A stretch of DNA of 64,000 nt from NCBI RefSeq assembly GCF_003096675.1, contig NZ_QEKW01000002.1:124001-188000 (forward strand). Reading direction: 5' to 3'. Every line of letters begins with the position of its first letter. Within the stretch, counting starts at the first letter, position 1. The notes beneath the pieces were generated by a model. The model searched no databases. It was not told the origin of the DNA and was given only the letters and a program-made list of their open reading frames with translations. The translations under genes and the position numbers were made by a program. Below are positions 1 through 64,000 of this stretch, piece by piece. This stretch comes from Actinomycetospora cinnamomea (GTDB lineage Bacteria; Actinomycetota; Actinomycetes; Mycobacteriales; Pseudonocardiaceae).

Positions 1-43
1 GTAGCGGACCCGCTCGCTGCTCATGGGTGCTCATCGTGCAGGT

Positions 44-83
44 GTGCGCGCTCGCCCGTGCCCTGGCACGGGCAAGCGCGCAC
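44..83. terminator. Near-perfect 19-bp inverted repeat (hairpin)
   Basis: Bases 44-62 and 65-83 are reverse complements except for one C/T position, leaving a 2-nt loop. No U-tract follows. It lies upstream of the MarR promoter region and could terminate transcription entering from outside the window or act as a structured insulator. Confidence 0.5.
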
Positions 84-105
84 GAGCGCGGAGCGCAAAG
101 TATGC

Positions 106-134
106 TTGTACGCAGCAACCGATTGTACGGAGCA
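106..134 (+). promoter_or_regulatory. Direct repeat, candidate MarR operator
   Basis: A 12-bp motif TTGTACGCAGCA at 106-117 recurs as TTGTACGGAGCA at 123-134. The second copy contains the GGAG ribosome-binding site (129-132) of the MarR gene starting at 139. A regulator bound here would cover both the promoter and the translation start, as in MarR autoregulation. The repeat is seen; its function is inferred. Confidence 0.4.
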
Positions 135-138
135 TGCA

Positions 139-651
139 ATGGACTCCTCAGGGCTCCCGGCGCCGCCGGGGGTGGACGACCGCTGGCTGGTCTCGGACCG
201 TCTCGGGCACCAGATGATCCGCCTCATGCGGGCGGTCGAGCGGGCGAAGGCCGGCGCGGACGCCCCGGACGGCGTCGAGCGCGCGGCCTACGTGCTGCTC
301 GCCCGCCTCGTCCTCGACGGCCCGCGCCGCTCGAACGCGCTCGCCGAGTCGGTGCACTCCGACCCCTCGACGGTGAGCCGCCAGGTCGCGGGGCTGGTCC
401 GCGCCGGGCTCGTCGAGCGCCGACCCGACCCCGAGGACGGGCGCGCCACCCTGCTCGCGCCCACCGCCGAGGGCCTGCGCGTCTTCCAGGCCAACCGCGA
501 CCGCCGCAACCGCGAGATCGGCGCCCTGACCGCGCACTGGGACGAGGCCGACCGCTGCCGGCTCGCCGAGCTCCTCGAGCGACTGGCCACCGACATCGAG
601 CGCCACCACGCGCCCGCTCCGCCTCCCGTCCTGGCCCCGGAGGCCTCATGA
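139..651 (+). CDS. MarR family transcriptional regulator
   Basis: A 170-aa protein with the MarR winged-helix fold: a helical N-terminus, then the recognition region around residues 50-115 with SNALAESVHSDPSTVSRQV and the wing VERRPDPEDGRATLL. MarR proteins usually repress efflux or stress genes and release DNA on ligand binding. The ATG at 139 is preferred over an in-frame start at 58 because GGAG sits 6 nt upstream and homology begins here. Its stop overlaps the start of the MFS exporter by 4 bp (ATGA), so it very probably controls that exporter and itself through the direct repeat just upstream. Confidence 0.85.
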   Translation: MDSSGLPAPPGVDDRWLVSDRLGHQMIRLMRAVERAKAGADAPDGVERAAYVLLARLVLDGPRRSNALAESVHSDPSTVSRQVAGLVRAGLVERRPDPEDGRATLLAPTAEGLRVFQANRDRRNREIGALTAHWDEADRCRLAELLERLATDIERHHAPAPPPVLAPEAS

Positions 652-3335
652 GCACCCCCACGGCCGCCACCGCCCCGGCGACGGACCCCGCCACCGACGC
701 GGCGAGCACCGGCTTCACCCACCGCCAGATCCTCGTGATCCTCTCCGGGCTGATGCTCGGCATGTTCCTGGCCGCGCTCGACCAGAACATCGTCTCCACG
801 TCGATCCGCACGATCGCCGACGACCTGCAGGGCCTGAACATGCAGGCCTGGGCGACGACGGCGTACCTGATCACGGCGACGATCACGACGCCGCTCTACG
901 GCAAGCTCTCCGACCTCTACGGTCGTCGGCCGTTCTTCCTCACCGCGATCGGGCTGTTCGTCCTCGGCTCGGTGCTCTGCACGATCTCGACGTCAATGTA
1001 CGAGCTCGCCATGTTCCGCGCGGTGCAGGGCCTCGGCGCCGGCGGTCTCATGTCGCTGGCCCTGACGATCATCGGCGACATCGTCCCGCCCCGCGAGCGC
1101 GCCCGGTACCAGGGCTTCTTCCTCGCGGTCTTCGGCACCTCGAGCGTCATCGGCCCGGTCGTCGGCGGGTTCCTCGCCGGGCAGGACACGATCCTCGGGA
1201 TCACCGGCTGGCGCTGGGTGTTCCTGGTCAACGTGCCGATCGGGATCGTCGCGTTCCTGGTCGTCGCGCGCGTGCTGCGCCTGCCGCACACCCGCCGCGA
1301 GCACCGGCTCGACTTCCCCGGTGCCGCCGCTCTGGCCGTCGCCCTCGTGCCGCTGCTGATCGTCGCCGAGCAGGGCCGCGAGTGGGGCTGGGGCTCCGCG
1401 TCGGCCGTCGTCTGCTATGCCGTCGGCGCAATCGGGCTCGTGACGTTCCTGCTCGCCGAGCGCGCCTACGGCGACGACGCGCTGCTGCCGCTGCGACTGT
1501 TCCGCAACGGGGTGTTCAGCCTGACCTCGATCATCGCCGTCATCACCGGGGTCGGGATGTTCGGCGGCATCGCGATCGTCCCGCAGTACCTGCAGATCGT
1601 CACCGGCTCCGACCCCACGGAGGCCGGCCTGCAGATGATCCCGCTGGTCGGCGGGATCATGGTCGCGTCGATCGTCTCCGGCCAGCTCACGAGCCGCACC
1701 GGACGCTACAAGATCTTCCCGGTGATCGGTCTGTTCCTCATGACCGCAGGCATGCTGCTGTTCCACTTCCGCCTCCACGCCGACACCCCCTACTGGGAGA
1801 TCGCGCTGCTCATGGTGGTCTTCGGCCTCGGGCTGGGGAACTGCATGCAGACCCTGGTGCTCGCGGTGCAGAACGCGGTGCCCGCCAGGGACATGGGCGT
1901 CGCGACGGCCTCGGCGACCTTCTTCCGGCAGATGGGCGGCACGCTCGGCGTCGCGGTCTTCCTCTCGGTGCTCTTCTCCACCGTCGGCGACCGCATCCGC
2001 GACGCCTTCGCCTCCATCGCCCCGACGCCGGCGTTCCAGGCCGCCGTGGCCGACCCCGCGGCGCTCGCGAACCCGGCCAACCGGGTCGCGCTCGACCCCG
2101 TCGCCGGCGCCGCGCAGGTCGCGCAGGACTCCTCGGTGCTCCAGCGGATGGACCCGCGGCTGTCCGAACCGTTCCTCGTCGGCTTCTCGAACGCGATGGA
2201 CCTCGTGTTCCTCATCGCCGGCTGCGTCATCGCGGTCGGGTTCGTGCTGGTGCTGTTCCTGCGCGAGGTCCCGCTGCGCACCCAGTCCGGTATCCAGGCC
2301 CGCGACGCCGAGCAGGCGGGTACGGCCGAGGCGACGGCGCTCGACACCCCGGCCACCACCCCGCCGGTGGCGGCGGGCGCGGCCGCGGGTCCCGCACCGG
2401 AGCAGCCCCGCGGAACCGCGTCGCCGCCCGGCTGGGGCCCGCCGTCCACGGCTGACACGACGATCCGGAACGGGCACGGTCCGAACGGCCACCACGGCCC
2501 CGCCGTCCACGGGCGCGTCACCGGCGCCGGCCACAGCGACGTGTCACCGCAGGACGACGTGACGGTCTCGCTGCACGGTCTCGACGGCGCGCCGCTGCAG
2601 CGGGTGGGCGTCGACGCGCAGGGCGGCTACGCCCTCACCGCCCCGGGCGCGGGCACCTACGTGCTGGTCGCGAGCTCGCCGCGGCGCCGCCCGTTCGCCG
2701 AGCTCGTCGCCGTCGACGGCCGGCCGGTGCGCCGCGACGTCGCGCTCGCCCGCGTCGCCGCCCTCGGCGGCCGGGTGAGCGAGCCCGACGGCACGCCCGT
2801 CGCGGGGGCCACGGTCACCGTCACCGACCCGACCGGCGGGGTGGTCGCCGTGCGCCACAGCGACGCGGCGGGCGCGTGGGAGGGCGGCGAGACCGAGGCC
2901 GGCGTCTACACCGTCACCGTGCTGGCCCCGGGCCGGGCGCCGGCCGCCGGCCGCGTCGAGGTCGGCGACGAGGGGGCCCGCCACGACGTCGTGGTGCCGC
3001 CCGCGCGCCACGAGCTCGCCGGCGTCGTCCGCGCGGGAGGTGGGGCGCCGGTGCCGGAGTCGCTGGTGGTGCTCGTCGACCGTGACGGCGGCGTCGTCGC
3101 CTCGACGGTGACCGGGGCCGACGGCCGGTTCCGGTTCCGGGACCTGGCGCCGGGCCGGCACATGCTCACCGCGAGCGGCTTCGCCCCGGTCAGCGAGGAG
3201 GTCGTCGTCGACGGGGCGGTCCCGCTGGACGTCACCGTGACCGTCACCCCGCCGCGGCCCGCCCCGGCGGGCCGGCACGAGGCGTCCGAGCCGGCGGCGT
3301 ACGACACCACCGACCTCAGCCGCAGCGCTCTCTGA
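648..3335 (+). CDS. DHA2-type MFS exporter with C-terminal carboxypeptidase-regulatory-like repeats
   Basis: An 895-aa fusion. Residues 1 to about 545 form a 14-TM drug:H+ antiporter of the EmrB/QacA type, with LDQNIVST near residue 44 (motif D1), [11 protein letters not shown] near 85 (motif A) and [10 protein letters not shown] near 169 (antiporter motif C). An Ala/Pro-rich linker follows to about 620. Three beta-sandwich repeats of about 85 residues come next, each with the G.V....G.PV.GA.V pattern and [13 protein letters not shown]-type ends typical of CarboxypepD_reg/CnaB-like folds. Plain DHA2 exporters stop near residue 500-550. It is translationally coupled to the MarR gene upstream. 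Substrate is unknown; the extension is probably on the cytoplasmic side, since a 14-TM protein has both termini inside. Confidence 0.85.
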
Positions 3336-3343
3336 CCCGGGGG

Positions 3344-3366
3344 TCGGGGCGGGGACCCCGTCCCGA
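3344..3366. terminator. Bidirectional hairpin between convergent genes
   Basis: TCGGGGCGGGG at 3344-3354 pairs with CCCCGTCCCGA at 3356-3366 with one mismatch. It lies in the 48-bp gap between the convergent exporter and ppa genes. A terminator role is inferred from position. Confidence 0.4.
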
Positions 3367-3383
3367 CCGCCCGCGTCGGTCGC

Positions 3384-3872
3384 TCAGTGCCCGGCGTCGC
3401 GGGCGCGCTCGAACGACGCCTTGATCTCGAGCTCGGCGTCCGAGCGCCCCACCCACGAGGCACCCTCGACGCTCTTGCCGGGCTCGAGGTCCTTGTAGAC
3501 CTCGAAGAAGTGCTGGATCTCGAGACGGTCGTACTCCGAGAGGTGGTGGATGTCGCGCAGGTGCTCCTGCCGCGGGTCGCCCGCAGGCACGCAGAGCACC
3601 TTGTCGTCCCCGCCCGCCTCGTCGGTCATGCGGAACATGCCGATCGCGCGCGCCGCGACGACGCAGCCCGGGAACGTCGGCTCCTGGACGAGCACGAGGG
3701 CGTCCAGCGGGTCGCCGTCCTGGCCCAGCGTGTGCTCGATGTAGCCGTAGTCGGCCGGGTACTGCGTGGCCGTGAACAGGGTGCGGTCGAGCCGCAGCCG
3801 GTTGGTCTCGTGATCCATCTCGTACTTGTTGCGGACCCCCTTGGGGATCTCGATCAGTACGTCGAACTCCAC
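3384..3872 (-). CDS. ppa: Inorganic pyrophosphatase (family I)
   Basis: A 162-aa cytoplasmic enzyme that hydrolyses pyrophosphate to phosphate, pulling biosynthetic reactions forward. Family I signatures are present: [13 protein letters not shown] near the N-terminus, [20 protein letters not shown] (metal-binding aspartates DGDPLD) and the second metal-ligand region around [14 protein letters not shown]. Length fits bacterial hexameric PPases. The start is GTG at 3872. It is divergent from dacB, as in mycobacteria where ppa, dacB, the zincin, tilS and hpt are neighbours. Confidence 0.96.
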
Positions 3873-3986
3873 GGCCCGCTCACCGCTCCCTGTACTCGCT
3901 CGTCGGCTGTCGTGGGCCCGCGCGACGGTGCACGGGCCCGGCCCCCGCCGCGCGACTCGCCTCGCCGGGGGTCCCCGCCCGGCCTC

Positions 3987-3992
3987 TAGTGT
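3987..3992 (+). promoter_or_regulatory. Candidate -10 box (TAGTGT) for dacB
   Basis: TAGTGT matches the actinobacterial TANNNT -10 consensus. It lies in the 201-bp divergent gap between ppa and dacB and would give a leader of about 75 nt before the GTG at 4074. No clear -35 box was identified. Confidence 0.35.
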
Positions 3993-4073
3993 GGGGCACC
4001 GGCCGGGGTGACCCGGCACACCCGGCCCCCGTCCGGGGGAGGTGAACGGCAGGTTGAGGAGGGGTGCGGGCGC

Positions 4074-5540
4074 GTGAGCGGCCACGGTCACCGCGCAGAC
4101 CCCGGGGGGTCGTCCGCCGTTCACCGCTGGGGCCGGCGACTGCTCGCCGTCGTGGTGACGGTCGTCCTGCTGGGCGGCCTCGGGGTCGGCACCGCCCTCT
4201 CCGCGCCCTCGCTCGCCCGCTCGGTCGGGCTGCCCGTGGCGCTGGTCGGCGGCGAGGCGGCCGACCCGCCCGAGCCCGCCACGCCCCGCCCACGCCTGGC
4301 CGCGGTGAGCCCCGACGCGCCCGCCCCCACCACGTCCGGCCTCGCCGCCGCGCTCGACGCCCGTGTCGCCGCACTGGGCGACGTCACCGGCTCGGTCGTC
4401 GACCCCGCGACCGGGCAGACGCTGTGGAGCCGGCGGCCGAACGAGCCCCAGGTGCCCGCGTCGGTGACCAAGCTGCTGACCGGCGCGGCCGCGCTGCTGC
4501 GCCTCGATCCGACCATGCGCTGGACCACCACGGTCGTCGCCGGGCCCACGCCCGACTCCGTGGTGCTGGTCGGCGGCGGCGACCCGACGCTGTCGTCGCT
4601 GCCCGCCGGACGGGCGACCGTCTACCCCGACGCCGCCCGCCTCGACGACCTGGTGGCGGCGGTGAGCGCCGCCCGCGCCGGCCAGCCCGCCGTGCGCCGG
4701 GTCTACGTCGACGTCTCGTACTACGTGAACGGCGGGGGCAACGGCGTCGCGCCCGGCTGGGACCCCACCGACGTCGCCGCCGGCTTCGTCGCGCCGATCG
4801 TCCCGGTGATGCTCGACGGCGGGCGCAGCGACCCGACGGTGCTCGACGTCCCGCGCACCGCCACCCCCGCCACCGACGCCGCCCGCGAGCTGGGCGCCCG
4901 GCTGGCCCGCGGCGGTGCCGCGCCCATCGCGACCGTCGGCACCGCGCCGCCGGGCGCCCCGGTGCTCGGGCAGGTCGTCTCGCCGCCGGTCACCGAGCTC
5001 GTGCGCACCGCCCTGCAGAACTCCGACAACGTGCTGGCCGAGGCCCTGGGCCGCGAGGTCGCCCGCGCGGTCGGCGAACCCACCACGTTCGACGGCGCGG
5101 CCCGCGCGGTGACCCGCGTGCTCGGCGAGGCGGGCATCGACACGACCGGTGTGACGCTCGCCGACACCAGCGGGCTCTCGGTGAACGACCGCGTCCCGGC
5201 CACCGCGCTCTCGGGCGTGCTGGCGCCCGCGGCCGCCCCGTCCGGCGCCGACCCGCGCACCGCGGCGCTGCGCCCGCTGCTCGACGGGCTGCCGGTGGCG
5301 GGTGGGGGCGGCACTCTGGCCGACCGCTACACCCCGGGCACCCCCGCGGCCGACGGACGCGGCTGGGTCCGCGCCAAGACCGGCACCCTCACCGCGGCCA
5401 ACGCCCTCGCCGGCGTCGTCGAGACCGCGGACGGCCGGGTGCTCGCGTTCTCCTTCATGAGCAACGGCATCGACCCGGGGACCGCCCGACCCCGCCTCGA
5501 CGCGCTCGCGGCCGCGCTGCACGCCTGCGGGTGCCGCTGA
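4074..5540 (+). CDS. dacB: D-alanyl-D-alanine carboxypeptidase / endopeptidase (PBP4, S13)
   Basis: A 488-aa penicillin-binding protein that trims or cleaves peptidoglycan peptides outside the membrane. An N-terminal signal anchor (about residues 20-45, [19 protein letters not shown]) is followed by a Pro-rich linker and the S13 catalytic domain. The three active-site motifs are visible: SVTK with the nucleophile Ser130 and Lys133, SDN at 317-319, and KTG at 435-437. GTG 4074 is chosen because GAGGAGGGG lies 9 nt upstream; an earlier in-frame start at 4008 would put extra residues before the signal sequence. It corresponds by position to Rv3627c. Confidence 0.95.
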
Positions 5541-5591
5541 GCCGCGCGGGCCGGCACGGAGCGGAGCGGCGCCCGACCCGAACGGCCGACG

Positions 5592-5597
5592 TACGGT
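5592..5597 (+). promoter_or_regulatory. -10 box (TACGGT) for a likely leaderless zincin mRNA
   Basis: TACGGT ends 6 nt before the GTG at 5604 and no Shine-Dalgarno is present between them. This is the TANNNT-to-start spacing expected when transcription begins at the start codon. Confidence 0.45.
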
Positions 5598-5603
5598 GGG
5601 GTC

Positions 5604-6692
5604 GTGGCCGCTGACCTCACCTCCGTCCCGCGCGGCACGGGGCTGCCCGTCGACTTCGCCCTGGCCGCCGCCACCGGCGCCCGCCTCGTGCCCGCCGGTC
5701 CCGCGGTCACGCCCGAGCAGGCTGCCGCTGAGGTCGCCCGGCTGCGCGAGGGGGCCCGGGTGGGGGAGGAGCACGTGCGGGCGCTCACCGGCCTCGGCGC
5801 CGGACTGCCGGTGCCCGAGGCCGTCGTCGTCGACCGGCCGGGGTGGATCCGCTCGGCCGTGGACGGCATCGCCGCGCTGCTCGACGACGTGCCCGGGCCG
5901 CGGGCGCCCGACGGGCTCGTCGGCGACGCGCTGGGGCGCGTGACCCGTTCGGCGGCGGGGCTGCAGATGGGCACGCTGCTGGCGTTCCTCGGCAGCCGCG
6001 TCCTCGGGCAGTACGACCCGTTCGGCGGCCCCCCGGACAGCACCGACCGCTCCGGTCGCCTGCTGCTCGTCGCCCCCAACGTCGTCGCCGCCCAGCAGGC
6101 CCTGCGCGTCGACGCGGAGGACTTCGCGCTGTGGGTCTGCCTCCACGAGGCCACCCACCGGCTGCAGTTCACCGCGGTCGACTGGCTGCGCGGCCACTTC
6201 CGCGCCGAGGTCGCCACGTTCGCGGGCGGGTTCGACCGCACCGCCTCGGGCGCCGTCGACCGCCTCCCCGAGGTCCTGCGCGCCGTGCGCCGCGACCCAC
6301 CGCGCGACGGCCTGGCGCTCATCGAGGCGTTCCAGGGCCCCGAGCAGCGCGCCGTGCTCGACCGGCTGCTCGCGCTGACCACGCTGCTCGAGGGCCACGC
6401 CGAGCACGTCATGGACGCCGTCGGCCCCGAGGTCGTGCCGTCGGTGGCCAAGATCCGCGCCCGCTTCACCCAGCGTCGCCGCGGCGGGAGCCTCGTCGAC
6501 CGGCTCCTGCGCACGCTGCTCGGCGTCGACGCCAAGATTCGGCAGTACGAGCAGGGACGCGTGTTCGTCGACCGGGTCGTCGACACGGTGGGCCTGTCCG
6601 GTCTCAACGCCGTCTGGACCTCGCCGGACACCCTGCCCCGGCGCGCGGAGATCACGGACCCGCGCGCCTGGGTCGCCCGCGTCCACGGCTGA
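5604..6692 (+). CDS. Zinc-dependent metalloprotease-like protein (zincin, F420-associated DUF2342 family)
   Basis: A 362-aa protein with the zincin motif HEATHRLQF (HExxH type) near residue 187, preceded by the conserved hydrophobic stretch around [10 protein letters not shown]. The family is annotated as zinc-dependent metalloprotease or coenzyme F420 biosynthesis-associated protein in actinobacteria; its substrate is not established. No signal peptide is seen. It sits between dacB and tilS, matching Rv3626c. The GTG start at 5604 has a -10 box just upstream. The protease label comes from the motif only. Confidence 0.88.
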
Positions 6693-6700
6693 GGTCCGTC

Positions 6701-7810
6701 GTGCGCGTGCCCGAGCCGGTCGCCGCGGTCCGCCGGGCGGTGCGCGAGGCCCTGGCCGCCCACCCCGGCGCCCGCACTGACGCGACGAACGCGCCGTTCG
6801 CTGCTCCTACGCGCACGAACGGCGCGTTCGTGTCACCGCGCCGGCTGCTCGTCGCCTGCTCCGGCGGCGCCGACTCCGTGGCGCTGGCGGCGGCCGCCGT
6901 GCACGTCGTGCCCGGGCGGGTGCACGGGGTGGTCGTCGACCACGGGCTGCAGGACGGCTCGGGGGCGCAGGCCGCGCGGACGGCGGCGCTGCTGCGCGAG
7001 CTGGGCGCGTCGGCCGAGGTCGTGCCCGTGGACGTCGGGACCGCGGGCGGGCCGGAGGCGGCGGCACGCTCCGCGCGGTACGCGGCGCTGCGGGCCGCGT
7101 CGCGGGCCCACGGCTCGACCCACGGCGGGGCGCCGGTGCTCCTCGGGCACACGCTCGACGACCAGGCCGAGACCGTGCTGCTGGGCCTGGCGCGCGGGTC
7201 GGGGGCGCGCTCGCTCGCGGGCATGGCCGTGTGGGACCCGCCGTGGTGCCGGCCCCTGCTCGGCGTGCGGCGGACGACCACCCGCGCCGCCTGCGGGGCC
7301 GCGGGCCTCGAGGTCTGGGACGACCCCCACAACGACGACCCCCGCTACACCCGCGTGCGGCTGCGCCACGAGGTGCTGCCGCGGCTCGAGGAGATCCTCG
7401 CCGGCGGGGTCGCGCCGGCCCTGGCCCGCACCGCCGCGCAGCTCGCCGACGACGACGCGGCGCTCGCGACCTGGGCCGACGCCAGGCGCGGCGCGCTGGT
7501 CGACGCCGACGGGTCGCTCGACGCCGCGAGCCTGCGGGCCGACCCGTCCGCCGTCCGGCGCCGTGTGCTGCGCGTGTGGCTGGCCGACGCCGGGGTGGCC
7601 GAGCTCACCGACGCCCATGTCCGTGCGGTCGACGGCCTCGTGGCCGCGTGGCGCGGGCAGGGAGCACCCCCACTGCCCGGCGGGTTGGAGGTGGTCCGGG
7701 CGCATGGCAGGCTGCGTGTGCTCGCCGCCCCGGTTCGCGCGCGCGGCGCAGCGGGGTCGGTGCACCGGGAGGCACCGGCTCCACCACCCCCCACGCCCGA
7801 GACCCCGTGA
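6701..7810 (+). CDS. tilS: tRNA(Ile)-lysidine synthase
   Basis: A 369-aa N-type ATP pyrophosphatase that converts cytidine 34 of tRNA-Ile(CAU) to lysidine so that it reads AUA. The PP-loop SGGADS is followed by the family pattern [20 protein letters not shown] and [10 protein letters not shown]. The C-terminal part is short, as in other actinobacterial TilS. Residues about 27-47 ([20 protein letters not shown]) are not part of the fold and are encoded by a palindromic REP-like element at 6785-6831. GTG at 6701 or 6707 could be the start. It abuts hpt, whose alternative GTG overlaps the tilS stop, the classic tilS-hpt arrangement. Confidence 0.93.
6785..6831. repeat. Palindromic REP-like element inside tilS
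   Basis: ACGAACGCGCCGTTCG (6785-6800) and CGAACGGCGCGTTCGT (6816-6831) are perfect 16-bp inverted repeats around a short loop. The element lies in frame in the tilS N-terminal region. Bases 6786-6819 match 48289-48322 at 29 of 34 positions, so this is a dispersed family. Confidence 0.75.
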
Positions 7811-7824
7811 GGAGTCGGCCAACG

Positions 7825-8370
7825 GTGTACGACGGCGACATCGCGTCCGTGCTGATCACCGAGGAGCAGATCCAGGGCAAGATCGCCGATCTCGCCGAGC
7901 AGATCGGCGCCGACCACGGCGAGCACGAGTCCGACCTCGTCCTCGTCGGCGTGCTCAAGGGCGCCGTGATGTTCATGACGGACCTCGCGCGCCGCCTGCC
8001 GATGCCGACGCAGCTGGAGTTCATGGCCGTGAGCTCCTACGGGTCGTCGACGTCGTCCTCGGGCGTCGTCCGCATCCTCAAGGACCTCGACCGCGACATC
8101 TCCGGACGCCACGTGCTGATCGTCGAGGACATCATCGACTCGGGGCTGACCCTGTCCTGGCTGCGCAAGAACCTGGAGTCGCGCGGGCCGGCCTCGCTCC
8201 AGGTCGTCACCCTCCTGCGCAAGCCGGAGGCGGCCAAGCTCGACGTCGACGTGGCCTACGTCGGGTTCGACATCCCCAACGAGTTCGTCGTCGGGTTCGG
8301 GCTGGACTACGCCGAGCGCTACCGCGACCTGCCCTACATCGGCACGCTCGACCCACACGTCTACGCCTGA
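7825..8370 (+). CDS. hpt: Hypoxanthine (guanine) phosphoribosyltransferase
   Basis: A 181-aa purine salvage enzyme that makes IMP and GMP from hypoxanthine or guanine and PRPP. The PRPP loop [17 protein letters not shown], the [18 protein letters not shown] segment and the C-terminal [20 protein letters not shown] are diagnostic. The start is GTG 7825 ([10 protein letters not shown]) with GAGGAG at 7809-7814. An in-frame GTG at 7807 overlapping the tilS stop is the alternative. It is co-transcribed with tilS. Confidence 0.96.
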
Positions 8371-8439
8371 CGCGCGCCGATCACTGAACGATCACTCACC
8401 CGGCACGCCCCCGGGCGCGGCGATCGGGTGAGGTGGGGC

Positions 8440-8445
8440 TACCGT
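8440..8445 (+). promoter_or_regulatory. -10 box (TACCGT) for a likely leaderless adaptor mRNA
   Basis: TACCGT ends 7 nt before the ATG at 8453, with no ribosome-binding site in between. Confidence 0.45.
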
Positions 8446-8452
8446 CCGCCAC

Positions 8453-10144
8453 ATGGCGGGTGCGCGTCGCTCTGTGTGGCTCGTCAACGGGCTCATCGTG
8501 CTGGTGGTGCTGCTCGCCGCCGGCGGTGCCGTCGTGGCGCTGACCTCGAGCCGTGGCGGCGACGACGGCCTGCGCACCACCCCCGTCGGGCGCGGCACCG
8601 TCGCCGAGACGGTCACCGCCTCCGGCGCGGTCACCAGCGCGCGCAGCTCCACGCTGAACTTCGCTGCGGGCGGACGCATCGACGAGGTCCTGGTCGCGGT
8701 CGGCGACCGGGTCGAGGCCGGGGACGTCGTCGCCACCCTCGACGCGGAGTACGCCGACGCCAACCTCGACGCCGCCCGGGCCCAGCGCGACGCCGCCCGC
8801 GAGCAGCTCGAGGACGCGCGCGAGGCGCGCGACGACCCGCCGGCCACGGCCACCCCGGCGCCCACCCAGCCGGCGGCACCCCCGGCGGCGGGAACCGGTG
8901 CCGGCGGGGCACCGGGCGGACAGGGACAGGGGACTGCCGCATCGACGGGCACGACGCCCTGCCCGACGTGCGCGCCGCCTCCGTGCGGGACGTGCCCGCC
9001 GCCCACGACGACTCAGCCGGCGACCGGGGACACGCGACAGGATCACCAGCCCGCTCGGCGGGACGCCCCCCTCGTCGGTGTCCACGGCTTCTCCGCGCGG
9101 GCGCCGAAGGCCGCGGCGAGCAGCACGCCGGCTCCTCCCGGTGGCGGGGGCGCGGGCGGTACGGGGACGGGTACCGGCGCCGCCGCGGGCACGGGCACGG
9201 GCGTGGCCGGCGGGACCGGGGCGGCGGGTGGTGCGGGTGCCGCGAGCTCGCCCGAGACCGCCGTCGCCCAGGCCGAGGCCTCGCTGGCGCAGGCCGAGGC
9301 CGCGGTGATCCAGGCCGAGCAGGCCACGGAGGACCTCGAGCTCGCGTCCCCGCAGGACGGCACCGTGGTCAGCCTCGACGCGGGCCCCGGCCAGCTCGTG
9401 CCCGCGGGCGGCACCGTCACGAGCTCGACGTCGTCGGGCAACCCCACCGGCGGCACGCTGCCCGACGGCACCGCCGCGGGCGGGGCGGGTGCGGCCGGGG
9501 CCGCCGCGTCCGCCGCGGCCGGCGCCGCCGGTGCGCCCGGCGCGGGCGGTGCGGCCGGGGGCGTCACCGGCGGCCCGACGGCGCCCGCGGTCATGACGAT
9601 CCTCGACCTGACGGCCCTCCAGATCCGCGCCGACGTCCCCGAGCTGGACGTGGGCCGGCTCCAGGTCGGCCAGCCCGTCGAGGTGACCGTCAACGCCCTG
9701 CCCGGGCAGGCGCTGCCGGGCACCGTGACCGCGGTGGACCTGCTGCCCGGCTCCGGCACCTCGGTGCAGTACGGCACCGTCGTCACCCTGAGCGGGCCGC
9801 CGCCGAACCTGCGCCCGGGGATGTCGGCGAGCGTCGCGGTGACCGTGGCGCAGTCGCCGAACGTCTCGTTCCTGCCCTCGGTGGCCGTCACCCCGATCGG
9901 CGGCGAGGGCGCGACGGCGGGGACGGTGCGCGTCCTCGGGCCCGATGGCGTGCCCCAGGACCGGACGGTCGCGCTCGGCCTGTCCTCGGACACGCTGACC
10001 GAGATCCGCTCCGGCCTCGCGCCCGGCGAGCTCGTCGTCCTGCCGGACCCGAACACCGCCAACGTGTTCGGCCCCGGCCAGGGTCCGCCGCCGAACCTCG
10101 AGGGCGGTGGGTCCGGAGGGGCCGGAGGGTCCGGCGGCGGATGA
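8453..10144 (+). CDS. HlyD/MacA-like membrane-fusion adaptor of an ABC exporter
   Basis: A 563-aa extracytoplasmic protein anchored by one N-terminal TM (about residues 8-31). A lipoyl/barrel-sandwich half (about 42-105) is followed by a helical segment rich in Ala/Glu/Gln. A long low-complexity Gly/Ala/Thr/Pro insertion (about 130-265) comes next, then a second helix (AVAQAEASLAQAEAAVIQAEQ), the other lipoyl half and the beta-barrel domain ending in GELVVLPDPN. The insertion contains CPTC-x4-CGTC at Cys170, 173, 178 and 181, which is unusual for this family. It overlaps the ATPase gene by 4 bp, giving a MacA-MacB-like operon. Substrate unknown. Confidence 0.88.
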   Translation: MAGARRSVWLVNGLIVLVVLLAAGGAVVALTSSRGGDDGLRTTPVGRGTVAETVTASGAVTSARSSTLNFAAGGRIDEVLVAVGDRVEAGDVVATLDAEYADANLDAARAQRDAAREQLEDAREARDDPPATATPAPTQPAAPPAAGTGAGGAPGGQGQGTAASTGTTPCPTCAPPPCGTCPPPTTTQPATGDTRQDHQPARRDAPLVGVHGFSARAPKAAASSTPAPPGGGGAGGTGTGTGAAAGTGTGVAGGTGAAGGAGAASSPETAVAQAEASLAQAEAAVIQAEQATEDLELASPQDGTVVSLDAGPGQLVPAGGTVTSSTSSGNPTGGTLPDGTAAGGAGAAGAAASAAAGAAGAPGAGGAAGGVTGGPTAPAVMTILDLTALQIRADVPELDVGRLQVGQPVEVTVNALPGQALPGTVTAVDLLPGSGTSVQYGTVVTLSGPPPNLRPGMSASVAVTVAQSPNVSFLPSVAVTPIGGEGATAGTVRVLGPDGVPQDRTVALGLSSDTLTEIRSGLAPGELVVLPDPNTANVFGPGQGPPPNLEGGGSGGAGGSGGG

Positions 10145-10854
10145 CGATCGCCGACGTCCCGCACGTCCTCGACGTCCGCGGGCTCTCCAAGGTCTACGGC
10201 ACCGGCGAGACGGCCGTGCACGCGCTGCGCGACGTCGACCTCACGGTGCGGCGGGGGGAGTACGTCGCGGTCATCGGGCAGTCGGGCTCGGGGAAGTCGA
10301 CGCTGCTGAACGTCCTGGGCTGCCTCGACGCGCCGACGTCCGGGCGGTACCTGCTCGAGGGCCTCGACGTCGCGTACCTGGACGAGCGCCAGCAGGCGGT
10401 GCTGCGCAACCGCCAGATCGGGTTCGTGTTCCAGGCGTTCAACCTCATCCCGCGCACCAGCGCGCTGGCCAACGTCGAGCTGCCGCTGGTCTACGCGGGG
10501 GTCGGGCGGCGGGTGCGCCGTGAACGGGCGCTGGCGGCGCTGGAGCTGGTGGGCCTCTCCGGGCGTGCCGACCACCGCCCCAACCAGCTCTCCGGCGGCC
10601 AGCAGCAGCGCGTGGCCGTGGCGCGCGCGCTCGTCACGAGCCCGGCGCTGCTGCTCGCCGACGAGCCCACCGGCAACCTCGACTCGGCAAGCACCGCCGA
10701 CGTCCTCGGGCTCTTCGACCGCCTGCACGCCGCGGGCCGCACGATCGTGCTCATCACCCACGACGACGAGGTCGCGGCGCGGGCGGAGCGGGTCGTCGTC
10801 GTCACCGACGGGCGCCTGACGGAGGTCGGCCCGCGGCGGGTGGCGGCGAGGTGA
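10141..10854 (+). CDS. ABC transporter ATP-binding protein (MacB/LolD type)
   Basis: A 237-aa ATPase with Walker A GQSGSGKST near residue 46, Q-loop in FVFQAFNLIP, signature LSGGQQQRVAVARAL near 150, Walker B LLLADEPTGNLD and switch LITHDDE. The FQAFNL and TGNLDS wording is typical of the MacB/FtsE subfamily that works with a FtsX-like permease by mechanotransmission. The start overlaps the adaptor stop (ATGA), and the permease begins 7 bp after its end. Confidence 0.95.
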   Translation: MTIADVPHVLDVRGLSKVYGTGETAVHALRDVDLTVRRGEYVAVIGQSGSGKSTLLNVLGCLDAPTSGRYLLEGLDVAYLDERQQAVLRNRQIGFVFQAFNLIPRTSALANVELPLVYAGVGRRVRRERALAALELVGLSGRADHRPNQLSGGQQQRVAVARALVTSPALLLADEPTGNLDSASTADVLGLFDRLHAAGRTIVLITHDDEVAARAERVVVVTDGRLTEVGPRRVAAR

Positions 10855-10861
10855 CCGGCCG

Positions 10862-12070
10862 GTGAGCGTCGTCGAGGTCGTCCGCTTCGCCGTCCGCGGC
10901 CTGATCGCGAACCGGCTGCGGTCGTTGCTGACGATGCTCGGGATCATCATCGGCATCGCGGCGGTCATCCTGCTGACCGCGCTGGGCAACGGGGCGTCGC
11001 AGTACATCCAGGGCCAGATCGCGGGCCTGGGCGCGAACAGCATCACGATCATCCCCCGCCAGCCCCCGGCGAGCGCCGGCACCGACGGCCGGCCGCTGAC
11101 AGCGGCCGACGCCCGGGCCCTCGCCGACCCGCAGGGCGCCCCGGACGTCGCGTCGGTGTCGCCGGTGGTGACGCTGCCGGCGCCGGTCGACGCGGGGCGC
11201 GCGAGCTCGGACGCGACGGTCGTCGCCAGCACCCCGACGTACTTCGCGGGCGCGAACGTGCAGCTCGGTACGGGGCGGGCGTACACCGACGCCGACGTCG
11301 CGGCCGGACGCAAGGTCGTGCTGCTGGGCCGGACCGTGGCCGACGACCTGTTCGGCGTGGGCTCCGACCCGCTGGACCGCGACGTGCTCGTCCGCGGCGT
11401 GCCGTTCCGGGTAATCGGGACGCTGGCGCCCGCCGGCGAGGGGCAGGGGCTGTCGAACCCCGACGAGAACGTCCTCGCGCCCCTGACCGCGGTGCAGGGC
11501 TCGCTCACGGGGTTCGGCGACCTCGACCGGATCGTCGTGCAGGCGCGCTCCACCGAGGCGCAGGCCGCCGCCGAGAGCGAGATCAACTCGATCCTCGACC
11601 GCCGCCACGGCGTCGACACCCCGGAGGAGCGCGACTACCAGGTCATCAGCGCCCGCCAGCTCGCCGACGTGCTCGACCAGACGCTGTCGGCGTTCACGCT
11701 GCTGCTCGCCGCCATCGCGGCCATCTCGCTGGTGGTGGGCGGGATCGGGATCACGAACATCATGCTGGTCTCGGTCACCGAGCGGACCCGTGAGATCGGC
11801 ATCCGCAAGGCGCTCGGGGCGCCGCCCTCGGCGATCCTCGGCCAGTTCCTCGTCGAGTCGATCATCCTGAGCCTCGTCGGCGGGGTGCTGGGCGTCGCGC
11901 TCGGCTACGCCGGGACCCTCGTCCCGCTCGGCGAGTTCCAGCCCGTCGTCCTGCCCCCGGCCGTCGTCGCCGCCGTCGGGGTCTCGGCGGCCATCGGCAT
12001 CTTCTTCGGCGCCTACCCCGCCCGCCGCGCGGCCCGCCTGCGCCCCATCGACGCCCTGCGCCGGGAGTGA
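10862..12070 (+). CDS. ABC transporter permease (MacB/FtsX family)
   Basis: A 402-aa permease with the four-TM MacB layout. An N-terminal TM with the conserved RSLLTMLGIIIGIAAVI is followed by a large extracytoplasmic MacB-type domain (about residues 45-270). Three C-terminal TMs include GGIGITNIMLVSVTERTREIGIRKALGAP, which is the coupling loop to the ATPase. It pairs with the upstream ATPase and adaptor. The class exports peptides, lipids or antibiotics; the cargo here cannot be read from sequence. Confidence 0.94.
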   Translation: MSVVEVVRFAVRGLIANRLRSLLTMLGIIIGIAAVILLTALGNGASQYIQGQIAGLGANSITIIPRQPPASAGTDGRPLTAADARALADPQGAPDVASVSPVVTLPAPVDAGRASSDATVVASTPTYFAGANVQLGTGRAYTDADVAAGRKVVLLGRTVADDLFGVGSDPLDRDVLVRGVPFRVIGTLAPAGEGQGLSNPDENVLAPLTAVQGSLTGFGDLDRIVVQARSTEAQAAAESEINSILDRRHGVDTPEERDYQVISARQLADVLDQTLSAFTLLLAAIAAISLVVGGIGITNIMLVSVTERTREIGIRKALGAPPSAILGQFLVESIILSLVGGVLGVALGYAGTLVPLGEFQPVVLPPAVVAAVGVSAAIGIFFGAYPARRAARLRPIDALRRE

Positions 12071-12094
12071 TCCCGTGAGCCTGGAGGAGGAGCC

Positions 12095-12793
12095 GTGAGC
12101 CAGCCGTCCGAGCCGGAGCCGGCCGACGCCCGCACGACCACCGACACGACCAGCGACACGACCAGCGACACGACCACCGCCGCCGGGCCCTCCGTGGACC
12201 CGGACGCGGGCACCTCCGACGCGTCGCCCGAGACACCGGACGAGTCGCCGACGTCCGAGGACGCGGCCGTCACCGAACGTTTCCCGGTGCCCCCGCCCGC
12301 GGCGCGCCGCTCGAGCCCGATGCCGCAGCGGTCGGCCCCGGGACCCCCGGAGCCGCGGACCGCCGAGCAGGACCGGGCGGCCGCGGTGCTCGACCGCCCC
12401 GTGGACGACGGGAACCTGGCCGACCGGCTCCGCCGCCCCGGCCTCGCGCGCTCGACGCGGCTGCTCCTGCTGCTGCTCGGCGCGGTGGTGTGCCTGGCGG
12501 TCGGCGCCCTCGTCGGCCGGGCGACGGCACCGGACACGGGGCCCGGCTCGGTGCCCGACCTCCTGGGCGTCGTCGAGTCCGTCCAGCCGACGGGCGGCGG
12601 CTACCCGATCGTCACGGTCCGCGCCGCCGACGGCACGCTCACGCCGCTGCGGACCACGGCGGGCACCAGCGTCGCCGTGCCGCGCCCCGAGGGCCCCGCG
12701 GGCCTGCGCGTCGGCCAGCAGGTGACCGTGCACGCCGAGCGCGGCGCCGACGGCGCGATCACCGCGGTGCGCGTCGACGTGCCCGGCCCCTGA
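12095..12793 (+). CDS. Single-pass membrane protein with C-terminal DUF5666-like domain
   Basis: A 232-aa protein. Residues 1-105 are acidic, Thr/Ser/Pro-rich and cytoplasmic, with short tandem TTDTTSDTTSDT repeats. One TM lies near residues 112-135 (LLLLLLGAVVCLAVGALVG). A small extracytoplasmic beta domain (about 145-232, GVVESVQPTGGGYPIVTV and VGQQVTVHAERGADGAITAVRV) resembles DUF5666/OB-type domains. It starts 24 bp after the permease, so it probably belongs to the export operon, perhaps as an accessory. The GTG start at 12095 is preceded by GGAGGAG. Function unknown. Confidence 0.7.
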   Translation: MSQPSEPEPADARTTTDTTSDTTSDTTTAAGPSVDPDAGTSDASPETPDESPTSEDAAVTERFPVPPPAARRSSPMPQRSAPGPPEPRTAEQDRAAAVLDRPVDDGNLADRLRRPGLARSTRLLLLLLGAVVCLAVGALVGRATAPDTGPGSVPDLLGVVESVQPTGGGYPIVTVRAADGTLTPLRTTAGTSVAVPRPEGPAGLRVGQQVTVHAERGADGAITAVRVDVPGP

Positions 12794-12807
12794 CCGCCGG
12801 GGTGCCG

Positions 12808-12932
12808 GAGCGAGGGACGCCCTGGGTGCGTGGCACGCAGGGGGGGTGACCCTCGCTGCGCGGGGTCGCGCGGGGCTGCCGGAGCGAGGGACGCCCTGGG
12901 TGCGTGGCACGCAGCGGGGGTGACCCTCGCTC
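12808..12932. repeat. Two tandem copies of a palindromic intergenic repeat (family 1)
   Basis: Copies begin at 12808 and 12882 (74-bp spacing) and are almost identical. Each has outer arms AGCGAGGG/CCCTCGCT and an inner stem TGCGTGGCACGCA. Related elements lie at 22779-22830, 22865-22916 and 30075-30119. They fill most of the 179-bp gap and may act as terminators. Confidence 0.7.
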
Positions 12933-12959
12933 GTCGGGGCGAGGCCGTCCCGCGCCCGC

Positions 12960-12965
12960 TAGCCT
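12960..12965 (+). promoter_or_regulatory. -10 box (TAGCCT) for a likely leaderless HerA-like mRNA
   Basis: TAGCCT ends 7 nt before GTG 12973. No Shine-Dalgarno is present. Confidence 0.45.
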
Positions 12966-12972
12966 TCGGCGC

Positions 12973-14532
<1,560 letters not shown>

Positions 14533-14579
14533 CGCGCGCGCCCGGTTCGCGCGCCCGGTCCGGTGTCGTGACCGGGGGG

Positions 14580-14616
14580 TACGCTTGAGCAGATCAGGGC
14601 CCCGCGGACGTCCGCG
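14580..14616 (+). promoter_or_regulatory. ftsH promoter (-10 TACGCT) with initiating-region palindrome
   Basis: TACGCT at 14580-14585 is a good TANNNT box in the 174-bp gap before ftsH. A perfect 14-bp palindrome, CGCGGACGTCCGCG, lies at 14603-14616, about 10 nt past the expected transcription start. It could be an operator or a 5' mRNA hairpin. This gives a leader of about 115 nt. Confidence 0.4.
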
Positions 14617-14706
14617 TGTGCGAGTCCCGAGCCGAGACATTCCGATCACGACCGACCGCAGGGTCCACCCGGGGAGGGTCGAGGGCCGCCTGGAGGCCGC
14701 AACCGC

Positions 14707-17301
14707 ATGGACCGCAAGCGCCTTCTCCGCAATCCACTCATCTGGATCGTGGTGTTCTTCCTCGTCTACCTGGGCGTGTCGTCGCTGCTCAGCGACACCC
14801 GCGGGTACACCGAGGCCCCGACGTCGCTCGCCCTGCAGCAGGTCGAGGCGCGCAACGCGTCCGAGATCACGATCGAGGACAAGGAGCAGCGGCTCCGCCT
14901 GACCCTCACCAACCCGGTACAGGTGCCCGGCGCCGACGGCGCGCAGCCGACGACGACCAACCAGATCTACGCGCAGTACCCGGCCGCGGCGACCGACCAG
15001 GTGTTCGCCCTGGTGCGGGAGAACCCGGCGCCGTCGGGCTTCGACACCCGGGTGACGCAGGACTCGATCCTCACCCAGATGTTGATTTACCTGATCCCGC
15101 TGGGTCTGGTGCTCCTGCTGCTGTTCTGGATGATGAACTCCCAGGGCGGGGGCAACCGCGTCCTGTCCTTCGGCAAGTCCAAGGCCAAGCAGCTCACCAA
15201 GGACATGCCGAAGACCACCTTCTCCGACGTCGCGGGCGCGAACGAGGCGGTGGAGGAGCTCTACGAGATCAAGGACTTCCTCCAGAACCCGGGCCGCTAT
15301 CAGCAGCTCGGCGCCAAGATCCCCAAGGGCGTGCTCCTCTACGGCCCGCCCGGCACGGGCAAGACGCTGCTGGCGCGCGCGGTGGCCGGCGAGGCGGGCG
15401 TGCCCTTCTACACCATCTCCGGCTCGGACTTCGTCGAGATGTTCGTCGGCGTCGGTGCCTCCCGCGTGCGCGACCTGTTCGAGCAGGCCAAGCAGAACGC
15501 CCCGTGCATCGTGTTCGTCGACGAGATCGACGCCGTCGGCCGCCACCGCGGCGCCGGCATGGGCGGCGGCCACGACGAGCGCGAGCAGACGCTGAACCAG
15601 CTGCTGGTCGAGATGGACGGGTTCGACTCGCGGGGCGGGATCATCCTCATCGCCGCGACCAACCGACCCGACATCCTCGACCCCGCGCTGCTGCGCCCCG
15701 GCCGCTTCGACCGCCAGATTCCTGTCGCCGCGCCCGACCTCGCCGGCCGCCGCGCGATCCTGCAGGTGCACTCGGCGGGCAAGCCGCTGGCGCCCGACGC
15801 CGACCTCGACGGGCTGGCCAAGCGCACCGTCGGTTTCTCCGGCGCCGACCTCGCCAACGTGATCAACGAGGCCGCGCTGCTCACCGCCCGGCTGGGCCAG
15901 ACGCAGATCACCGGCGCCTCGCTGGAGGAGTCGGTCGACCGCGTCATCGGCGGCCCGGCGCGCAAGAGCCGCATCATCTCCGAGCAGGAGAAGAAGGTCG
16001 CGGCCTACCACGAGGCGGGCCACGCGCTGGCCGCCTGGGCGATGCCCGACATCGAGCCGGTCTACAAGGTCACGATCCTGCCGCGCGGGCGCACCGGTGG
16101 GCACGCCCTCGTCGTCCCCGACGACGACAAGGAGCTCATGACCCGCTCGGAGATGATCGCGCGCCTGGTGTTCGCGATGGGCGGACGCTCGGCCGAGGAG
16201 CTCGTGTTCCACGAGCCGACCACGGGCGCGTCCTCCGACATCGAGCAGGCCACGAAGATCGCCCGTGCGATGGTCACCGAGTACGGCATGAGTGCGAGGC
16301 TCGGCGCGGTGAAGTACGGCCAGGAGCAGGGCGAGCCCTTCCTCGGCCGCACCGCGGGGCGGCAGGCCGACTATTCGCTCGAGGTGGCCCACGAGATCGA
16401 CGAGGAGGTGCGCAAGCTCATCGAGGCGGCGCACACCGAGGCGTGGGACATCCTCAACACCCACCGCGACGCGCTCGACGCGCTGACCGGCGAGCTCATC
16501 GAGCACGAGACGCTGCAGCGCCGCGACCTCGAGCGGATCTTCGCGTCGGTCACCAAGCGGCCGCGGATCACCGCGTTCAACGACTTCGGCGAGCGCGTGC
16601 CGTCGGACCGCCCCCCGATCAAGACCCGTCGTGAGCTGGCCACCGAGCGTGGCGAGCCCTGGCCGCCGCCCGGGGAGCGCCCCGAGCGGACCGAGCGCGA
16701 CGAGCGCACCGCGGTCGGCTCGGTCGCGGGCAACGGCCACGTCGCGCACGGCAGCAACGGCGCCTACGGCAACCACGCGGCGGGCAACGGCCACGACCGC
16801 GGGTACGAGGGCGGGTACGAGGGCGGCCGTGACGGTGCTCCCGGGGAGGGCCATGACGGGGGCGCGACGCCGACCCCGCCGGCCGGCCTGCCTGCCTCGG
16901 GCATCCCGGACGTCTACCGCACGGGCAACGGCCGCCGCGGCGCGGAGGCGGGCGACAAGCCGTCGTCGGTGGCCCCCAACTACGGCGCGCCCCCCGGGTG
17001 GACGCCCGCGACCGTCCCGCACGGCACCACCTGGAACCCCGGCGGTGCCGGTCGCTCGGGCGGCCAGTCCGGCCAGTCGGGTCCCTACGGCCCGCAGTCC
17101 GGCCCGTACGGCGGCGCCCACGGCGCACCGTCCGGCTCGTCACGCTCGCCGGGCGAGAGCACGCCGAACCCGTACGGTGAGCCGGATGGCCGCACCTGGG
17201 ACGGCCGGTCGGAGGGTCGGCACACCAGCTCCCCGAGCTGGGGCCACGACGGTTCCGACGGCGGCGCCGAGGGACGCGACACCCCGCGCGGTCAGGGCTG
17301 A
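14707..17301 (+). CDS. ftsH: ATP-dependent zinc metalloprotease FtsH
   Basis: An 864-aa membrane-anchored AAA+ protease for quality control of membrane and regulatory proteins. There are two TMs (about 9-25 and 119-141) flanking an extracytoplasmic loop. Walker A GPPGTGKT is near 213, Walker [10 protein letters not shown] follows, then the second region of homology, and HEAGH lies at 435-439. The family core ends near residue 630. The remaining 230 or so residues are low-complexity Gly/Asn/His/Arg/Pro-rich, much longer than the mycobacterial tail. GGAGG lies 10 nt before the ATG. It is followed directly by folE, as in Rv3610c-Rv3609c. Confidence 0.97.
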
Positions 17302-17353
17302 GGCAGGGCCGGCGAACACCGCCGGTCGGGTCGAGGGACACCGCGAGGGAGAC

Positions 17354-18163
17354 GTGACGACCAGCCGGGACCTGGAGCGGGACGCGCAGCGTCCCGAGGA
17401 GCACGCCGATTCAGGGCAGCACGCCGATTCGGGGCAGCACGCCGATTCGGGGCAGCACGCCGATAGGGGGAGCACGCCGACGGCGGCGGCCGCACCGGGT
17501 GCCGGACGCGGCCTGACCCCGAACGGCGACGGCGTGTCGCCCACCGACGACGGCGCCGGCGGTCCGGTGGGCACTGCGGTCGCGCCGGAGTGGACCGGGT
17601 TCGACGCCCCGCGCGCCGAGGCCGCCGTGCGCGAGCTGCTGCTGGCGATCGGGGAGGACCCGGACCGCGAGGGCCTGCGGGAGACGCCGGCCCGGGTGGC
17701 GCGCGCCTACCAGGAGCTGTTCGCCGGGCTGCGCAGCGACCCGGCGGCCGTGCTCGAGCGGACGTTCGACGAGGACCACGACGAGCTGGTGCTCGTCCGC
17801 GACATCCCCGTCTTCTCGATGTGCGAGCACCACCTGCTGCCCTTCCACGGGCAGGCGCACGTCGCCTACATCCCGGCCCACGACGGGCGGGTCACCGGGC
17901 TGAGCAAGCTGGCGCGCCTCGTCGACCTCTACGCCCGGCGCCCCCAGGTCCAGGAGCGGCTGACGCGCCAGGTCGCCGACGCGCTCGACGAGCGCCTGGG
18001 CGCCCGGGGCGTGCTGGTCGTGATCGACGCCGAGCACCAGTGCATGTCCGCCCGCGGGGTACGCAAGCCCGGTGCCCGGACCACGACCTCGGCGGTGCGC
18101 GGGATCATGAAGACGTCGGCGAGCACCCGTGCCGAGGCGCTCGGCCTGATCCGGGGCGGCTGA
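17354..18163 (+). CDS. folE: GTP cyclohydrolase I
   Basis: A 269-aa enzyme that converts GTP to dihydroneopterin triphosphate, the first step of folate synthesis. The zinc site is visible at Cys157 and His160 in [12 protein letters not shown], and at Cys230 in HQCMSARGV. The catalytic domain begins near residue 85. The extra N-terminus carries a 6-residue tandem repeat HADSGQ encoded by 18-bp DNA repeats at 17402-17464. GTG 17354 has GAGGGA just upstream. It is followed without a gap by folP. Confidence 0.96.
17402..17464 (+). repeat. 18-bp tandem repeat in the folE 5' coding region
   Basis: Units of 18 bp begin at 17402, 17420 and 17438 (CACGCCGATTCGGGGCAG with one variant base in the first), with a partial fourth unit from 17456. 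Being a multiple of three, copy-number change would keep the frame. Confidence 0.85.
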
Positions 18164-19036
18164 GTGATGCCCCCGGCCCGTCCCCACGCGCTGCCCGATC
18201 CGGGGCGGTGCGTCGTCATGGGCGTGCTCAACGTGACGCCCGACTCGTTCTCGGACGGCGGGCGCTGGCTCGACCGCGACCACGCCGTCGCCCACGGCGT
18301 CGAGCTGCACCGGCGGGGTGCGGACCTCGTCGACGTCGGCGGCGAGTCGACCCGGCCGGGGGCGCAGCGCATCGACGCCGAGACCGAGACGGCCCGCGTC
18401 GTCCCCGTGGTCCGCGAGCTCGTGGCGTCCGGGGTGCGGGTCAGCGTCGACACCACGCGGGCGGCGGTGGCCGCGACCGCGGTCGAGGCCGGGGCGACGA
18501 TGATCAACGACGTGTCGGGGGGACTCGCCGACCCGCGGATGGCGCCGACCGTGGCCGAGACCGGCGTCCCATGGGTGATCATGCACTGGCGCGGGCCGAG
18601 CGACCGGATGACCGAGCTCGCCTCGTACGAGGACGTCGTCGGCGAGGTGCGGGCCGAGATGGTCGAGCAGGTGGACCGCGCGGTGCTCGCGGGCGTCGAC
18701 CCGTCCCTGCTCGTCCTCGATCCCGGGCTCGGCTTCGCCAAGACGGCATCGCACAACTGGCAGCTGCTGCGCAAGCTCTCGGTGTTCACCGGGCTCGGCT
18801 TCCCGGTGCTCATCGGGGCGTCGCGCAAGCGGTTCCTCGGCGCGCTGCTCGCCGACGACGACGGCACGCCCCGCCCGCCCGACGGTCGGGAGATCGCGAC
18901 CGCCGCCGTGTCGGCGCTCGCCGCCGCGCAGGGGGCGTGGGGCGTGCGCGTGCACGAGGTCGGCCCGTCGCTGGACGCGGTCGCGGTCGCCGCGGCCTGG
19001 TCATGGGGCACCTCGCCGGCGGAGATCGAGCCGTGA
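18164..19036 (+). CDS. folP: Dihydropteroate synthase
   Basis: A 290-aa TIM-barrel enzyme that condenses dihydropterin pyrophosphate with para-aminobenzoate; it is the sulfonamide target. Motifs are [50 protein letters not shown] and [10 protein letters not shown]. The start is GTG 18164 or ATG 18167, immediately after the folE stop. Its stop overlaps the folB start. Confidence 0.97.
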
Positions 19037-19404
19037 GGGCGACCAGGGACGGCATCGCGCTGCGCGGCCTGAGGGTGCGCGGCCATCACGGCGTGTTCGA
19101 CCACGAGCGCCGCGACGGCCAGGACTTCGTCCTCGACCTGGTGCTCGAGGTCGACCTCGCCGCGGCGGGCGCCTCGGACGACCTCGCCGACACCGTCGAC
19201 TACGGGGCGCTGGCCGAGACCGCGGCGGCGGTCGTCGCCGGGCCGCCGCGGCGGTTGATCGAGGCGGTGGCCGCGGAGGTCGCCGACCGGGTGCTCGCCG
19301 ACGCGCGGGTCGCGGCCGTCGAGGTCACGCTGCACAAGCCCCAGGCACCGATCACCGTGCCGTTCGACGACGTCGCCGTCGTGGTGCGGCGGGAGCGCCC
19401 GTGA
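19033..19404 (+). CDS. folB: Dihydroneopterin aldolase
   Basis: A 123-aa enzyme that cleaves dihydroneopterin to hydroxymethyl-dihydropterin and glycolaldehyde. [16 protein letters not shown] carries the substrate-binding region. [22 protein letters not shown] and LHKPQAPI are the other family signatures, including the conserved Glu and Lys. GTG 19033 overlaps the folP stop by 4 bp and the stop overlaps folK, so folP-folB-folK are translationally coupled. Confidence 0.96.
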
Positions 19405-19910
19405 GCCGCGCGGTGCTCTCGCTGGGCTCCAACATCGGCGACCGCGCGGCCCACCTGCGCGGCGCCCTGGCCTCGCTGCGCGCCGCGGGCGCGCGCGTCG
19501 TCGCCGTCTCGCCCGTGTACGCCACGGCGCCGTGGGGCGGGGTCGAGCAGGACGAGTTCCTCAACGCCGTGGTCGTCGTCGAGGATCCGGCCTCGCGCCC
19601 GCGCGACTGGCTCGCCCGGGCCCGCGCCGCCGAGAGCCGTGAGGGGCGCACCCGCGACGTGCGCTGGGGGCCGCGGACCCTCGACGTCGACGTGATCGAC
19701 ATCGACGGCCACACCAGCGACGACCCGGTGCTCACGCTGCCCCACCCGCGAGCCCACGAGCGCGCGTTCGTGCTGGTGCCGTGGTTGGACGTCGACCCCG
19801 AGGCGCGGATCCCCGGCCGTGGCCGCGCCGCCGACCTGCTCGCGGCGCTGCCCACCGAGGAGCGCGACGGCGTGCGGCGGGACGCGACGGAGCTGGAGGG
19901 TCGGCGGTGA
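19401..19910 (+). CDS. folK: 2-amino-4-hydroxy-6-hydroxymethyldihydropteridine pyrophosphokinase
   Basis: A 169-aa HPPK that transfers pyrophosphate from ATP to hydroxymethyl-dihydropterin, supplying the FolP substrate. [10 protein letters not shown] at the N-terminus, EFLNAVV and [15 protein letters not shown] (Mg-binding aspartates) are all present, as is [15 protein letters not shown]. It overlaps folB and the DUF3180 gene by 4 bp on each side. Confidence 0.97.
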
Positions 19911-20407
19911 GGACCCGCACGAGCCCGTCGCTGCTGCTCGTCACCGCCGTTGCGGCGGGGCTGGCGGTCAACGTGCTGCTGCAGGCGGCCTACGGGGACC
20001 TGCCGCCGCTGCCCCTGCTCGCCGGGTTGACCCCGCTGGTGCTCGGCGTCGCCGAGATCGTGCTCGCCGCGGTGCTGCGCGCCCGTATCCGGCGGCGGCC
20101 GGGGGCGCGGCCGGTCGACGCGCTCGCCGCGGCCCGGGCGGTGGCGCTGGCCAAGGCGTCGTCGCTGGCCGGGGCGCTGGTGGGCGGCGCGTGGCTGGGC
20201 GTCCTCGCGTACGTGCTGCCACTGCGCGACCAGGTGGACGCCGCCGGGGCGGACACCGCCAGCGCCGTGGTCGGCGTCGTCGGGGCAGCCGTGCTCGTCG
20301 GCGCCGGACTGTGGCTCGAGCACTGCCTGCGCACACCCGACGACCACGGCGACGACCCGGACCGCAGCGGCCGGCGAGGGCCCGCGGGACCGGGTCAGCG
20401 ACCCTGA
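19907..20407 (+). CDS. DUF3180 membrane protein
   Basis: A 166-aa integral membrane protein with four predicted TMs, at about residues 7-25, 35-55, 82-105 and 120-142, and a charged cytoplasmic tail. It belongs to DUF3180, a family found next to folK across actinobacteria (Rv3605c position). Function is unknown; strict linkage to the folate operon suggests a related or co-regulated role. GTG start overlaps the folK stop. Confidence 0.88.
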   Translation: MRTRTSPSLLLVTAVAAGLAVNVLLQAAYGDLPPLPLLAGLTPLVLGVAEIVLAAVLRARIRRRPGARPVDALAAARAVALAKASSLAGALVGGAWLGVLAYVLPLRDQVDAAGADTASAVVGVVGAAVLVGAGLWLEHCLRTPDDHGDDPDRSGRRGPAGPGQRP

Positions 20408-20474
20408 GAGTCGTCACCCGAGAGCCGTACGCCGTACCCCGACGGGGGGACCCGGGAGGCCTCGGCGCCCTCGC

Positions 20475-20480
20475 TATCCT
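20475..20480 (+). promoter_or_regulatory. -10 box (TATCCT) for a likely leaderless DUF6779 mRNA
   Basis: TATCCT ends 6 nt before GTG 20487, without a Shine-Dalgarno. Confidence 0.45.
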
Positions 20481-20486
20481 CGCCCG

Positions 20487-21479
20487 GTGAGCACCCCGGA
20501 CGGGGAGCTGCGCGGACGCGCCGGCCCCGATCGCCGTCGCACGGCGCTGCTCCTCGCGGCGCTCGTGCTCGCGGTGCTCGCCGCGTCGGCGGTGGTCCTC
20601 GCCGAGGACGCGCGGTGGCTGCGCCTCGCGGTGGTGGGCGCGCTCTGGGCCTCGCTCCTCGCAGCGTTCGTGCTCGCGCGCCAGGCCCGCGCCGAGTCGG
20701 CGGCGGCGCGGGCCGAGGCGGAGGTCGCCGACCTCGCCGCCGAGCTCGCCGCGGCACAGGAGGCGGCCGACGAGCGGGTCGCGGGGCTCCAGCGCGACCA
20801 CGACCGGCGCCTCGCCCGCGAGGTCGGGGCCCGCGAGGAGGCGGAGCTGGCCGCGGAGTCGGCGCGCGAGGAGGCCGCGTCGTTGCGCGACGAGCTCGCC
20901 CGCGAGCGCTCCCACGCCGACGCCGTGACCCTGCAGTCGGTGGGCGTCCCGGCCGTGCCGGCGGTGCCCGGTCCGCCACGTCCGCGCGGTCCCCGGCTGC
21001 GGGTCGTCGGCGACTCCGGGTCCCGCGACTCCGGGCCCCGCGACTCCGGGCCCCGCGACTCCGGACCCCTGCCGCGCGGGCCCGTGCCCGCGCCGGTGCC
21101 CCCGCCCTCGCCGCTGCGACCCGCCGTGCCCGGGGCGCCCGCTCCGCGTGCCGGCGACGGGGGCCCCGTCCGGCCGTTGCGCCCGGCCCCGCCGCCCGAG
21201 CCGGAGGCGCCGACGGCCCGCGTGGACCCGTCGGTGCTCGCCGCCGGCTCGTTCGTCGACCAGTACGTGCGCTCGGCGGGCTACGACACCGTCGAGCAGG
21301 GCGCGGACCCCGGCGAGGCGGGCCCCGACGAGCGCCGGGCCCGCCGCGGAACCCCGGGCGGCCCGTCCGACCGCCGACCGGGCGAGTCCACGACGAGCGG
21401 CGGCCGCACCGTCGCCGAGCTCCTCGCCGCCCACGCGGCCGTGGGCGGCACCGGCGGGCGCCGCCGCCGCGAGCCCTGA
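20487..21479 (+). CDS. DUF6779-type membrane protein with coiled coil
   Basis: A 330-aa protein. Two TMs (about 17-36 and 43-62) are followed by a long Ala/Glu/Arg coiled coil (about 65-150). A Pro-rich disordered region follows, with a short tandem repeat RDSGP (four units near 21009-21066). A conserved C-terminal patch LAAGSFVDQYVRSAGYDTV and VAELLAAHA ends the protein. It corresponds by position and composition to Rv3604c. Function unknown. Confidence 0.8.
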   Translation: MSTPDGELRGRAGPDRRRTALLLAALVLAVLAASAVVLAEDARWLRLAVVGALWASLLAAFVLARQARAESAAARAEAEVADLAAELAAAQEAADERVAGLQRDHDRRLAREVGAREEAELAAESAREEAASLRDELARERSHADAVTLQSVGVPAVPAVPGPPRPRGPRLRVVGDSGSRDSGPRDSGPRDSGPLPRGPVPAPVPPPSPLRPAVPGAPAPRAGDGGPVRPLRPAPPPEPEAPTARVDPSVLAAGSFVDQYVRSAGYDTVEQGADPGEAGPDERRARRGTPGGPSDRRPGESTTSGGRTVAELLAAHAAVGGTGGRRRREP

Positions 21480-21520
21480 GCGACCGGCCACGAACCCGCG
21501 CCCGCGTCGGCGGAGGTCGT

Positions 21521-21526
21521 TACCCT
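21521..21526 (+). promoter_or_regulatory. -10 box (TACCCT) for a likely leaderless PrsW mRNA
   Basis: TACCCT ends 8 nt before GTG 21535 and no ribosome-binding site intervenes. Confidence 0.4.
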
Positions 21527-21534
21527 CCGGCAGG

Positions 21535-22767
21535 GTGATCGCCCCTCCGGTCCGCCTGGCGCCGCAGCAGCGCCGGACCTTCGTCTGGCCCCTGGTCGGC
21601 CTCTCGGTGCTCGGCCTGTGCGGGCTGCTGACCCTGGGCCTGGCGAGCACCGAGATCGGCGTCGTCGGCGTCGTGGTCGGCGTGGTCCTCGCGCTGCTGC
21701 CCGTCGCGCCGGTGGTGGCCGCCTTCCTGTGGATCGACCGGTTCGAGCCCGAGCCGCCGCGCCTGCTGCTCGCGGCGTTCCTGTGGGGCGCGGGCCTGTC
21801 GGCGCTGGTCGCGGTGGTCATCAACTCCAGCGCGGTCATCGCCGCGGAGCTGCTGCTCGGCCGCGGCCAGGGCGACCTGGTCGGCGCGGTGATCTCGGCG
21901 CCGCTGGTCGAGGAGTTCGTCAAGGGCGCGTTCGTCGTCGGCCTGCTGCTCGTGCGGCGCCGCGAGTTCGACGGCGTCGTCGACGGCGTCGTCTACGCCG
22001 GCATCACCGCGGCGGGCTTCGCCTTCACCGAGAACATCATCTACTTCGGCCGGGCCTTCACCGAGGCCGAGGGCGCGCCCGCGACGGCCGTGGTCGCGAC
22101 GTTCGTGCTGCGCGGCGTGCTCTCCCCGTTCGCGCATCCGCTGTTCACGGCGATGATCGGCATCGGGGTCGGCATCGCCGCCGGCGCCCGCTCGCGCGTC
22201 GTCGGCACCCTCGCCGTGCTGGGTGGTTACGTGCTCGCCGTCGTCCTCCACGCGCTGTGGAACTCCTCGACGCAGCTCGGCGCCGGGTTCTTCGGCGTCT
22301 ACATCCTGATCATGGTGCCGCTCTTCGCCGGGATGATCGGTCTCGTGGTGTGGCAGCGCCGTCGCGAGCGCGACGTGCTCGCCCGCCAGATGCCCGGCTT
22401 CGCCGCGGCGGGCTGGATCGCGCCGAGCGAGGTCGCGCTGCTCTCGAGCCTCACCGGCCGGCGGAAGTGGCGGGCCGCGGTGGCGCGACGCGCCGGACCC
22501 GCCGCCGCCCGGGCCGTCGAGGACTATCAGCACGCCGTCACCGAGCTCGCCTTCCTGCGCGCCCGCGCCGAGCGCGGGGCCCTGCCGCCCCGCGCCGACT
22601 GGCACGCCGAGCTCCTCGACGCCGTGGTGCGCACCCGCCTCGCCGCGGTGAACGCCCCCGGGGTGCAGGGTCCCGCCGGGCCGCCCGGCGCCGGCGGCCC
22701 GCCGCCGTCGTGGCCCGGCGCCGCGCCCCACCCCGGCCCGCCCGCGCCGCCGCGCCACGGCGGGTGA
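21535..22767 (+). CDS. PrsW family intramembrane metalloprotease
   Basis: A 410-aa polytopic protein with about eight TMs. PrsW glutamyl/zinc motifs are visible: APLVEEFVKGAF (EExxK), AGFAFTENIIYF (FxxxEN) and the His residues of FAHPLFTAMIGIG and VLHALWN. Bacillus PrsW cleaves an anti-sigma factor; the substrate here is not known. After the last TM a cytoplasmic domain (about 290-390) and a Gly/Pro tail follow. A start further upstream in the same frame would lie inside the preceding gene. Confidence 0.92.
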   Translation: MIAPPVRLAPQQRRTFVWPLVGLSVLGLCGLLTLGLASTEIGVVGVVVGVVLALLPVAPVVAAFLWIDRFEPEPPRLLLAAFLWGAGLSALVAVVINSSAVIAAELLLGRGQGDLVGAVISAPLVEEFVKGAFVVGLLLVRRREFDGVVDGVVYAGITAAGFAFTENIIYFGRAFTEAEGAPATAVVATFVLRGVLSPFAHPLFTAMIGIGVGIAAGARSRVVGTLAVLGGYVLAVVLHALWNSSTQLGAGFFGVYILIMVPLFAGMIGLVVWQRRRERDVLARQMPGFAAAGWIAPSEVALLSSLTGRRKWRAAVARRAGPAAARAVEDYQHAVTELAFLRARAERGALPPRADWHAELLDAVVRTRLAAVNAPGVQGPAGPPGAGGPPPSWPGAAPHPGPPAPPRHGG

Positions 22768-22778
22768 CCGGCCCGTGG

Positions 22779-22830
22779 GAGCGAGGGACGCCCCCGCTGC
22801 GTCGTACGCAGCCAGGGACGCCCTCGCTGC
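22779..22830. repeat. Palindromic intergenic repeat, family 1, copy 3
   Basis: It has outer arms around GCGAGGGACGCC and CCTCGC, and an inner stem GCTGCGT/ACGCAGC. It begins 12 bp after the PrsW gene and is nearly identical to the copy at 22865. Confidence 0.7.
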
Positions 22831-22864
22831 GACCACCCCCGCGCCGCAACCGCGTGACCCGTGG

Positions 22865-22916
22865 GAGCGAGGGACGCCCCCGCTGCGTCGTACGCAGCCA
22901 GGGGCGCCCTCGCTGC
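22865..22916. repeat. Palindromic intergenic repeat, family 1, copy 4
   Basis: Same structure as the copy at 22779, offset by 86 bp and differing at one base. The intervening sequence is also partly repeated (GACCACCCC and CGTGACCCGTGGGA). Together the two copies fill the first half of the 301-bp gap before the DUF2520 gene. Confidence 0.7.
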
Positions 22917-22995
22917 GACCACCCCGCGCCACGCCGGGTCGCCGCCGTACCGCGTGAACCCGCTCACCGCCGCCACCGGGGGCGCAACGGGCGGT

Positions 22996-23001
22996 TACCG
23001 T
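22996..23001 (+). promoter_or_regulatory. Candidate -10 box (TACCGT) for the DUF2520-panC-panD-coaX operon
   Basis: TACCGT would give transcription from about 23008 and a leader of about 60 nt before GTG 23069. This argues against the earlier in-frame GTG codons at 23000-23005. Confidence 0.35.
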
Positions 23002-23068
23002 GGTGTGCAGTGATCGTCCGGTACCCGCGGGAGCGGGACGGGAACGAGCCGAACGAGTGAGGTGGCGC

Positions 23069-24037
23069 GTGGGCACCGACGCCGACGGGGGCGTCGGGCG
23101 GTGGGAGCAGCCCGCCGCTCCGACCCCGACTCCTCGTGAGGGCTCGCGGCTCGCCGTCGGCGTGGTCTCCGCCGGGCGGGTCGGCGCGGTGCTGGGCGCC
23201 GCGCTCGCGAACGCCGGGCACACCGTCGTCGCCGCCTCCGCGGTCTCCCGCGCCTCGCGTGCCCGCGCCGAGGCCCTGCTGCCCGGCGCGGAGATCCTCC
23301 CGCCCGACGAGGTCGTCCGTCGCGCCGACCTCGCGCTGCTCGCCGTGCCGGACGACGTGCTCCCCGGCCTGGTCCGCGGGCTCGCCGCGTCGGACTGCCT
23401 GCGGCCCGGCCAGATCGTGGTGCACACCTGCGGTGCGGCCGGGGTCGGCGTGCTCGCCCCGGCCGCCGAGCACGACGTCCTCCCGATCGCCCTGCACCCG
23501 GCCATGACGATCACCGGGCGCGCCGAGGACGTCACGCGGCTGACCGGTGCGTGCGTGGGTGTCACCGGGCCCGAGGGGCCGAGGGAGGACGCCGAGGCGG
23601 CCTGGCTCGTGGGCGAGGCGCTGGTGGTCGAGATGGGCGCCGAGCCCGTGCGCATCCCCGAGGACGCCCGCCCGCTGTACCACGCCGCGCTCGCCCACGG
23701 CGCCAACCACCTGGTCACGCTCGTGCGGGAGGCCGCCGACCTGCTGCGCGGCGCCGGCATCGAGCCCGCCGAGCGGGTGCTCGCCCCGCTGTTGTCCGCG
23801 GCGCTGGACAACGCGCTGCGCCACGGCGACCGGGCGCTGACCGGTCCCGTGGTCCGCGGCGACGCCGGCACCGTGGCGACCCACCTGCACCACCTGGACG
23901 ACCGTGCCCCCGACGCGGCCCCCCTCTACCGGGCCCTGGCCCGGCGCACCGCCGAGCGCGCCCGCGCCGGCGGCCTGCTCGCCCCGGCCGCCGCGGACGA
24001 CGTGGCGACCGCCCTCGCCGAGAGGCCCCGCCCGTGA
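23069..24037 (+). CDS. Rossmann-like and DUF2520 domain protein
   Basis: A 322-aa protein. A Rossmann dinucleotide-binding domain (about 28-155) starts with [24 protein letters not shown], and a helical DUF2520 domain (about 165-310) follows with [21 protein letters not shown]. The fold resembles 6-phosphogluconate dehydrogenase-like oxidoreductases. It is consistently encoded just before panC in actinobacteria (Rv3603c position), so a role in pantothenate supply is likely but its reaction is not assigned here. GTG 23069 has GAGG 6 nt upstream. It overlaps panC by 4 bp. Confidence 0.85.
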
Positions 24038-24951
24038 CCCGACCGTCCAGCCTGCGCACCCACCACCTCGTGGGCCGCACGCGCCCGCAGTACGACGCCG
24101 GCCGGCTGACCGTGCACCGCGACCCCACGGCGCTGCGCCGAGTCACCCGCGCCCTGCGCGGCGGCGGCCGGCGCGTCAACCTGGTGCCCACCATGGGCGC
24201 CCTGCACGAGGGTCATCGCGAGCTCCTGCGCCGGGCCCGCGGCGTCCCCGGCGCCACCACCGTCGTCTCGGTCTTCGTCAACCCGCGCCAGTTCGGGCCC
24301 GGCGAGGACTTCGAGCGCTACCCCCGCGCGTTCGAGGCCGACCTCGAGATGTGCCGCGAGGAGGGCGTCGAGCTCGTCTTCGCCCCCGACGTCGACGCGA
24401 TGTACCCCGACGGCTTCGCGACGTCGATCCAGCCCGGGCCGCTGGGCGACGAGCTCGAGGGCGCCGTGCGCCCGGGGCACTTCGCGGGCGTGCTCACGGT
24501 GGTCGCCAAGCTCTTCGCGATCACCGTGCCCGACGTCGCGTTCTTCGGCGAGAAGGACTACCAGCAGCTCACGCTGATCAGGCGGATGGTGCGGGACCTG
24601 GACACCGACGTGCACGTCGTCGGGGTGCCCACCGTGCGCGAGGTCGACGGTCTGGCCCTGTCGAGCCGCAACGCCTACCTCTCCGAGGAGGAGCGCGCCG
24701 CCGCGGTGGCCATCTCCGCGGCGCTCTCGGCCGGCCAGCACGCCGGCGAGCAGGGCGCGGCCGCCGTGCTCGACGCGGCCCGCTCCGTGCTGTCCGCCGA
24801 GCCCCGCCTGGAGCCCGACTACGTCGAGCTGCGCGACGAGGACCTGGGGCCCACCCCCCAGATCGGACCCGCCCGCCTGCTCATCGCCGCCCGCGCCGGC
24901 GCCACCCGCCTGATCGACAACGCCGCCGTGTCCCTCGTGAGGAGAGTCTGA
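24034..24951 (+). CDS. panC: Pantothenate synthetase
   Basis: A 305-aa ligase joining pantoate and beta-alanine through a pantoyl adenylate. The HIGH-like motif is in [31 protein letters not shown] follows, [15 protein letters not shown] and FGEKDYQQL bind substrates, and the KMSKS-like [13 protein letters not shown] is present. GTG start overlaps the upstream stop; panD begins one base after its stop. Confidence 0.97.
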
Positions 24952-24952
24952 C

Positions 24953-25534
24953 GTGCAGCGCACCATGCTGAAGTCCAAGATCCACCGTGCGACGGTGACC
25001 GACGCCGACCTGCACTACGTGGGCTCGGTGACCGTCGACGAGGACCTCATGCGGGCCGCCGACCTGCTGCCCGGCGAGCAGGTGGCGATCGTCGACGTCA
25101 CCAACGGCGCCCGCCTCGAGACCTACGTCATCACCGGCCCGGCCGGCTCGGGTGTCATCGGGATCAACGGCGCCGCGGCGCACCTGGTCTCGCCGGGCGA
25201 CCTCGTCATCCTCATCTCCTACGGCGTGATGGACGACGCCGAGGCGCGCACCTACCAGCCGCGGGTCGTGTTCGTCGACGAGGCGAACCGCGTGCTCGAC
25301 CGCGGCGCCGATCCGGCCCGCGTCCCGGACGCCGCGCCGACCACCTCGCTCCTGCGGCCGGGCACCGAGGCCCGTCCCCCCGCCTCGGCGACCCGCAACG
25401 CGGCCGCCGCGGGCCCGGCGATGACGACCGTCGGGGGCTGGGGCGCCGAGCCGCCGGCCGACCGGCCGCGGCGCGACTCCGCCGAGACGACCGACGCCCG
25501 ACGCCTCGACGCGCTGCTCTCCACGGACCACTGA
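24953..25534 (+). CDS. panD: Aspartate 1-decarboxylase proenzyme with long C-terminal extension
   Basis: A 193-aa precursor of the pyruvoyl enzyme that makes beta-alanine from aspartate. The self-cleavage site is Gly24-Ser25 in YVGSVTV. The fold motifs [42 protein letters not shown] and [12 protein letters not shown] are complete by about residue 120. The following 70 residues are Ala/Pro/Arg-rich and not part of the usual 125-140-residue enzyme. It lies between panC and coaX in one operon, preceded by GAGGAGAG. Confidence 0.96.
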
Positions 25535-25573
25535 GGGTGCGCACGGTGCACTCCGGGACGCGCTGAGGTCACC

Positions 25574-26404
25574 GTGCTGCTCTGCATCGACGTCGGCAAC
25601 ACCCAGACCGCGCTGGCCCTCTACCCCGACGACGGGGGCGGGCCCGCGGTGTGGGACGCGCGGCTGCGGACAGAACCCCGCGCGACCGGGGACGAGATGG
25701 CCCTGCTCGTGCGCGGGCTGCTCGGGGCCCGCACCGCGGACGTCGGCGCGGTGGCCGCACTGTCGACGGTCCCGGCGGTGATGCGCGAGCTGCGCGGAAT
25801 GGTCACCCGGCACTTCGCGGGCCTGGACCACCTGCTCGTCGAGCCCGGGGTGCGGACCGGCGTCCCGCTGCTCGTGGACAACCCCAAGGAGGTGGGCGCC
25901 GACCGCGTCGTCCAGGCCCTCGCCGCGTACGAGCGGCACGGGGGACCGTGCGTGGTCGTCGTCTTCGGCACCTCCACGACCGTGGACGCGGTGTCGGCGC
26001 GCGGGGAGTTCCTGGGCGGCGCGATCGCCGCCGGCGTCGCCGTGTCCGCCGAGGCGCTCGCCGTGCGGGCCGCGGCGCTGCGGCCCGTCGAGCTCGTCGT
26101 GCCCCGCTCGGTGCTCGGGCGCAACACCGTCGAGAGCATGCAGGCCGGGCTCGTCCTCGGCGCGGCGGCCCAGGTCGACGGGCTCGTCGCCCGCGTGGGA
26201 CGCGAGATCGCGGCGCGCGACCCCGAGGGCCGGGAGCCGGTCGCGGTCGTCGCCTCCGGCGGGCTGGCGCCCGTGGTGGTCGGCGAGTGCGCCACGGTCA
26301 CCGAGCACGTGCCGGACCTGACCCTGCTCGGCCTGCGCTCGGTGCACCGCCGCTGGCGTGCCCGGCGCGACGATCGCGCCACCCGCCGCTCCGCCCGGGC
26401 CTGA
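25574..26404 (+). CDS. coaX: Type III pantothenate kinase
   Basis: A 276-aa kinase that phosphorylates pantothenate, the first committed step to CoA. ASKHA phosphate motifs are LCIDVGNTQTALAL at the N-terminus and VVFGTSTTVDAVSARGEFLGG. NPKEVGADRVVQALAAYERHG is the type III signature. It follows panC and panD, so the operon runs from precursors to phosphopantothenate. Type III enzymes are not feedback-inhibited by CoA. GTG start. Confidence 0.95.
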   Translation: MLLCIDVGNTQTALALYPDDGGGPAVWDARLRTEPRATGDEMALLVRGLLGARTADVGAVAALSTVPAVMRELRGMVTRHFAGLDHLLVEPGVRTGVPLLVDNPKEVGADRVVQALAAYERHGGPCVVVVFGTSTTVDAVSARGEFLGGAIAAGVAVSAEALAVRAAALRPVELVVPRSVLGRNTVESMQAGLVLGAAAQVDGLVARVGREIAARDPEGREPVAVVASGGLAPVVVGECATVTEHVPDLTLLGLRSVHRRWRARRDDRATRRSARA

Positions 26405-26410
26405 CGCGCG

Positions 26411-27865
26411 TCAGACCCCGAGCTCGTCGCGGCGGGGGTCGGCGACGGGCAGCAGCCGGCGCAGGCGCGCGGCGAGCTCCGGGTCGGCGGCGCCGGCCTC
26501 GGTGCGCGCCAGCGCCCACACCGCCTCGGCGTCCCCGCGGCGCAGCACCGCACTGCGTACCGCGGCCTCGAGGTGGTCGCGTTCCTCGCGTACCGCGGGT
26601 GCGTCGGAGGTGGGCAGCAGGGCCCCGCGGCGCAGGACCGCGGGGGCGGGGAGGCGCCCGGCGCGCAGCGCGGCGCGGACGTCGAGGAAGTCGGCGTCGA
26701 CGCGGGCGCGCAACCGGTAGGGCTGGGTGCTGATGTGGGTCGGTCCGAGGGCGGCGCGCAGGCGGTGCACCTCGGAGCGGACGGTCACGGGGTTGCCGGC
26801 GTCGCCGTAGAGCGCGTACGCGAGCCGCTCGGCGGTGAGGCCGTCGGGGTGCAGCGCCAGCAGCGCCAGCAGCTCGGCGTGGCGCAGGGACAGGCGCACC
26901 GGGCGGCCGTCGAGGCGCGCGACGGGGCGCTCGGCGCCGAGGAACGCCAGGGCGAGTGAGGGGCGCGCCGAGGTACGCCGTACCGGGCGCAGCAGCCAGC
27001 CCTCGACGAGCGGCTCGAGCACGCCCTCGCCGTGCTCGCCGAGGTCGACCCGGTCGCCCTGCTCGGGGATGGTCACCCGCTCCGGCCAGGAGCCGGTGTC
27101 GGTGGTGGACAGGACGCGGCCGCGCGGGCTGAGCAGGGCGCCGGGCGCGCCGTGCAGCCCGTCGAGGTGGGGCTGGTTGCGGGCGCGCAGGCGCTCGTCG
27201 TGCTCGACGAGGCGGCCGCGGAGCGCGACCTCGGCCAGCTCCGCGGCCGCGCGGACCAGTGCCAGCGTGCTCGGGTGGAAGGTGCGCAGCGGCCCGGTGA
27301 GGTCGACGGCCGCGACGACGTCGCCGCTGTCGGGGTCGTGGATCGGGGCCGCCGCGCAGGTCCAGGCGTGGTAGAGCTTCACGAGGTGCTCGGCGGAGTG
27401 GATCTGCACCGCCCGCCCGGAGGCCAGCGCGGTGCCCATCGCGTTGGTACCGATGGAGTCCTCGCTCCAGCGCGTGCCCTCGACCAGCGCGACCGCGTCG
27501 GCGCGGCGCAGGACGTCGGCGTGCCCCTCGCGCCACAGGATGTGCCCGCGCGCGTCGGTCACGATCATCATGTGCACGGCCTCGTCGGCCACGTCGAGGA
27601 GCGTGCGCCGCAGCATCGGCAGCACCGGGGCCAGCAGATGGCTTCCGCGCACGGCGTCGAGCTCCTCGGTGCCGAACACCTGCCAGGGCCGGCCGTGGTC
27701 GGGGTCGACGCGGGCGTCCAGCGAGCGCCGCCAGGACGCCGAGACGACGTCGCGGGGAGCGGCCGGGCTCGCGGAGCCCGACAGGACGGCCTCGCGGATG
27801 CGCTCGAGGTAGCGGGCTCGCTCGAGCGGGTCCGCGGGCGCGGTCGGCCCCTCGCTGCCCGGCAT
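26411..27865 (-). CDS. GAF-domain transcriptional regulator of the aldehyde dehydrogenase operon
   Basis: A 484-aa protein (509 if a TTG at 27940 is used). A helical N-terminus with SWRRSLDARVDP, as in AcoR-type activators, is followed by a GAF sensor domain (DSIGTNAMGTALASGRAVQIHSAEHL, AAPIHDPDSGDVVAAVDLTG). The C-terminal winged helix is of OmpR type (LSLRHAELLALLALHPDGLTAERLAYALYG), unlike proteobacterial AcoR, which has AAA+ and Fis domains. It is divergent from the aldehyde dehydrogenase, whose promoter region contains the palindrome GCGTTGCAACGC. ATG 27865 has GGGGG upstream. Inferred role: senses an alcohol or aldehyde metabolite. Confidence 0.82.
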   Translation of the reverse strand: MPGSEGPTAPADPLERARYLERIREAVLSGSASPAAPRDVVSASWRRSLDARVDPDHGRPWQVFGTEELDAVRGSHLLAPVLPMLRRTLLDVADEAVHMMIVTDARGHILWREGHADVLRRADAVALVEGTRWSEDSIGTNAMGTALASGRAVQIHSAEHLVKLYHAWTCAAAPIHDPDSGDVVAAVDLTGPLRTFHPSTLALVRAAAELAEVALRGRLVEHDERLRARNQPHLDGLHGAPGALLSPRGRVLSTTDTGSWPERVTIPEQGDRVDLGEHGEGVLEPLVEGWLLRPVRRTSARPSLALAFLGAERPVARLDGRPVRLSLRHAELLALLALHPDGLTAERLAYALYGDAGNPVTVRSEVHRLRAALGPTHISTQPYRLRARVDADFLDVRAALRAGRLPAPAVLRRGALLPTSDAPAVREERDHLEAAVRSAVLRRGDAEAVWALARTEAGAADPELAARLRRLLPVADPRRDELGV

Positions 27866-27964
27866 CGGCGCCCCCAGCACGGTCGCGGGGACGCCGTGGT
27901 CCCCACGGACGAGCTTGCTGCATCCCAGCGGGTTAGGCAACCCTACATCGAACCCGCGAGTGCG

Positions 27965-28031
27965 GGTGCAATGCGGGGTGGAACGACGCGGGTGCGTTGC
28001 AACGCCCGTGCAACCCCTCGCTCCCTAGTGT
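27965..28031 (+). promoter_or_regulatory. Aldehyde dehydrogenase promoter region with TTGCAA palindrome
   Basis: A perfect 12-bp palindrome GCGTTGCAACGC lies at 27994-28005. It is flanked by half-site-like GTGCAA at 27966-27971 and 28009-28014. A TANNNT box TAGTGT at 28026-28031 is the likely -10. The palindrome is a good candidate site for the divergent GAF regulator. Confidence 0.5.
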
Positions 28032-28068
28032 CCGTGATCACTCGCACCCAGCACGGGGAGGAACCCAG

Positions 28069-29592
<1,524 letters not shown>

Positions 29593-29618
29593 TCCGCCCG
29601 TCGAACGCCGGAGGCACC

Positions 29619-30056
29619 GTGACCGAGATCAGCGCCGGCACCGACGTCACCGAGCAGGTGCCCGAGGTGCCGGGCCCGGGGACGTCGCGCGTCGCCCTGA
29701 GCCCGCAGGCCGCCGAGCTCCTGGTGAGGCTCACCGAGCTGCACGGTCCCCTGATGTTCCACCAGTCCGGCGGGTGCTGCGACGGCAGCGCCCCGATGTG
29801 CTACCCGGACGGGGACTTCAAGCTCGGGGGCGCCGACGTGCACCTCGGCGACCTCTCCGTGGAGGGCCTGGAGACACCGATCGGCTTCCACATGTCCGCC
29901 TCGCAGTACGAGTACTGGAAACACACGCACCTCACCGTCGACGTCGTGAAGGGGCGTGGCAGCGGGTTCTCGGTGGAGGCGCCCGAGGGCGTCCGCTTCA
30001 TCATCCGCTCGCGGCTGTTCACCGACGACGAGATGCGCGAGCTGGGTGACCTGTAG
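29619..30056 (+). CDS. DUF779 protein linked to acetaldehyde dehydrogenase
   Basis: A 145-aa protein of the DUF779 family. It has the Cys-rich segment [17 protein letters not shown], the GADVHLG motif and [33 protein letters not shown]. The family regularly sits behind ExaC-type aldehyde dehydrogenases; its biochemical role is unknown. GGAGG lies just before GTG 29619. A hairpin repeat follows the gene. Confidence 0.9.
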
Positions 30057-30074
30057 CCGGTCACCGAGCAGGAT

Positions 30075-30119
30075 CGAGGGGCGCCCCGGCTGCGCACGAC
30101 GCAGCGGGGGCGCCCCTCG
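30075..30119. repeat. Palindromic intergenic repeat, family 1, copy 5 (terminator-like)
   Basis: CGAGGGGCGCCCC (30075-30087) and GGGGCGCCCCTCG (30107-30119) are perfect inverted arms, with an inner stem GCTGCG/CGCAGC. It lies between the DUF779 and hydrolase genes and is likely to stop transcription of the ald operon. Confidence 0.75.
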
Positions 30120-30157
30120 CACGTCCACCACCCGTCCACCCCGGCGAGGAGCCGACG

Positions 30158-30769
30158 ATGACCAGGCCGTCCAGCAGCCCGTCCACGACCCTGCGCGAGC
30201 TGACCGGTATGCCCGCGACGCCCGCGGGCCTGCGCGAGTCCGCGCTCGTGATGATCGACCTGCAGAACACCTACACCCGCGGCGTGATGGCCCTCGAGGA
30301 CGTCGAGCCCGCCATCGACGAGGCGGCCGCGCTGCTCGACCGCGCGCGCAGCGCGGGCATCCCGATCGTTCACGTGCAGCACGACGCGGGCGAGGGCACG
30401 CCCTACGACGTGCGCGCCGACATCGGTGCGATCGTCGACCGCGTCGCGCCGCGGGAGGGCGAGCACCGGATCGTCAAGAACTTCCCGAACTCGTTCGTGG
30501 GGACGGACCTGGAGGAGCACCTGCGGTCGCGATCCGCGCAGAATCTCGTCATCGCCGGGTTCATGACGCACATGTGCGTGAACTCCACCGCACGCGGCGC
30601 GTTCAACGCCGGTTTCGCGCCGACCGTGGTGGCCCGGGCGACCGCGACCCGCGCGTTGCCGGGCCCCGACGGCACGGTTCCGGCGGCCACGCTGCAGAGC
30701 GCGAGCCTCGCGGCGCTCGCCGACATGTTCGCCGTGGTCGTTCCCGACTCACGCGCGGTCCCCGACTGA
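30158..30769 (+). CDS. Isochorismatase-family cysteine hydrolase
   Basis: A 203-aa alpha/beta hydrolase. The family catalytic triad is visible at Asp34 (MIDLQNTY), Lys107 (VKNFPNSF) and Cys140 (THMCVN), and the non-proline cis peptide region is GFMTHMC. The family includes nicotinamidases, N-carbamoylsarcosine amidases and true isochorismatases; the sequence does not decide which. It stands alone between the ald operon and lsr2. ATG 30158 has GAGGAG upstream. Confidence 0.9.
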
Positions 30770-30808
30770 CACGCAATTCACTCCACCGCGTCGGGCGGCG
30801 CGCATCAC

Positions 30809-30872
30809 TCGACAAAGAGCACCGGGTGGAAATAGTCTCCGGCCACTTTCCCCCCTTTCGAATGCTCGGAGG
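30809..30872 (+). promoter_or_regulatory. lsr2 promoter and ribosome-binding site
   Basis: TCGACA (30809-30814) and TAGTCT (30833-30838) form a -35/-10 pair with an 18-nt spacer. CGGAGG at 30867-30872 is 7 nt before ATG 30880. The 110-bp gap is less GC-rich than its surroundings, which suits binding by Lsr2 itself. Confidence 0.55.
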
Positions 30873-30879
30873 TCGCGCG

Positions 30880-31242
30880 ATGGCGCAGAAAGTCGTGGTG
30901 TCGCTCGTCGACGACCTGGACTCGTCCGAGGCCGACGAGACGGTCGAGTTCGGGCTCGACGGCGCCACGTACGAGATCGACCTCTCGGAGGCCAACGCGT
31001 CACGGCTGCGCGAGGCGCTCGCCGACTACGTCGCCCACGCCCGCCGCAGCGGCGGGCGGCGGCGGCCCTCGACGCCCGCGTCGTCGTCGACGTCCTCGCG
31101 GCGCAGCGGCGGCGGGCGCGCGGCGGTCGACCGCGAGCAGAACCAGGCCATCCGCGAGTGGGCGCGCAAGCAGGGCATGACGGTCTCCGAGCGTGGCCGC
31201 ATCCCCAGCGAGGTCTCCGAGGCCTACCACAAGGCGCACTAG
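30880..31242 (+). CDS. lsr2: Lsr2 nucleoid-associated xenogeneic silencer
   Basis: A 120-aa H-NS-like protein. An N-terminal oligomerisation domain (about 1-60: [28 protein letters not shown]) is followed by a basic Ser/Arg linker (about 65-85). The C-terminal DNA-binding domain (about 88-120: [26 protein letters not shown]) carries the RGR AT-hook-like motif. It binds AT-rich DNA and silences foreign genes. An in-frame ATG at 30862 overlaps the CGGAGG site, so 30880 is preferred. Its TAG stop lies in a CTAG shared with the convergent Crp gene. Confidence 0.97.
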
Positions 31243-31931
31243 GGTCCGGTCGCGTGGGCGGCCAGCGCGGCGCGCTCGAGCGCCGCGCCGCGCCCGCCCG
31301 CGTGGACGGTGAGCAGGCCGCGGTCGGCGAGGCCGCGCAGGGCGGTGTTGAGGCTCTGGCGGGCGATGCCGAGGCGCTGCGCGAGCAGGCTCTGCGGCCC
31401 GCCGAAGTCGACGACGTCGCGGCCGTCGGCGAGCTCGAGCAGGAGGGCGGCGACGCGCCGGTCGACGGGGCGGCGCAGGCCGCTGCGGGCGCGGTTCTGG
31501 AGGCTGACGATCCGGACGAGGTCGCGCGCGAGCGCCAGGAGGGTCTCGGGGCTGGTGCGCAGCGCCCGGAGGGCCGCCGCGGCCGGGACGACGACGACGG
31601 TCGAGTCCCGCACGGCCACCGCGTCCTCGGTGCGCGGGCCGGGCTGCAGGACCTCGAAGTAGCCGAACGCGTGCCCTTCCGCGGCGACCCCGAGGTCGAT
31701 GACGTCGCCCGCCGCCGAGCTGATGCGCGCGACGACGGCGCCCTGGCGCAGGACGAACATGGCGTCGCCCGGGCCGCCCTCGAGGAAGACGGGTTCGCCG
31801 GCGGTGTAGTGCCGGACCGCGGACGCCCCGGCGAGCGCCCGGAGCGACCCGGCGCCGAGGTCGCGCAGCTGGGGGCAGGCCCGGAGGACCTGCTCGGCTC
31901 GTGCGTCCGGAGCCGACACCGTCGTCGTCAT
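31239..31931 (-). CDS. Crp/Fnr family transcriptional regulator
   Basis: A 230-aa protein. A cyclic-nucleotide-binding-like beta-roll (about 10-130: [41 protein letters not shown]) is joined by a helix to a HTH_Crp domain (about 160-215: [27 protein letters not shown]). The canonical cAMP phosphate pocket (GELAL..RAA) is not intact, so another effector is likely. ATG 31931 has AGGGGG upstream; longer in-frame starts reach 32021. Convergent with lsr2. Confidence 0.88.
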
Positions 31932-32031
31932 GCCGCCACCCCCTGCTGGTCCTTCGACTCGCTGCGTCTTCACCCGTCCGGCGGAGCAGTGCTGTCGTCG
32001 CGATGACAGCGCGTCGATCATCGCGCCCTAG

Positions 32032-32037
32032 CGTCCG
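32032..32037 (+). promoter_or_regulatory. Candidate -10 box (TAGCGT) for the M23 gene
   Basis: TAGCGT lies in the 168-bp divergent gap between the Crp gene and the M23 pseudogene. It would give a leader of about 55 nt before GTG 32100, where GGGGAGG forms the ribosome-binding site. Confidence 0.35.
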
Positions 32038-32099
32038 CCGTCGACGGTCCGGTCGGAACTCCGACATCTGCGGGCCGTGCTCGAGCACGGGGAGGCGCA

Positions 32100-33394
32100 G
32101 TGCGCGTGGGAGAAGGTGGGCGGGCCGCGGTCGTCGGCGCCCTGCTCGCGGTGGTGGCGGTCCTGACGGCCTGCGGTGGTCCCGGCGCCGGGTCCGCGCC
32201 GCCGAGCCCGAGCCCGAGCCCGTCCGCCGGCAGCGGGTCCGTCGAGGGGCCGTTCGGCGGCCCGTCCGCCTCGGACGCCGTCTCCGGCGGAGTGTCGGTG
32301 TTCACCCGGTCGCGGCGTCCGTGCTCGCACCGCCGGTCCCCTCCCCGCGACCGACGGGCGGGTGCACCTGGCCTACGAGCTGCAGGTGACCAACATCCTG
32401 TCCTCGCCGGCGACGGTCGATGCCGTCGAGGTCCTTGGTGACGGCCGGTCGCTGCTGCGGCTGGAGGGCGACGCCCTCGCCTCCTGGATCAAGCCGTTCG
32501 GGGGCGACCCGGGCGACCGTGCGCTCCAGGCGGGACAGGGCGGCCTGATCTGGGTGGACGTGTCCCTCGCGCCGACCGACCCCGTCCCCGCGCGCCTCGA
32601 GCACCGCCTCGACGTGCAGTTCGCCCAGCCGAGCCCGCCCCTCGTCCCGGCCACGCTCAGCGAGCCGGTGGCCGCGACGGCGGTGGACCGCACACCGCCG
32701 GCACGCATCTCGCCACCCCTCGCCGGGCACGGCTGGGTCGACGGCGACAGCTGCTGCCGGCTGGGGGGCGCACCGCGGCGCGGTCAGTCCCATCGACGGC
32801 CGGCTGTGGGCGCCGGAGCGGTTCGCGATCGACTACGTCCGGGTCGACGCGTCCGACCGGATGATGACGGGCCCGCCGACGGACCTGGCCAGCTACCCGT
32901 ACGTCGGCGCGGACGTCCTGGCCGTCGCCGACGGGCCGGTGGTCGGCCTCGTCGACGACCTGCCGATGCAGCCGCCCGGGGCGAACCCGAGCGGGCTCTC
33001 GCTCGCCGAGTACGGCGGCAACCACGTCGTGAAGGACATCGGCGGCGGGCGCTACGCCTTCTACGCCCACCTGCAGCCCGGGAACCCGCGGAACCTCGCC
33101 GTGGGCCAGCAGCTGCGCCGCGGGCAGGTGCTCGGGAAACTGGGCAACTCCGGCAACACCAGCGCACCGCACCTGCACTTCCACGTCATGGACCGGACCG
33201 ACCCGCTGGCCGCCAACGGCCTGCCCTTCGAGTTCGACACCTTCACCGTCGAGGGCCGGGTGACCTCCGACGAGTCGATCGTGCAGGGGTCGGAGGGGCC
33301 GGTGCCGTTCCAGATCGACCGGGCCGGGGCCGGTCCGCGGACGAACGAGTCGCCGCTGATCCTCGACGTGATGGGCTACCCACCGGCGCCCTGA
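32100..33394 (+). pseudogene. M23 (lysostaphin-type) peptidase lipoprotein, three frameshifts
   Basis: The reading frame starts with a lipoprotein signal (lipobox LTAC) and breaks three times. A base appears missing at 32304-32308, another at 32343-32349, and an extra G lies in the run at 32763-32768. Correcting these joins VFTPVAASVLAPPVPSP to ATDGRVHLAYELQV, then DGDSCCRLGAHRGAV to SPIDGRLWAPERFAIDYV. The M23 core follows with DYVRVDA, NHVVKDIGGGRYAFYAHLQPG and the zinc motif HLHFH. The intact form would be a secreted zinc endopeptidase, possibly acting on the wall. Either a decayed gene or uncorrected homopolymer errors; the last 177 residues are an open frame from 32861. Confidence 0.8.
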
Positions 33395-33704
33395 CCCCGG
33401 GCGGGTGGTTCGCCCGGCGCGAACACGCGGGCGGGATGAGGTCGGCGCCGCGCGTCGTTGCACCCGGCATGACCCCGGGCCGCCCGGTCCGGGATGTCGG
33501 CGGGCGTGTCCGCCGTCACGGTGGTGGAACCGTCGCCGTCCCGTGACGTCACGCGCGACGACTAGGATGGCCTTACGGTGCACTGGCAGTTCGGGCACCG
33601 TGGGGGTCCCGATCCGTCATCGGGCACCAGCCAAGGGGCCACCGGGCGCGTTCCCTCGGGGACACTCGGTGGAGGACCGCCGGCGCAGCAGTCAGGAGTG
33701 ACGA
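33395..33704 (+). promoter_or_regulatory. clpC upstream regulatory region with ClgR-type site
   Basis: This 310-bp gap has no gene. GTTCGC-N5-GCGAAC at 33408-33424 is a perfect inverted repeat matching the ClgR operator described for actinobacterial clp genes. A 12-bp palindrome CGTGACGTCACG lies at 33542-33553, just upstream of a -10 box TAGGAT at 33563-33568. AGGAG precedes the clpC ATG. The ClgR assignment rests on motif match and target gene. Confidence 0.55.
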
Positions 33705-36242
33705 ATGTTCGAGAGGTTCACCGACCGCGCGAGGCGGGTGGTCGTCCTGGCCCAGGAAGAGGCCAGGATGCTCAACCACAACTACATCGGTACCGAGCAC
33801 ATCCTGCTCGGACTGATCCACGAGGGCGAGGGCGTCGCCGCCAAGGCGCTGGAGTCCCTGGGCATCGCCCTCGAGGGCGTGCGCCAGCAGGTCGAGGAGA
33901 TCATCGGCCAGGGCCAGCAGGCGCCGAGCGGCCACATCCCGTTCACCCCGCGCGCCAAGAAGGTTCTGGAGCTGTCGCTGCGCGAGGCGCTGCAGCTCGG
34001 GCACAACTACATCGGCACCGAGCACATCCTGCTCGGGCTCATCCGCGAGGGCGAGGGCGTCGCCGCCCAGGTGCTCGTCAAGCTGGGCGCGGACCTCAAC
34101 CGTGTGCGCCAGCAGGTGCTGCAGCTGCTCTCGGGCTACCAGGGCAAGGAGCCCGCGGAGTCCGGCAGCCAGCGCGGCGAGGGCACCCCGTCGTCCTCCC
34201 TGGTGCTCGACCAGTTCGGTCGCAACCTCACCCAGTCGGCCCGCGAGGGCAAGCTGGACCCGGTCATCGGCCGGGAGAAGGAGATCGAGCGGGTCATGCA
34301 GGTCCTGTCCCGCAGGACCAAGAACAACCCGGTCCTCATCGGCGAGCCCGGCGTCGGCAAGACCGCCGTCGTCGAGGGCCTCGGGCAGGCCATCGTCAAG
34401 GGCGAGGTCCCCGAGACGCTGAAGGACAAGCAGCTCTACACCCTCGACCTCGGGTCGCTCGTGGCGGGCTCGCGCTACCGCGGTGACTTCGAGGAGCGCC
34501 TCAAGAAGGTGCTCAAGGAGATCCGCACCCGCGGCGACATCATCCTGTTCATCGACGAGCTCCACACGCTCGTCGGCGCGGGTGCCGCCGAGGGCGCGAT
34601 CGACGCCGCGTCGATCCTCAAGCCGATGCTGGCCCGCGGCGAGCTGCAGACCATCGGCGCGACCACGCTCGACGAGTACCGCAAGCACGTCGAGAAGGAC
34701 GCCGCGCTCGAGCGCCGCTTCCAGCCGATCCAGGTCGGCGAGCCCTCGGTGGCCCACTCCATCGAGATCCTCAAGGGGCTGCGCGACCGCTACGAGGCGC
34801 ACCACCGCGTCTCGATCACCGACCCAGCGCTGGTCGCGGCGGCCACCCTGGCCGACCGCTACATCAACGACCGGTTCCTGCCGGACAAGGCCATCGACCT
34901 CATCGACGAGGCCGGCGCCCGCATGCGCATCCGCCGCATGACCGCGCCGCCGGACCTGCGCGAGTTCGACGAGAAGATCGCCGACGTCCGCCGGGAGAAG
35001 GAGTCCGCGATCGACGCGCAGGACTTCGAGAAGGCGGCGCGCCTGCGCGATGAGGAGAAGAACCTCATCGGGCAGAAGTCCGAGCGCGAGAAGCAGTGGA
35101 AGTCCGGCGACCTCGACGTCGTCGCGGAGGTCGACGACGAGCAGATCGCCGAGGTGCTGGCCAACTGGACCGGCATCCCGGTGTTCAAGCTCACCGAGGA
35201 GGAGACCACCCGGCTGCTGCGCATGGAGGACGAGCTCCACAAGCGCATCATCGGGCAGGAGGACGCGGTCAAGGCCGTGTCGCAGTCCATGCGGCGCACC
35301 CGCGCCGGCCTCAAGGACCCGAAGCGTCCGTCGGGCTCGTTCATCTTCGCCGGCCCCTCGGGTGTCGGGAAGACCGAGCTCACCAAGGCGCTCGCGGAGT
35401 TCCTCTTCGGCGACGACGACGCGCTCGTCCAGATCGACATGGGCGAGTTCCACGACCGCTACACCGCCTCGCGACTCTTCGGCGCGCCCCCCGGGTACGT
35501 CGGCTACGAGGAGGGCGGCCAGCTCACCGAGAAGGTGCGCCGCAAGCCGTTCTCGGTGGTCCTCTTCGACGAGATCGAGAAGGCCCACTCCGAGGTCTAC
35601 AACACGCTGCTGCAGGTGCTCGAGGACGGTCGCCTGACCGACGGCCAGGGCCGCATCGTCGACTTCAAGAACACGGTCATCGTGTTCACGTCGAACCTCG
35701 GTACGCAGGACATCTCGAAGGCGGTCGGCCTCGGGTTCCAGTCCGGGCAGGACTCGGGCTCGAACTACGAGCGCATGAAGAACAAGGTGACGGACGAGCT
35801 CAAGAAGCACTTCCGCCCCGAGTTCCTCAACCGCATCGACGACATCATCGTGTTCCACCAGCTGACCGAGGCCGAGATCGTTCAGATGGTCGACCTGATG
35901 ATCAGCCGCACCGAGAAGCAGCTGCAGAACAAGGACATGTCGATCGAGCTGACCGACAACGCCAAGAAGCTGCTCGCCCAGCGCGGCTTCGACCCGGTGC
36001 TCGGCGCCCGGCCGCTGCGCCGCACCATCCAGCGCGAGATCGAGGACCAGCTCTCCGAGAAGATCCTGTTCGGGGAGATCGAGTCCGGCCAGATCGTGCT
36101 GGTGGACGTCGAGGGCTGGACGCCCGAGACCGACGACAACGGGGTCACCAAGCCGGCCCCGGAGTCGGCGACCTTCACCTTCCGCGGTGAGGCCAAGCCG
36201 ACCCCGGTGCCCGACACCCCCGAGGTCGCCACGGCGGAGTAG
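33705..36242 (+). CDS. clpC: ATP-dependent Clp protease ATP-binding subunit ClpC
   Basis: An 845-aa Hsp100 unfoldase that feeds proteins to ClpP. Two Clp-N repeats (about 1-145, each with [15 protein letters not shown]-like sequence) are followed by AAA domain D1 with Walker [14 protein letters not shown] and [16 protein letters not shown]/middle domain ([32 protein letters not shown]) comes next, then D2 with [22 protein letters not shown] and sensor [15 protein letters not shown]. Length fits ClpC1 (Rv3596c). ATG 33705 has AGGAG upstream. A hairpin terminator follows. Confidence 0.98.
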
Positions 36243-36273
36243 TCCCCGTCCGCACGACCCCGCACGCCCCGGA

Positions 36274-36305
36274 GCCCCGGCCCCTCGCCCGCGAGGGACC
36301 GGGGC
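36274..36305 (+). terminator. clpC terminator hairpin
   Basis: GCCCCGGCCCCTCGC (36274-36288) pairs with GCGAGGGACCGGGGC (36291-36305) with one mismatch and a 2-nt loop, 32 bp after the clpC stop. There is no U-tract, as is common in GC-rich actinobacteria. Confidence 0.65.
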
Positions 36306-36332
36306 TTCGGCGTGTCGGCTGCGGCGTGTCGT

Positions 36333-36385
36333 GTCAGCGGTGGGCCATCGCAGACACTGAGCGTCCGTAACGCCACACGCTCGCG
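36333..36385. repeat. 53-bp terminal inverted repeat, left copy
   Basis: Its reverse complement matches 37492-37544 at 47 of 53 positions. The outer end reads GTCAGCGGTGGGCCATCG. It starts 27 bp after the clpC terminator and lies 21 bp beyond the 3' end of the AbiEi-like gene. Confidence 0.85.
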
Positions 36386-36406
36386 TCGATCTCGAGGTGC
36401 GCGCGT

Positions 36407-37375
36407 CTACGCGGTGCGCGCCTCGTAGCGCACGCGCGGGGGCGGCAGGAGCCGGGCCACGTCCAGGGCGTCGAGGATGTCGGTGTGCAGGCCCCCGGGG
36501 TCGTCGCGTCGTTGGGCAGGGCGTATGCCGAGCACGTGCAGACCGGCGGCCCGGAGACGCCGGTGATACTCGAGGGTCTGCTGCACCTGCTCGGGTGTCG
36601 CGAAGTGGTGCTCCACGGAGTCGACCTGCAAGACGAGGCCGACCTCGCGGACCAGCCCGTCCGCGACGGCGAGGAAGAGACCGTCCTCGTCGTAGATGGT
36701 GGTGTTCCATTCGATCTCGGGCAGGTCGTCCCAAGACAGCCAGAACTCGCGGGTCTCGTACTCCGCGGCGGACCACACGCCCGCCTCGACGGCGATGAGC
36801 ACCCGTCGCGGCGCCGCGGTCCCCTTGCGGGAGCCGCAGTCGAGTTCGGTGCGCAGCGCTTCCGCGAGGACCTGGCGCTTCTGGACGGCCTCCGCGAACA
36901 CCGCCGCGATCTCGGTCAGGTCCTTCGTCCGGCGGGCGCCGTCGGTCAGGCACCGCACGAGTGGTGCGACGGCCAGGCCGTCGCGGACGATCGCGCGCGG
37001 GAGGCGCCGGGTGCGCTCGACGGTGATGGTGGGCGTGCTCAGCACGCTCCGGTCCCAGCTGATGAGGACGTGCACGGACTCCGGGACCGCGCCGCGCCGC
37101 AGGCCGTAGTGCCGGGCGCCACCCCAACCGGTGAGCACGGCGCCGTCGCCCGCGTAGACGAGAGCCGCGATCTCGAGCTGGCGCCGTGTCGGCTCGCCGT
37201 TGGACAACAGGAAGGTGGCGGGCGCGAGCAGGGTCCACGGGCCGTCCTCCTGGGTGCGCCGGTAGGCGGTCCGCTCGGGAACGCCGAGGGCCACGAGGTC
37301 GTCGATGGAGATGACGCCTTCGTGACTCGCAGCCCACAGCCGCTCGCGTTCCTTCGCCCACTGCCCTCGTCGCAT
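36407..37375 (-). CDS. AbiEi-type antitoxin / winged-helix regulator, orphan
   Basis: A 322-aa protein. The N-terminal helix-turn-helix (LWAASHEGVISIDDLVALGVPERTAYRRTQEDG) and the following AbiEi_4-like region (PATFLLSNGEPTRRQLEIAALVYAGDGAVLTGWGGARHYGL) fit the type IV antitoxin family. The C-terminal half (about 190-300: TEIEWNTTIYDEDGLFLAVAD-like) looks DUF559/endonuclease-like in layout but lacks an obvious catalytic set. No AbiEii nucleotidyltransferase toxin is adjacent. The gene is enclosed by 53-bp inverted repeats at 36333-36385 and 37492-37544. ATG 37375. Function as a true antitoxin is doubtful without a toxin. Confidence 0.7.
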   Translation of the reverse strand: MRRGQWAKERERLWAASHEGVISIDDLVALGVPERTAYRRTQEDGPWTLLAPATFLLSNGEPTRRQLEIAALVYAGDGAVLTGWGGARHYGLRRGAVPESVHVLISWDRSVLSTPTITVERTRRLPRAIVRDGLAVAPLVRCLTDGARRTKDLTEIAAVFAEAVQKRQVLAEALRTELDCGSRKGTAAPRRVLIAVEAGVWSAAEYETREFWLSWDDLPEIEWNTTIYDEDGLFLAVADGLVREVGLVLQVDSVEHHFATPEQVQQTLEYHRRLRAAGLHVLGIRPAQRRDDPGGLHTDILDALDVARLLPPPRVRYEARTA

Positions 37376-37432
37376 GCATTTGAGAGTCGCGCGTGCCGCT
37401 CAGCCGCGAGGTGCTCTTCGAGGCATCTGTGG

Positions 37433-37470
37433 ACAACGTGCCCGACGCTGACTCTCGGTGCGCACGTTGT
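37433..37470. promoter_or_regulatory. Inverted repeat upstream of the AbiEi-like gene
   Basis: ACAACGTGC (37433-37441) and GCACGTTGT (37462-37470) are perfect 9-bp inverted arms, 58-95 bp upstream of the gene start. It could be an autoregulatory operator, as AbiEi proteins bind inverted repeats in their own promoters. Confidence 0.4.
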
Positions 37471-37491
37471 GGACGAGTTGCCGCGTCCACG

Positions 37492-37544
37492 CGCGAGCGT
37501 GTGGCATTACGGACACTGGGCGTCAGCGATGGCCCACCGCTGAC
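37492..37544. repeat. 53-bp terminal inverted repeat, right copy
   Basis: It matches the reverse complement of 36333-36385 at 47 of 53 positions. Its outer 23 bp also form an internal hairpin GTCAGCG/CGCTGAC. No target-site duplication was found outside the pair. Confidence 0.85.
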
Positions 37545-37577
37545 AACATCGCTGGCCCGTCTGAGGCTGATTGTGGC

Positions 37578-37583
37578 TACGAT
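37578..37583 (+). promoter_or_regulatory. -10 box (TACGAT) for a likely leaderless GNAT mRNA
   Basis: TACGAT ends 8 nt before ATG 37592; no Shine-Dalgarno is seen. Confidence 0.4.
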
Positions 37584-37591
37584 GCGTGAGC

Positions 37592-38689
37592 ATGGCGGAG
37601 GTGCGGGCGCTGGACGAGGGCCTGGTGGCCGCGTGGGATCGGCTCGCGTTGGCCACCGGAGCGCCGGTGTTCGCGCGGCCGGGGTGGTTGCGCGCCTGGG
37701 CCGGGGCGTTCGGGAAGGCGTCGGCGCTGCGGGCGCTGACGGTGCACCGCGACGGCGAGCTGGCGGGCGTCCTGCCCGTCGTCACCGCTCCGCTGGGCGT
37801 GCACACGCCCGTGAACTCCGAGACCGCGCTCATCGCGCCCGTCCTCGCCGACGCCGACGCCGCCGGGGAGCTCGCCGAGCATCTGCTCGCGCGCCGCTCC
37901 GTGGTCGATCTCGACGCCGTACTCGCCGACGACCCGCTCACCGCCGCGCTCCGGGACGCCGCCGGGCGCGGGCGCGTCCCGGTGCTCGAGACCCACCGGT
38001 GCTCGTCGCCCTACGTCGCGACCGTCGGCGATCCGGCCGACTTCCTCCAGCGTCTTTCGAGGAACCGCCGCCACGGGCTCAAGCGACTGCGCAATCGCCT
38101 GCGCGACGCCGGCGAGGTCACGTTCGAGGTGTGCGACGGCGGCGACGGCGTCCTCGAGGAACGGCTGCGGGAGGGCCTGGCGCTCGAGGCGCGGGAGTGG
38201 AAGCTCGCCGCCGGCTCGGCGATCCTCTCGAGCCCGGCGCGCGTCGCGTTCTACACCGCGGGCGCGCGGTGGGCCGCCGAGGTCGGCGTGCTGCGGCTGG
38301 CGTTCCTGCGCGTCGACGGTACGGCGATCGCCTTCGGCTACTGCCTGCAGCAGGGCCGCACCCTGCACTTCCTCAAGCTCGGCATGGACGACGCCCACGC
38401 CAAGCTCGGGCCCGGGGTGCTGCTCACCCAGCACCTGGTCGAGCACGCGTTCGCGGAGCCCGAGGTCGCCGAGCTCGACCTGCTGGGCGAGAACGAGTCG
38501 TACAAGGCCGACTTCGCCACCGGCATCCGCGAGCAGGTCCGCCTGCGCGCCTATCCCACCCCCGGCGTCGGCACCGTGCAGCGCGCGGCGACGGCGCGGG
38601 TCGCCGACCTGCGCGCGGCGGCCGTCGCCCGGCTGTCCGGTCCCACGCGCGAGCGGCTCGTCGCCCTCCGCAACCGCCTGGTGCGCTGA
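37592..38689 (+). CDS. GNAT/FemAB-like acyltransferase (Acetyltransf_6 type)
   Basis: A 365-aa cytoplasmic protein. The conserved core (about 150-330) includes NRRHGLKRLRNRL, the double-GNAT region LRLAFLRVDGTAIAFGYCLQQG and HFLKLGMDDAHAKLGPGVLL, and the closing LDLLGENESYKADFATG. The family modifies cell-surface sugars or cell-wall precursors with acyl or aminoacyl groups (CelD/BcsL-like). It opens a five-gene surface glycan cluster with a second related protein at the other end. Substrate unknown. ATG 37592 follows a -10 box directly. Confidence 0.82.
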   Translation: MAEVRALDEGLVAAWDRLALATGAPVFARPGWLRAWAGAFGKASALRALTVHRDGELAGVLPVVTAPLGVHTPVNSETALIAPVLADADAAGELAEHLLARRSVVDLDAVLADDPLTAALRDAAGRGRVPVLETHRCSSPYVATVGDPADFLQRLSRNRRHGLKRLRNRLRDAGEVTFEVCDGGDGVLEERLREGLALEAREWKLAAGSAILSSPARVAFYTAGARWAAEVGVLRLAFLRVDGTAIAFGYCLQQGRTLHFLKLGMDDAHAKLGPGVLLTQHLVEHAFAEPEVAELDLLGENESYKADFATGIREQVRLRAYPTPGVGTVQRAATARVADLRAAAVARLSGPTRERLVALRNRLVR

Positions 38690-38827
38690 CCCGGGGGTCT
38701 GCCCCACCCCGGCGGCGGGCGCACCCCCTCGGATCACTGCCCGGCGAACGAGAGGGTCGTCCTCGTCAGCACGCGGCGAGCAGGGGCGGGAACACATGAG
38801 GACTGTCCGTGACCAAGGTGCGGCCGC

Positions 38828-38833
38828 TAGGGT
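38828..38833 (+). promoter_or_regulatory. Candidate -10 box (TAGGGT) for the glycosyltransferase operon
   Basis: TAGGGT would start transcription near 38840. That places in-frame ATG codons at 38796 and 38835 at or before the transcript start and favours GTG 38907, which has GGGGGAGGAGG upstream. Confidence 0.4.
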
Positions 38834-38906
38834 GATGAGCCGCGAGATCGACCTGCGCCTGATCACGGTGGGCCACAGGTCCCGCGACGGTGGGGGAGGA
38901 GGCGGC

Positions 38907-40802
38907 GTGCCCGAGTACCGCCCCGGCCGGCCGACGGGCGACGTCCCCGGCCCCGCACGTCGTGGTCCGGGCATCCCTCCGCCGGCCGGCCCCTCCGCGC
39001 ACCCCGGCACCCGCCCCGCCGGCGCACCCGGCTCGCAGGGTCCGGTCGCGCCGCCGGGGTCCCGGGTCCCACCCGTCCCGCCGGCCCGTCCCGGCGCCCC
39101 GCCCCCGCCGCTCGGGCCGCGGCGCGGAGGGAAGCCCGAGAAGGCCGGGAAGGCCGGGAAGGCCAGGGGCGCCGGCAAGCTCCGCAAGCTCCTCCCCGAC
39201 GCCGTCACCCGCACGGTCGCCCGCGGCCCGGCGCCGCTGGAGAGCGGCACGATGCTCGTGCCGCTGGCCGCCCGCGAGCGTCTCGGCTGGCTGACCTACG
39301 GGCGCTCCTGGCCGCTGACGGCCGCGATCGGGCTGGTCGCCCTGCTCCTGCGGCTGATCGGGCTGCACCGGGCCAACGACCTGTTCGTCGACGAGCTGCT
39401 CTACGCCGAGATCGGGAACTCGGTCGCCCAGGGCAACCTGCCGACCTTCGACGGCAGCCCCTTCTTCCTCCATCCGATCGGCTCGTTCCTGCTCGACGCC
39501 GGCTTCATCACGCTCTTCGGCCTCGGCGACCTACCGACCATGGATCTCGTCTACGGCCTGCGCTGGCTCACCGCGATCCTCGGCGCGATCACCGTGATGC
39601 TCGCGTTCCGGCTGCTGCGCAAGGTCGTCCCGCTGCCGATCGCTCTCGGCGGCGCGGCCGTGCTCGCCTTCGATCCGTTCGTGCTGCGCAGCGACAGCCG
39701 GGTCATGCTCGAGACCCCCGCGACGATGTGGACGCTCGGCGCCTGGCTGCTGCTCTTCGGGGTGCTCACCAACCCCGGCAGCGAGCAGAGCCGGCACCTG
39801 CGCGAGGTCGGCGTCGGGGTCGTCTTCGGTCTGGCCCTGGTCACCAAGGACATGACGGTCTTCCAGATCCTGGTCCCGCTGGTGCTCGCGATCTTCTGGC
39901 GACGCACGTTGTCGGCCGCGCAGGTCGGGCGCATCTCCCTCGGCGCGGTCCTGCCCTACGCCGTGTTCGTCGTCGTGGTCGCGCTGAACGGGCGGCTGGG
40001 CGACTTCACGTTCCAGAAGCTCAGCGGCGTGCGCCGCATGCTCGGCATCGACCAGATCTCCGGCTTCCACGCGACGAACGTCAGCCTCCTGGACCGCCTG
40101 ATCGCCGAGCTCTCACGTTTCGGGACGAGCTACGTCCTGCTGGGCCTGTGCCTGTTCGCCGGCCTCGGCACGGTGTTCGCGAAGGCCACCGGACGTCGCC
40201 TCATGGGCCTGGTCGGCGTCTCGACGGGGCTGTTCGGGGTCTACGCGGCGTCGGCCGGCGCGCTGGAGGAGCAGTTCGGCTACTACACGGTCGTCGTCTC
40301 GGTGATCGTCTCGGCCACCGCCATCGCCGAGCTGGGCGACCGTCGCCCGGCGCTGCGTCGGCCGCTGGGCATCGCGGCGAGCGTCTTCATCGCGGCAACG
40401 CTGGTGCTCGGTGTCTCCGCCCGCCTGACCGTCGACGACGGGTTCCCGCAGGCGCGGGCGTGGATGGAGACCGCGCTGCCGGCCGACGCCCGCGTCGCGA
40501 TGACCGGCCCGGTGGCCCAGCTCGCCTTCCTCCCACGTCCCGGGTGGGGCGACTGGCCCACCCTGACCGAGATGCGCGACAACGGCGCGCAGTACGTCCT
40601 GACCTCCCAGCGTCCGCTGCAGCAGGGCTACGGCGACGCGGCCCCCGAGATCCTCACGTGGCTCGAGCAGAACGCCACGCCGGTGTTCGTCACCCAGGGC
40701 CCGACCAACGGCGACACCGTGGTCTGGCAGCTCGACCCGGGCACCCTCGACGCCGCGGTCGCGTCGGGGCAGGACGTCCCGGCGGTGTCCGACAGTGGCT
40801 GA
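38907..40802 (+). CDS. Membrane glycosyltransferase of the PMT/ArnT (GT-C) superfamily
   Basis: A 631-aa protein (668 if ATG 38796 is used). A Pro/Gly/Lys-rich cytoplasmic N-terminus of about 90 residues includes tandem KAGKAGKARGAGK. About 11-12 TMs follow. The first extracytoplasmic loop carries FVDELLYAEIGNSVAQGN with the catalytic Asp/Glu of GT-C enzymes, and LRSDSRVMLETPATMW plus TKDMTVFQIL are typical of phospholipid-carrier-dependent glycosyltransferases. It transfers sugar from a polyprenyl phosphate donor to an extracytoplasmic acceptor not identifiable here. It overlaps the next gene by 8 bp. Confidence 0.86.
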   Translation: MPEYRPGRPTGDVPGPARRGPGIPPPAGPSAHPGTRPAGAPGSQGPVAPPGSRVPPVPPARPGAPPPPLGPRRGGKPEKAGKAGKARGAGKLRKLLPDAVTRTVARGPAPLESGTMLVPLAARERLGWLTYGRSWPLTAAIGLVALLLRLIGLHRANDLFVDELLYAEIGNSVAQGNLPTFDGSPFFLHPIGSFLLDAGFITLFGLGDLPTMDLVYGLRWLTAILGAITVMLAFRLLRKVVPLPIALGGAAVLAFDPFVLRSDSRVMLETPATMWTLGAWLLLFGVLTNPGSEQSRHLREVGVGVVFGLALVTKDMTVFQILVPLVLAIFWRRTLSAAQVGRISLGAVLPYAVFVVVVALNGRLGDFTFQKLSGVRRMLGIDQISGFHATNVSLLDRLIAELSRFGTSYVLLGLCLFAGLGTVFAKATGRRLMGLVGVSTGLFGVYAASAGALEEQFGYYTVVVSVIVSATAIAELGDRRPALRRPLGIAASVFIAATLVLGVSARLTVDDGFPQARAWMETALPADARVAMTGPVAQLAFLPRPGWGDWPTLTEMRDNGAQYVLTSQRPLQQGYGDAAPEILTWLEQNATPVFVTQGPTNGDTVVWQLDPGTLDAAVASGQDVPAVSDSG

Positions 40803-42174
40803 TCGGCGGGGCGCGTGGTGGGCCGCTGGTGCCGTCGCGACCGTCGTCGCCCTCGTGGTGACGGCGATCGTGCTCGTGACGACCGGCCGCGCCGGGGACG
40901 TGGTCGGCACGACGACCGCCGCGGCCGGCCCCGCGTTCGGGGTGCTCGCCGCGGACTGCGCGCCCGATCGGGTCGCCGCGCTGCGCCGCGCCGGGGTCAC
41001 GACCGTGATGACCGAGGCACAGTGGGCCGACGCGGCGCCCGCGCCCGGTGTCGTGGACCGCGGCTACCTGGCCGGCGTGCGCCAGCGCATCGCCACGTGC
41101 GCGGACGCAGGGATGCGCGTGGTGCTCGGGCTGGGGCTGCAGAACACGCCGCGGTGGGTGCTGGACCTGCCTGCCGCGGCGTTCGTCGACCAGTTCGGCG
41201 CCACGAGCTCACGCCGGGACGCCAACCTCGTCTTCAGCGCCGCGGCCCGCGATGCGGCCGCCGCGTACGTCCGCGCCGTCGCGTCCGAGGTCGGCCTGGA
41301 CGACGTCGCGGCCGTGCGCATCGCCGGGGAACTGGGCTACCCGGGCCCGGAGCCGGGCGGTGACGATCCCTCGTTCTGGGCCTTCGACGTCGCCGCGCAG
41401 GGCGGCCCCGGTCTCGCCGACGGCGTCTCCCCGACCCCGCTGCCCGGCTGGCGGCCGGCCGTGCCGACGTGGGAGGGCTCGCCGGTCACGCCGGAGCAGG
41501 TCGTCGGCTGGTACGACTGGTACACCGCCTCGTTGATCGACAGCGTCGTCTGGCTCGCCGGGACGCTGCGCTCCGCGGGCTACACCGGCGACCTGCACGT
41601 CCCGCTGGCCGGCCGGGGTGTGCTGCCGCGGGACCGGGACGACGCCGTCGCCGCCCGCCTCGACGGCACCGGCGACCCCGACGGCGCGCTGGGTCGGGGT
41701 CTGGACTACACCCGCCAGTTCGCGGTCCTCGCCGAGCTCGACGCCCGGTCGCGGGCCTTCGAGCCGCCGTCGCGGGTCCTCGTCGGCTACACCGGGCTGG
41801 ACGACGACACCGCCACCCGCGCGCGGGCCGCGGAACCCGGCCAGGAGACCTGCCGCCCGGGCGACACCCCGGAGTCGCTGGCCGCCGAGGGCCGCGACCG
41901 CGGGGCCGCGCAGCGCTGGACCATCGCGTTGGCCCGGGAGGCGGGGCTCGGCGTGGTCGCCGAGAACCCCGGCCCGCCCGACGCGCCGAACACCGGCGGA
42001 TCGGTGTTCTCCGACAGCGAGGCCGACCAGATGGTCCACGCCGCCCGGTACGCCCGCGACTGCGGCGTCGAGGCCTTCTACCTGGCCTTCGCCGACGACC
42101 TCTTCCACCCCGACTCGGGCATCGACGTCGACGCCTACGCGCGTGTCATCGCCGGCACGGAGCCCGGGCGGTGA
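40795..42174 (+). CDS. Membrane-anchored glycoside hydrolase-like TIM-barrel protein
   Basis: A 459-aa protein with a single N-terminal TM (about 8-30) and an extracytoplasmic (beta/alpha)8-like domain. Segments GVTTVMTEAQWADAAPAPGVVDRGYL, GLGLQNTPRWVLDLP and RIAGELGYPGPEP resemble clan-A or GH42/GH14 hydrolases, with Glu in IAGELGYP a plausible catalytic acid. I cannot fix the GH family. GTG 40795 overlaps the glycosyltransferase gene by 8 bp, so they are coupled, suggesting trimming or remodelling of the glycan made by that enzyme. Confidence 0.65.
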   Translation: MADRRGAWWAAGAVATVVALVVTAIVLVTTGRAGDVVGTTTAAAGPAFGVLAADCAPDRVAALRRAGVTTVMTEAQWADAAPAPGVVDRGYLAGVRQRIATCADAGMRVVLGLGLQNTPRWVLDLPAAAFVDQFGATSSRRDANLVFSAAARDAAAAYVRAVASEVGLDDVAAVRIAGELGYPGPEPGGDDPSFWAFDVAAQGGPGLADGVSPTPLPGWRPAVPTWEGSPVTPEQVVGWYDWYTASLIDSVVWLAGTLRSAGYTGDLHVPLAGRGVLPRDRDDAVAARLDGTGDPDGALGRGLDYTRQFAVLAELDARSRAFEPPSRVLVGYTGLDDDTATRARAAEPGQETCRPGDTPESLAAEGRDRGAAQRWTIALAREAGLGVVAENPGPPDAPNTGGSVFSDSEADQMVHAARYARDCGVEAFYLAFADDLFHPDSGIDVDAYARVIAGTEPGR

Positions 42175-42278
42175 CGGGAGTAGGGACAACCCCCCTGCTC
42201 GCGGGGGCGCGCTCCCTCACCACCGCGTCGCGGGGACGCGACGCTGGTCTCGCCATCGACGAGAGAGGGCGAGCCACG

Positions 42279-43835
42279 ATGCGAGCACTGCGAGGACACC
42301 AGTCCGCCGCCGCCGGGACCGCCGTCCTGATGATCGGCATCGTCCTGACCGCCCCGCTCAACTACGGCTTCGGGCTCGCCCTGGCGTGGCTGCTGCCGGC
42401 GTCGGAGTTCGGGGTCGTGAGCGTGGTGCTCACCGTGCTCCTGCTGGCCACCTCGGTGCTCGCCGCCGGCTTCCCGTGGGCGCTGGCGCGCGCGGTGGCG
42501 CGGGCCGAGGCGGACGGCGAGCCGGGCGCCGACGCGCAGTTCCGGGCCGCGCTGGCCGGCAACGTGGGGCTCGGGGCGGCCCTCGGCGGCGGGTTCGCGG
42601 CGGTCCAGCTCACGACCGGCGCGATCCTGCCCGGTGTCGGCCCCGGGCTGACGCTGCTGATCGCCGGCACCGTCGTGCTGCTCGCGCTCGGCCAGGTGCT
42701 CGTCGGCGGCCTCCAGGGCACCCGCCGCTTCACCGCCGTCGGCGTCACCCGTGTCGCGGAGGTCGTCGCCAAGGTCGTCGTCGCCGTGGGTGTCGTGGCG
42801 CTGGTCGGGGCCGGCGCGCTCGGTGTCGGGTGGGCGCTGCTGCTCAGCGCCGCCGTCGCCGCCGCCTGGGCCTGGTGGACGCTGCGCGACCGCCTGCCGC
42901 GGCTGCGCGGCGCGATCGCCGGCTGGCGATCGTTCGCCGACGCCGCCCCGATGGCCGCCGGCACCACCGCGTTCGGCCTGATCAGCACCCTCGACGTGCT
43001 GCTGCTCGGCGCGCTGGGCCACGGCCACGGCGTCACGTTCGCCGCCGTCGGCACCTACCAGGTCGCCGCGCTGCTGGCCAAGGCCCCGTACCTCGCGGGC
43101 AGCGCGCTCTCCGAGGGCGTGTTCCCCTTCGTCGCCCGCGCCCGCAGCGCGCAGGAGGCGCACGGCTGGGTCGTCACCGCCTTCCGCTGGGTCCCGCTGG
43201 CACTCGTGCCCGCCCTGCTCGTCCTCGTCGTCACCCCGGACGCGCTGCTCGGGCGGCTGTTCCCCGCCGAGTACGCCGCGGCGGGCACCCCGGCCCGCGT
43301 CATCGCCCTCGGCACGCTCGGGCTGATCGCCGGGGACATGCTCCTCAAGGCGCTCTTCGCCCGCGGCTTCGCCGGGCGGGCCGCCGCCCGCCTGCCGCTC
43401 GCGGCGCTGGCCGAGGTGGCGACGATGGCCGTCCTCGTCCCGCGGCTGGGGGCGACGGGCGCGGCCGCCGGCTTCGCGGTCGGTGCGTGGGTGGGTGCCG
43501 CCGTGCTCGCGTCGGTCTACGTCCGCCACCACCGTGTCGGCCGTGTCCCGGCCCGTGTCGTGCTCGCGTGGAGCGCCGCGGTCGCGCCGCTGGCCGGCCT
43601 GCTCGCGGTCGCGGCCGTGATCGGTGGCGGCCCGGACCTCGCGCTGATCGCCCTGGGCCTGGCCGTGTACGTGGTGCTCGCCGTGCGTCTGGGCGCGGTG
43701 CCCGCCGCCGACCTCGCGCGCGTCCGGGGCCTGCTCGCCCGCCGCGGTGCAGGACGTCCCGACCCCGCCACCGACCCCGCCACCGACCCGATCACCGTCC
43801 CGGCGTCCGCCGCGCAGGAGGGAGTCCCCGCATGA
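42279..43835 (+). CDS. MOP-superfamily flippase (Wzx/MurJ-like lipopolysaccharide exporter)
   Basis: A 518-aa protein with 12-14 TMs, opening with the family pattern TAVLMIGIVLTAPLNYGFGLALAWLLPASEFG. It ends in a short Pro/Asp/Thr tail with [11 protein letters not shown]. Such proteins flip polyprenyl-linked oligosaccharides across the membrane. ATG 42279 has GAGAGAGGG 9 nt upstream; GTG 42171 overlapping the previous stop is an alternative that adds 36 polar residues. It overlaps the FemAB-like gene by 4 bp. Confidence 0.85.
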   Translation: MRALRGHQSAAAGTAVLMIGIVLTAPLNYGFGLALAWLLPASEFGVVSVVLTVLLLATSVLAAGFPWALARAVARAEADGEPGADAQFRAALAGNVGLGAALGGGFAAVQLTTGAILPGVGPGLTLLIAGTVVLLALGQVLVGGLQGTRRFTAVGVTRVAEVVAKVVVAVGVVALVGAGALGVGWALLLSAAVAAAWAWWTLRDRLPRLRGAIAGWRSFADAAPMAAGTTAFGLISTLDVLLLGALGHGHGVTFAAVGTYQVAALLAKAPYLAGSALSEGVFPFVARARSAQEAHGWVVTAFRWVPLALVPALLVLVVTPDALLGRLFPAEYAAAGTPARVIALGTLGLIAGDMLLKALFARGFAGRAAARLPLAALAEVATMAVLVPRLGATGAAAGFAVGAWVGAAVLASVYVRHHRVGRVPARVVLAWSAAVAPLAGLLAVAAVIGGGPDLALIALGLAVYVVLAVRLGAVPAADLARVRGLLARRGAGRPDPATDPATDPITVPASAAQEGVPA

Positions 43836-44968
43836 GCCCCGCCGAGACCACCGTCGCCGCCGCGGGTGTCCGGGTCGTGAGCCCCGCCCCGCGCGACGCC
43901 TGGCGGGCGGCGCTGGCCGCCGACCCGCACGCCGTGGCCACCCAGACCCCGGAGTGGCTGGACTGCCTGTGCGCCCGCACCGGACAGGTCGACGCGAGCC
44001 GGCTCTACGTGCGGCCCGACGGACGCCGGCTGGTGCTGCCGCTGGTCGCCCGGAGGGTGGCCGGGGTTCGGGTGGCCGAGGAGTCGTTCCCGTACGGGTG
44101 GGGCTACGGCGGGGTGCTCGTCCACCCGGGTGCCGACGGGGCCGCGGCGCGGGACACCGTCCTGACCGAGGACGACTGCCGCCTGGTGCTGGCCGACCTC
44201 GCGCGGCGTCCGGTGGTGCGCACCGGGGTGGTCCCGGTGTCGCTGGCGGGCGGCCCCTGGTCGGCGGCGGCGCCGGTCGGGGCGGTGCGGGTGCCGTACC
44301 GGGCGCAGGTGATCGACCTGTCGCCGGGCTACGAGCAGCTGTGGAGCACGGTGTTCAAGCGCCAGGTCCGCAACTCGGTGCGCAAGGCCGAGCGTTTCGA
44401 CCTCGAGGTGCGCCGCGAGCGCGGCGACGGCCCGGACGGGGTCGGGGTGCGGGCGTTCGCGCAGCTCTACGGCCAGTCGGTGGCGCGGTGGGCCGAGCAG
44501 CGTGGCCAGCCCCGGTGGCTGGCCGACCGGGTGGCGACGAGCCAGGACCGGCCCGGGCAGGTCGCGGCGGTCGCCGCGGCGCTGGGGGAGCGGTGCGTGG
44601 TGTGGTCGGCGCACCACGAGGGGCGGCCGGTCGCGGTGAACGTCGTCCTGCAGCACGGCGCTCACGCGATCGGGTGGCTGGCCGCGATGGACGACGCGCT
44701 GGCCCGGCAGACCCTGGCCACCTACGTGCTGCACTGCCGTTCCCTGGAGGCCGCGGCCGCCGAGGGAGTGCGCTGGTTCCACATGGGCGAGTCCGAACCC
44801 GGGTCGGCACCCGAGCGGTACAAGGCCTACTTCGGTGCCCGGCCCGTCGAGTACGAGGCGCTGCGCCTGGAACGCCTGCCACTGACCCGGGCCGACCGGG
44901 CCCTGCGCCGCGCGGTCGCCCGGGCCTCCGAGCTCAACCGCCGTCGCAAGGGTCAGACGGACGCGTAG
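43832..44968 (+). CDS. FemAB/GNAT-like transferase
   Basis: A 378-aa protein related to FemABX aminoacyltransferases and PEP-CTERM-associated FemAB proteins. It has VIDLSPGYEQLWSTVF then KRQVRNSVRKAERFDLEV, the core signature. WSAHHEGRPVAVNVVLQHGAHAIGWLAAMDD follows, and the closing segment is MGESEPGSAPERYKAYFGARPVEYEAL. It probably adds an amino acid or acyl group to a lipid-linked or wall-bound acceptor. It is coupled to the flippase upstream and ends inside the convergent WYL gene (16-bp overlap). Confidence 0.84.
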   Translation: MSPAETTVAAAGVRVVSPAPRDAWRAALAADPHAVATQTPEWLDCLCARTGQVDASRLYVRPDGRRLVLPLVARRVAGVRVAEESFPYGWGYGGVLVHPGADGAAARDTVLTEDDCRLVLADLARRPVVRTGVVPVSLAGGPWSAAAPVGAVRVPYRAQVIDLSPGYEQLWSTVFKRQVRNSVRKAERFDLEVRRERGDGPDGVGVRAFAQLYGQSVARWAEQRGQPRWLADRVATSQDRPGQVAAVAAALGERCVVWSAHHEGRPVAVNVVLQHGAHAIGWLAAMDDALARQTLATYVLHCRSLEAAAAEGVRWFHMGESEPGSAPERYKAYFGARPVEYEALRLERLPLTRADRALRRAVARASELNRRRKGQTDA

Positions 44969-45960
44969 AGCCCCGCGAGCGCGTGGGCCACGTCGGCCAT
45001 CTGCTCGCGCAGCGCCGGCGGGGCGAGGACCTCGACCTCGGCGCCGAGCGCGAGCAGCTCGCCGCGGGCGTGGGTGATCGACTCGATGGGGATCACCGCG
45101 CGCACCCAGCCGTCCTCGTCGACGGGCCACGAGCCCTCGGCCAGCGCGCGGGCGGTGTGCGGGCTCAGCCTGACCGGGGCGAGCTCGAGGGCCCGCGGCG
45201 AGAACCGCACGGTGGCCTCGGCCTGGTAGAGTGCGTCGGTGAGCTCCCGGGCGCGCTGGTGCCAGTACTTCCACAGGTCGAAGCCCTCGGGACGCTCGAA
45301 GCGCACGTCGAGGGTCTCGAGGTGGAGGATGCGCGCGATGCGGTAGGTCCGCGGTCCCGACGATCCCGCGCCGGGCTCGCCGTGGGGCGTGGCGACGAGG
45401 TACCAGGTGCCTGCCTTGAGCACGAGCCCGAGCGGCTCGAGCTCGCGCTCGACCTCCGGCTCGCGCCCGCCGGTGGCCCAGCGCCGGTAGCGCACGCGCA
45501 GCACCCGCTGGTTCCACACCGCGTCGGCGACGCCGGTCAGCGTGGGCACCTGGTCGGCCTCGCGGAACCACCCCGGCGCATCGAGGTGGAAGCGCTCGGC
45601 GATCCGGCCCGCGCGGTCCGACAGCTCGCCGGGCAGCGCCGCCTGGACCTTGAGCTGCGCGGCCGCGAGCACCCGGCCCAGCCCGAGCTCGGCCGCGGCG
45701 TCGGGCATCCCCGACAGCGCCAGCGCGTCGGCCTCCTCGGCGGTCATGCCCGTCAGGTGCGTGCGGTAGCCCTCGAGGAGCGAGTAGCCGCCGTCGGGCC
45801 CTCGGTCGGCGTAGACGGGTACGCCGGACACCGAGAGCGCGTCCATGTCCCGGTAGATCGTCCGGATCGAGACCTCGAGCTCGTCGGCCAGCTCGCGCGC
45901 GGTCATCCGGCCACGGTTCTGCAGCAGGAGCAGCACGGAGAGCAGGCGGCTGGCGCGCAC
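44953..45960 (-). CDS. WYL-domain transcriptional regulator (YafY/DeoR-like)
   Basis: A 335-aa regulator. An N-terminal HTH_11 (about 1-60: LLSVLLLLQNRGRMTARELADELEVSIRTIYRDMDAL) is followed by a WYL domain (about 140-220: LRVRYRRWATGGREPEVERELEPLGLVLKAGTWYLVA) and a WCX-type C-terminus. GTG 45960 lies 18 bp from a perfect 9-bp-armed palindrome at 45979-45999, very likely its own operator. WYL proteins sense nucleic acids or nucleotides in some systems; the ligand here is unknown. Confidence 0.92.
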   Translation of the reverse strand: MRASRLLSVLLLLQNRGRMTARELADELEVSIRTIYRDMDALSVSGVPVYADRGPDGGYSLLEGYRTHLTGMTAEEADALALSGMPDAAAELGLGRVLAAAQLKVQAALPGELSDRAGRIAERFHLDAPGWFREADQVPTLTGVADAVWNQRVLRVRYRRWATGGREPEVERELEPLGLVLKAGTWYLVATPHGEPGAGSSGPRTYRIARILHLETLDVRFERPEGFDLWKYWHQRARELTDALYQAEATVRFSPRALELAPVRLSPHTARALAEGSWPVDEDGWVRAVIPIESITHARGELLALGAEVEVLAPPALREQMADVAHALAGLYASV

Positions 45961-45978
45961 GGATCAGTCGTACCCCAT

Positions 45979-45999
45979 GCCTGACAGGTGCTGTCAGGC
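45979..45999. promoter_or_regulatory. Operator palindrome of the WYL regulator
   Basis: GCCTGACAG (45979-45987) and CTGTCAGGC (45991-45999) are perfect inverted arms separated by GTG. It sits 19 bp upstream of the WYL gene start and overlaps the last codon and stop of the YihY gene. Confidence 0.7.
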
Positions 46000-47055
46000 A
46001 CGTCCCCCGTCCGGGCTTGCCGTTTCCACCGGCTGCTCGGGCTGGAGCTGGTCCGGGATGCCGTCGTCGTCCTCGTCGCGCAGCAGGGGATCGCCGATCC
46101 CGGCGCGCGCACCCTCGAGCTGCGCGGCGACGGCCACGCCGAGCAGCAGCGCGATGCCGGTGGCCGTCGCCCACAGCAGCAGGGCCATGATCCCGGCGAG
46201 GGGCCCGTAGATGTCGCTGAAGTCCCCCGAGAGCGAGACGTAGAGCGCCACCATCCCCGACGCCGCCAGCCACAGCAGCACCGTGAGCCCGGCGCCGAGG
46301 GCCAGCCAGCTCAGCCCCGGCTGGTGGCGGCGTGGGACGAACCGGAACAGGACGGTCACCGCCAGGACGAGCGCGACCAGCCCGACCGGCCAGCGCAGTA
46401 CGTCGAACACCGTCTCGGCCGTGTCGCCCCAGTGATAGACCACCTCGATGGCGTCACCGAAGGGACCCCCGGCGATGATCAGCACCAGGCCCACGCCCAG
46501 CGCCGTGCCCGCGGTGAGCGTCAGCACCGCGGCTCGCGCGTACTTGCGCAGCAGGGGCCGGTCGCGCTCGGTGCCGTAGATGCGGTTCACCCCGCGCTCG
46601 AGCTGGGCGATCCCGCTCGTCAGGGCGAGGAACGCCGTCGCGAGGCCGAGGACCACGGCGATCTCGCCGATGTCCTCGCCGCGCGGGTCGTCGGCGTCCT
46701 CGCCGCCCGGCCCGGGGTCCTCGGCCGGGCCGCGGGCGACGAGGTCGGCCAGCAGTTGGTCGTTGGCTCCGGGGGAGACGGCGACCACGGTGCGGGCGAG
46801 CACCTCGGACACCGACTCGATGCCGACCACCGAGGCGAGCCCGCTGCCGGCGATCACCAGCGGCACGGTGGCCAGCGCGAGCTGCAGGGCGAAGGCCCGG
46901 GCGTTGCTGAAGCCGTCGCCGTAGCGGAAACGGCGGAAGGCGTCGCGCAGCAGCGTCTTGAGCCCGATGTGGCGCACCATGTGCCACGCGTCGTCGGCGG
47001 ACAGGGCGTCGCCGTCCATGTCCGTGGTGACGGGCACCGCGCGCACCGAGCTCAC
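45994..47055 (-). CDS. YihY/BrkB family membrane protein
   Basis: A 353-aa protein with about six TMs, in the YihY/virulence-factor BrkB family. Family marks are AFRRFRYGDGFSNARAFALQLALATVPLVIA, AFLALTSGIAQLERGVNRIYGTERDRP and the C-terminal YGPLAGIMALLLWATATGIALLLGVAVAAQLE. Function is uncertain, with transport suggested for some members. GTG 47055 has GGGGAGG upstream; longer in-frame starts overlap the divergent gene. It ends inside the WYL operator and may be in one unit with the WYL gene. Confidence 0.88.
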   Translation of the reverse strand: MSSVRAVPVTTDMDGDALSADDAWHMVRHIGLKTLLRDAFRRFRYGDGFSNARAFALQLALATVPLVIAGSGLASVVGIESVSEVLARTVVAVSPGANDQLLADLVARGPAEDPGPGGEDADDPRGEDIGEIAVVLGLATAFLALTSGIAQLERGVNRIYGTERDRPLLRKYARAAVLTLTAGTALGVGLVLIIAGGPFGDAIEVVYHWGDTAETVFDVLRWPVGLVALVLAVTVLFRFVPRRHQPGLSWLALGAGLTVLLWLAASGMVALYVSLSGDFSDIYGPLAGIMALLLWATATGIALLLGVAVAAQLEGARAGIGDPLLRDEDDDGIPDQLQPEQPVETASPDGGRA

Positions 47056-47157
47056 GAGTGCATCCTCCCCTCCCGGGGTCGGGCTCCGCTGCGCCGCGTC
47101 TCCGCCTCCGGCGAACCTGACCGCGGGTGTCAGCCACGGTGCGGGAAGCTGGCTCGC

Positions 47158-48273
47158 ATGGTGGAGACGCTGACCCGCGAGCAGGTCATGGCGCACCGGG
47201 TGGCCGCCCAGGGGCTGCACCGCGACCGTCCGGGCGCCCTCGCCGCGCTGGCCTCGCTCGGGCTGCAGGACACGGGCCCGACCGCCCGGCTCGCGCTGGC
47301 CGCGCGCACCGACGACGACCCCGACCCGGTCGCCCACGGCCTCGTGGACGGCTGGACCCACCGTGGCGCCCCGCACCACCACCCCCACGCCGAGCGCAAC
47401 GACATCGCGGCCGCGGCGCGCCCGCTCGACGACGCCGACGCGGGCGCCCGGCTGAACTGGAGCGGACCGGAGCAGCGGCGTGTCGGCATCCCCGCCCTCG
47501 AGGCGATCGACCGGGCCGCCGACGCGCTCGCGGAGGTCGTCACCGAACCGATGACCAAGGGGGCCGCCAGCAGTGCGGTGACGCGGATGCTCCCCGACGC
47601 GCTGCTCCGCGACTGCCGCGGCTGCGGGACGGTCCACATCAACGAGCAGCTCATGCGGCTCTCGGCCCTGCCCGTCGGCGTGGGGCTGGACGCGACCGGG
47701 AGGACGCTGCTGCTCCTCCCGCCGCCGGCCGGATGGCAGCGGCCCGTCGAGGGCGACCCGGCACGGGCGGCGCGGCTGGTGTGCGACTACCTGCGGGTGC
47801 TCGGGCCGGCCGGGCCGAAGGAGGTCGCCGACTTCGTGGGCACGTCGACGACGGCGTTCGCCCCGGCGTGGGAGGCCGCGCTGACCGGGCTCGTGGAGGT
47901 CGAGGTCGAGGGGCGCCCCGCCTGGTTGCCGACCGAGGACCTCGACGCCGCGCTCTCCGCGCCCGAGCCCGACGTCGTGCGCTTCCTACCGCCCTGGGAC
48001 CCGATGCTCCAGGCCCGCGACCGCGAGCTCCTCGCCCCGGACGCGGCGGTGCGCAAGGAGCTGTACCGGATCCTCGGCAACCCCGGGGCGCTGCTGGCCG
48101 ACGGCGAGATCGTCGGCACGTGGCGGCCGAAGGCGTCGGGCAGGAAGCTGACGCTCGAGATCAGCGCCGTCGCGCCCCTCGAGCCCGACGTCCGCGCGCG
48201 CCTCGACGACGAGGCCGAGCGCGTCGCCGCCGCCCGCGGCCTGCGTCTGGTGGGCGTGACAGGCGGCGAATAG
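47158..48273 (+). CDS. Winged-helix DNA-binding domain protein (HTH_42/YcaQ-like)
   Basis: A 371-aa protein of the HTH_42 superfamily, found in the AlkX/YcaQ group of DNA glycosylase-like proteins. LTREQVMAHRVAAQGLHRD opens the fold. The middle has KGAASSAVTRML with a cysteine pair RDCRGCGTVHINEQLMRLSAL, and the C-terminal part reads VRFLPPWDPMLQARDRELLAP. QALHRD-type catalytic residues of the AlkZ/YcaQ branch are not obvious, so glycosylase activity is uncertain. It is divergent from the YihY gene. Confidence 0.8.
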   Translation: MVETLTREQVMAHRVAAQGLHRDRPGALAALASLGLQDTGPTARLALAARTDDDPDPVAHGLVDGWTHRGAPHHHPHAERNDIAAAARPLDDADAGARLNWSGPEQRRVGIPALEAIDRAADALAEVVTEPMTKGAASSAVTRMLPDALLRDCRGCGTVHINEQLMRLSALPVGVGLDATGRTLLLLPPPAGWQRPVEGDPARAARLVCDYLRVLGPAGPKEVADFVGTSTTAFAPAWEAALTGLVEVEVEGRPAWLPTEDLDAALSAPEPDVVRFLPPWDPMLQARDRELLAPDAAVRKELYRILGNPGALLADGEIVGTWRPKASGRKLTLEISAVAPLEPDVRARLDDEAERVAAARGLRLVGVTGGE

Positions 48274-48283
48274 GCACCGGTCA

Positions 48284-48322
48284 GGCAGCGAACGCGCTGT
48301 TCGCTGCCTCTACGCGTCCGAA
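48284..48322. terminator. Bidirectional terminator built from a REP-like element (family 2)
   Basis: GGCAGCGAAC (48284-48293) and GTTCGCTGCC (48299-48308) are perfect 10-bp arms. The element lies in the 60-bp gap between the convergent HTH_42 and sirtuin genes. Bases 48289-48322 match the tilS element (6786-6819) at 29 of 34 positions. Confidence 0.7.
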
Positions 48323-48333
48323 GTCCCCGTTGA

Positions 48334-49146
48334 TCACGGGGTCAACGCGGCGTCGATCGTCTGCAGCGTCGCCCGGGCACCGGCGGCGAGGGAGACGCCG
48401 CGGTCATGGCGGATCGCCGGCTCGCGGACGTTGATGCGAACCAGCGCGCCCGAGGCGGCGGACGCCAGCTCGGCGTGCCGGCGCACGGTGGGCACCGCCG
48501 TCCCCGCCCCCAGCTCCACCACCACGAGCCGCGCCGCGTCCCGGGTCCGCAGCCAGGCGCGGTGCGCGGCCTCCTTCTCCTCGTGGTGCCCCGGCACCCA
48601 GGAGAGGTCGCCGAACATGAGGATGTTCGGCCGCGCGACGGCCCCGCATCGCGGGCACGCCGGCAGGGGCGGGCGGGCCCGCATCGTCTCCTCGTCGATC
48701 GCGACCTCGACGCCGTTCGCGGACCAGGTGCCGTCGTGGCAGGGACGGGTGCACTGCAGCATCCCGATCGCGCCGTGGCACTCGGTCACGACGTCGTCGG
48801 CGAACCCCGCCGCCTGGAACGCCCCGTCGACGTTGGACGTGAAGACGCGCGTCGGCCACCGGTCGGCCCACCGGCGCAGGACCGCGTACCCGGCGTGCGG
48901 GACGGTGCGCCGGTAGAGCGCGAGGCGGTGGCCGTAGAAGCCCCACGCGAGCTCCGGATCGGCGTCGAAGTGCTCCGGGTCGGCGATCTCCTCGAACCGC
49001 AGCCCCAGGCGCCGGTAGGGCGGGTAGGCGCGCCAGAAGCCCTCGGGGCCGCGGAAGTCGGGCAGCCCGGAGTCGACGCCCATGCCCGCCCCGGCGCACA
49101 CCAGCAGCGCCTCGGCGCGGTCGAGCAGCCCGGCGGCCTCGGCCAC
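48334..49146 (-). CDS. SIR2-family NAD-dependent protein deacylase
   Basis: A 270-aa sirtuin. The NAD motif CAGAGMGVDSGLPDFRG is at about 17-33, TSNVDGAF at 103-110 replaces the usual TQNID, and the catalytic His124 lies in ECHGAIG. Four zinc cysteines are at 132, 136, 164 and 167. The FGDLSWVPG and ELGAGTAVPTVR segments complete the NAD site. The start is GTG 49146, 23 bp after the MhuD-like gene, so it is the last gene of a mutY-mhuD-sirtuin operon. It may deacylate proteins; the TSNVD variant makes specificity uncertain. Confidence 0.88.
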   Translation of the reverse strand: MAEAAGLLDRAEALLVCAGAGMGVDSGLPDFRGPEGFWRAYPPYRRLGLRFEEIADPEHFDADPELAWGFYGHRLALYRRTVPHAGYAVLRRWADRWPTRVFTSNVDGAFQAAGFADDVVTECHGAIGMLQCTRPCHDGTWSANGVEVAIDEETMRARPPLPACPRCGAVARPNILMFGDLSWVPGHHEEKEAAHRAWLRTRDAARLVVVELGAGTAVPTVRRHAELASAASGALVRINVREPAIRHDRGVSLAAGARATLQTIDAALTP

Positions 49147-49169
49147 CGCGGAGGGGTCGGGGCCCTCGG

Positions 49170-49490
49170 TCAGGACTCGCCGCCGCCCTTGCCGACCGAC
49201 AGGGCGACCTCGAACTGCAGCAGGTCCGCACCCGTGGCGACGGGCTGCGCGCGCTGGCCGCTGTGCGCGGCCTCGGCGGCCCCGCCGTTGCGCCAGGCGT
49301 CGAAGGCCTCGTCGGACTCCCAGCGGGTGTAGACGAAGTAGCGGGTGTCGCCCTCGATCGGGCGCAGCAGCTCGTAGCCGAGGAAGCCCGGCGTCGACAG
49401 CATGCTGTCGCCGTGGGCGGCGAAGCGCTTCTCCAGCTCCGGCCCGCTGCCCTCGGGGACGTGGATGGCGTTGATCTTCACGACGGCCAT
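49170..49490 (-). CDS. mhuD: MhuD-like antibiotic-biosynthesis-monooxygenase-fold haem-degrading protein
   Basis: A 106-aa ABM-fold protein closely resembling M. tuberculosis MhuD (Rv3592), as I recall that sequence: VVKINAIHVPEGSGPELEKRF, GFLGYELLRP, RWESDEAFDAW and the C-terminal PVATGADLLQFEV. Asn7 and Trp66 match the MhuD haem-site residues; the haem-ligand His75 corresponds to His76 after a one-residue insertion. MhuD cleaves haem to mycobilins and releases iron. It lies 4 bp after mutY, the same neighbourhood as Rv3589-Rv3592. Confidence 0.87.
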   Translation of the reverse strand: MAVVKINAIHVPEGSGPELEKRFAAHGDSMLSTPGFLGYELLRPIEGDTRYFVYTRWESDEAFDAWRNGGAAEAAHSGQRAQPVATGADLLQFEVALSVGKGGGES

Positions 49491-49494
49491 GTCC

Positions 49495-50418
49495 TCAGCC
49501 TACGTCGCCCGCCTCGCCCGGCAGGGCGAAGCGGCCGTCGGCGAGCTGCTCGACCAGCCCGTCGACGAGCAGGGAGTCGAGGCACCGGGCGCGCTGGGCG
49601 TGGTCGGTGAGCCACGCGGCCTCGAGCGCGGCGGCGGGCACCGGTCCGGGCGCGCCCCGCAGCACCTCGAGCAGGCGCCCGCGCACCTGCCGGTCGGTGC
49701 CCGCCCACGTCTGGGCCTTCCGCGCCGGTCCGTCTCCGGCGGGGCGCCCGCGCTGCAGCCACGAGCAGCGGTCGGCGACGGGGCAGTCGGTGCACCGCGG
49801 CCCGCGGGCGATGCAGACCGTGGCGCCGAGCTCCATCAGCGCCGCCGACATCGTCGCCGCGTCCGCCCGGTCCGACGGCAGCAGGACCTCGACGTCGGCG
49901 AGGTCACGGGCCGCGGCGGCGCCGGCCTCGGCCCGGCCGTGCACGGCCCGGGCGACGACGCGGCGCACGTTGGTGTCGACCACCGGGACGCGCCGGCCGT
50001 GGGCGAACGCGGCGACCGCGCGGGCGGTGTACGTGCCGATGCCGGGCAGCGATTCGAGCGTCTCCACATCGGTGGGGACGACGTCGTCGTGGTCGGCAGC
50101 GATGGCCCGGGCCGCCGCGTGCAGGCGCAGCGCCCGCCGCGGGTAGCCGAGCCGACCCCACGCGCGCAGCACGTCCGCGGCCGGCGCGGCGGCCATCGCG
50201 GACGGCCGGGGCCAGCGCTCCAGCCACTCGCGCCACGGGCCCTCGACCCGCGCGACCGGCGTCTGCTGGAGCATGATCTCCGACACGAGGACGCCCCACG
50301 GGGTCGTCTCCGGGCGACGCCACGGCAGGTCGCGGGCGTGCGCGCGGAACCAGGGGACGAGGACGTCGGCCAACGTCGCGGCGGCGGCGGTGGTGGTGAC
50401 GGTGGTGGTGATGGCCAT
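49495..50418 (-). CDS. mutY: A/G-specific adenine DNA glycosylase
   Basis: A 307-aa base-excision repair enzyme that removes adenine mispaired with 8-oxoguanine. The catalytic Glu47 is in SEIMLQQTPVARV and the helix-hairpin-helix is LPGIGTYTARAVAAFAHG. The catalytic Asp is in PVVDTNVRRV. The [4Fe-4S] ligands lie in CIARGPRCTDCPVADRC. The C-terminal domain is short, as in other actinobacteria. ATG 50418; the extra N-terminal Thr/Ala stretch is low complexity. Confidence 0.95.
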   Translation of the reverse strand: MAITTTVTTTAAAATLADVLVPWFRAHARDLPWRRPETTPWGVLVSEIMLQQTPVARVEGPWREWLERWPRPSAMAAAPAADVLRAWGRLGYPRRALRLHAAARAIAADHDDVVPTDVETLESLPGIGTYTARAVAAFAHGRRVPVVDTNVRRVVARAVHGRAEAGAAAARDLADVEVLLPSDRADAATMSAALMELGATVCIARGPRCTDCPVADRCSWLQRGRPAGDGPARKAQTWAGTDRQVRGRLLEVLRGAPGPVPAAALEAAWLTDHAQRARCLDSLLVDGLVEQLADGRFALPGEAGDVG

Positions 50419-50520
50419 CGACCGCCGATCCTGCCCCGGGCGTCGGCCGTCGCCACCGTCGGGTGAAACGGTCGGGGTGCGGCGTGGTGGTCGGTCGCGC
50501 AGAGCGAACGCGAACCTACT

Positions 50521-51447
50521 TTGCGTGATGTGTGGGAGCCGGTCGGACCGCTCGCGCCGTCGGTCTACTGGCGACGGCGGTGTGTGGCGCTCGGTCTCGC
50601 CCTGGCCGTGCTCGGCGGGTTGGTCTGGGGCCTGGCCGGGGGTTCGGGCGGGATCGGCGAGCCCGAGCCGGCCACCGTCGAGGCCCGTGCCCGGGCGGCG
50701 GCGATGACGGACGCGTCGCCGGCCGACGGCCCCGGCCCCGTGGAGGCGGCCCTGCCCCCGGCGAGCCCGGCACCGCTGCTCGCGCCCGGGGACGCTCCGG
50801 CCCCCGCTCCGACCCCCGCTCCGACCCCCGGGGCCGCGCTCTTCGCGCCCCCGGGCGGGGAGGGCTTCCAGGGCTTCCTGCCCCCGGGCGTGCCGACGGG
50901 CTCGTCGGGCCCGCTGCTGGCGACCCCGACCACGACGGCGCCCGAGACGATCCCGACCGAGGCGCCGCCCTCGACCCCGCTCTCGACCCCGCCGCCCTCG
51001 ACACCGCTTCCCGCGACCTCGGAGATCTCCGAGTCCACCGGGGCGCCCGCGCCCGGACCCTGCGCCGACGACGACCTACGGGTCACCGCCCGCACCGACG
51101 CGCAGAGCTATCCGGCCGGCCGGAAGCCGGTGCTCAGCCTCGTGGTGACGAACACCGGCGACGCGCCCTGCGTCCGCGACCTCGACGCGGCCCGGCAGGC
51201 CGTCGCCGTCGTCCGCCGCCCCGGCGACGGCCTGTGGGGCAGCAACGACTGCTCACCCGGCGACACCGACGACGTCCGCACGCTGCGACCCGGCGAGGAC
51301 GCGGTGTTCTCGGTGCGCTGGTCGGGGCGCACGTCCACGCCCGGCTGCGCGGGGGAGCGCACCACCGTGCCGCCGGGTACCTACCAGCTCCTGGCCCGCC
51401 TCGACGGGATCATGAGCGAACCGGTGTCGTTCACGTTGACCGGCTGA
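50521..51447 (+). CDS. Conserved membrane-anchored protein (Rv3587-like position)
   Basis: A 308-aa protein. A short cytoplasmic start (WEPVGPLAPSVYWRRR) and one TM (about 22-42) are followed by a long Pro/Thr/Ala-rich spacer (about 50-180). A C-terminal beta domain (about 185-308: YPAGRKPVLSLVVTNTGDAPCVRDLD, PGEDAVFSVRWSGRTST) resembles surface Ig-like folds. Two to four cysteines (for example DAPC and TPGCAGE) may form disulfides. TTG 50521 or GTG 50530 may be the start. It matches the Rv3587c slot between mutY and radA. Function unknown. Confidence 0.78.
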   Translation: MRDVWEPVGPLAPSVYWRRRCVALGLALAVLGGLVWGLAGGSGGIGEPEPATVEARARAAAMTDASPADGPGPVEAALPPASPAPLLAPGDAPAPAPTPAPTPGAALFAPPGGEGFQGFLPPGVPTGSSGPLLATPTTTAPETIPTEAPPSTPLSTPPPSTPLPATSEISESTGAPAPGPCADDDLRVTARTDAQSYPAGRKPVLSLVVTNTGDAPCVRDLDAARQAVAVVRRPGDGLWGSNDCSPGDTDDVRTLRPGEDAVFSVRWSGRTSTPGCAGERTTVPPGTYQLLARLDGIMSEPVSFTLTG

Positions 51448-51450
51448 CCC

Positions 51451-52848
51451 TCACCGCTGTGCGGGCGACAGGCCGACCCGCAGGAGCGCCCCCGCGAGGT
51501 CGTCGACCTCCACCGCGACGAGGCCCTTCGACGAGCGCGCGTCGCCGGGCGGGACGATCGCCCGGCTGATGCCCAGCCGGCCCGCCTCGGCGAGGCGGCG
51601 CTCGAGCCCCACGACGCGGCGGACCTCGCCCCCGAGCCCCACCTCGCCGAGGGCGACGAACCCGGACCGGACGGCCATGTCGTGGTAGGCCGAGGCGATC
51701 GCGACGGCGATGGCCAGGTCGGCCGCGGGCTCGCCCAGGCGCATCCCGCCGACCGTGGCGACGAAGACGTCGCGGTCGTACAGCCGCAGGCCGCAGCGCT
51801 CCTGCAGCACCGCGAGGATGACCGCGACCCGCCCGGCGTCGAGGTCGGACACGACCCGGCGCGGTGGGGCGTTCTCCGACCCGCGTCGCGCGACGAGCGC
51901 CTGGACCTCGGCCATCAACGGCCGCTTGCCCTCCATCGTCACCGTCACCGCCTGCCCCGCGACGGTGCGCTCCAGCCCTCCCGTGAACAGGCCCGACGGG
52001 TCGGTGACCTCGGCGATGCCGGCCTCGTGCATCTCGAAGCACCCCACCTCGTCGGCGGCGCCGAACCGGTTCTTCAGCCCGCGCACCAGCCGCAGGGCGG
52101 AGTGGCGCTCGCCCTCGAACGAGAGCACCACGTCGACGAGGTGCTCCAGCGTGCGCGGACCGGCGATCGCGCCGTCCTTGGTGACGTGGCCGATGAGGAC
52201 CACGGGCAGGTCGCGCTGCTTGGCCAGCGCCACCAGCGCCGTGGTGACCGCGCGGACCTGCGAGACGCCGCCGGGGGTGCCGTCCACGGTGGCCGTGCCG
52301 ACCGTCTGCACCGAGTCGACGACGAGCAGCTCGGGGTCGACCGCCTCGACGTGCGCGGCGACCTCCTCGAGGTCGGCGGTGGCGGAGAGGAACAGGTGCG
52401 GCGCGAGGCCGCCGGTGCGCTCGGCACGCAGCCGGACCTGGCCCGCCGACTCCTCGCCCGTGACGTAGAGCACCGTCGCGCCGTCGCGTGCCCGGCGCGC
52501 CGCGACCTCCAGCAGCAGCGTGGACTTGCCCACGCCCGGCTCACCCGCGAGGAGCACGACCACGCCGGGCACCAGGCCGCCACCGAGCACGCGGTCGAGC
52601 TCGCCCACGCCGGTCGGTCGCGCCGTGGCGGTCTCGAGGTCGACCTCGCTGATCAGCCGTACCGGGCTGGAGGGACGGGCGGCCGGCGCCGGCGGCACCC
52701 CGGCGCGTCCGCCGCGTCCGGCCACCGGGAGATCCGGGGCCTCCTCGACGGTGCCCCATCCACCGCAGTCCGGGCAGCGTCCGACCCACTTCGCGGCGGC
52801 GTGGCCGCAGGCGGTGCACTCGAAGCGGGCGGTGCGGGTGCGGGGCAT
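51451..52848 (-). CDS. radA: DNA repair protein RadA
   Basis: A 465-aa RecA-like protein for branch migration in recombination. The N-terminal zinc finger is C-x2-C...C-x2-C (ECTACGHAAAKWVGRCPDCGGWG), Walker A is GEPGVGKSTLLLE, and the RadA-specific KNRFGAADEVG motif is present. A C-terminal Lon-like domain follows (DRDVFVATVGGMRLGEPAADLA, ALGEVGLGGEVRRV). Its stop nearly touches the convergent Rv3587-like gene, leaving no room for disA, which is the usual neighbour in mycobacteria. Confidence 0.97.
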   Translation of the reverse strand: MPRTRTARFECTACGHAAAKWVGRCPDCGGWGTVEEAPDLPVAGRGGRAGVPPAPAARPSSPVRLISEVDLETATARPTGVGELDRVLGGGLVPGVVVLLAGEPGVGKSTLLLEVAARRARDGATVLYVTGEESAGQVRLRAERTGGLAPHLFLSATADLEEVAAHVEAVDPELLVVDSVQTVGTATVDGTPGGVSQVRAVTTALVALAKQRDLPVVLIGHVTKDGAIAGPRTLEHLVDVVLSFEGERHSALRLVRGLKNRFGAADEVGCFEMHEAGIAEVTDPSGLFTGGLERTVAGQAVTVTMEGKRPLMAEVQALVARRGSENAPPRRVVSDLDAGRVAVILAVLQERCGLRLYDRDVFVATVGGMRLGEPAADLAIAVAIASAYHDMAVRSGFVALGEVGLGGEVRRVVGLERRLAEAGRLGISRAIVPPGDARSSKGLVAVEVDDLAGALLRVGLSPAQR

Positions 52849-52897
52849 GCCGGCACCGTAGGCCGGGCCCCCGACAGCGCCGGGCCCGAGGGCCGGG

Positions 52898-53440
52898 TCA
52901 GCCTTCCGAGGGCCCCGACCCGACGACGATGACGGGCAGCGTCACCGAGCCCGCGCGCTCGAAGGTGAACGTGACCGCGTACGTGGGGCCGGCACGCAGC
53001 TGCTGCGTGACGCCGGTGAGCACCACGCGCGCCGAGCCGGGCAGGCGCAGGTCGATGTTCGGCGGGGAGAGCGGAGCCGGGTCGGCGCCCACGATGCGCA
53101 GGGCATTCTCGCCCGGGACCACGGTGCCGCCCTCGATCCGGGAGCCGACCGCGTACGGCGACGAGACCGCGACCAGCCGGTCGGGCTCGGCGCCCTCGTT
53201 GATGATCGTGCCGCGCAGCGGCACCTCGACGCCCGAGGGCACCGTCTCGGCGGGTCCGGAGTCGATGGAGACGTCCTGCAGGACCATCGGCCCGACGCTC
53301 CCCTGCGTGCCCGCCGCCTGCGAGACGATGGTGTCGGTCTGGGTCACGGTGCCGGCGCTGCAGCCCGCGAGGGCGAGGGCCGCGGTCAGCAGGGTCGCGA
53401 CGACGAGCGCCGGTCGGGGCCCGTGCGGGCGGCGGCTCAT
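52898..53440 (-). CDS. lpqE: LpqE-like lipoprotein
   Basis: A 180-aa exported lipoprotein. The signal peptide ends in a lipobox LAGC (about residue 27). The mature part is a beta-sandwich-like domain with VLQDVSIDSGPAE, PLRGTIINEGAEPDRLVAVSS and VVLTGVTQQLRAGPTYAVTFTFERAGSVTLPV, similar in pattern to copper-chaperone/PCuAC-like folds but without a clear Met/His metal motif. It corresponds by position to Rv3584 lpqE. ATG 53440 is preferred over a start at 53605 because the signal peptide begins there. Confidence 0.82.
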   Translation of the reverse strand: MSRRPHGPRPALVVATLLTAALALAGCSAGTVTQTDTIVSQAAGTQGSVGPMVLQDVSIDSGPAETVPSGVEVPLRGTIINEGAEPDRLVAVSSPYAVGSRIEGGTVVPGENALRIVGADPAPLSPPNIDLRLPGSARVVLTGVTQQLRAGPTYAVTFTFERAGSVTLPVIVVGSGPSEG

Positions 53441-53560
53441 GATCCGGGGCGTCCTCTCGGTGGCGGGGCGGGCTCTCCTCGGGCAGCGACACCCTAGTAC
53501 CAGCGCGGCTCCCCGGCCGTCCGGGCGCGGCCGCGACCTGGACGAGCACGGCCCCCGCCG

Positions 53561-53648
53561 ACTTGTCAAGTCCCTGACCTGCGAAGACGGCGCAATCCCC
53601 TGCAATGCCCGTGCGTCGGACGTGTTAATCTGGGAGGAGCGAAAGGGG
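53561..53648 (+). promoter_or_regulatory. carD promoter region
   Basis: In the 218-bp divergent gap between lpqE and carD, TAATCT at 53626-53631 is a plausible -10 box. ACTTGTCAAGT at 53561-53571 is an 11-bp palindrome-like sequence. AAAGGGG at 53642-53648 is the ribosome-binding site for ATG 53659. Confidence 0.4.
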
Positions 53649-53658
53649 CTCGGGACAC

Positions 53659-54141
53659 ATGGTTTTCAAGGTCGGCGAGACCGTCGTCTACCCGCACCAC
53701 GGTGCCGCACTCATCGAGGCCATCGAGACCAGGACGATCAAGGGCGAGGAGAAGAAGTACCTCGTTCTCAAGGTTGCTCAGGGCGACCTGACCGTCCGGG
53801 TCCCCGCGGACAACGCCGAGATCGTCGGCGTCCGCGACGTGGTGGGCCAGGAGGGTCTGGATCGGGTGTTCGAGGTGCTGCGCGCGCCGCACACCGAGGA
53901 GCCGACCAACTGGTCGCGCCGGTACAAGGCGAACCTCGAGAAGCTCGCGTCCGGCGACGTGAACAAGGTGGCCGAGGTCGTCCGCGACCTGTGGCGCCGC
54001 GAGAAGGACCGCGGTCTGTCCGCGGGCGAGAAGCGGATGCTGGCCAAGGCGCGCCAGATCCTGGTGAGCGAGCTGGCCCTCGCCGAGGGCACCGACGAGG
54101 TGGCCGCCGAGTCGCTGCTCGACCAGGTGCTGGCTTCCTGA
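53659..54141 (+). CDS. carD: CarD-family RNA polymerase-binding transcription factor
   Basis: A 160-aa global regulator that stabilises the RNA polymerase open complex. The N-terminal RNAP-interaction domain (about 1-70: [31 protein letters not shown]) is followed by the C-terminal DNA-binding helices (about 75-160), with [17 protein letters not shown] where the conserved tryptophan enters the upstream fork. Length and sequence match Rv3583c. ispD starts 34 bp later. Confidence 0.98.
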
Positions 54142-54175
54142 GAGAGCGTCGCGACGTGGCGGCCGCGGAGGCGCG

Positions 54176-54868
54176 GTGACCGTCGCCGCGATCGTCCCCG
54201 CCGCGGGACGTGGCGAGCGGCTCGGCCTGGGACGCCCGAAGGCCCTCGCCGTCGTGGGTGGACAGACGCTGGTGGCGCGCGCCGTCGACGGGCTGATCGA
54301 GGGCGGCGTGGACGTCGTCGTGGTGGCCGCGCCACCCGGTGACGAGGACGCGGTGCGCGAGGCGCTCGACCACCGGAGGGCGACGGTCGTGACGGGCGCG
54401 GACGACCGCGTCGGCTCGGTCGCGGCGGCACTGGACATGCTGCCCGCCACCACCGAGGTCGTGGTCGTGCACGACGCCGCGCGCTGCCTCTGCCCGCCGG
54501 CGGTGGTGCGCGCGGTGGTCGAGGCGGTGCGGTCGGGCCACCGGGCGGTGGTGCCGGCGACCGCCGTCGCCGACACCCTCAAGCGCACGGGCCCGGGCGG
54601 ACAGGTCACGGCCACGGTCGACCGCAGCGGGCTCGCCGCCGTGCAGACCCCGCAGGGCTTCGCCGCGGCGACGCTCCGCGCGGCCCACGAGCAGGCCCGG
54701 GTCCGCCGCGGGGCCGGCGAGCCCGTCGCGGCGACCGACGACGCGGGGCTGGCCGAGGACATCGGCGTCACCGTCGTCACGGTCCCCGGCGATCCCCGGG
54801 CCTTCAAGGTGACGACCCCGCTCGACCTCGCCATGGCCGAGGCGCTCGTCACGGCGGGCCCGGCATGA
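54176..54868 (+). CDS. ispD: 2-C-methyl-D-erythritol 4-phosphate cytidylyltransferase
   Basis: A 230-aa MEP-pathway enzyme making CDP-methylerythritol. The nucleotide-binding loop is [21 protein letters not shown], followed by [25 protein letters not shown] and [14 protein letters not shown] 54176. It overlaps ispF by 4 bp, and both follow carD as in mycobacteria. Confidence 0.96.
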
Positions 54869-55335
54869 CCGGTCGGGTCGGCGTCGGCACCGACGTGCAC
54901 CCCGTGCGACCCGGCGTGCCGTGCTGGGTCGCGGGGCTGCTGTGGGAGGGCGTCGACGGCTGCGCCGGGCATTCCGACGGCGACGTCGCCGCCCACGCGC
55001 TGTGCGATGCGGTGCTGTCGGCCGCGGGGCTCGGCGACGTCGGCGCGGTGTTCGGGACGGGGAGGCCGGAGTGGTTCGGTGCGTCCGGGGTGCGGTTGCT
55101 CACCGAGGTCCGCGCGCTCGTCGCGGTCGAGGGCTGGGCGCTGGGCAACGCGGCGGTCCAGGTGATCGGCAACGCGCCGAAGATCGGTCCCCGGCGGGCC
55201 GAGGCGCAGGCCGTGCTCTCCGAGGCGTTGGGGGGACCGGTGGCGGTATCGGGCACCACGTCCGACGGCCTGGGCCTCACCGGCCGCGGCGAGGGCCTCG
55301 CCGCCGTGGCGACGGCGATGATCGTCCCTGCCTGA
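54865..55335 (+). CDS. ispF: 2-C-methyl-D-erythritol 2,4-cyclodiphosphate synthase
   Basis: A 156-aa trimeric enzyme that cyclises CDP-ME 2-phosphate. [11 protein letters not shown] gives the metal ligands Asp and His, [26 protein letters not shown] is the signature, and [18 protein letters not shown] and [17 protein letters not shown] complete the active site. It is coupled to ispD. Confidence 0.97.
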
Positions 55336-55401
55336 CTTTCCCCGAACCGGACCCGCGGCCGTGAGGGCCGACCTACCCTCCGCGTGAGGGGAGGTGGGCG
55401 G

Positions 55402-56979
55402 GTGTTCACGACCAACTGGTCCGCGTTCTCCCACCAGGCGATCCACGACGCGCTGCAGGGCGCGGGGGACGGGTTCCGCGAGGCCGGGACGGCCTGGCAG
55501 CGCCTCGCCGCCCGCATGGTCGCCGTCACCGACTCGGTCGAGCGCGCCAACGCCACCCTCGGCGCCACGTGGCAGGGCGACGCCGCCCTGGGAGCGCAGA
55601 AGGCCCTCCAGCCGCTCGGTCCGTGGGTCGACAACGCCCGGGGGCTGGCCGAGGTGGTCAACGGTGCCGGCGCGAACCAGGCGGACCGTCTCGCGACCGT
55701 CAGGAACGCGGTGCCGCCGCCCCGGTTCTCCTCCTGGCAGCAGGCCGGCGTCGAGGGTTTCCTCGACGGCTCGTCCCTCCTGGGCACGGTGCCGCCGATG
55801 GCCGGCGGAGCCCTGTCGGTGCCCCTCGGCGGCGCCGACGCCGTCTACCAGATGGCCCAGCAGCAGCGTGCGGAGACCGCGGCGCAGGAGGCGATGACCG
55901 CCTACCAGGACGCGAGCCGGCCCGAGATGACGACGCTGCCCCAGTTCGCCGGACCGGGCGGCAACCAGATCCAGCCGGTGCTCCCGCCCGGGGGCGACGG
56001 CGCCGGCCCGGTAGGTGGAGTCGGTGGCAGCGCCGGTGGCGGTGGCGTCGGTGGCGGTGGCGCCGTCTCGGGAGGCGGCGGAGCACCCGGTGGAGTCCAG
56101 GGTGGAGCGCAGGGCGGTGCGGGTGCGGCGGCGGGTGGAGCAGCGGTGCCGGGCGTCCTGCCGGCGGACGCCGGGGGCGGTGCTGGTGCGGCCGGTGCTG
56201 GTGCGGCCGGTGGTGGTGGTGCCGGTGGTGGTGCCGGCGGTGCCGGTGGTGGTGGCGGCGCGGGAGCCGGGGTGCCCGGGGCGGCCGGCGCGCCGGCGGG
56301 GCCCTCGTCGACGACCGCGGCGGGTACCGCCCCCGCGCCGGCCGCGCCCGGCCCGACCGGTGCCGGGGCGGGCGTTCCCGGCGCCGGTGGTGCGGGAGCC
56401 GTGCCCGGTGCCGGGGACGCGGGCGGCGCCGGAGCGGGGGCGATCCCGCCGGTGGGCTCGGTGCCGGGTGCGGGCCCGGTCGGCCGCGTCCCGCCGAGCA
56501 CGACGGGGCCCACGACGGGGGCGACGACCGGCGCGACGGCAGGGCCCACCACGGGAGCGGGACGGGCGCCGTCGGCGCCGGGTGCGCCGGGCGGGGTCGG
56601 GGCCGATCGGCCGGCCGCCGGCGGCCGGGGGTCACGACTGCCCGGGGCCGCGCTCGGCGCCGGCGAGGGCGCGGCCGGTGGTGCTGCCGGGGGTGGCGCG
56701 GGTGGCCGGGCCGGCGCGGGCGGGCTCGGCGGAGGGGTCGGGGAGCCGGGCGCGCGGACCGGCATCGGCTCCGGTGCCGCCGCGGAGGTGGCCGCGGCCC
56801 GGGCGGCGGGCGCCGCGGCCGAGAGCCGGGGCGCGGTCCCGTTGATCCCGCCGCCCGGGATGGTCGGGCGCCAGGACGCCTACGGGCAGCACCGCCGGCC
56901 CGACTACCTCACCGAGGACGACCCCGACGCCATCGCGGGCAGGCTGCCCGCGACCGCGCCGCCGGTGATCGGGGAGTGA
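55402..56979 (+). CDS. PPE-like protein with long Gly/Ala-rich tail (type VII-associated)
   Basis: A 525-aa protein. The N-terminal 150 residues are helical and PPE/WXG100-like: FTTNWSAFSHQAIHDALQGAGDGFREAG then TLGATWQGDAALGAQKAL with a WxG turn. Residues about 190-440 are almost only Gly, Ala, Pro and Val. The end carries GMVGRQDAYGQHRRPDYLTED. GTG 55402 has GGGGAGG upstream; GTG 55384 is only 4 nt from a -10-like TACCCT. The next gene is an EspG-like chaperone, supporting a secreted ESX substrate. Confidence 0.78.
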   Translation: MFTTNWSAFSHQAIHDALQGAGDGFREAGTAWQRLAARMVAVTDSVERANATLGATWQGDAALGAQKALQPLGPWVDNARGLAEVVNGAGANQADRLATVRNAVPPPRFSSWQQAGVEGFLDGSSLLGTVPPMAGGALSVPLGGADAVYQMAQQQRAETAAQEAMTAYQDASRPEMTTLPQFAGPGGNQIQPVLPPGGDGAGPVGGVGGSAGGGGVGGGGAVSGGGGAPGGVQGGAQGGAGAAAGGAAVPGVLPADAGGGAGAAGAGAAGGGGAGGGAGGAGGGGGAGAGVPGAAGAPAGPSSTTAAGTAPAPAAPGPTGAGAGVPGAGGAGAVPGAGDAGGAGAGAIPPVGSVPGAGPVGRVPPSTTGPTTGATTGATAGPTTGAGRAPSAPGAPGGVGADRPAAGGRGSRLPGAALGAGEGAAGGAAGGGAGGRAGAGGLGGGVGEPGARTGIGSGAAAEVAAARAAGAAAESRGAVPLIPPPGMVGRQDAYGQHRRPDYLTEDDPDAIAGRLPATAPPVIGE

Positions 56980-57791
56980 CCGCGTCCACGGTGCTCGGCG
57001 GCCGTTTCGCCGGGGTCCGGCTCGACGTCGGCCAGTACCTCGCGCTCTGGCGTCACCTCGGGCTCGGCGAGCGGCCGGCGACGCTCCACGTCCACGACCA
57101 CGGGGCCACCTACGCCGAGCGCGACGCCCTCGACGCCGCGGCGTGGCGGCGTCTCGGCTCGCAGGGGCTGCTCGACCACCGTGGGGCGCCCCATCCCGCC
57201 CTGGTGGACGCGCTCGCCGTGCTCGCCCGGCCGGTCCGTGAGGTGGACGTCGTCGTCCAGGTGCCCCGCACCCACCCGCGTGCGGCGCTCGCCGCGGCCC
57301 GCGGTGGGCTGGGGCTCGTGGCGCGCCGCGACGCCGGATTGCTGCTCGTCGAGCCCGCGGACCCGCACGACCTCGCCGGCTCCCTGCTCGCCCGCCTGCC
57401 CGACGCGCGCCCGGCGCCCGGCGTCCCCATGGCGCTGCCCGCCGACGCCCTGTTCGGACGCGGGTCGACCCTCGACGAGCGGTGCCGGCGGCTACGGCGG
57501 GCGGGGGTGCCGGCGCACCAGGTCGACCGGCTGCGGTCCCTCTGGGTCCGCACCCCCGACCGCGCGATGACCTTCGGGGTGTCCGCGCGGGACGCCGACG
57601 GGGTGGCGCGCCGCGCCGCCCGGACCGTCACGGTGCTCGACACCGCCGCCGGTCGCGTCGCGTGGGGCCTCGACGCGTCGGGACGGCGCGTGCTGGTCCA
57701 CCCCCTGGACCGGGCCCGCCTGCGCCAGGAGCTGGCGGCGTTGCTCGAGGACCACGTCGGGGACGTCACCGGCAGCCGCGCAGGGGCGTAG
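56976..57791 (+). CDS. ESX secretion-associated chaperone, EspG family
   Basis: A 271-aa cytoplasmic protein with EspG features: LGGRFAGVRLDVGQYLALWRHLGLGERP at the N-terminus, the central EVDVVVQVPR strand, ARRDAGLLLVEP and the C-terminal AGRVAWGLDASGRRVLVHPLDRARLRQEL. EspG proteins bind PPE proteins and keep them export-competent. Its start overlaps the PPE-like stop by 4 bp. No ESX membrane genes are in the window. Confidence 0.85.
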   Translation: MTASTVLGGRFAGVRLDVGQYLALWRHLGLGERPATLHVHDHGATYAERDALDAAAWRRLGSQGLLDHRGAPHPALVDALAVLARPVREVDVVVQVPRTHPRAALAAARGGLGLVARRDAGLLLVEPADPHDLAGSLLARLPDARPAPGVPMALPADALFGRGSTLDERCRRLRRAGVPAHQVDRLRSLWVRTPDRAMTFGVSARDADGVARRAARTVTVLDTAAGRVAWGLDASGRRVLVHPLDRARLRQELAALLEDHVGDVTGSRAGA

Positions 57792-57841
57792 GGGAATGCT
57801 TCCCTATCCGAAGCATCGTGGCCGGCTCGGCCCGGGAGACC

Positions 57842-58771
57842 TCAGCGCAGCACCGCCCGCACGGCCGCCGGAGCGTCCGAGGGCCGGTGCAGCGGCACCG
57901 ACCGCCCGCCGCCGGCCGCGGCGAGGCGCGCGCAGGAGGTCCGGGCCTCCTCGTCGTCGACGGTCACCAGCGTGTGCACCCGCGCCGCGCCGGCGGCGCC
58001 GGCGACGGGCGCCGGGTCCGCGCCCTCGTTCCACGCCCCGTCGGTGAGCACGAGGACGTCGGCGTGCGGGACCCGCGCGGAGGCCGCCTGCGCGAGGGCG
58101 GTGCGCAGCCCCAGCGCGAGGTCGGTGGTCGAGCCGCCGCGCAGGTCGAGCAGCGCGTCGAGCACCGCGGAGGGCGGCGCGGGGGAGCACAGGTGGCGCA
58201 GCACGACCGCGCGGGACCAGAACGCGATCACCGCGAGCTCGTCGTCGCCGCGCAGGCCCGCCGCGAGCGCCCCGGCGGTCGTCACCGCCGTGGTCAGCGG
58301 CTTGCCGGCCACCGACCCCGATGCGTCCACGAGCAGCACGATCGCGCGCCCCGGCGACCGCCAGCCCCGCCAGCGCAGGTCCTCGGCCCGGATGGGGCGA
58401 TGCGCGAGCGAGCGCTCGAGCGTGGCGTCGAGGTCCAGGTCGAGCCCCTCGCCGCCGACGGTCGCCAGCCGGCTCGACCCGCGCCGCCGGGTCTCCCCCG
58501 ACCGGGCCGGCGGCACGAGCAGGCGCACGGCCAGGCGCCGGGCCTTCGCCCGCAGCGTCGGGTCGGTGGTGCGCGCGAGGTCGGCGAGCAGGTCGACCGC
58601 CGCGTCCGGGTCCTCGGCGTACGCGCCGGCCATCGCGGCCTCGTCGAGCACCCCGACCGTCGGTGTCACCTGCTCGAGGTCGTCGTGCCGCCGCTGCAGG
58701 TCGGCCCGCGTCTCGGTGCGGCGGGCCTGGTCGCGCAGCAGGTCGGCGACCCCGCGGGGATCGGACACCAC
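57842..58771 (-). CDS. VWA-domain protein, partner of a MoxR ATPase
   Basis: A protein of about 309 aa (348 if GTG 58888 is used, which overlaps the MoxR gene by 61 bp). The N-terminal half is helical (RGVADLLRDQARRTETRADLQRRHDDLEQ). The C-terminal von Willebrand A domain has the MIDAS motif IVLLVDASGSVAGKP, Thr in GGSTTDLALGL and LVLTDGAWNEG. MoxR/VWA pairs act as metal-dependent chaperones for maturation of enzyme complexes, like CoxD/CoxE or magnesium-chelatase subunits. Client unknown. The start is uncertain. Confidence 0.82.
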   Translation of the reverse strand: MVSDPRGVADLLRDQARRTETRADLQRRHDDLEQVTPTVGVLDEAAMAGAYAEDPDAAVDLLADLARTTDPTLRAKARRLAVRLLVPPARSGETRRRGSSRLATVGGEGLDLDLDATLERSLAHRPIRAEDLRWRGWRSPGRAIVLLVDASGSVAGKPLTTAVTTAGALAAGLRGDDELAVIAFWSRAVVLRHLCSPAPPSAVLDALLDLRGGSTTDLALGLRTALAQAASARVPHADVLVLTDGAWNEGADPAPVAGAAGAARVHTLVTVDDEEARTSCARLAAAGGGRSVPLHRPSDAPAAVRAVLR

Positions 58772-58827
58772 GCGCGGCGGAGCCCCGGGCGACCGGCCCG
58801 GCTCCGGTGCGGGCGGGGAGCCGGGGC

Positions 58828-59850
58828 TCAGGCTTTTCCCGCGCCACCGTCCCCGGGCTGCTCGTCGACCGGGGCGGTCGCGGCCCACAGCTCGGCGACG
58901 ACCTCCTCGACGGTGCGCGTCGATCCCTCGAGCAGCTGCACGCGTCCCGACAAGGCGGCGAGCGCGGCGTCGGTGCCCGTCGACTCGGCGCCCGCACCCA
59001 GGCGGGCGGACAGCTCGACCGCGCGCAGCTCGGCCAGCGACGCCGCGACGGCCACGAGGTCGAGCGCCCCGCGCACCGACGACCCCAGCCGCAGGTCGGG
59101 GTGCTCGCGCGTGGCCCGGGCGGCGCGGACGGCGCGCTCGACGAACCCGGCGTCCACCACGGCGTGGTCGCGCCGCACGATCGCGGTCTCCTCGTCAACG
59201 CTCTGGTGCGCGAACCCGACGCGGCACGAGCGGTCGTAGAGCGCGGGGGTGATGCGCCCGGTGCCGACCGCGTCGGAGGGGTTCATCGCCGCGACCAGCC
59301 GGAAGCTCGGCGCCGCGTCGACGATCCCGAGACGCGGCACGTGCAGGCGCCGCTCGGAGAGCACGCCGAGCAGCACGTTGAGCGTCTCCTCGGGGACCCG
59401 GTTGAGCTCCTCGACGTAGAGCAGGGCGCCCGAGGTCAGCGCGCGGACGAGCGGGCCGGGCACGAAGTTCTCGGGCCGGTAGTCCTCGGTGAGCACGCGG
59501 GAGGGGTCGTGGTGCCCGACGAGGCGTGCGGGTGAGAGCTCGGCGTTGCCCTCGACCAGCTCGAGGCCGACGCCGGCGCCCTCGGCGAGCGCGCGCAGCA
59601 GGGTGGTCTTGCCGGTGCCGGGCGGGCCCTCGAGCAGCACGCTGCGCCCGGCGGCGAGCGCCGCGGCGATGACCTCGGACTCGCGCACACGACCGACGAC
59701 CCGCGCGCGGGCGGCGTCGATCATGTCGCGGACCGGGAGGGACCCGGCGGAGGGCAGACGGGGGGCGGCCCCGGCGTCCTGGTGCACGGAGCGCAGCGGA
59801 GCTGCGCCCTCGGGCCCTGTGGACACCGGGGCCGCGGAGCCGTACGTCAC
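58828..59850 (-). CDS. MoxR-family AAA+ ATPase
   Basis: A 340-aa ATPase. Walker [17 protein letters not shown] lies near residues 71-86, Walker B is ALLYVEELNRVPEETLNVLL, and sensor 1 is LVAAMNPSDAVGT. The RLVGHHDPSRVLTEDYRPENFVPGPLVRA segment is typical of the MoxR/CbbQ-like group. The first 45 residues are variable. GTG 59850. It is the upstream gene of the VWA partner. Confidence 0.9.
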   Translation of the reverse strand: MTYGSAAPVSTGPEGAAPLRSVHQDAGAAPRLPSAGSLPVRDMIDAARARVVGRVRESEVIAAALAAGRSVLLEGPPGTGKTTLLRALAEGAGVGLELVEGNAELSPARLVGHHDPSRVLTEDYRPENFVPGPLVRALTSGALLYVEELNRVPEETLNVLLGVLSERRLHVPRLGIVDAAPSFRLVAAMNPSDAVGTGRITPALYDRSCRVGFAHQSVDEETAIVRRDHAVVDAGFVERAVRAARATREHPDLRLGSSVRGALDLVAVAASLAELRAVELSARLGAGAESTGTDAALAALSGRVQLLEGSTRTVEEVVAELWAATAPVDEQPGDGGAGKA

Positions 59851-59864
59851 GGGGTGTCGATACC

Positions 59865-60989
59865 TCAGTCGAAGATCAGGACGCCACGGATGTTCTTGCC
59901 GGCGTGCATGTCCTCGTAGCCCTGGGCGACCTCGTCGAGCTTGTACTGCTTGGTGACGAGCTCGTCGAGCTTGAGGTGGCCGTGGTTGTAGAGGTCGAGC
60001 ATCTTCGGGATGTCGGCGTGGGGGTTCGACGAACCGAACAGCGAGCCCTTCAGCTTCTTCTCGAACAGGGTCAGCTCGCCGATCGGGATCGGCACCCCGA
60101 TCTCGGTGATGTCGCCGAGGCCGGTGACGACGACCGTGCCCTGCTTGCGGATGGACGCGAACGCCTCACCCACGTGCTCGGGCTTGGTGACGCCGATGGT
60201 CACGAGCGCGACGTCGGCGCCCTGGCCGTTCGTGAAGCCCTTGGCGATCTCGGTCGCCTCCTCCATCGACTCCACCGCGTGGGTGGCGCCGAGCTCGAGG
60301 GCCTTCTCGCGTTTGAACGCGACCGGGTCGACGGCGATGACGTTGGCCGCGCCCGCGTGGGCGGCGCCCTGCACGGCGTTGGCGCCGATGCCGCCGATGC
60401 CCTGGATGATCACGGTGTCGCCGGGGCGGACCTCGCCCGTGTTCACCGCGGTGCCCCAGCCGGTGCCCACCGAGCAGCCGAGCAGGCAGGCGACCTCGAG
60501 CTTGGTGTCGGGCGCGACCTTGACCGCCGAGTCGACCGCGACCGTCGTGTACTCGGAGAAGGTCGAGATGCCGCACATCTGGCCGACGTTGCTGCCGTCC
60601 TCGAGGTGCAGGCGGGTCGAGGGGTCGGTCCACCGGGTGCCCGCGAGGAGCCCGGCGCCGAGGTCGCAGAGGTTCGAGTGACCGGTGGCGCACCAGCGGC
60701 ACTTGCCGCAGGCGGGCAGGAACGAGAAGACGACCTTGTCGCCCACCTCGAAGCCGGAGGTGTTCGGGCCGACCGACTCCACGATGCCGCCGCCCTCGTG
60801 GCCGCCGGCGAAGGGGTAGGTGCCGACCGGGATGTCACCGGTGGCGATGTGGTCGTCGGAGTGGCAGAGACCGGACGCGACCATCTTCACCCGGATCTCG
60901 TCCTGGCGCGGGTCGTCGACCTGGACCGTCGCCGTCTCGTACTTGCCGGGGGCCTGACGGACGAGGGACGTCCGGCACGTGATGGACAA
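59865..60989 (-). CDS. NDMA-dependent alcohol dehydrogenase (zinc MDR family)
   Basis: A 374-aa class III-like zinc dehydrogenase. The catalytic zinc site is GLCHSDDH with [11 protein letters not shown], structural zinc cysteines are [15 protein letters not shown], and the NAD fold is [20 protein letters not shown]. The wording [17 protein letters not shown] is typical of the actinobacterial NDMA-dependent group, which holds NADH tightly and is often linked to mycofactocin, though no mft genes are here. TTG start at 60989 is supported by AAGGAG upstream. Divergent from cysS. Confidence 0.9.
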
Positions 60990-61070
60990 CGCTGACCACT
61001 CCTTGCGCTGCGAAACCGTCGAATGATGCGCGCGACTCTATGTGCCGCCTCACACCTTGGGAAGGGGGTT

Positions 61071-61088
61071 ACCGAACGATCGATCGGT
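61071..61088. promoter_or_regulatory. 18-bp imperfect palindrome, candidate TetR-type operator
   Basis: ACCGAACGATCGATCGGT is palindromic except for one mismatched base pair. It lies in the 164-bp divergent gap between the alcohol dehydrogenase and cysS, about 80 bp upstream of each start. No regulator gene is adjacent. Confidence 0.45.
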
Positions 61089-61140
61089 CGGGTCGTGGGC
61101 GCAGTCCCCATGGGTCGACGGGCGGGGATCCCGCGTTCCG

Positions 61141-61146
61141 TAGGAT
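61141..61146 (+). promoter_or_regulatory. -10 box (TAGGAT) for a likely leaderless cysS mRNA
   Basis: TAGGAT ends 7 nt before GTG 61154; no Shine-Dalgarno lies between them. Confidence 0.5.
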
Positions 61147-61153
61147 CCGGGCG

Positions 61154-62554
<1,401 letters not shown>

Positions 62555-62557
62555 TCC

Positions 62558-63577
62558 ATGGCCGGCAACTCCCGGCGCCCCGGCGCGCGCCGCAAGCCCG
62601 GGACGAAGAAGGGCCCGACCAAGGGCTCCGGCGGCAAGAACAAGCGCAGCCTCGAGGGCAGGGGCCCGACCCCGCCCGCCGAGAAGCGTCCCAACCACAA
62701 GGCCTTCCGCAGCGACGGCGCGTCCTCGTCCTCCGCGCCCCGGCGCCCCGCGGGCGAGGACCGGGCGGCGCCGCGACGCACCGCGCCACGGCGTGAGGAC
62801 CCCGACGGCCCGCAGACCGTGCTCGGGCGCAACCCCGTCGTCGAGAGCCTGCGCGCGCACAGCCCCGCCACCGCGCTCTACGTCGCGCAGAACATCGACG
62901 TCGACGACCGGGTCCGCGAGTCGATCCGCAGCGCCTCGGAGCGCGGCATCTCGGTGCTCGAGGTGCCGCGCGGCGACATCGACAAGATGGCCGATGGTGC
63001 CGTGCACCAGGGGCTCGCGCTGTCGGTGCCCGCGTTCGAGTACCTGCACCCCGACGACCTGCTCGAGGAGGCCCGGCAGCGCGCCCACCTCGCGCGCGTC
63101 GAGCCGCTGCTCGTGGCCCTGGACGGGGTGACCGACCCCCGCAACCTCGGCGCCGTGCTCCGCTCGGCCGCGGCGTTCGGCGCGCACGGGGTGCTGCTGC
63201 CCCTGCGCCGCTCGGTCGGCGTGACGCCGGTGGCCTGGCGGACCTCGGCCGGTGCCGCTGCGCGCATCCCGATCGGCCGCGCGACCAACCTCAGCCGCAC
63301 CCTGTCGGCGTGGCTGGACGAGGGCCTGGTCGCGGTGGGGCTCGACGGCGAGGCGGGCACGGACATCGACCACCTCGACGACGTCGCCGGCCCCGACGCC
63401 GCCCGCGGGCCGCTGGTGGTGGTCGTGGGCTCGGAGGGCAAGGGCCTGTCGCGGCTGGTGCGCGAGACCTGCACGGCCTCGGTGTCGATCCCCATGGCCG
63501 ACGACGTGGAGTCGCTCAACGCCTCCGTCGCCGCCGGCGTGGCCCTCGCCGAGGTGGCGCGGCGCCGGCGCGCGTAG
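62558..63577 (+). CDS. rlmB: 23S rRNA (guanosine-2'-O-)-methyltransferase RlmB / TrmH family
   Basis: A 339-aa SPOUT methyltransferase. A basic, disordered N-terminus (about 1-85, [15 protein letters not shown]) precedes the substrate-binding domain (about 86-165, [24 protein letters not shown]). The trefoil-knot SAM domain (about 175-335) includes [42 protein letters not shown] and [21 protein letters not shown], the three SPOUT motifs. It methylates a ribosomal RNA guanosine in relatives; the exact site here is inferred from family. Confidence 0.93.
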
Positions 63578-63724
63578 CCGGTACCGCGCGCGGCGAACTC
63601 CTCCCGACCCCCTCCCGGGACACCGGCCCCGCTCGACGCGGGTGGCTTGGCCCGCCGCATCTTTGGGCATGAAGTCCGTTTGATCCTGTTTCTCGGCGGG
63701 GGGTCCGGTGGAAGGAGCTGCACT

Positions 63725-64000
63725 GTGCTGAGGGCCCTGTCCCGTCCCCTGGTCGCCGGCGTGGAGCGGTTCATGCCGGGGGCCTTCGTGTTCGCCGTCG
63801 TCCTGAGCGTCATCGTGGCCGTGCTGGCCCTGATCTTCGGCGACGTCGGCCCCGTCGAGCTGACCCTGGCCTGGGGCGACGGCCTGGCCGGTCTGCTGGA
63901 CTTCATGACGCAGGTGGCCCTGGTGCTGCTGCTCGGCTACACCCTCGCCACCACCCGGCAGGTCAAGGCCGCCCTGGTCCGCGTCGCCGAGGTCCCCCGA
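63725..64000 (+). CDS. AtoE-family short-chain fatty acid transporter, partial (5' end)
   Basis: The first 92 codons of a gene that runs off the window. The translation LVAGVERFMPGAFVFAVVLSVIVAVLALIFGD then LAWGDGLAGLLDFMTQVALVLLLGYTLATT matches the N-terminus of AtoE-type transporters (TM1, WGDG loop, TM2). GTG 63725 has AAGGAG upstream. It starts 147 bp after rlmB and is probably a separate unit. Substrate is likely a short-chain carboxylate, by family only. Confidence 0.72.
   Translation, partial: MLRALSRPLVAGVERFMPGAFVFAVVLSVIVAVLALIFGDVGPVELTLAWGDGLAGLLDFMTQVALVLLLGYTLATTRQVKAALVRVAEVPR

Follow-up and report, generated by a model that had tools for sequence, protein, structure and literature searches.

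REPIN-RAYT systems, or REPtrons, are described in the relevant passages of PMC3116915 and PMC3733652 as a single-copy gene between inverted palindromic repeats. The repeats are scattered over the genome, chiefly between genes and frequently at gene 3' ends, and they also form paired inverted copies; a genome may hold several repeat families, each with its own resident gene. The resident protein, the RAYT, is an HUH/Y1 transposase (IS200-like); the main text of PMC3733652 makes no mention of Actinobacteria, Mycobacterium or Streptomyces. AbiEi proteins, the antitoxins of type IV toxin-antitoxin systems (6y8q; Rv2827c, 1zel), bind pairs of 23-bp inverted repeats and autoregulate through this binding, and full-length AbiEi bends its own promoter, according to PMC7319586. 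A Vsr-like catalytic fold is found in Vsr endonuclease, the homing endonuclease I-Bth0305I (EDxHD family) and DUF559 proteins. Here we describe an orphan AbiEi-type gene that resembles each of these in part. It lies in a 64,000-nt stretch of the Actinomycetospora cinnamomea genome (contig NZ_QEKW01000002.1, positions 124,001 to 188,000), hereafter the window. Among the papers listed from the open-licence literature of PubMed Central, none was found that connects AbiEi/DUF559 genes to dispersed palindromes. G labels below denote genomes of the genus, G000 being the window's own genome, and L labels denote individual loci.

The gene (36407..37375, minus strand) is an intact ORF with an ATG start encoding 322 amino acids, located between clpC (33705-36242, plus strand) and a GNAT acetyltransferase gene (37586-38689, plus strand). 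The earlier note had described it as an AbiEi-type gene without an AbiEii partner, bracketed by 53-bp imperfect inverted repeats 21 bp from its 3' end and about 116 bp from its 5' end, and this description was borne out. An inverted-repeat search returned arms of 54 nt each, 89% complementary and spaced by 1106 nt; the runner-up inverted pairs in the 2-kb stretch reached only 28-29 nt at 72-75%. The arms lie 21 bp from the stop and 116 bp from the start of the gene, and an AbiEii (DUF1814) toxin gene was absent from beside the ORF when both neighbours, ClpC and the GNAT acetyltransferase, were checked. The left arm (36332..36385, plus strand) and the right arm (37492..37545, minus strand), whose boundaries were set from 32 aligned copies, are two copies of one repeat in inverted orientation, with the TGTCAGCG end of each pointing outward, towards clpC and the GNAT gene, respectively. 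Upstream of the gene, CTGTGGACAA (37427..37436) and TTGTGGAC (37467..37474) read as two copies of a DnaA-box-like motif, neither assigned to a strand. By eye, CGGCGTGTCG-like motifs immediately precede the repeat in four of the 32 copies (window 36303-36331, L007, L008 and L010).

AbiEi profiles matched the window protein, DUF559 and REase_MTES_1575 profiles matched some of its homologues, and NCBIfam gave no match for it. A structure model (pLDDT 93.8) matched AbiEi antitoxin and Vsr-like folds, the fold comparison being interpreted on the matches found, with nothing concluded from absent folds. According to this model, the protein has two parts, an AbiEi-antitoxin fold and, fused to it, a domain resembling Vsr and homing endonucleases. 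It has the AbiEi fold in common with the type IV antitoxins but carries an extra C-terminal nuclease-like domain; its gene lacks an adjacent AbiEii, and its repeats are found on both sides of the gene as well as dispersed. The predicted Vsr-like catalytic fold is shared with Vsr, I-Bth0305I and DUF559, whereas fusion of the nuclease domain to an AbiEi module is not, and unlike homing endonuclease genes the window gene sits between dispersed palindromes rather than in an intron or at a single homing site. Glu205 and Asp239 are each kept in 50 of 51 aligned proteins and Glu250 in 47 of 51. The window protein retains E205, D239, D252 and H257 (its own numbering, not that of 3r3p residues) and differs from the Vsr/EDxHD homing endonucleases in having Gln250. 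Since Gln replaces the conserved Glu250, this copy may not cut and may now only bind.

The repeats had been taken as private to the cassette, a view that did not survive once the whole unit was searched against its own genome: some forty further places matched the arm and nothing else of the unit. The 32 distinct copies, 30 of them outside the unit, align with abrupt ends as TGTCAGCGGTGGGCCATCGC(T/A)GAC....AGTGTCCGTAACGCCACACGCTCG. A pattern search of G000 gave 39 matches, resident arms included, and the reversed pattern gave 0. Each arm is one copy of a sharply bounded, dispersed palindromic repeat of ~53 bp. Most copies in G000 are solitary, often just past stop codons. Twenty-four of the 30 solitary copies were intergenic, though the same gene finder called 89% of a 400-kb sample coding; the finder is of a simple codon-position type, and the six copies placed inside genes may be its errors. 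The TGTCAG end faces a gene 3' end in 17 of the 24 intergenic copies, at a distance of no more than 20 bp in 13 of these 17.

We then compared 18 genomes of the genus. clpC was available in 17; G013 (59% complete, no clpC match) stands outside these and had 11 repeat matches. Several strains are probably represented twice, as G genomes and among L111-L122 of the named records described below, and the two sets of results overlap. The gene with both arms was found downstream of clpC in seven of the 17 (G000, G002, G004, G007, G008, G009 and G012), and in the other ten neither gene nor arm was present within ~1.5 kb of the clpC 3' end. The inverted-repeat-bounded segment is thus present or absent at this locus as a whole, in agreement with the earlier claim that gene and arms form a unit. 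The G009 unit contains an additional ~0.9 kb of DNA. The arms are lineage-specific, with GCGAAGTGGCGTCGC in G004 and G007, GCGAAGTGCCGTCGC in G002, GCGGTGTCGCATCGC in G009 and GCGGTGGGCCATCGC in G000, and the TGTCAGCG end and a GAC....AGTGTCCG core are largely common to them. Copies of the resident's class, assigned by eye, numbered 34/39 in G000, 23/36 in G002, 29/31 in G004, 34/38 in G007, 25/27 in G008, 25/38 in G012 and, among the matches listed (25 in total), 16/17 in G009. The commonest repeat form in G008 is one base off the resident arm, and G012 additionally carries eight copies of the window's class.

Copy number followed the gene. Resident arms included, the seven gene-bearing genomes had 25-39 copies and the ten without the gene had 0, 0, 0, 1, 1, 1, 1, 9, 10 and 20 (exact Mann-Whitney, 5e-5), with the reservation that diverged copies elsewhere may be missed because the genus pattern was written from the arms of gene-bearing genomes. 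G017, G005 and G015 keep 20, 10 and 9 copies without a clpC-side gene. Repeats without the gene, which the earlier note had named as evidence against its proposal, do therefore occur, as do the many solitary copies in G000; yet within the genus the repeats track both gene presence and arm class, and the gene-repeat link is in this respect stronger than had been supposed, in the form of a repeat family with a resident gene. The flanks of the locus are ~90-97% identical between G008 and G005, the latter lacking the whole unit plus a few flanking base pairs. A clean pre-insertion site at clpC in G005 was rejected, as flanking bases are missing too, and judging from the aligned flanks the gap looks like a deletion, that is, a loss of the unit. 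A solitary G008 copy (C29:175339) and a copy of repeat type p3 (54072) also correspond to partial remnants in G005, not to clean empty sites.

A scan of genome contigs with the family alignment gave 67 loci in named actinobacterial records. The 500-nt flanks of the gene were scored at 63 loci against sliding windows from the same locus (13-86 per locus), and at 40 of these loci all windows fell short of the score observed for the gene. With 350-nt flanks, 34 of 62 genes of the family were enclosed by inverted arms, against 1 of 408 real neighbouring genes (Fisher 1.6e-33); genes were called by the codon-position finder, and five of the 67 loci, with too short a flank, were left out. The arm cut-off was passed by 30 of 40 closer relatives (L111-L155) and by 4 of 22 distant ones, leaving 28 of the 62 below it (10 of 40 and 18 of 22). 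L117, the G009 strain, scores negative in both flank tests because the extra DNA separates gene and arm. In a folding test on 39 loci, selected for having arms, the median arm was 57 nt, and in 30 loci no more than 5 of 100 shuffles (preserving base composition only) folded as well. A search for additional copies of each arm near 39 loci matched 8 times in the flanks of the locus itself and never in those of six other loci drawn at random per arm, too few matches to carry further conclusions. The arms differ widely among genera by eye. TGTGGAY/RTCCACA, which resembles the DnaA box, precedes 53 of 65 family genes; positions of about -59 and of about -78 to -88 are frequent, and 77 matches upstream of the L111-L177 genes compare with 2.7 expected from the flanks (~29-fold). 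This motif may be a promoter operator or mark a link to replication.

These counts bear on the alternative that two copies of an abundant repeat happen to flank the gene. For a repeat present ~40 times in 6 Mb, a single pair spaced within 1.2 kb is, by our own estimate, not improbable taken alone. The same arrangement, however, occupies the same locus in seven genomes with differing arms, and it recurs around the four family members of the window's genome and across genera. Chance pairing, which we consider extremely improbable, was rejected on the enclosure of 34/62 family genes against 1/408 neighbouring genes.

The three further family members in the genome are 55%, 38% and 40% identical to the window protein. 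Each is enclosed by its own inverted arms (78 nt at 86%; 48-55 nt at 84-92%; a multi-copy type of 49-61 nt at 75-78%), mutually unlike by eye, so that the four family members sit in four different repeat families. On 400 kb of contig C1, without any family gene, the paralogue arm types gave 2, 7 and 7 matches and the window type 3; the reversed arm sequences gave 0 matches there. Paralogue repeat types p3 and p4 are present in the window too. Solitary copies of the type flanking paralogue L003 (AGCGAACGCGCTGTTCGCTGC...) lie at 6786-6830 and 48285-48331, and two tandem pairs of the type flanking paralogue L004 at 12808-12932 and 22774-22917.

Outside the resident units, at least seven neighbouring pairs of copies less than 2 kb apart were noted by eye among the matches listed: six point outward like the cassette ends, one is tandem and none inward, a bias with a chance of 0.0013 for these seven pairs if the four arrangements were equal. 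In two pairs, with copies within ~90 bp, nothing is enclosed; others enclose unrelated genes, and alpha/beta-hydrolase-like, HxlR/MarR-like and NTF2/SnoaL-like genes (labels by eye) are found between inverted outward copies. Such pairs would be expected if an unrelated, unseen transposase spread the palindromes and the AbiEi-like genes were cargo that two copies had come to enclose. Unrelated repeat families would hardly pick the same passenger again and again, as the four families of this genome would demand, and the enclosure of 1/408 control genes against 34/62 family genes also argues against cargo. Furthermore, no Y1 transposase was found in the genus, the search being limited to the Y1 family. 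We regard the passenger explanation as improbable, and a non-autonomous cassette moved by a foreign transposase likewise gained no support here.

Two further arrangements were observed. An NTF2/SnoaL-like gene (label by eye) lies between outward arms in both G004 and G002 (L277, L279), the left arm class differing in G002. A 770-bp segment is inverted between two species (L257-L276; G008 C29 ~127105-127875 versus G005 C10 ~22343-23113), and in G005 a further, different palindrome (GCAGGTGAGCAGAAA...) brackets it in inverted orientation.

Repeat turnover was followed outside the genus. The Amycolatopsis arm is a 23+7+23-bp inverted pair. Its half-site matched 161-328 times in five of six genomes of Amycolatopsis, and 0 times in A. 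anabasis and in four other genera. In another Amycolatopsis, one of two 138-140-kb contigs had no copy of the element and the other had it at two places. Ten genomes were searched with the Pseudonocardia arm: the three in which the gene carries it gave 37-93 matches, the remaining seven 0-1. Two of the five repeat-rich Amycolatopsis genomes are L125 and L127, yet their fetched gene lacks a matching arm pair (an upstream arm only, of another type, in L125; a downstream arm only in L127). Twenty exact-match places were taken from A. keratiniphila, their likeness being partly selection because they were chosen from rows without mismatch; seven were queried for orthologous sites in four other Amycolatopsis and six gave comparisons. 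With both flanks 84-95% identical, the element was missing in 17 of 20 site-genome comparisons and present, as itself or a close variant, in three. In these alignments the orthologous sites appear to differ by gain or loss, whichever the cause. At orthologous intergenic sites of Amycolatopsis (L340-L369), the same position is taken by other palindromes (TTAGTCCTCTAAATGCG, GTGAAGGCCTCC..., CCCCAAAGTGGCATTGGG...), which gives the impression of landing sites used in common. Between otherwise collinear flanks, the Amycolatopsis gene is in opposite orientation in different species, L124 (5846-7008) compared with L127 and L129; therefore the unit has inverted. In the same comparison the gene is less conserved (~81%) than its own flanks (85-94%).

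Target-site duplications were sought around 30 copies from Actinomycetospora and 17 of the 20 fetched from Amycolatopsis, and none was consistent (p 0.09-0.86 for an excess of flanking direct repeats); a single locus, L305, shows a long flanking direct repeat. The unit is like an insertion sequence with terminal inverted repeats in being present or absent as a whole at a locus, but its repeat copies are without an excess of flanking direct repeats.

The lineage-specific occupancy in Amycolatopsis and the genus-specific arms (by eye) favour a spreading element over a purely regulatory one. In the latter, an AbiEi-like repressor with a decayed nuclease would act on palindromes that serve as operators or as transcription or mRNA-end elements, their spread being ancient or passive and the nuclease uninvolved. 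The absence of Glu250 from the window protein, the 17 of 24 intergenic copies with the TGTCAG end at a gene 3' end and the autoregulation of AbiEi proteins through inverted repeats, as far as described in PMC7319586, all fit this reading. Operators would not be expected at gene 3' ends, however, and of the 51 aligned proteins 47 retain Glu250 and 50 retain Glu205 and Asp239. A regulatory role by itself thus appears unlikely to us, though less so than the other alternatives.

What looked like an orphan antitoxin is the resident gene of a family of dispersed palindromes, within a recurrent actinobacterial arrangement, and the recurrence of this arrangement with other palindromes in other actinobacteria suggests a repeat system that spreads itself by means of an unusual protein. 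The likeness to REPtrons, as portrayed in PMC3116915 and PMC3733652, extends to the single-copy gene between inverted palindromes, the several repeat families per genome with a resident gene each, and the dispersal of mostly intergenic copies, often at gene 3' ends and in inverted pairs. In contrast to the RAYT, an HUH/Y1 transposase, the window protein combines the predicted AbiEi fold and Vsr-like nuclease. The GTAG or CGTC tag of REPtron repeats is absent by inspection from the palindrome foot, the 32-copy consensus ending TGTCAG...CTCG. PF01797 (RAYT/IS200, Y1_Tnp) had no match in any of the 18 genus genomes, with controls positive in 5 of 14, and a RAYT/IS200 in the genus was rejected on this basis. 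Because the protein is unrelated and the genus genomes hold no Y1 transposase, the unit would work like a REPtron without being one.

We consider it probable that this is a REPtron-like system in which the place of the RAYT is taken by the AbiEi-Vsr-like protein, which would recognise its palindromes and spread or maintain them. Several observations count against it: the 28 of 62 family genes below the arm cut-off, the missing arm pairs of L125 and L127, the lack of a consistent target-site duplication, Gln250 in the window protein, the window-class copies in G012, the copies in G017, G005 and G015 without a clpC-side gene, and the inverted pairs around unrelated genes. The gene is single-copy for its arm type, and the two flanking ~53-bp palindromes would be operator-like sites and members of the dispersed family at once. 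AbiEi binds paired 23-bp inverted repeats and the Amycolatopsis arm has that plan; we therefore infer that the protein binds its arms. The winged-helix AbiEi part would contact the half-sites of the palindrome as pairs, both in solitary copies and in the arms that end the cassette. Nicking or cutting by the nuclease part would follow, the palindrome probably being folded into a hairpin or cruciform while the DNA replicates, and repair would place new copies of the short element in other intergenic regions. Inversion or loss of the enclosed segment could also come from recombination or cutting at its arms. The earlier interpretation thus stands in part: the unit and a protein recognising the repeats fit, the latter as a prediction compatible with an AbiEi-type DNA-binding protein next to palindromes, while private repeats and a foreign transposase do not.

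Whether the principle extends further, we judge to be an even call: actinobacteria may own a RAYT-independent class, RAYT absence referring here to the genus searched, in which an antitoxin-type module with a homing-type nuclease copies its own operator sites around the chromosome, each genome having several gene/repeat pairs that differ in specificity and the repeat sequence being replaced continually. Such a system could explain where short intergenic palindromes of actinobacteria come from and what a class of 'orphan AbiEi' genes, named antitoxins in profile libraries, does. If true, REP-like systems would have arisen at least twice with unrelated enzymes, and the gene/repeat pairs of different specificity would be a ready set for studying how AbiEi proteins change their DNA targets.
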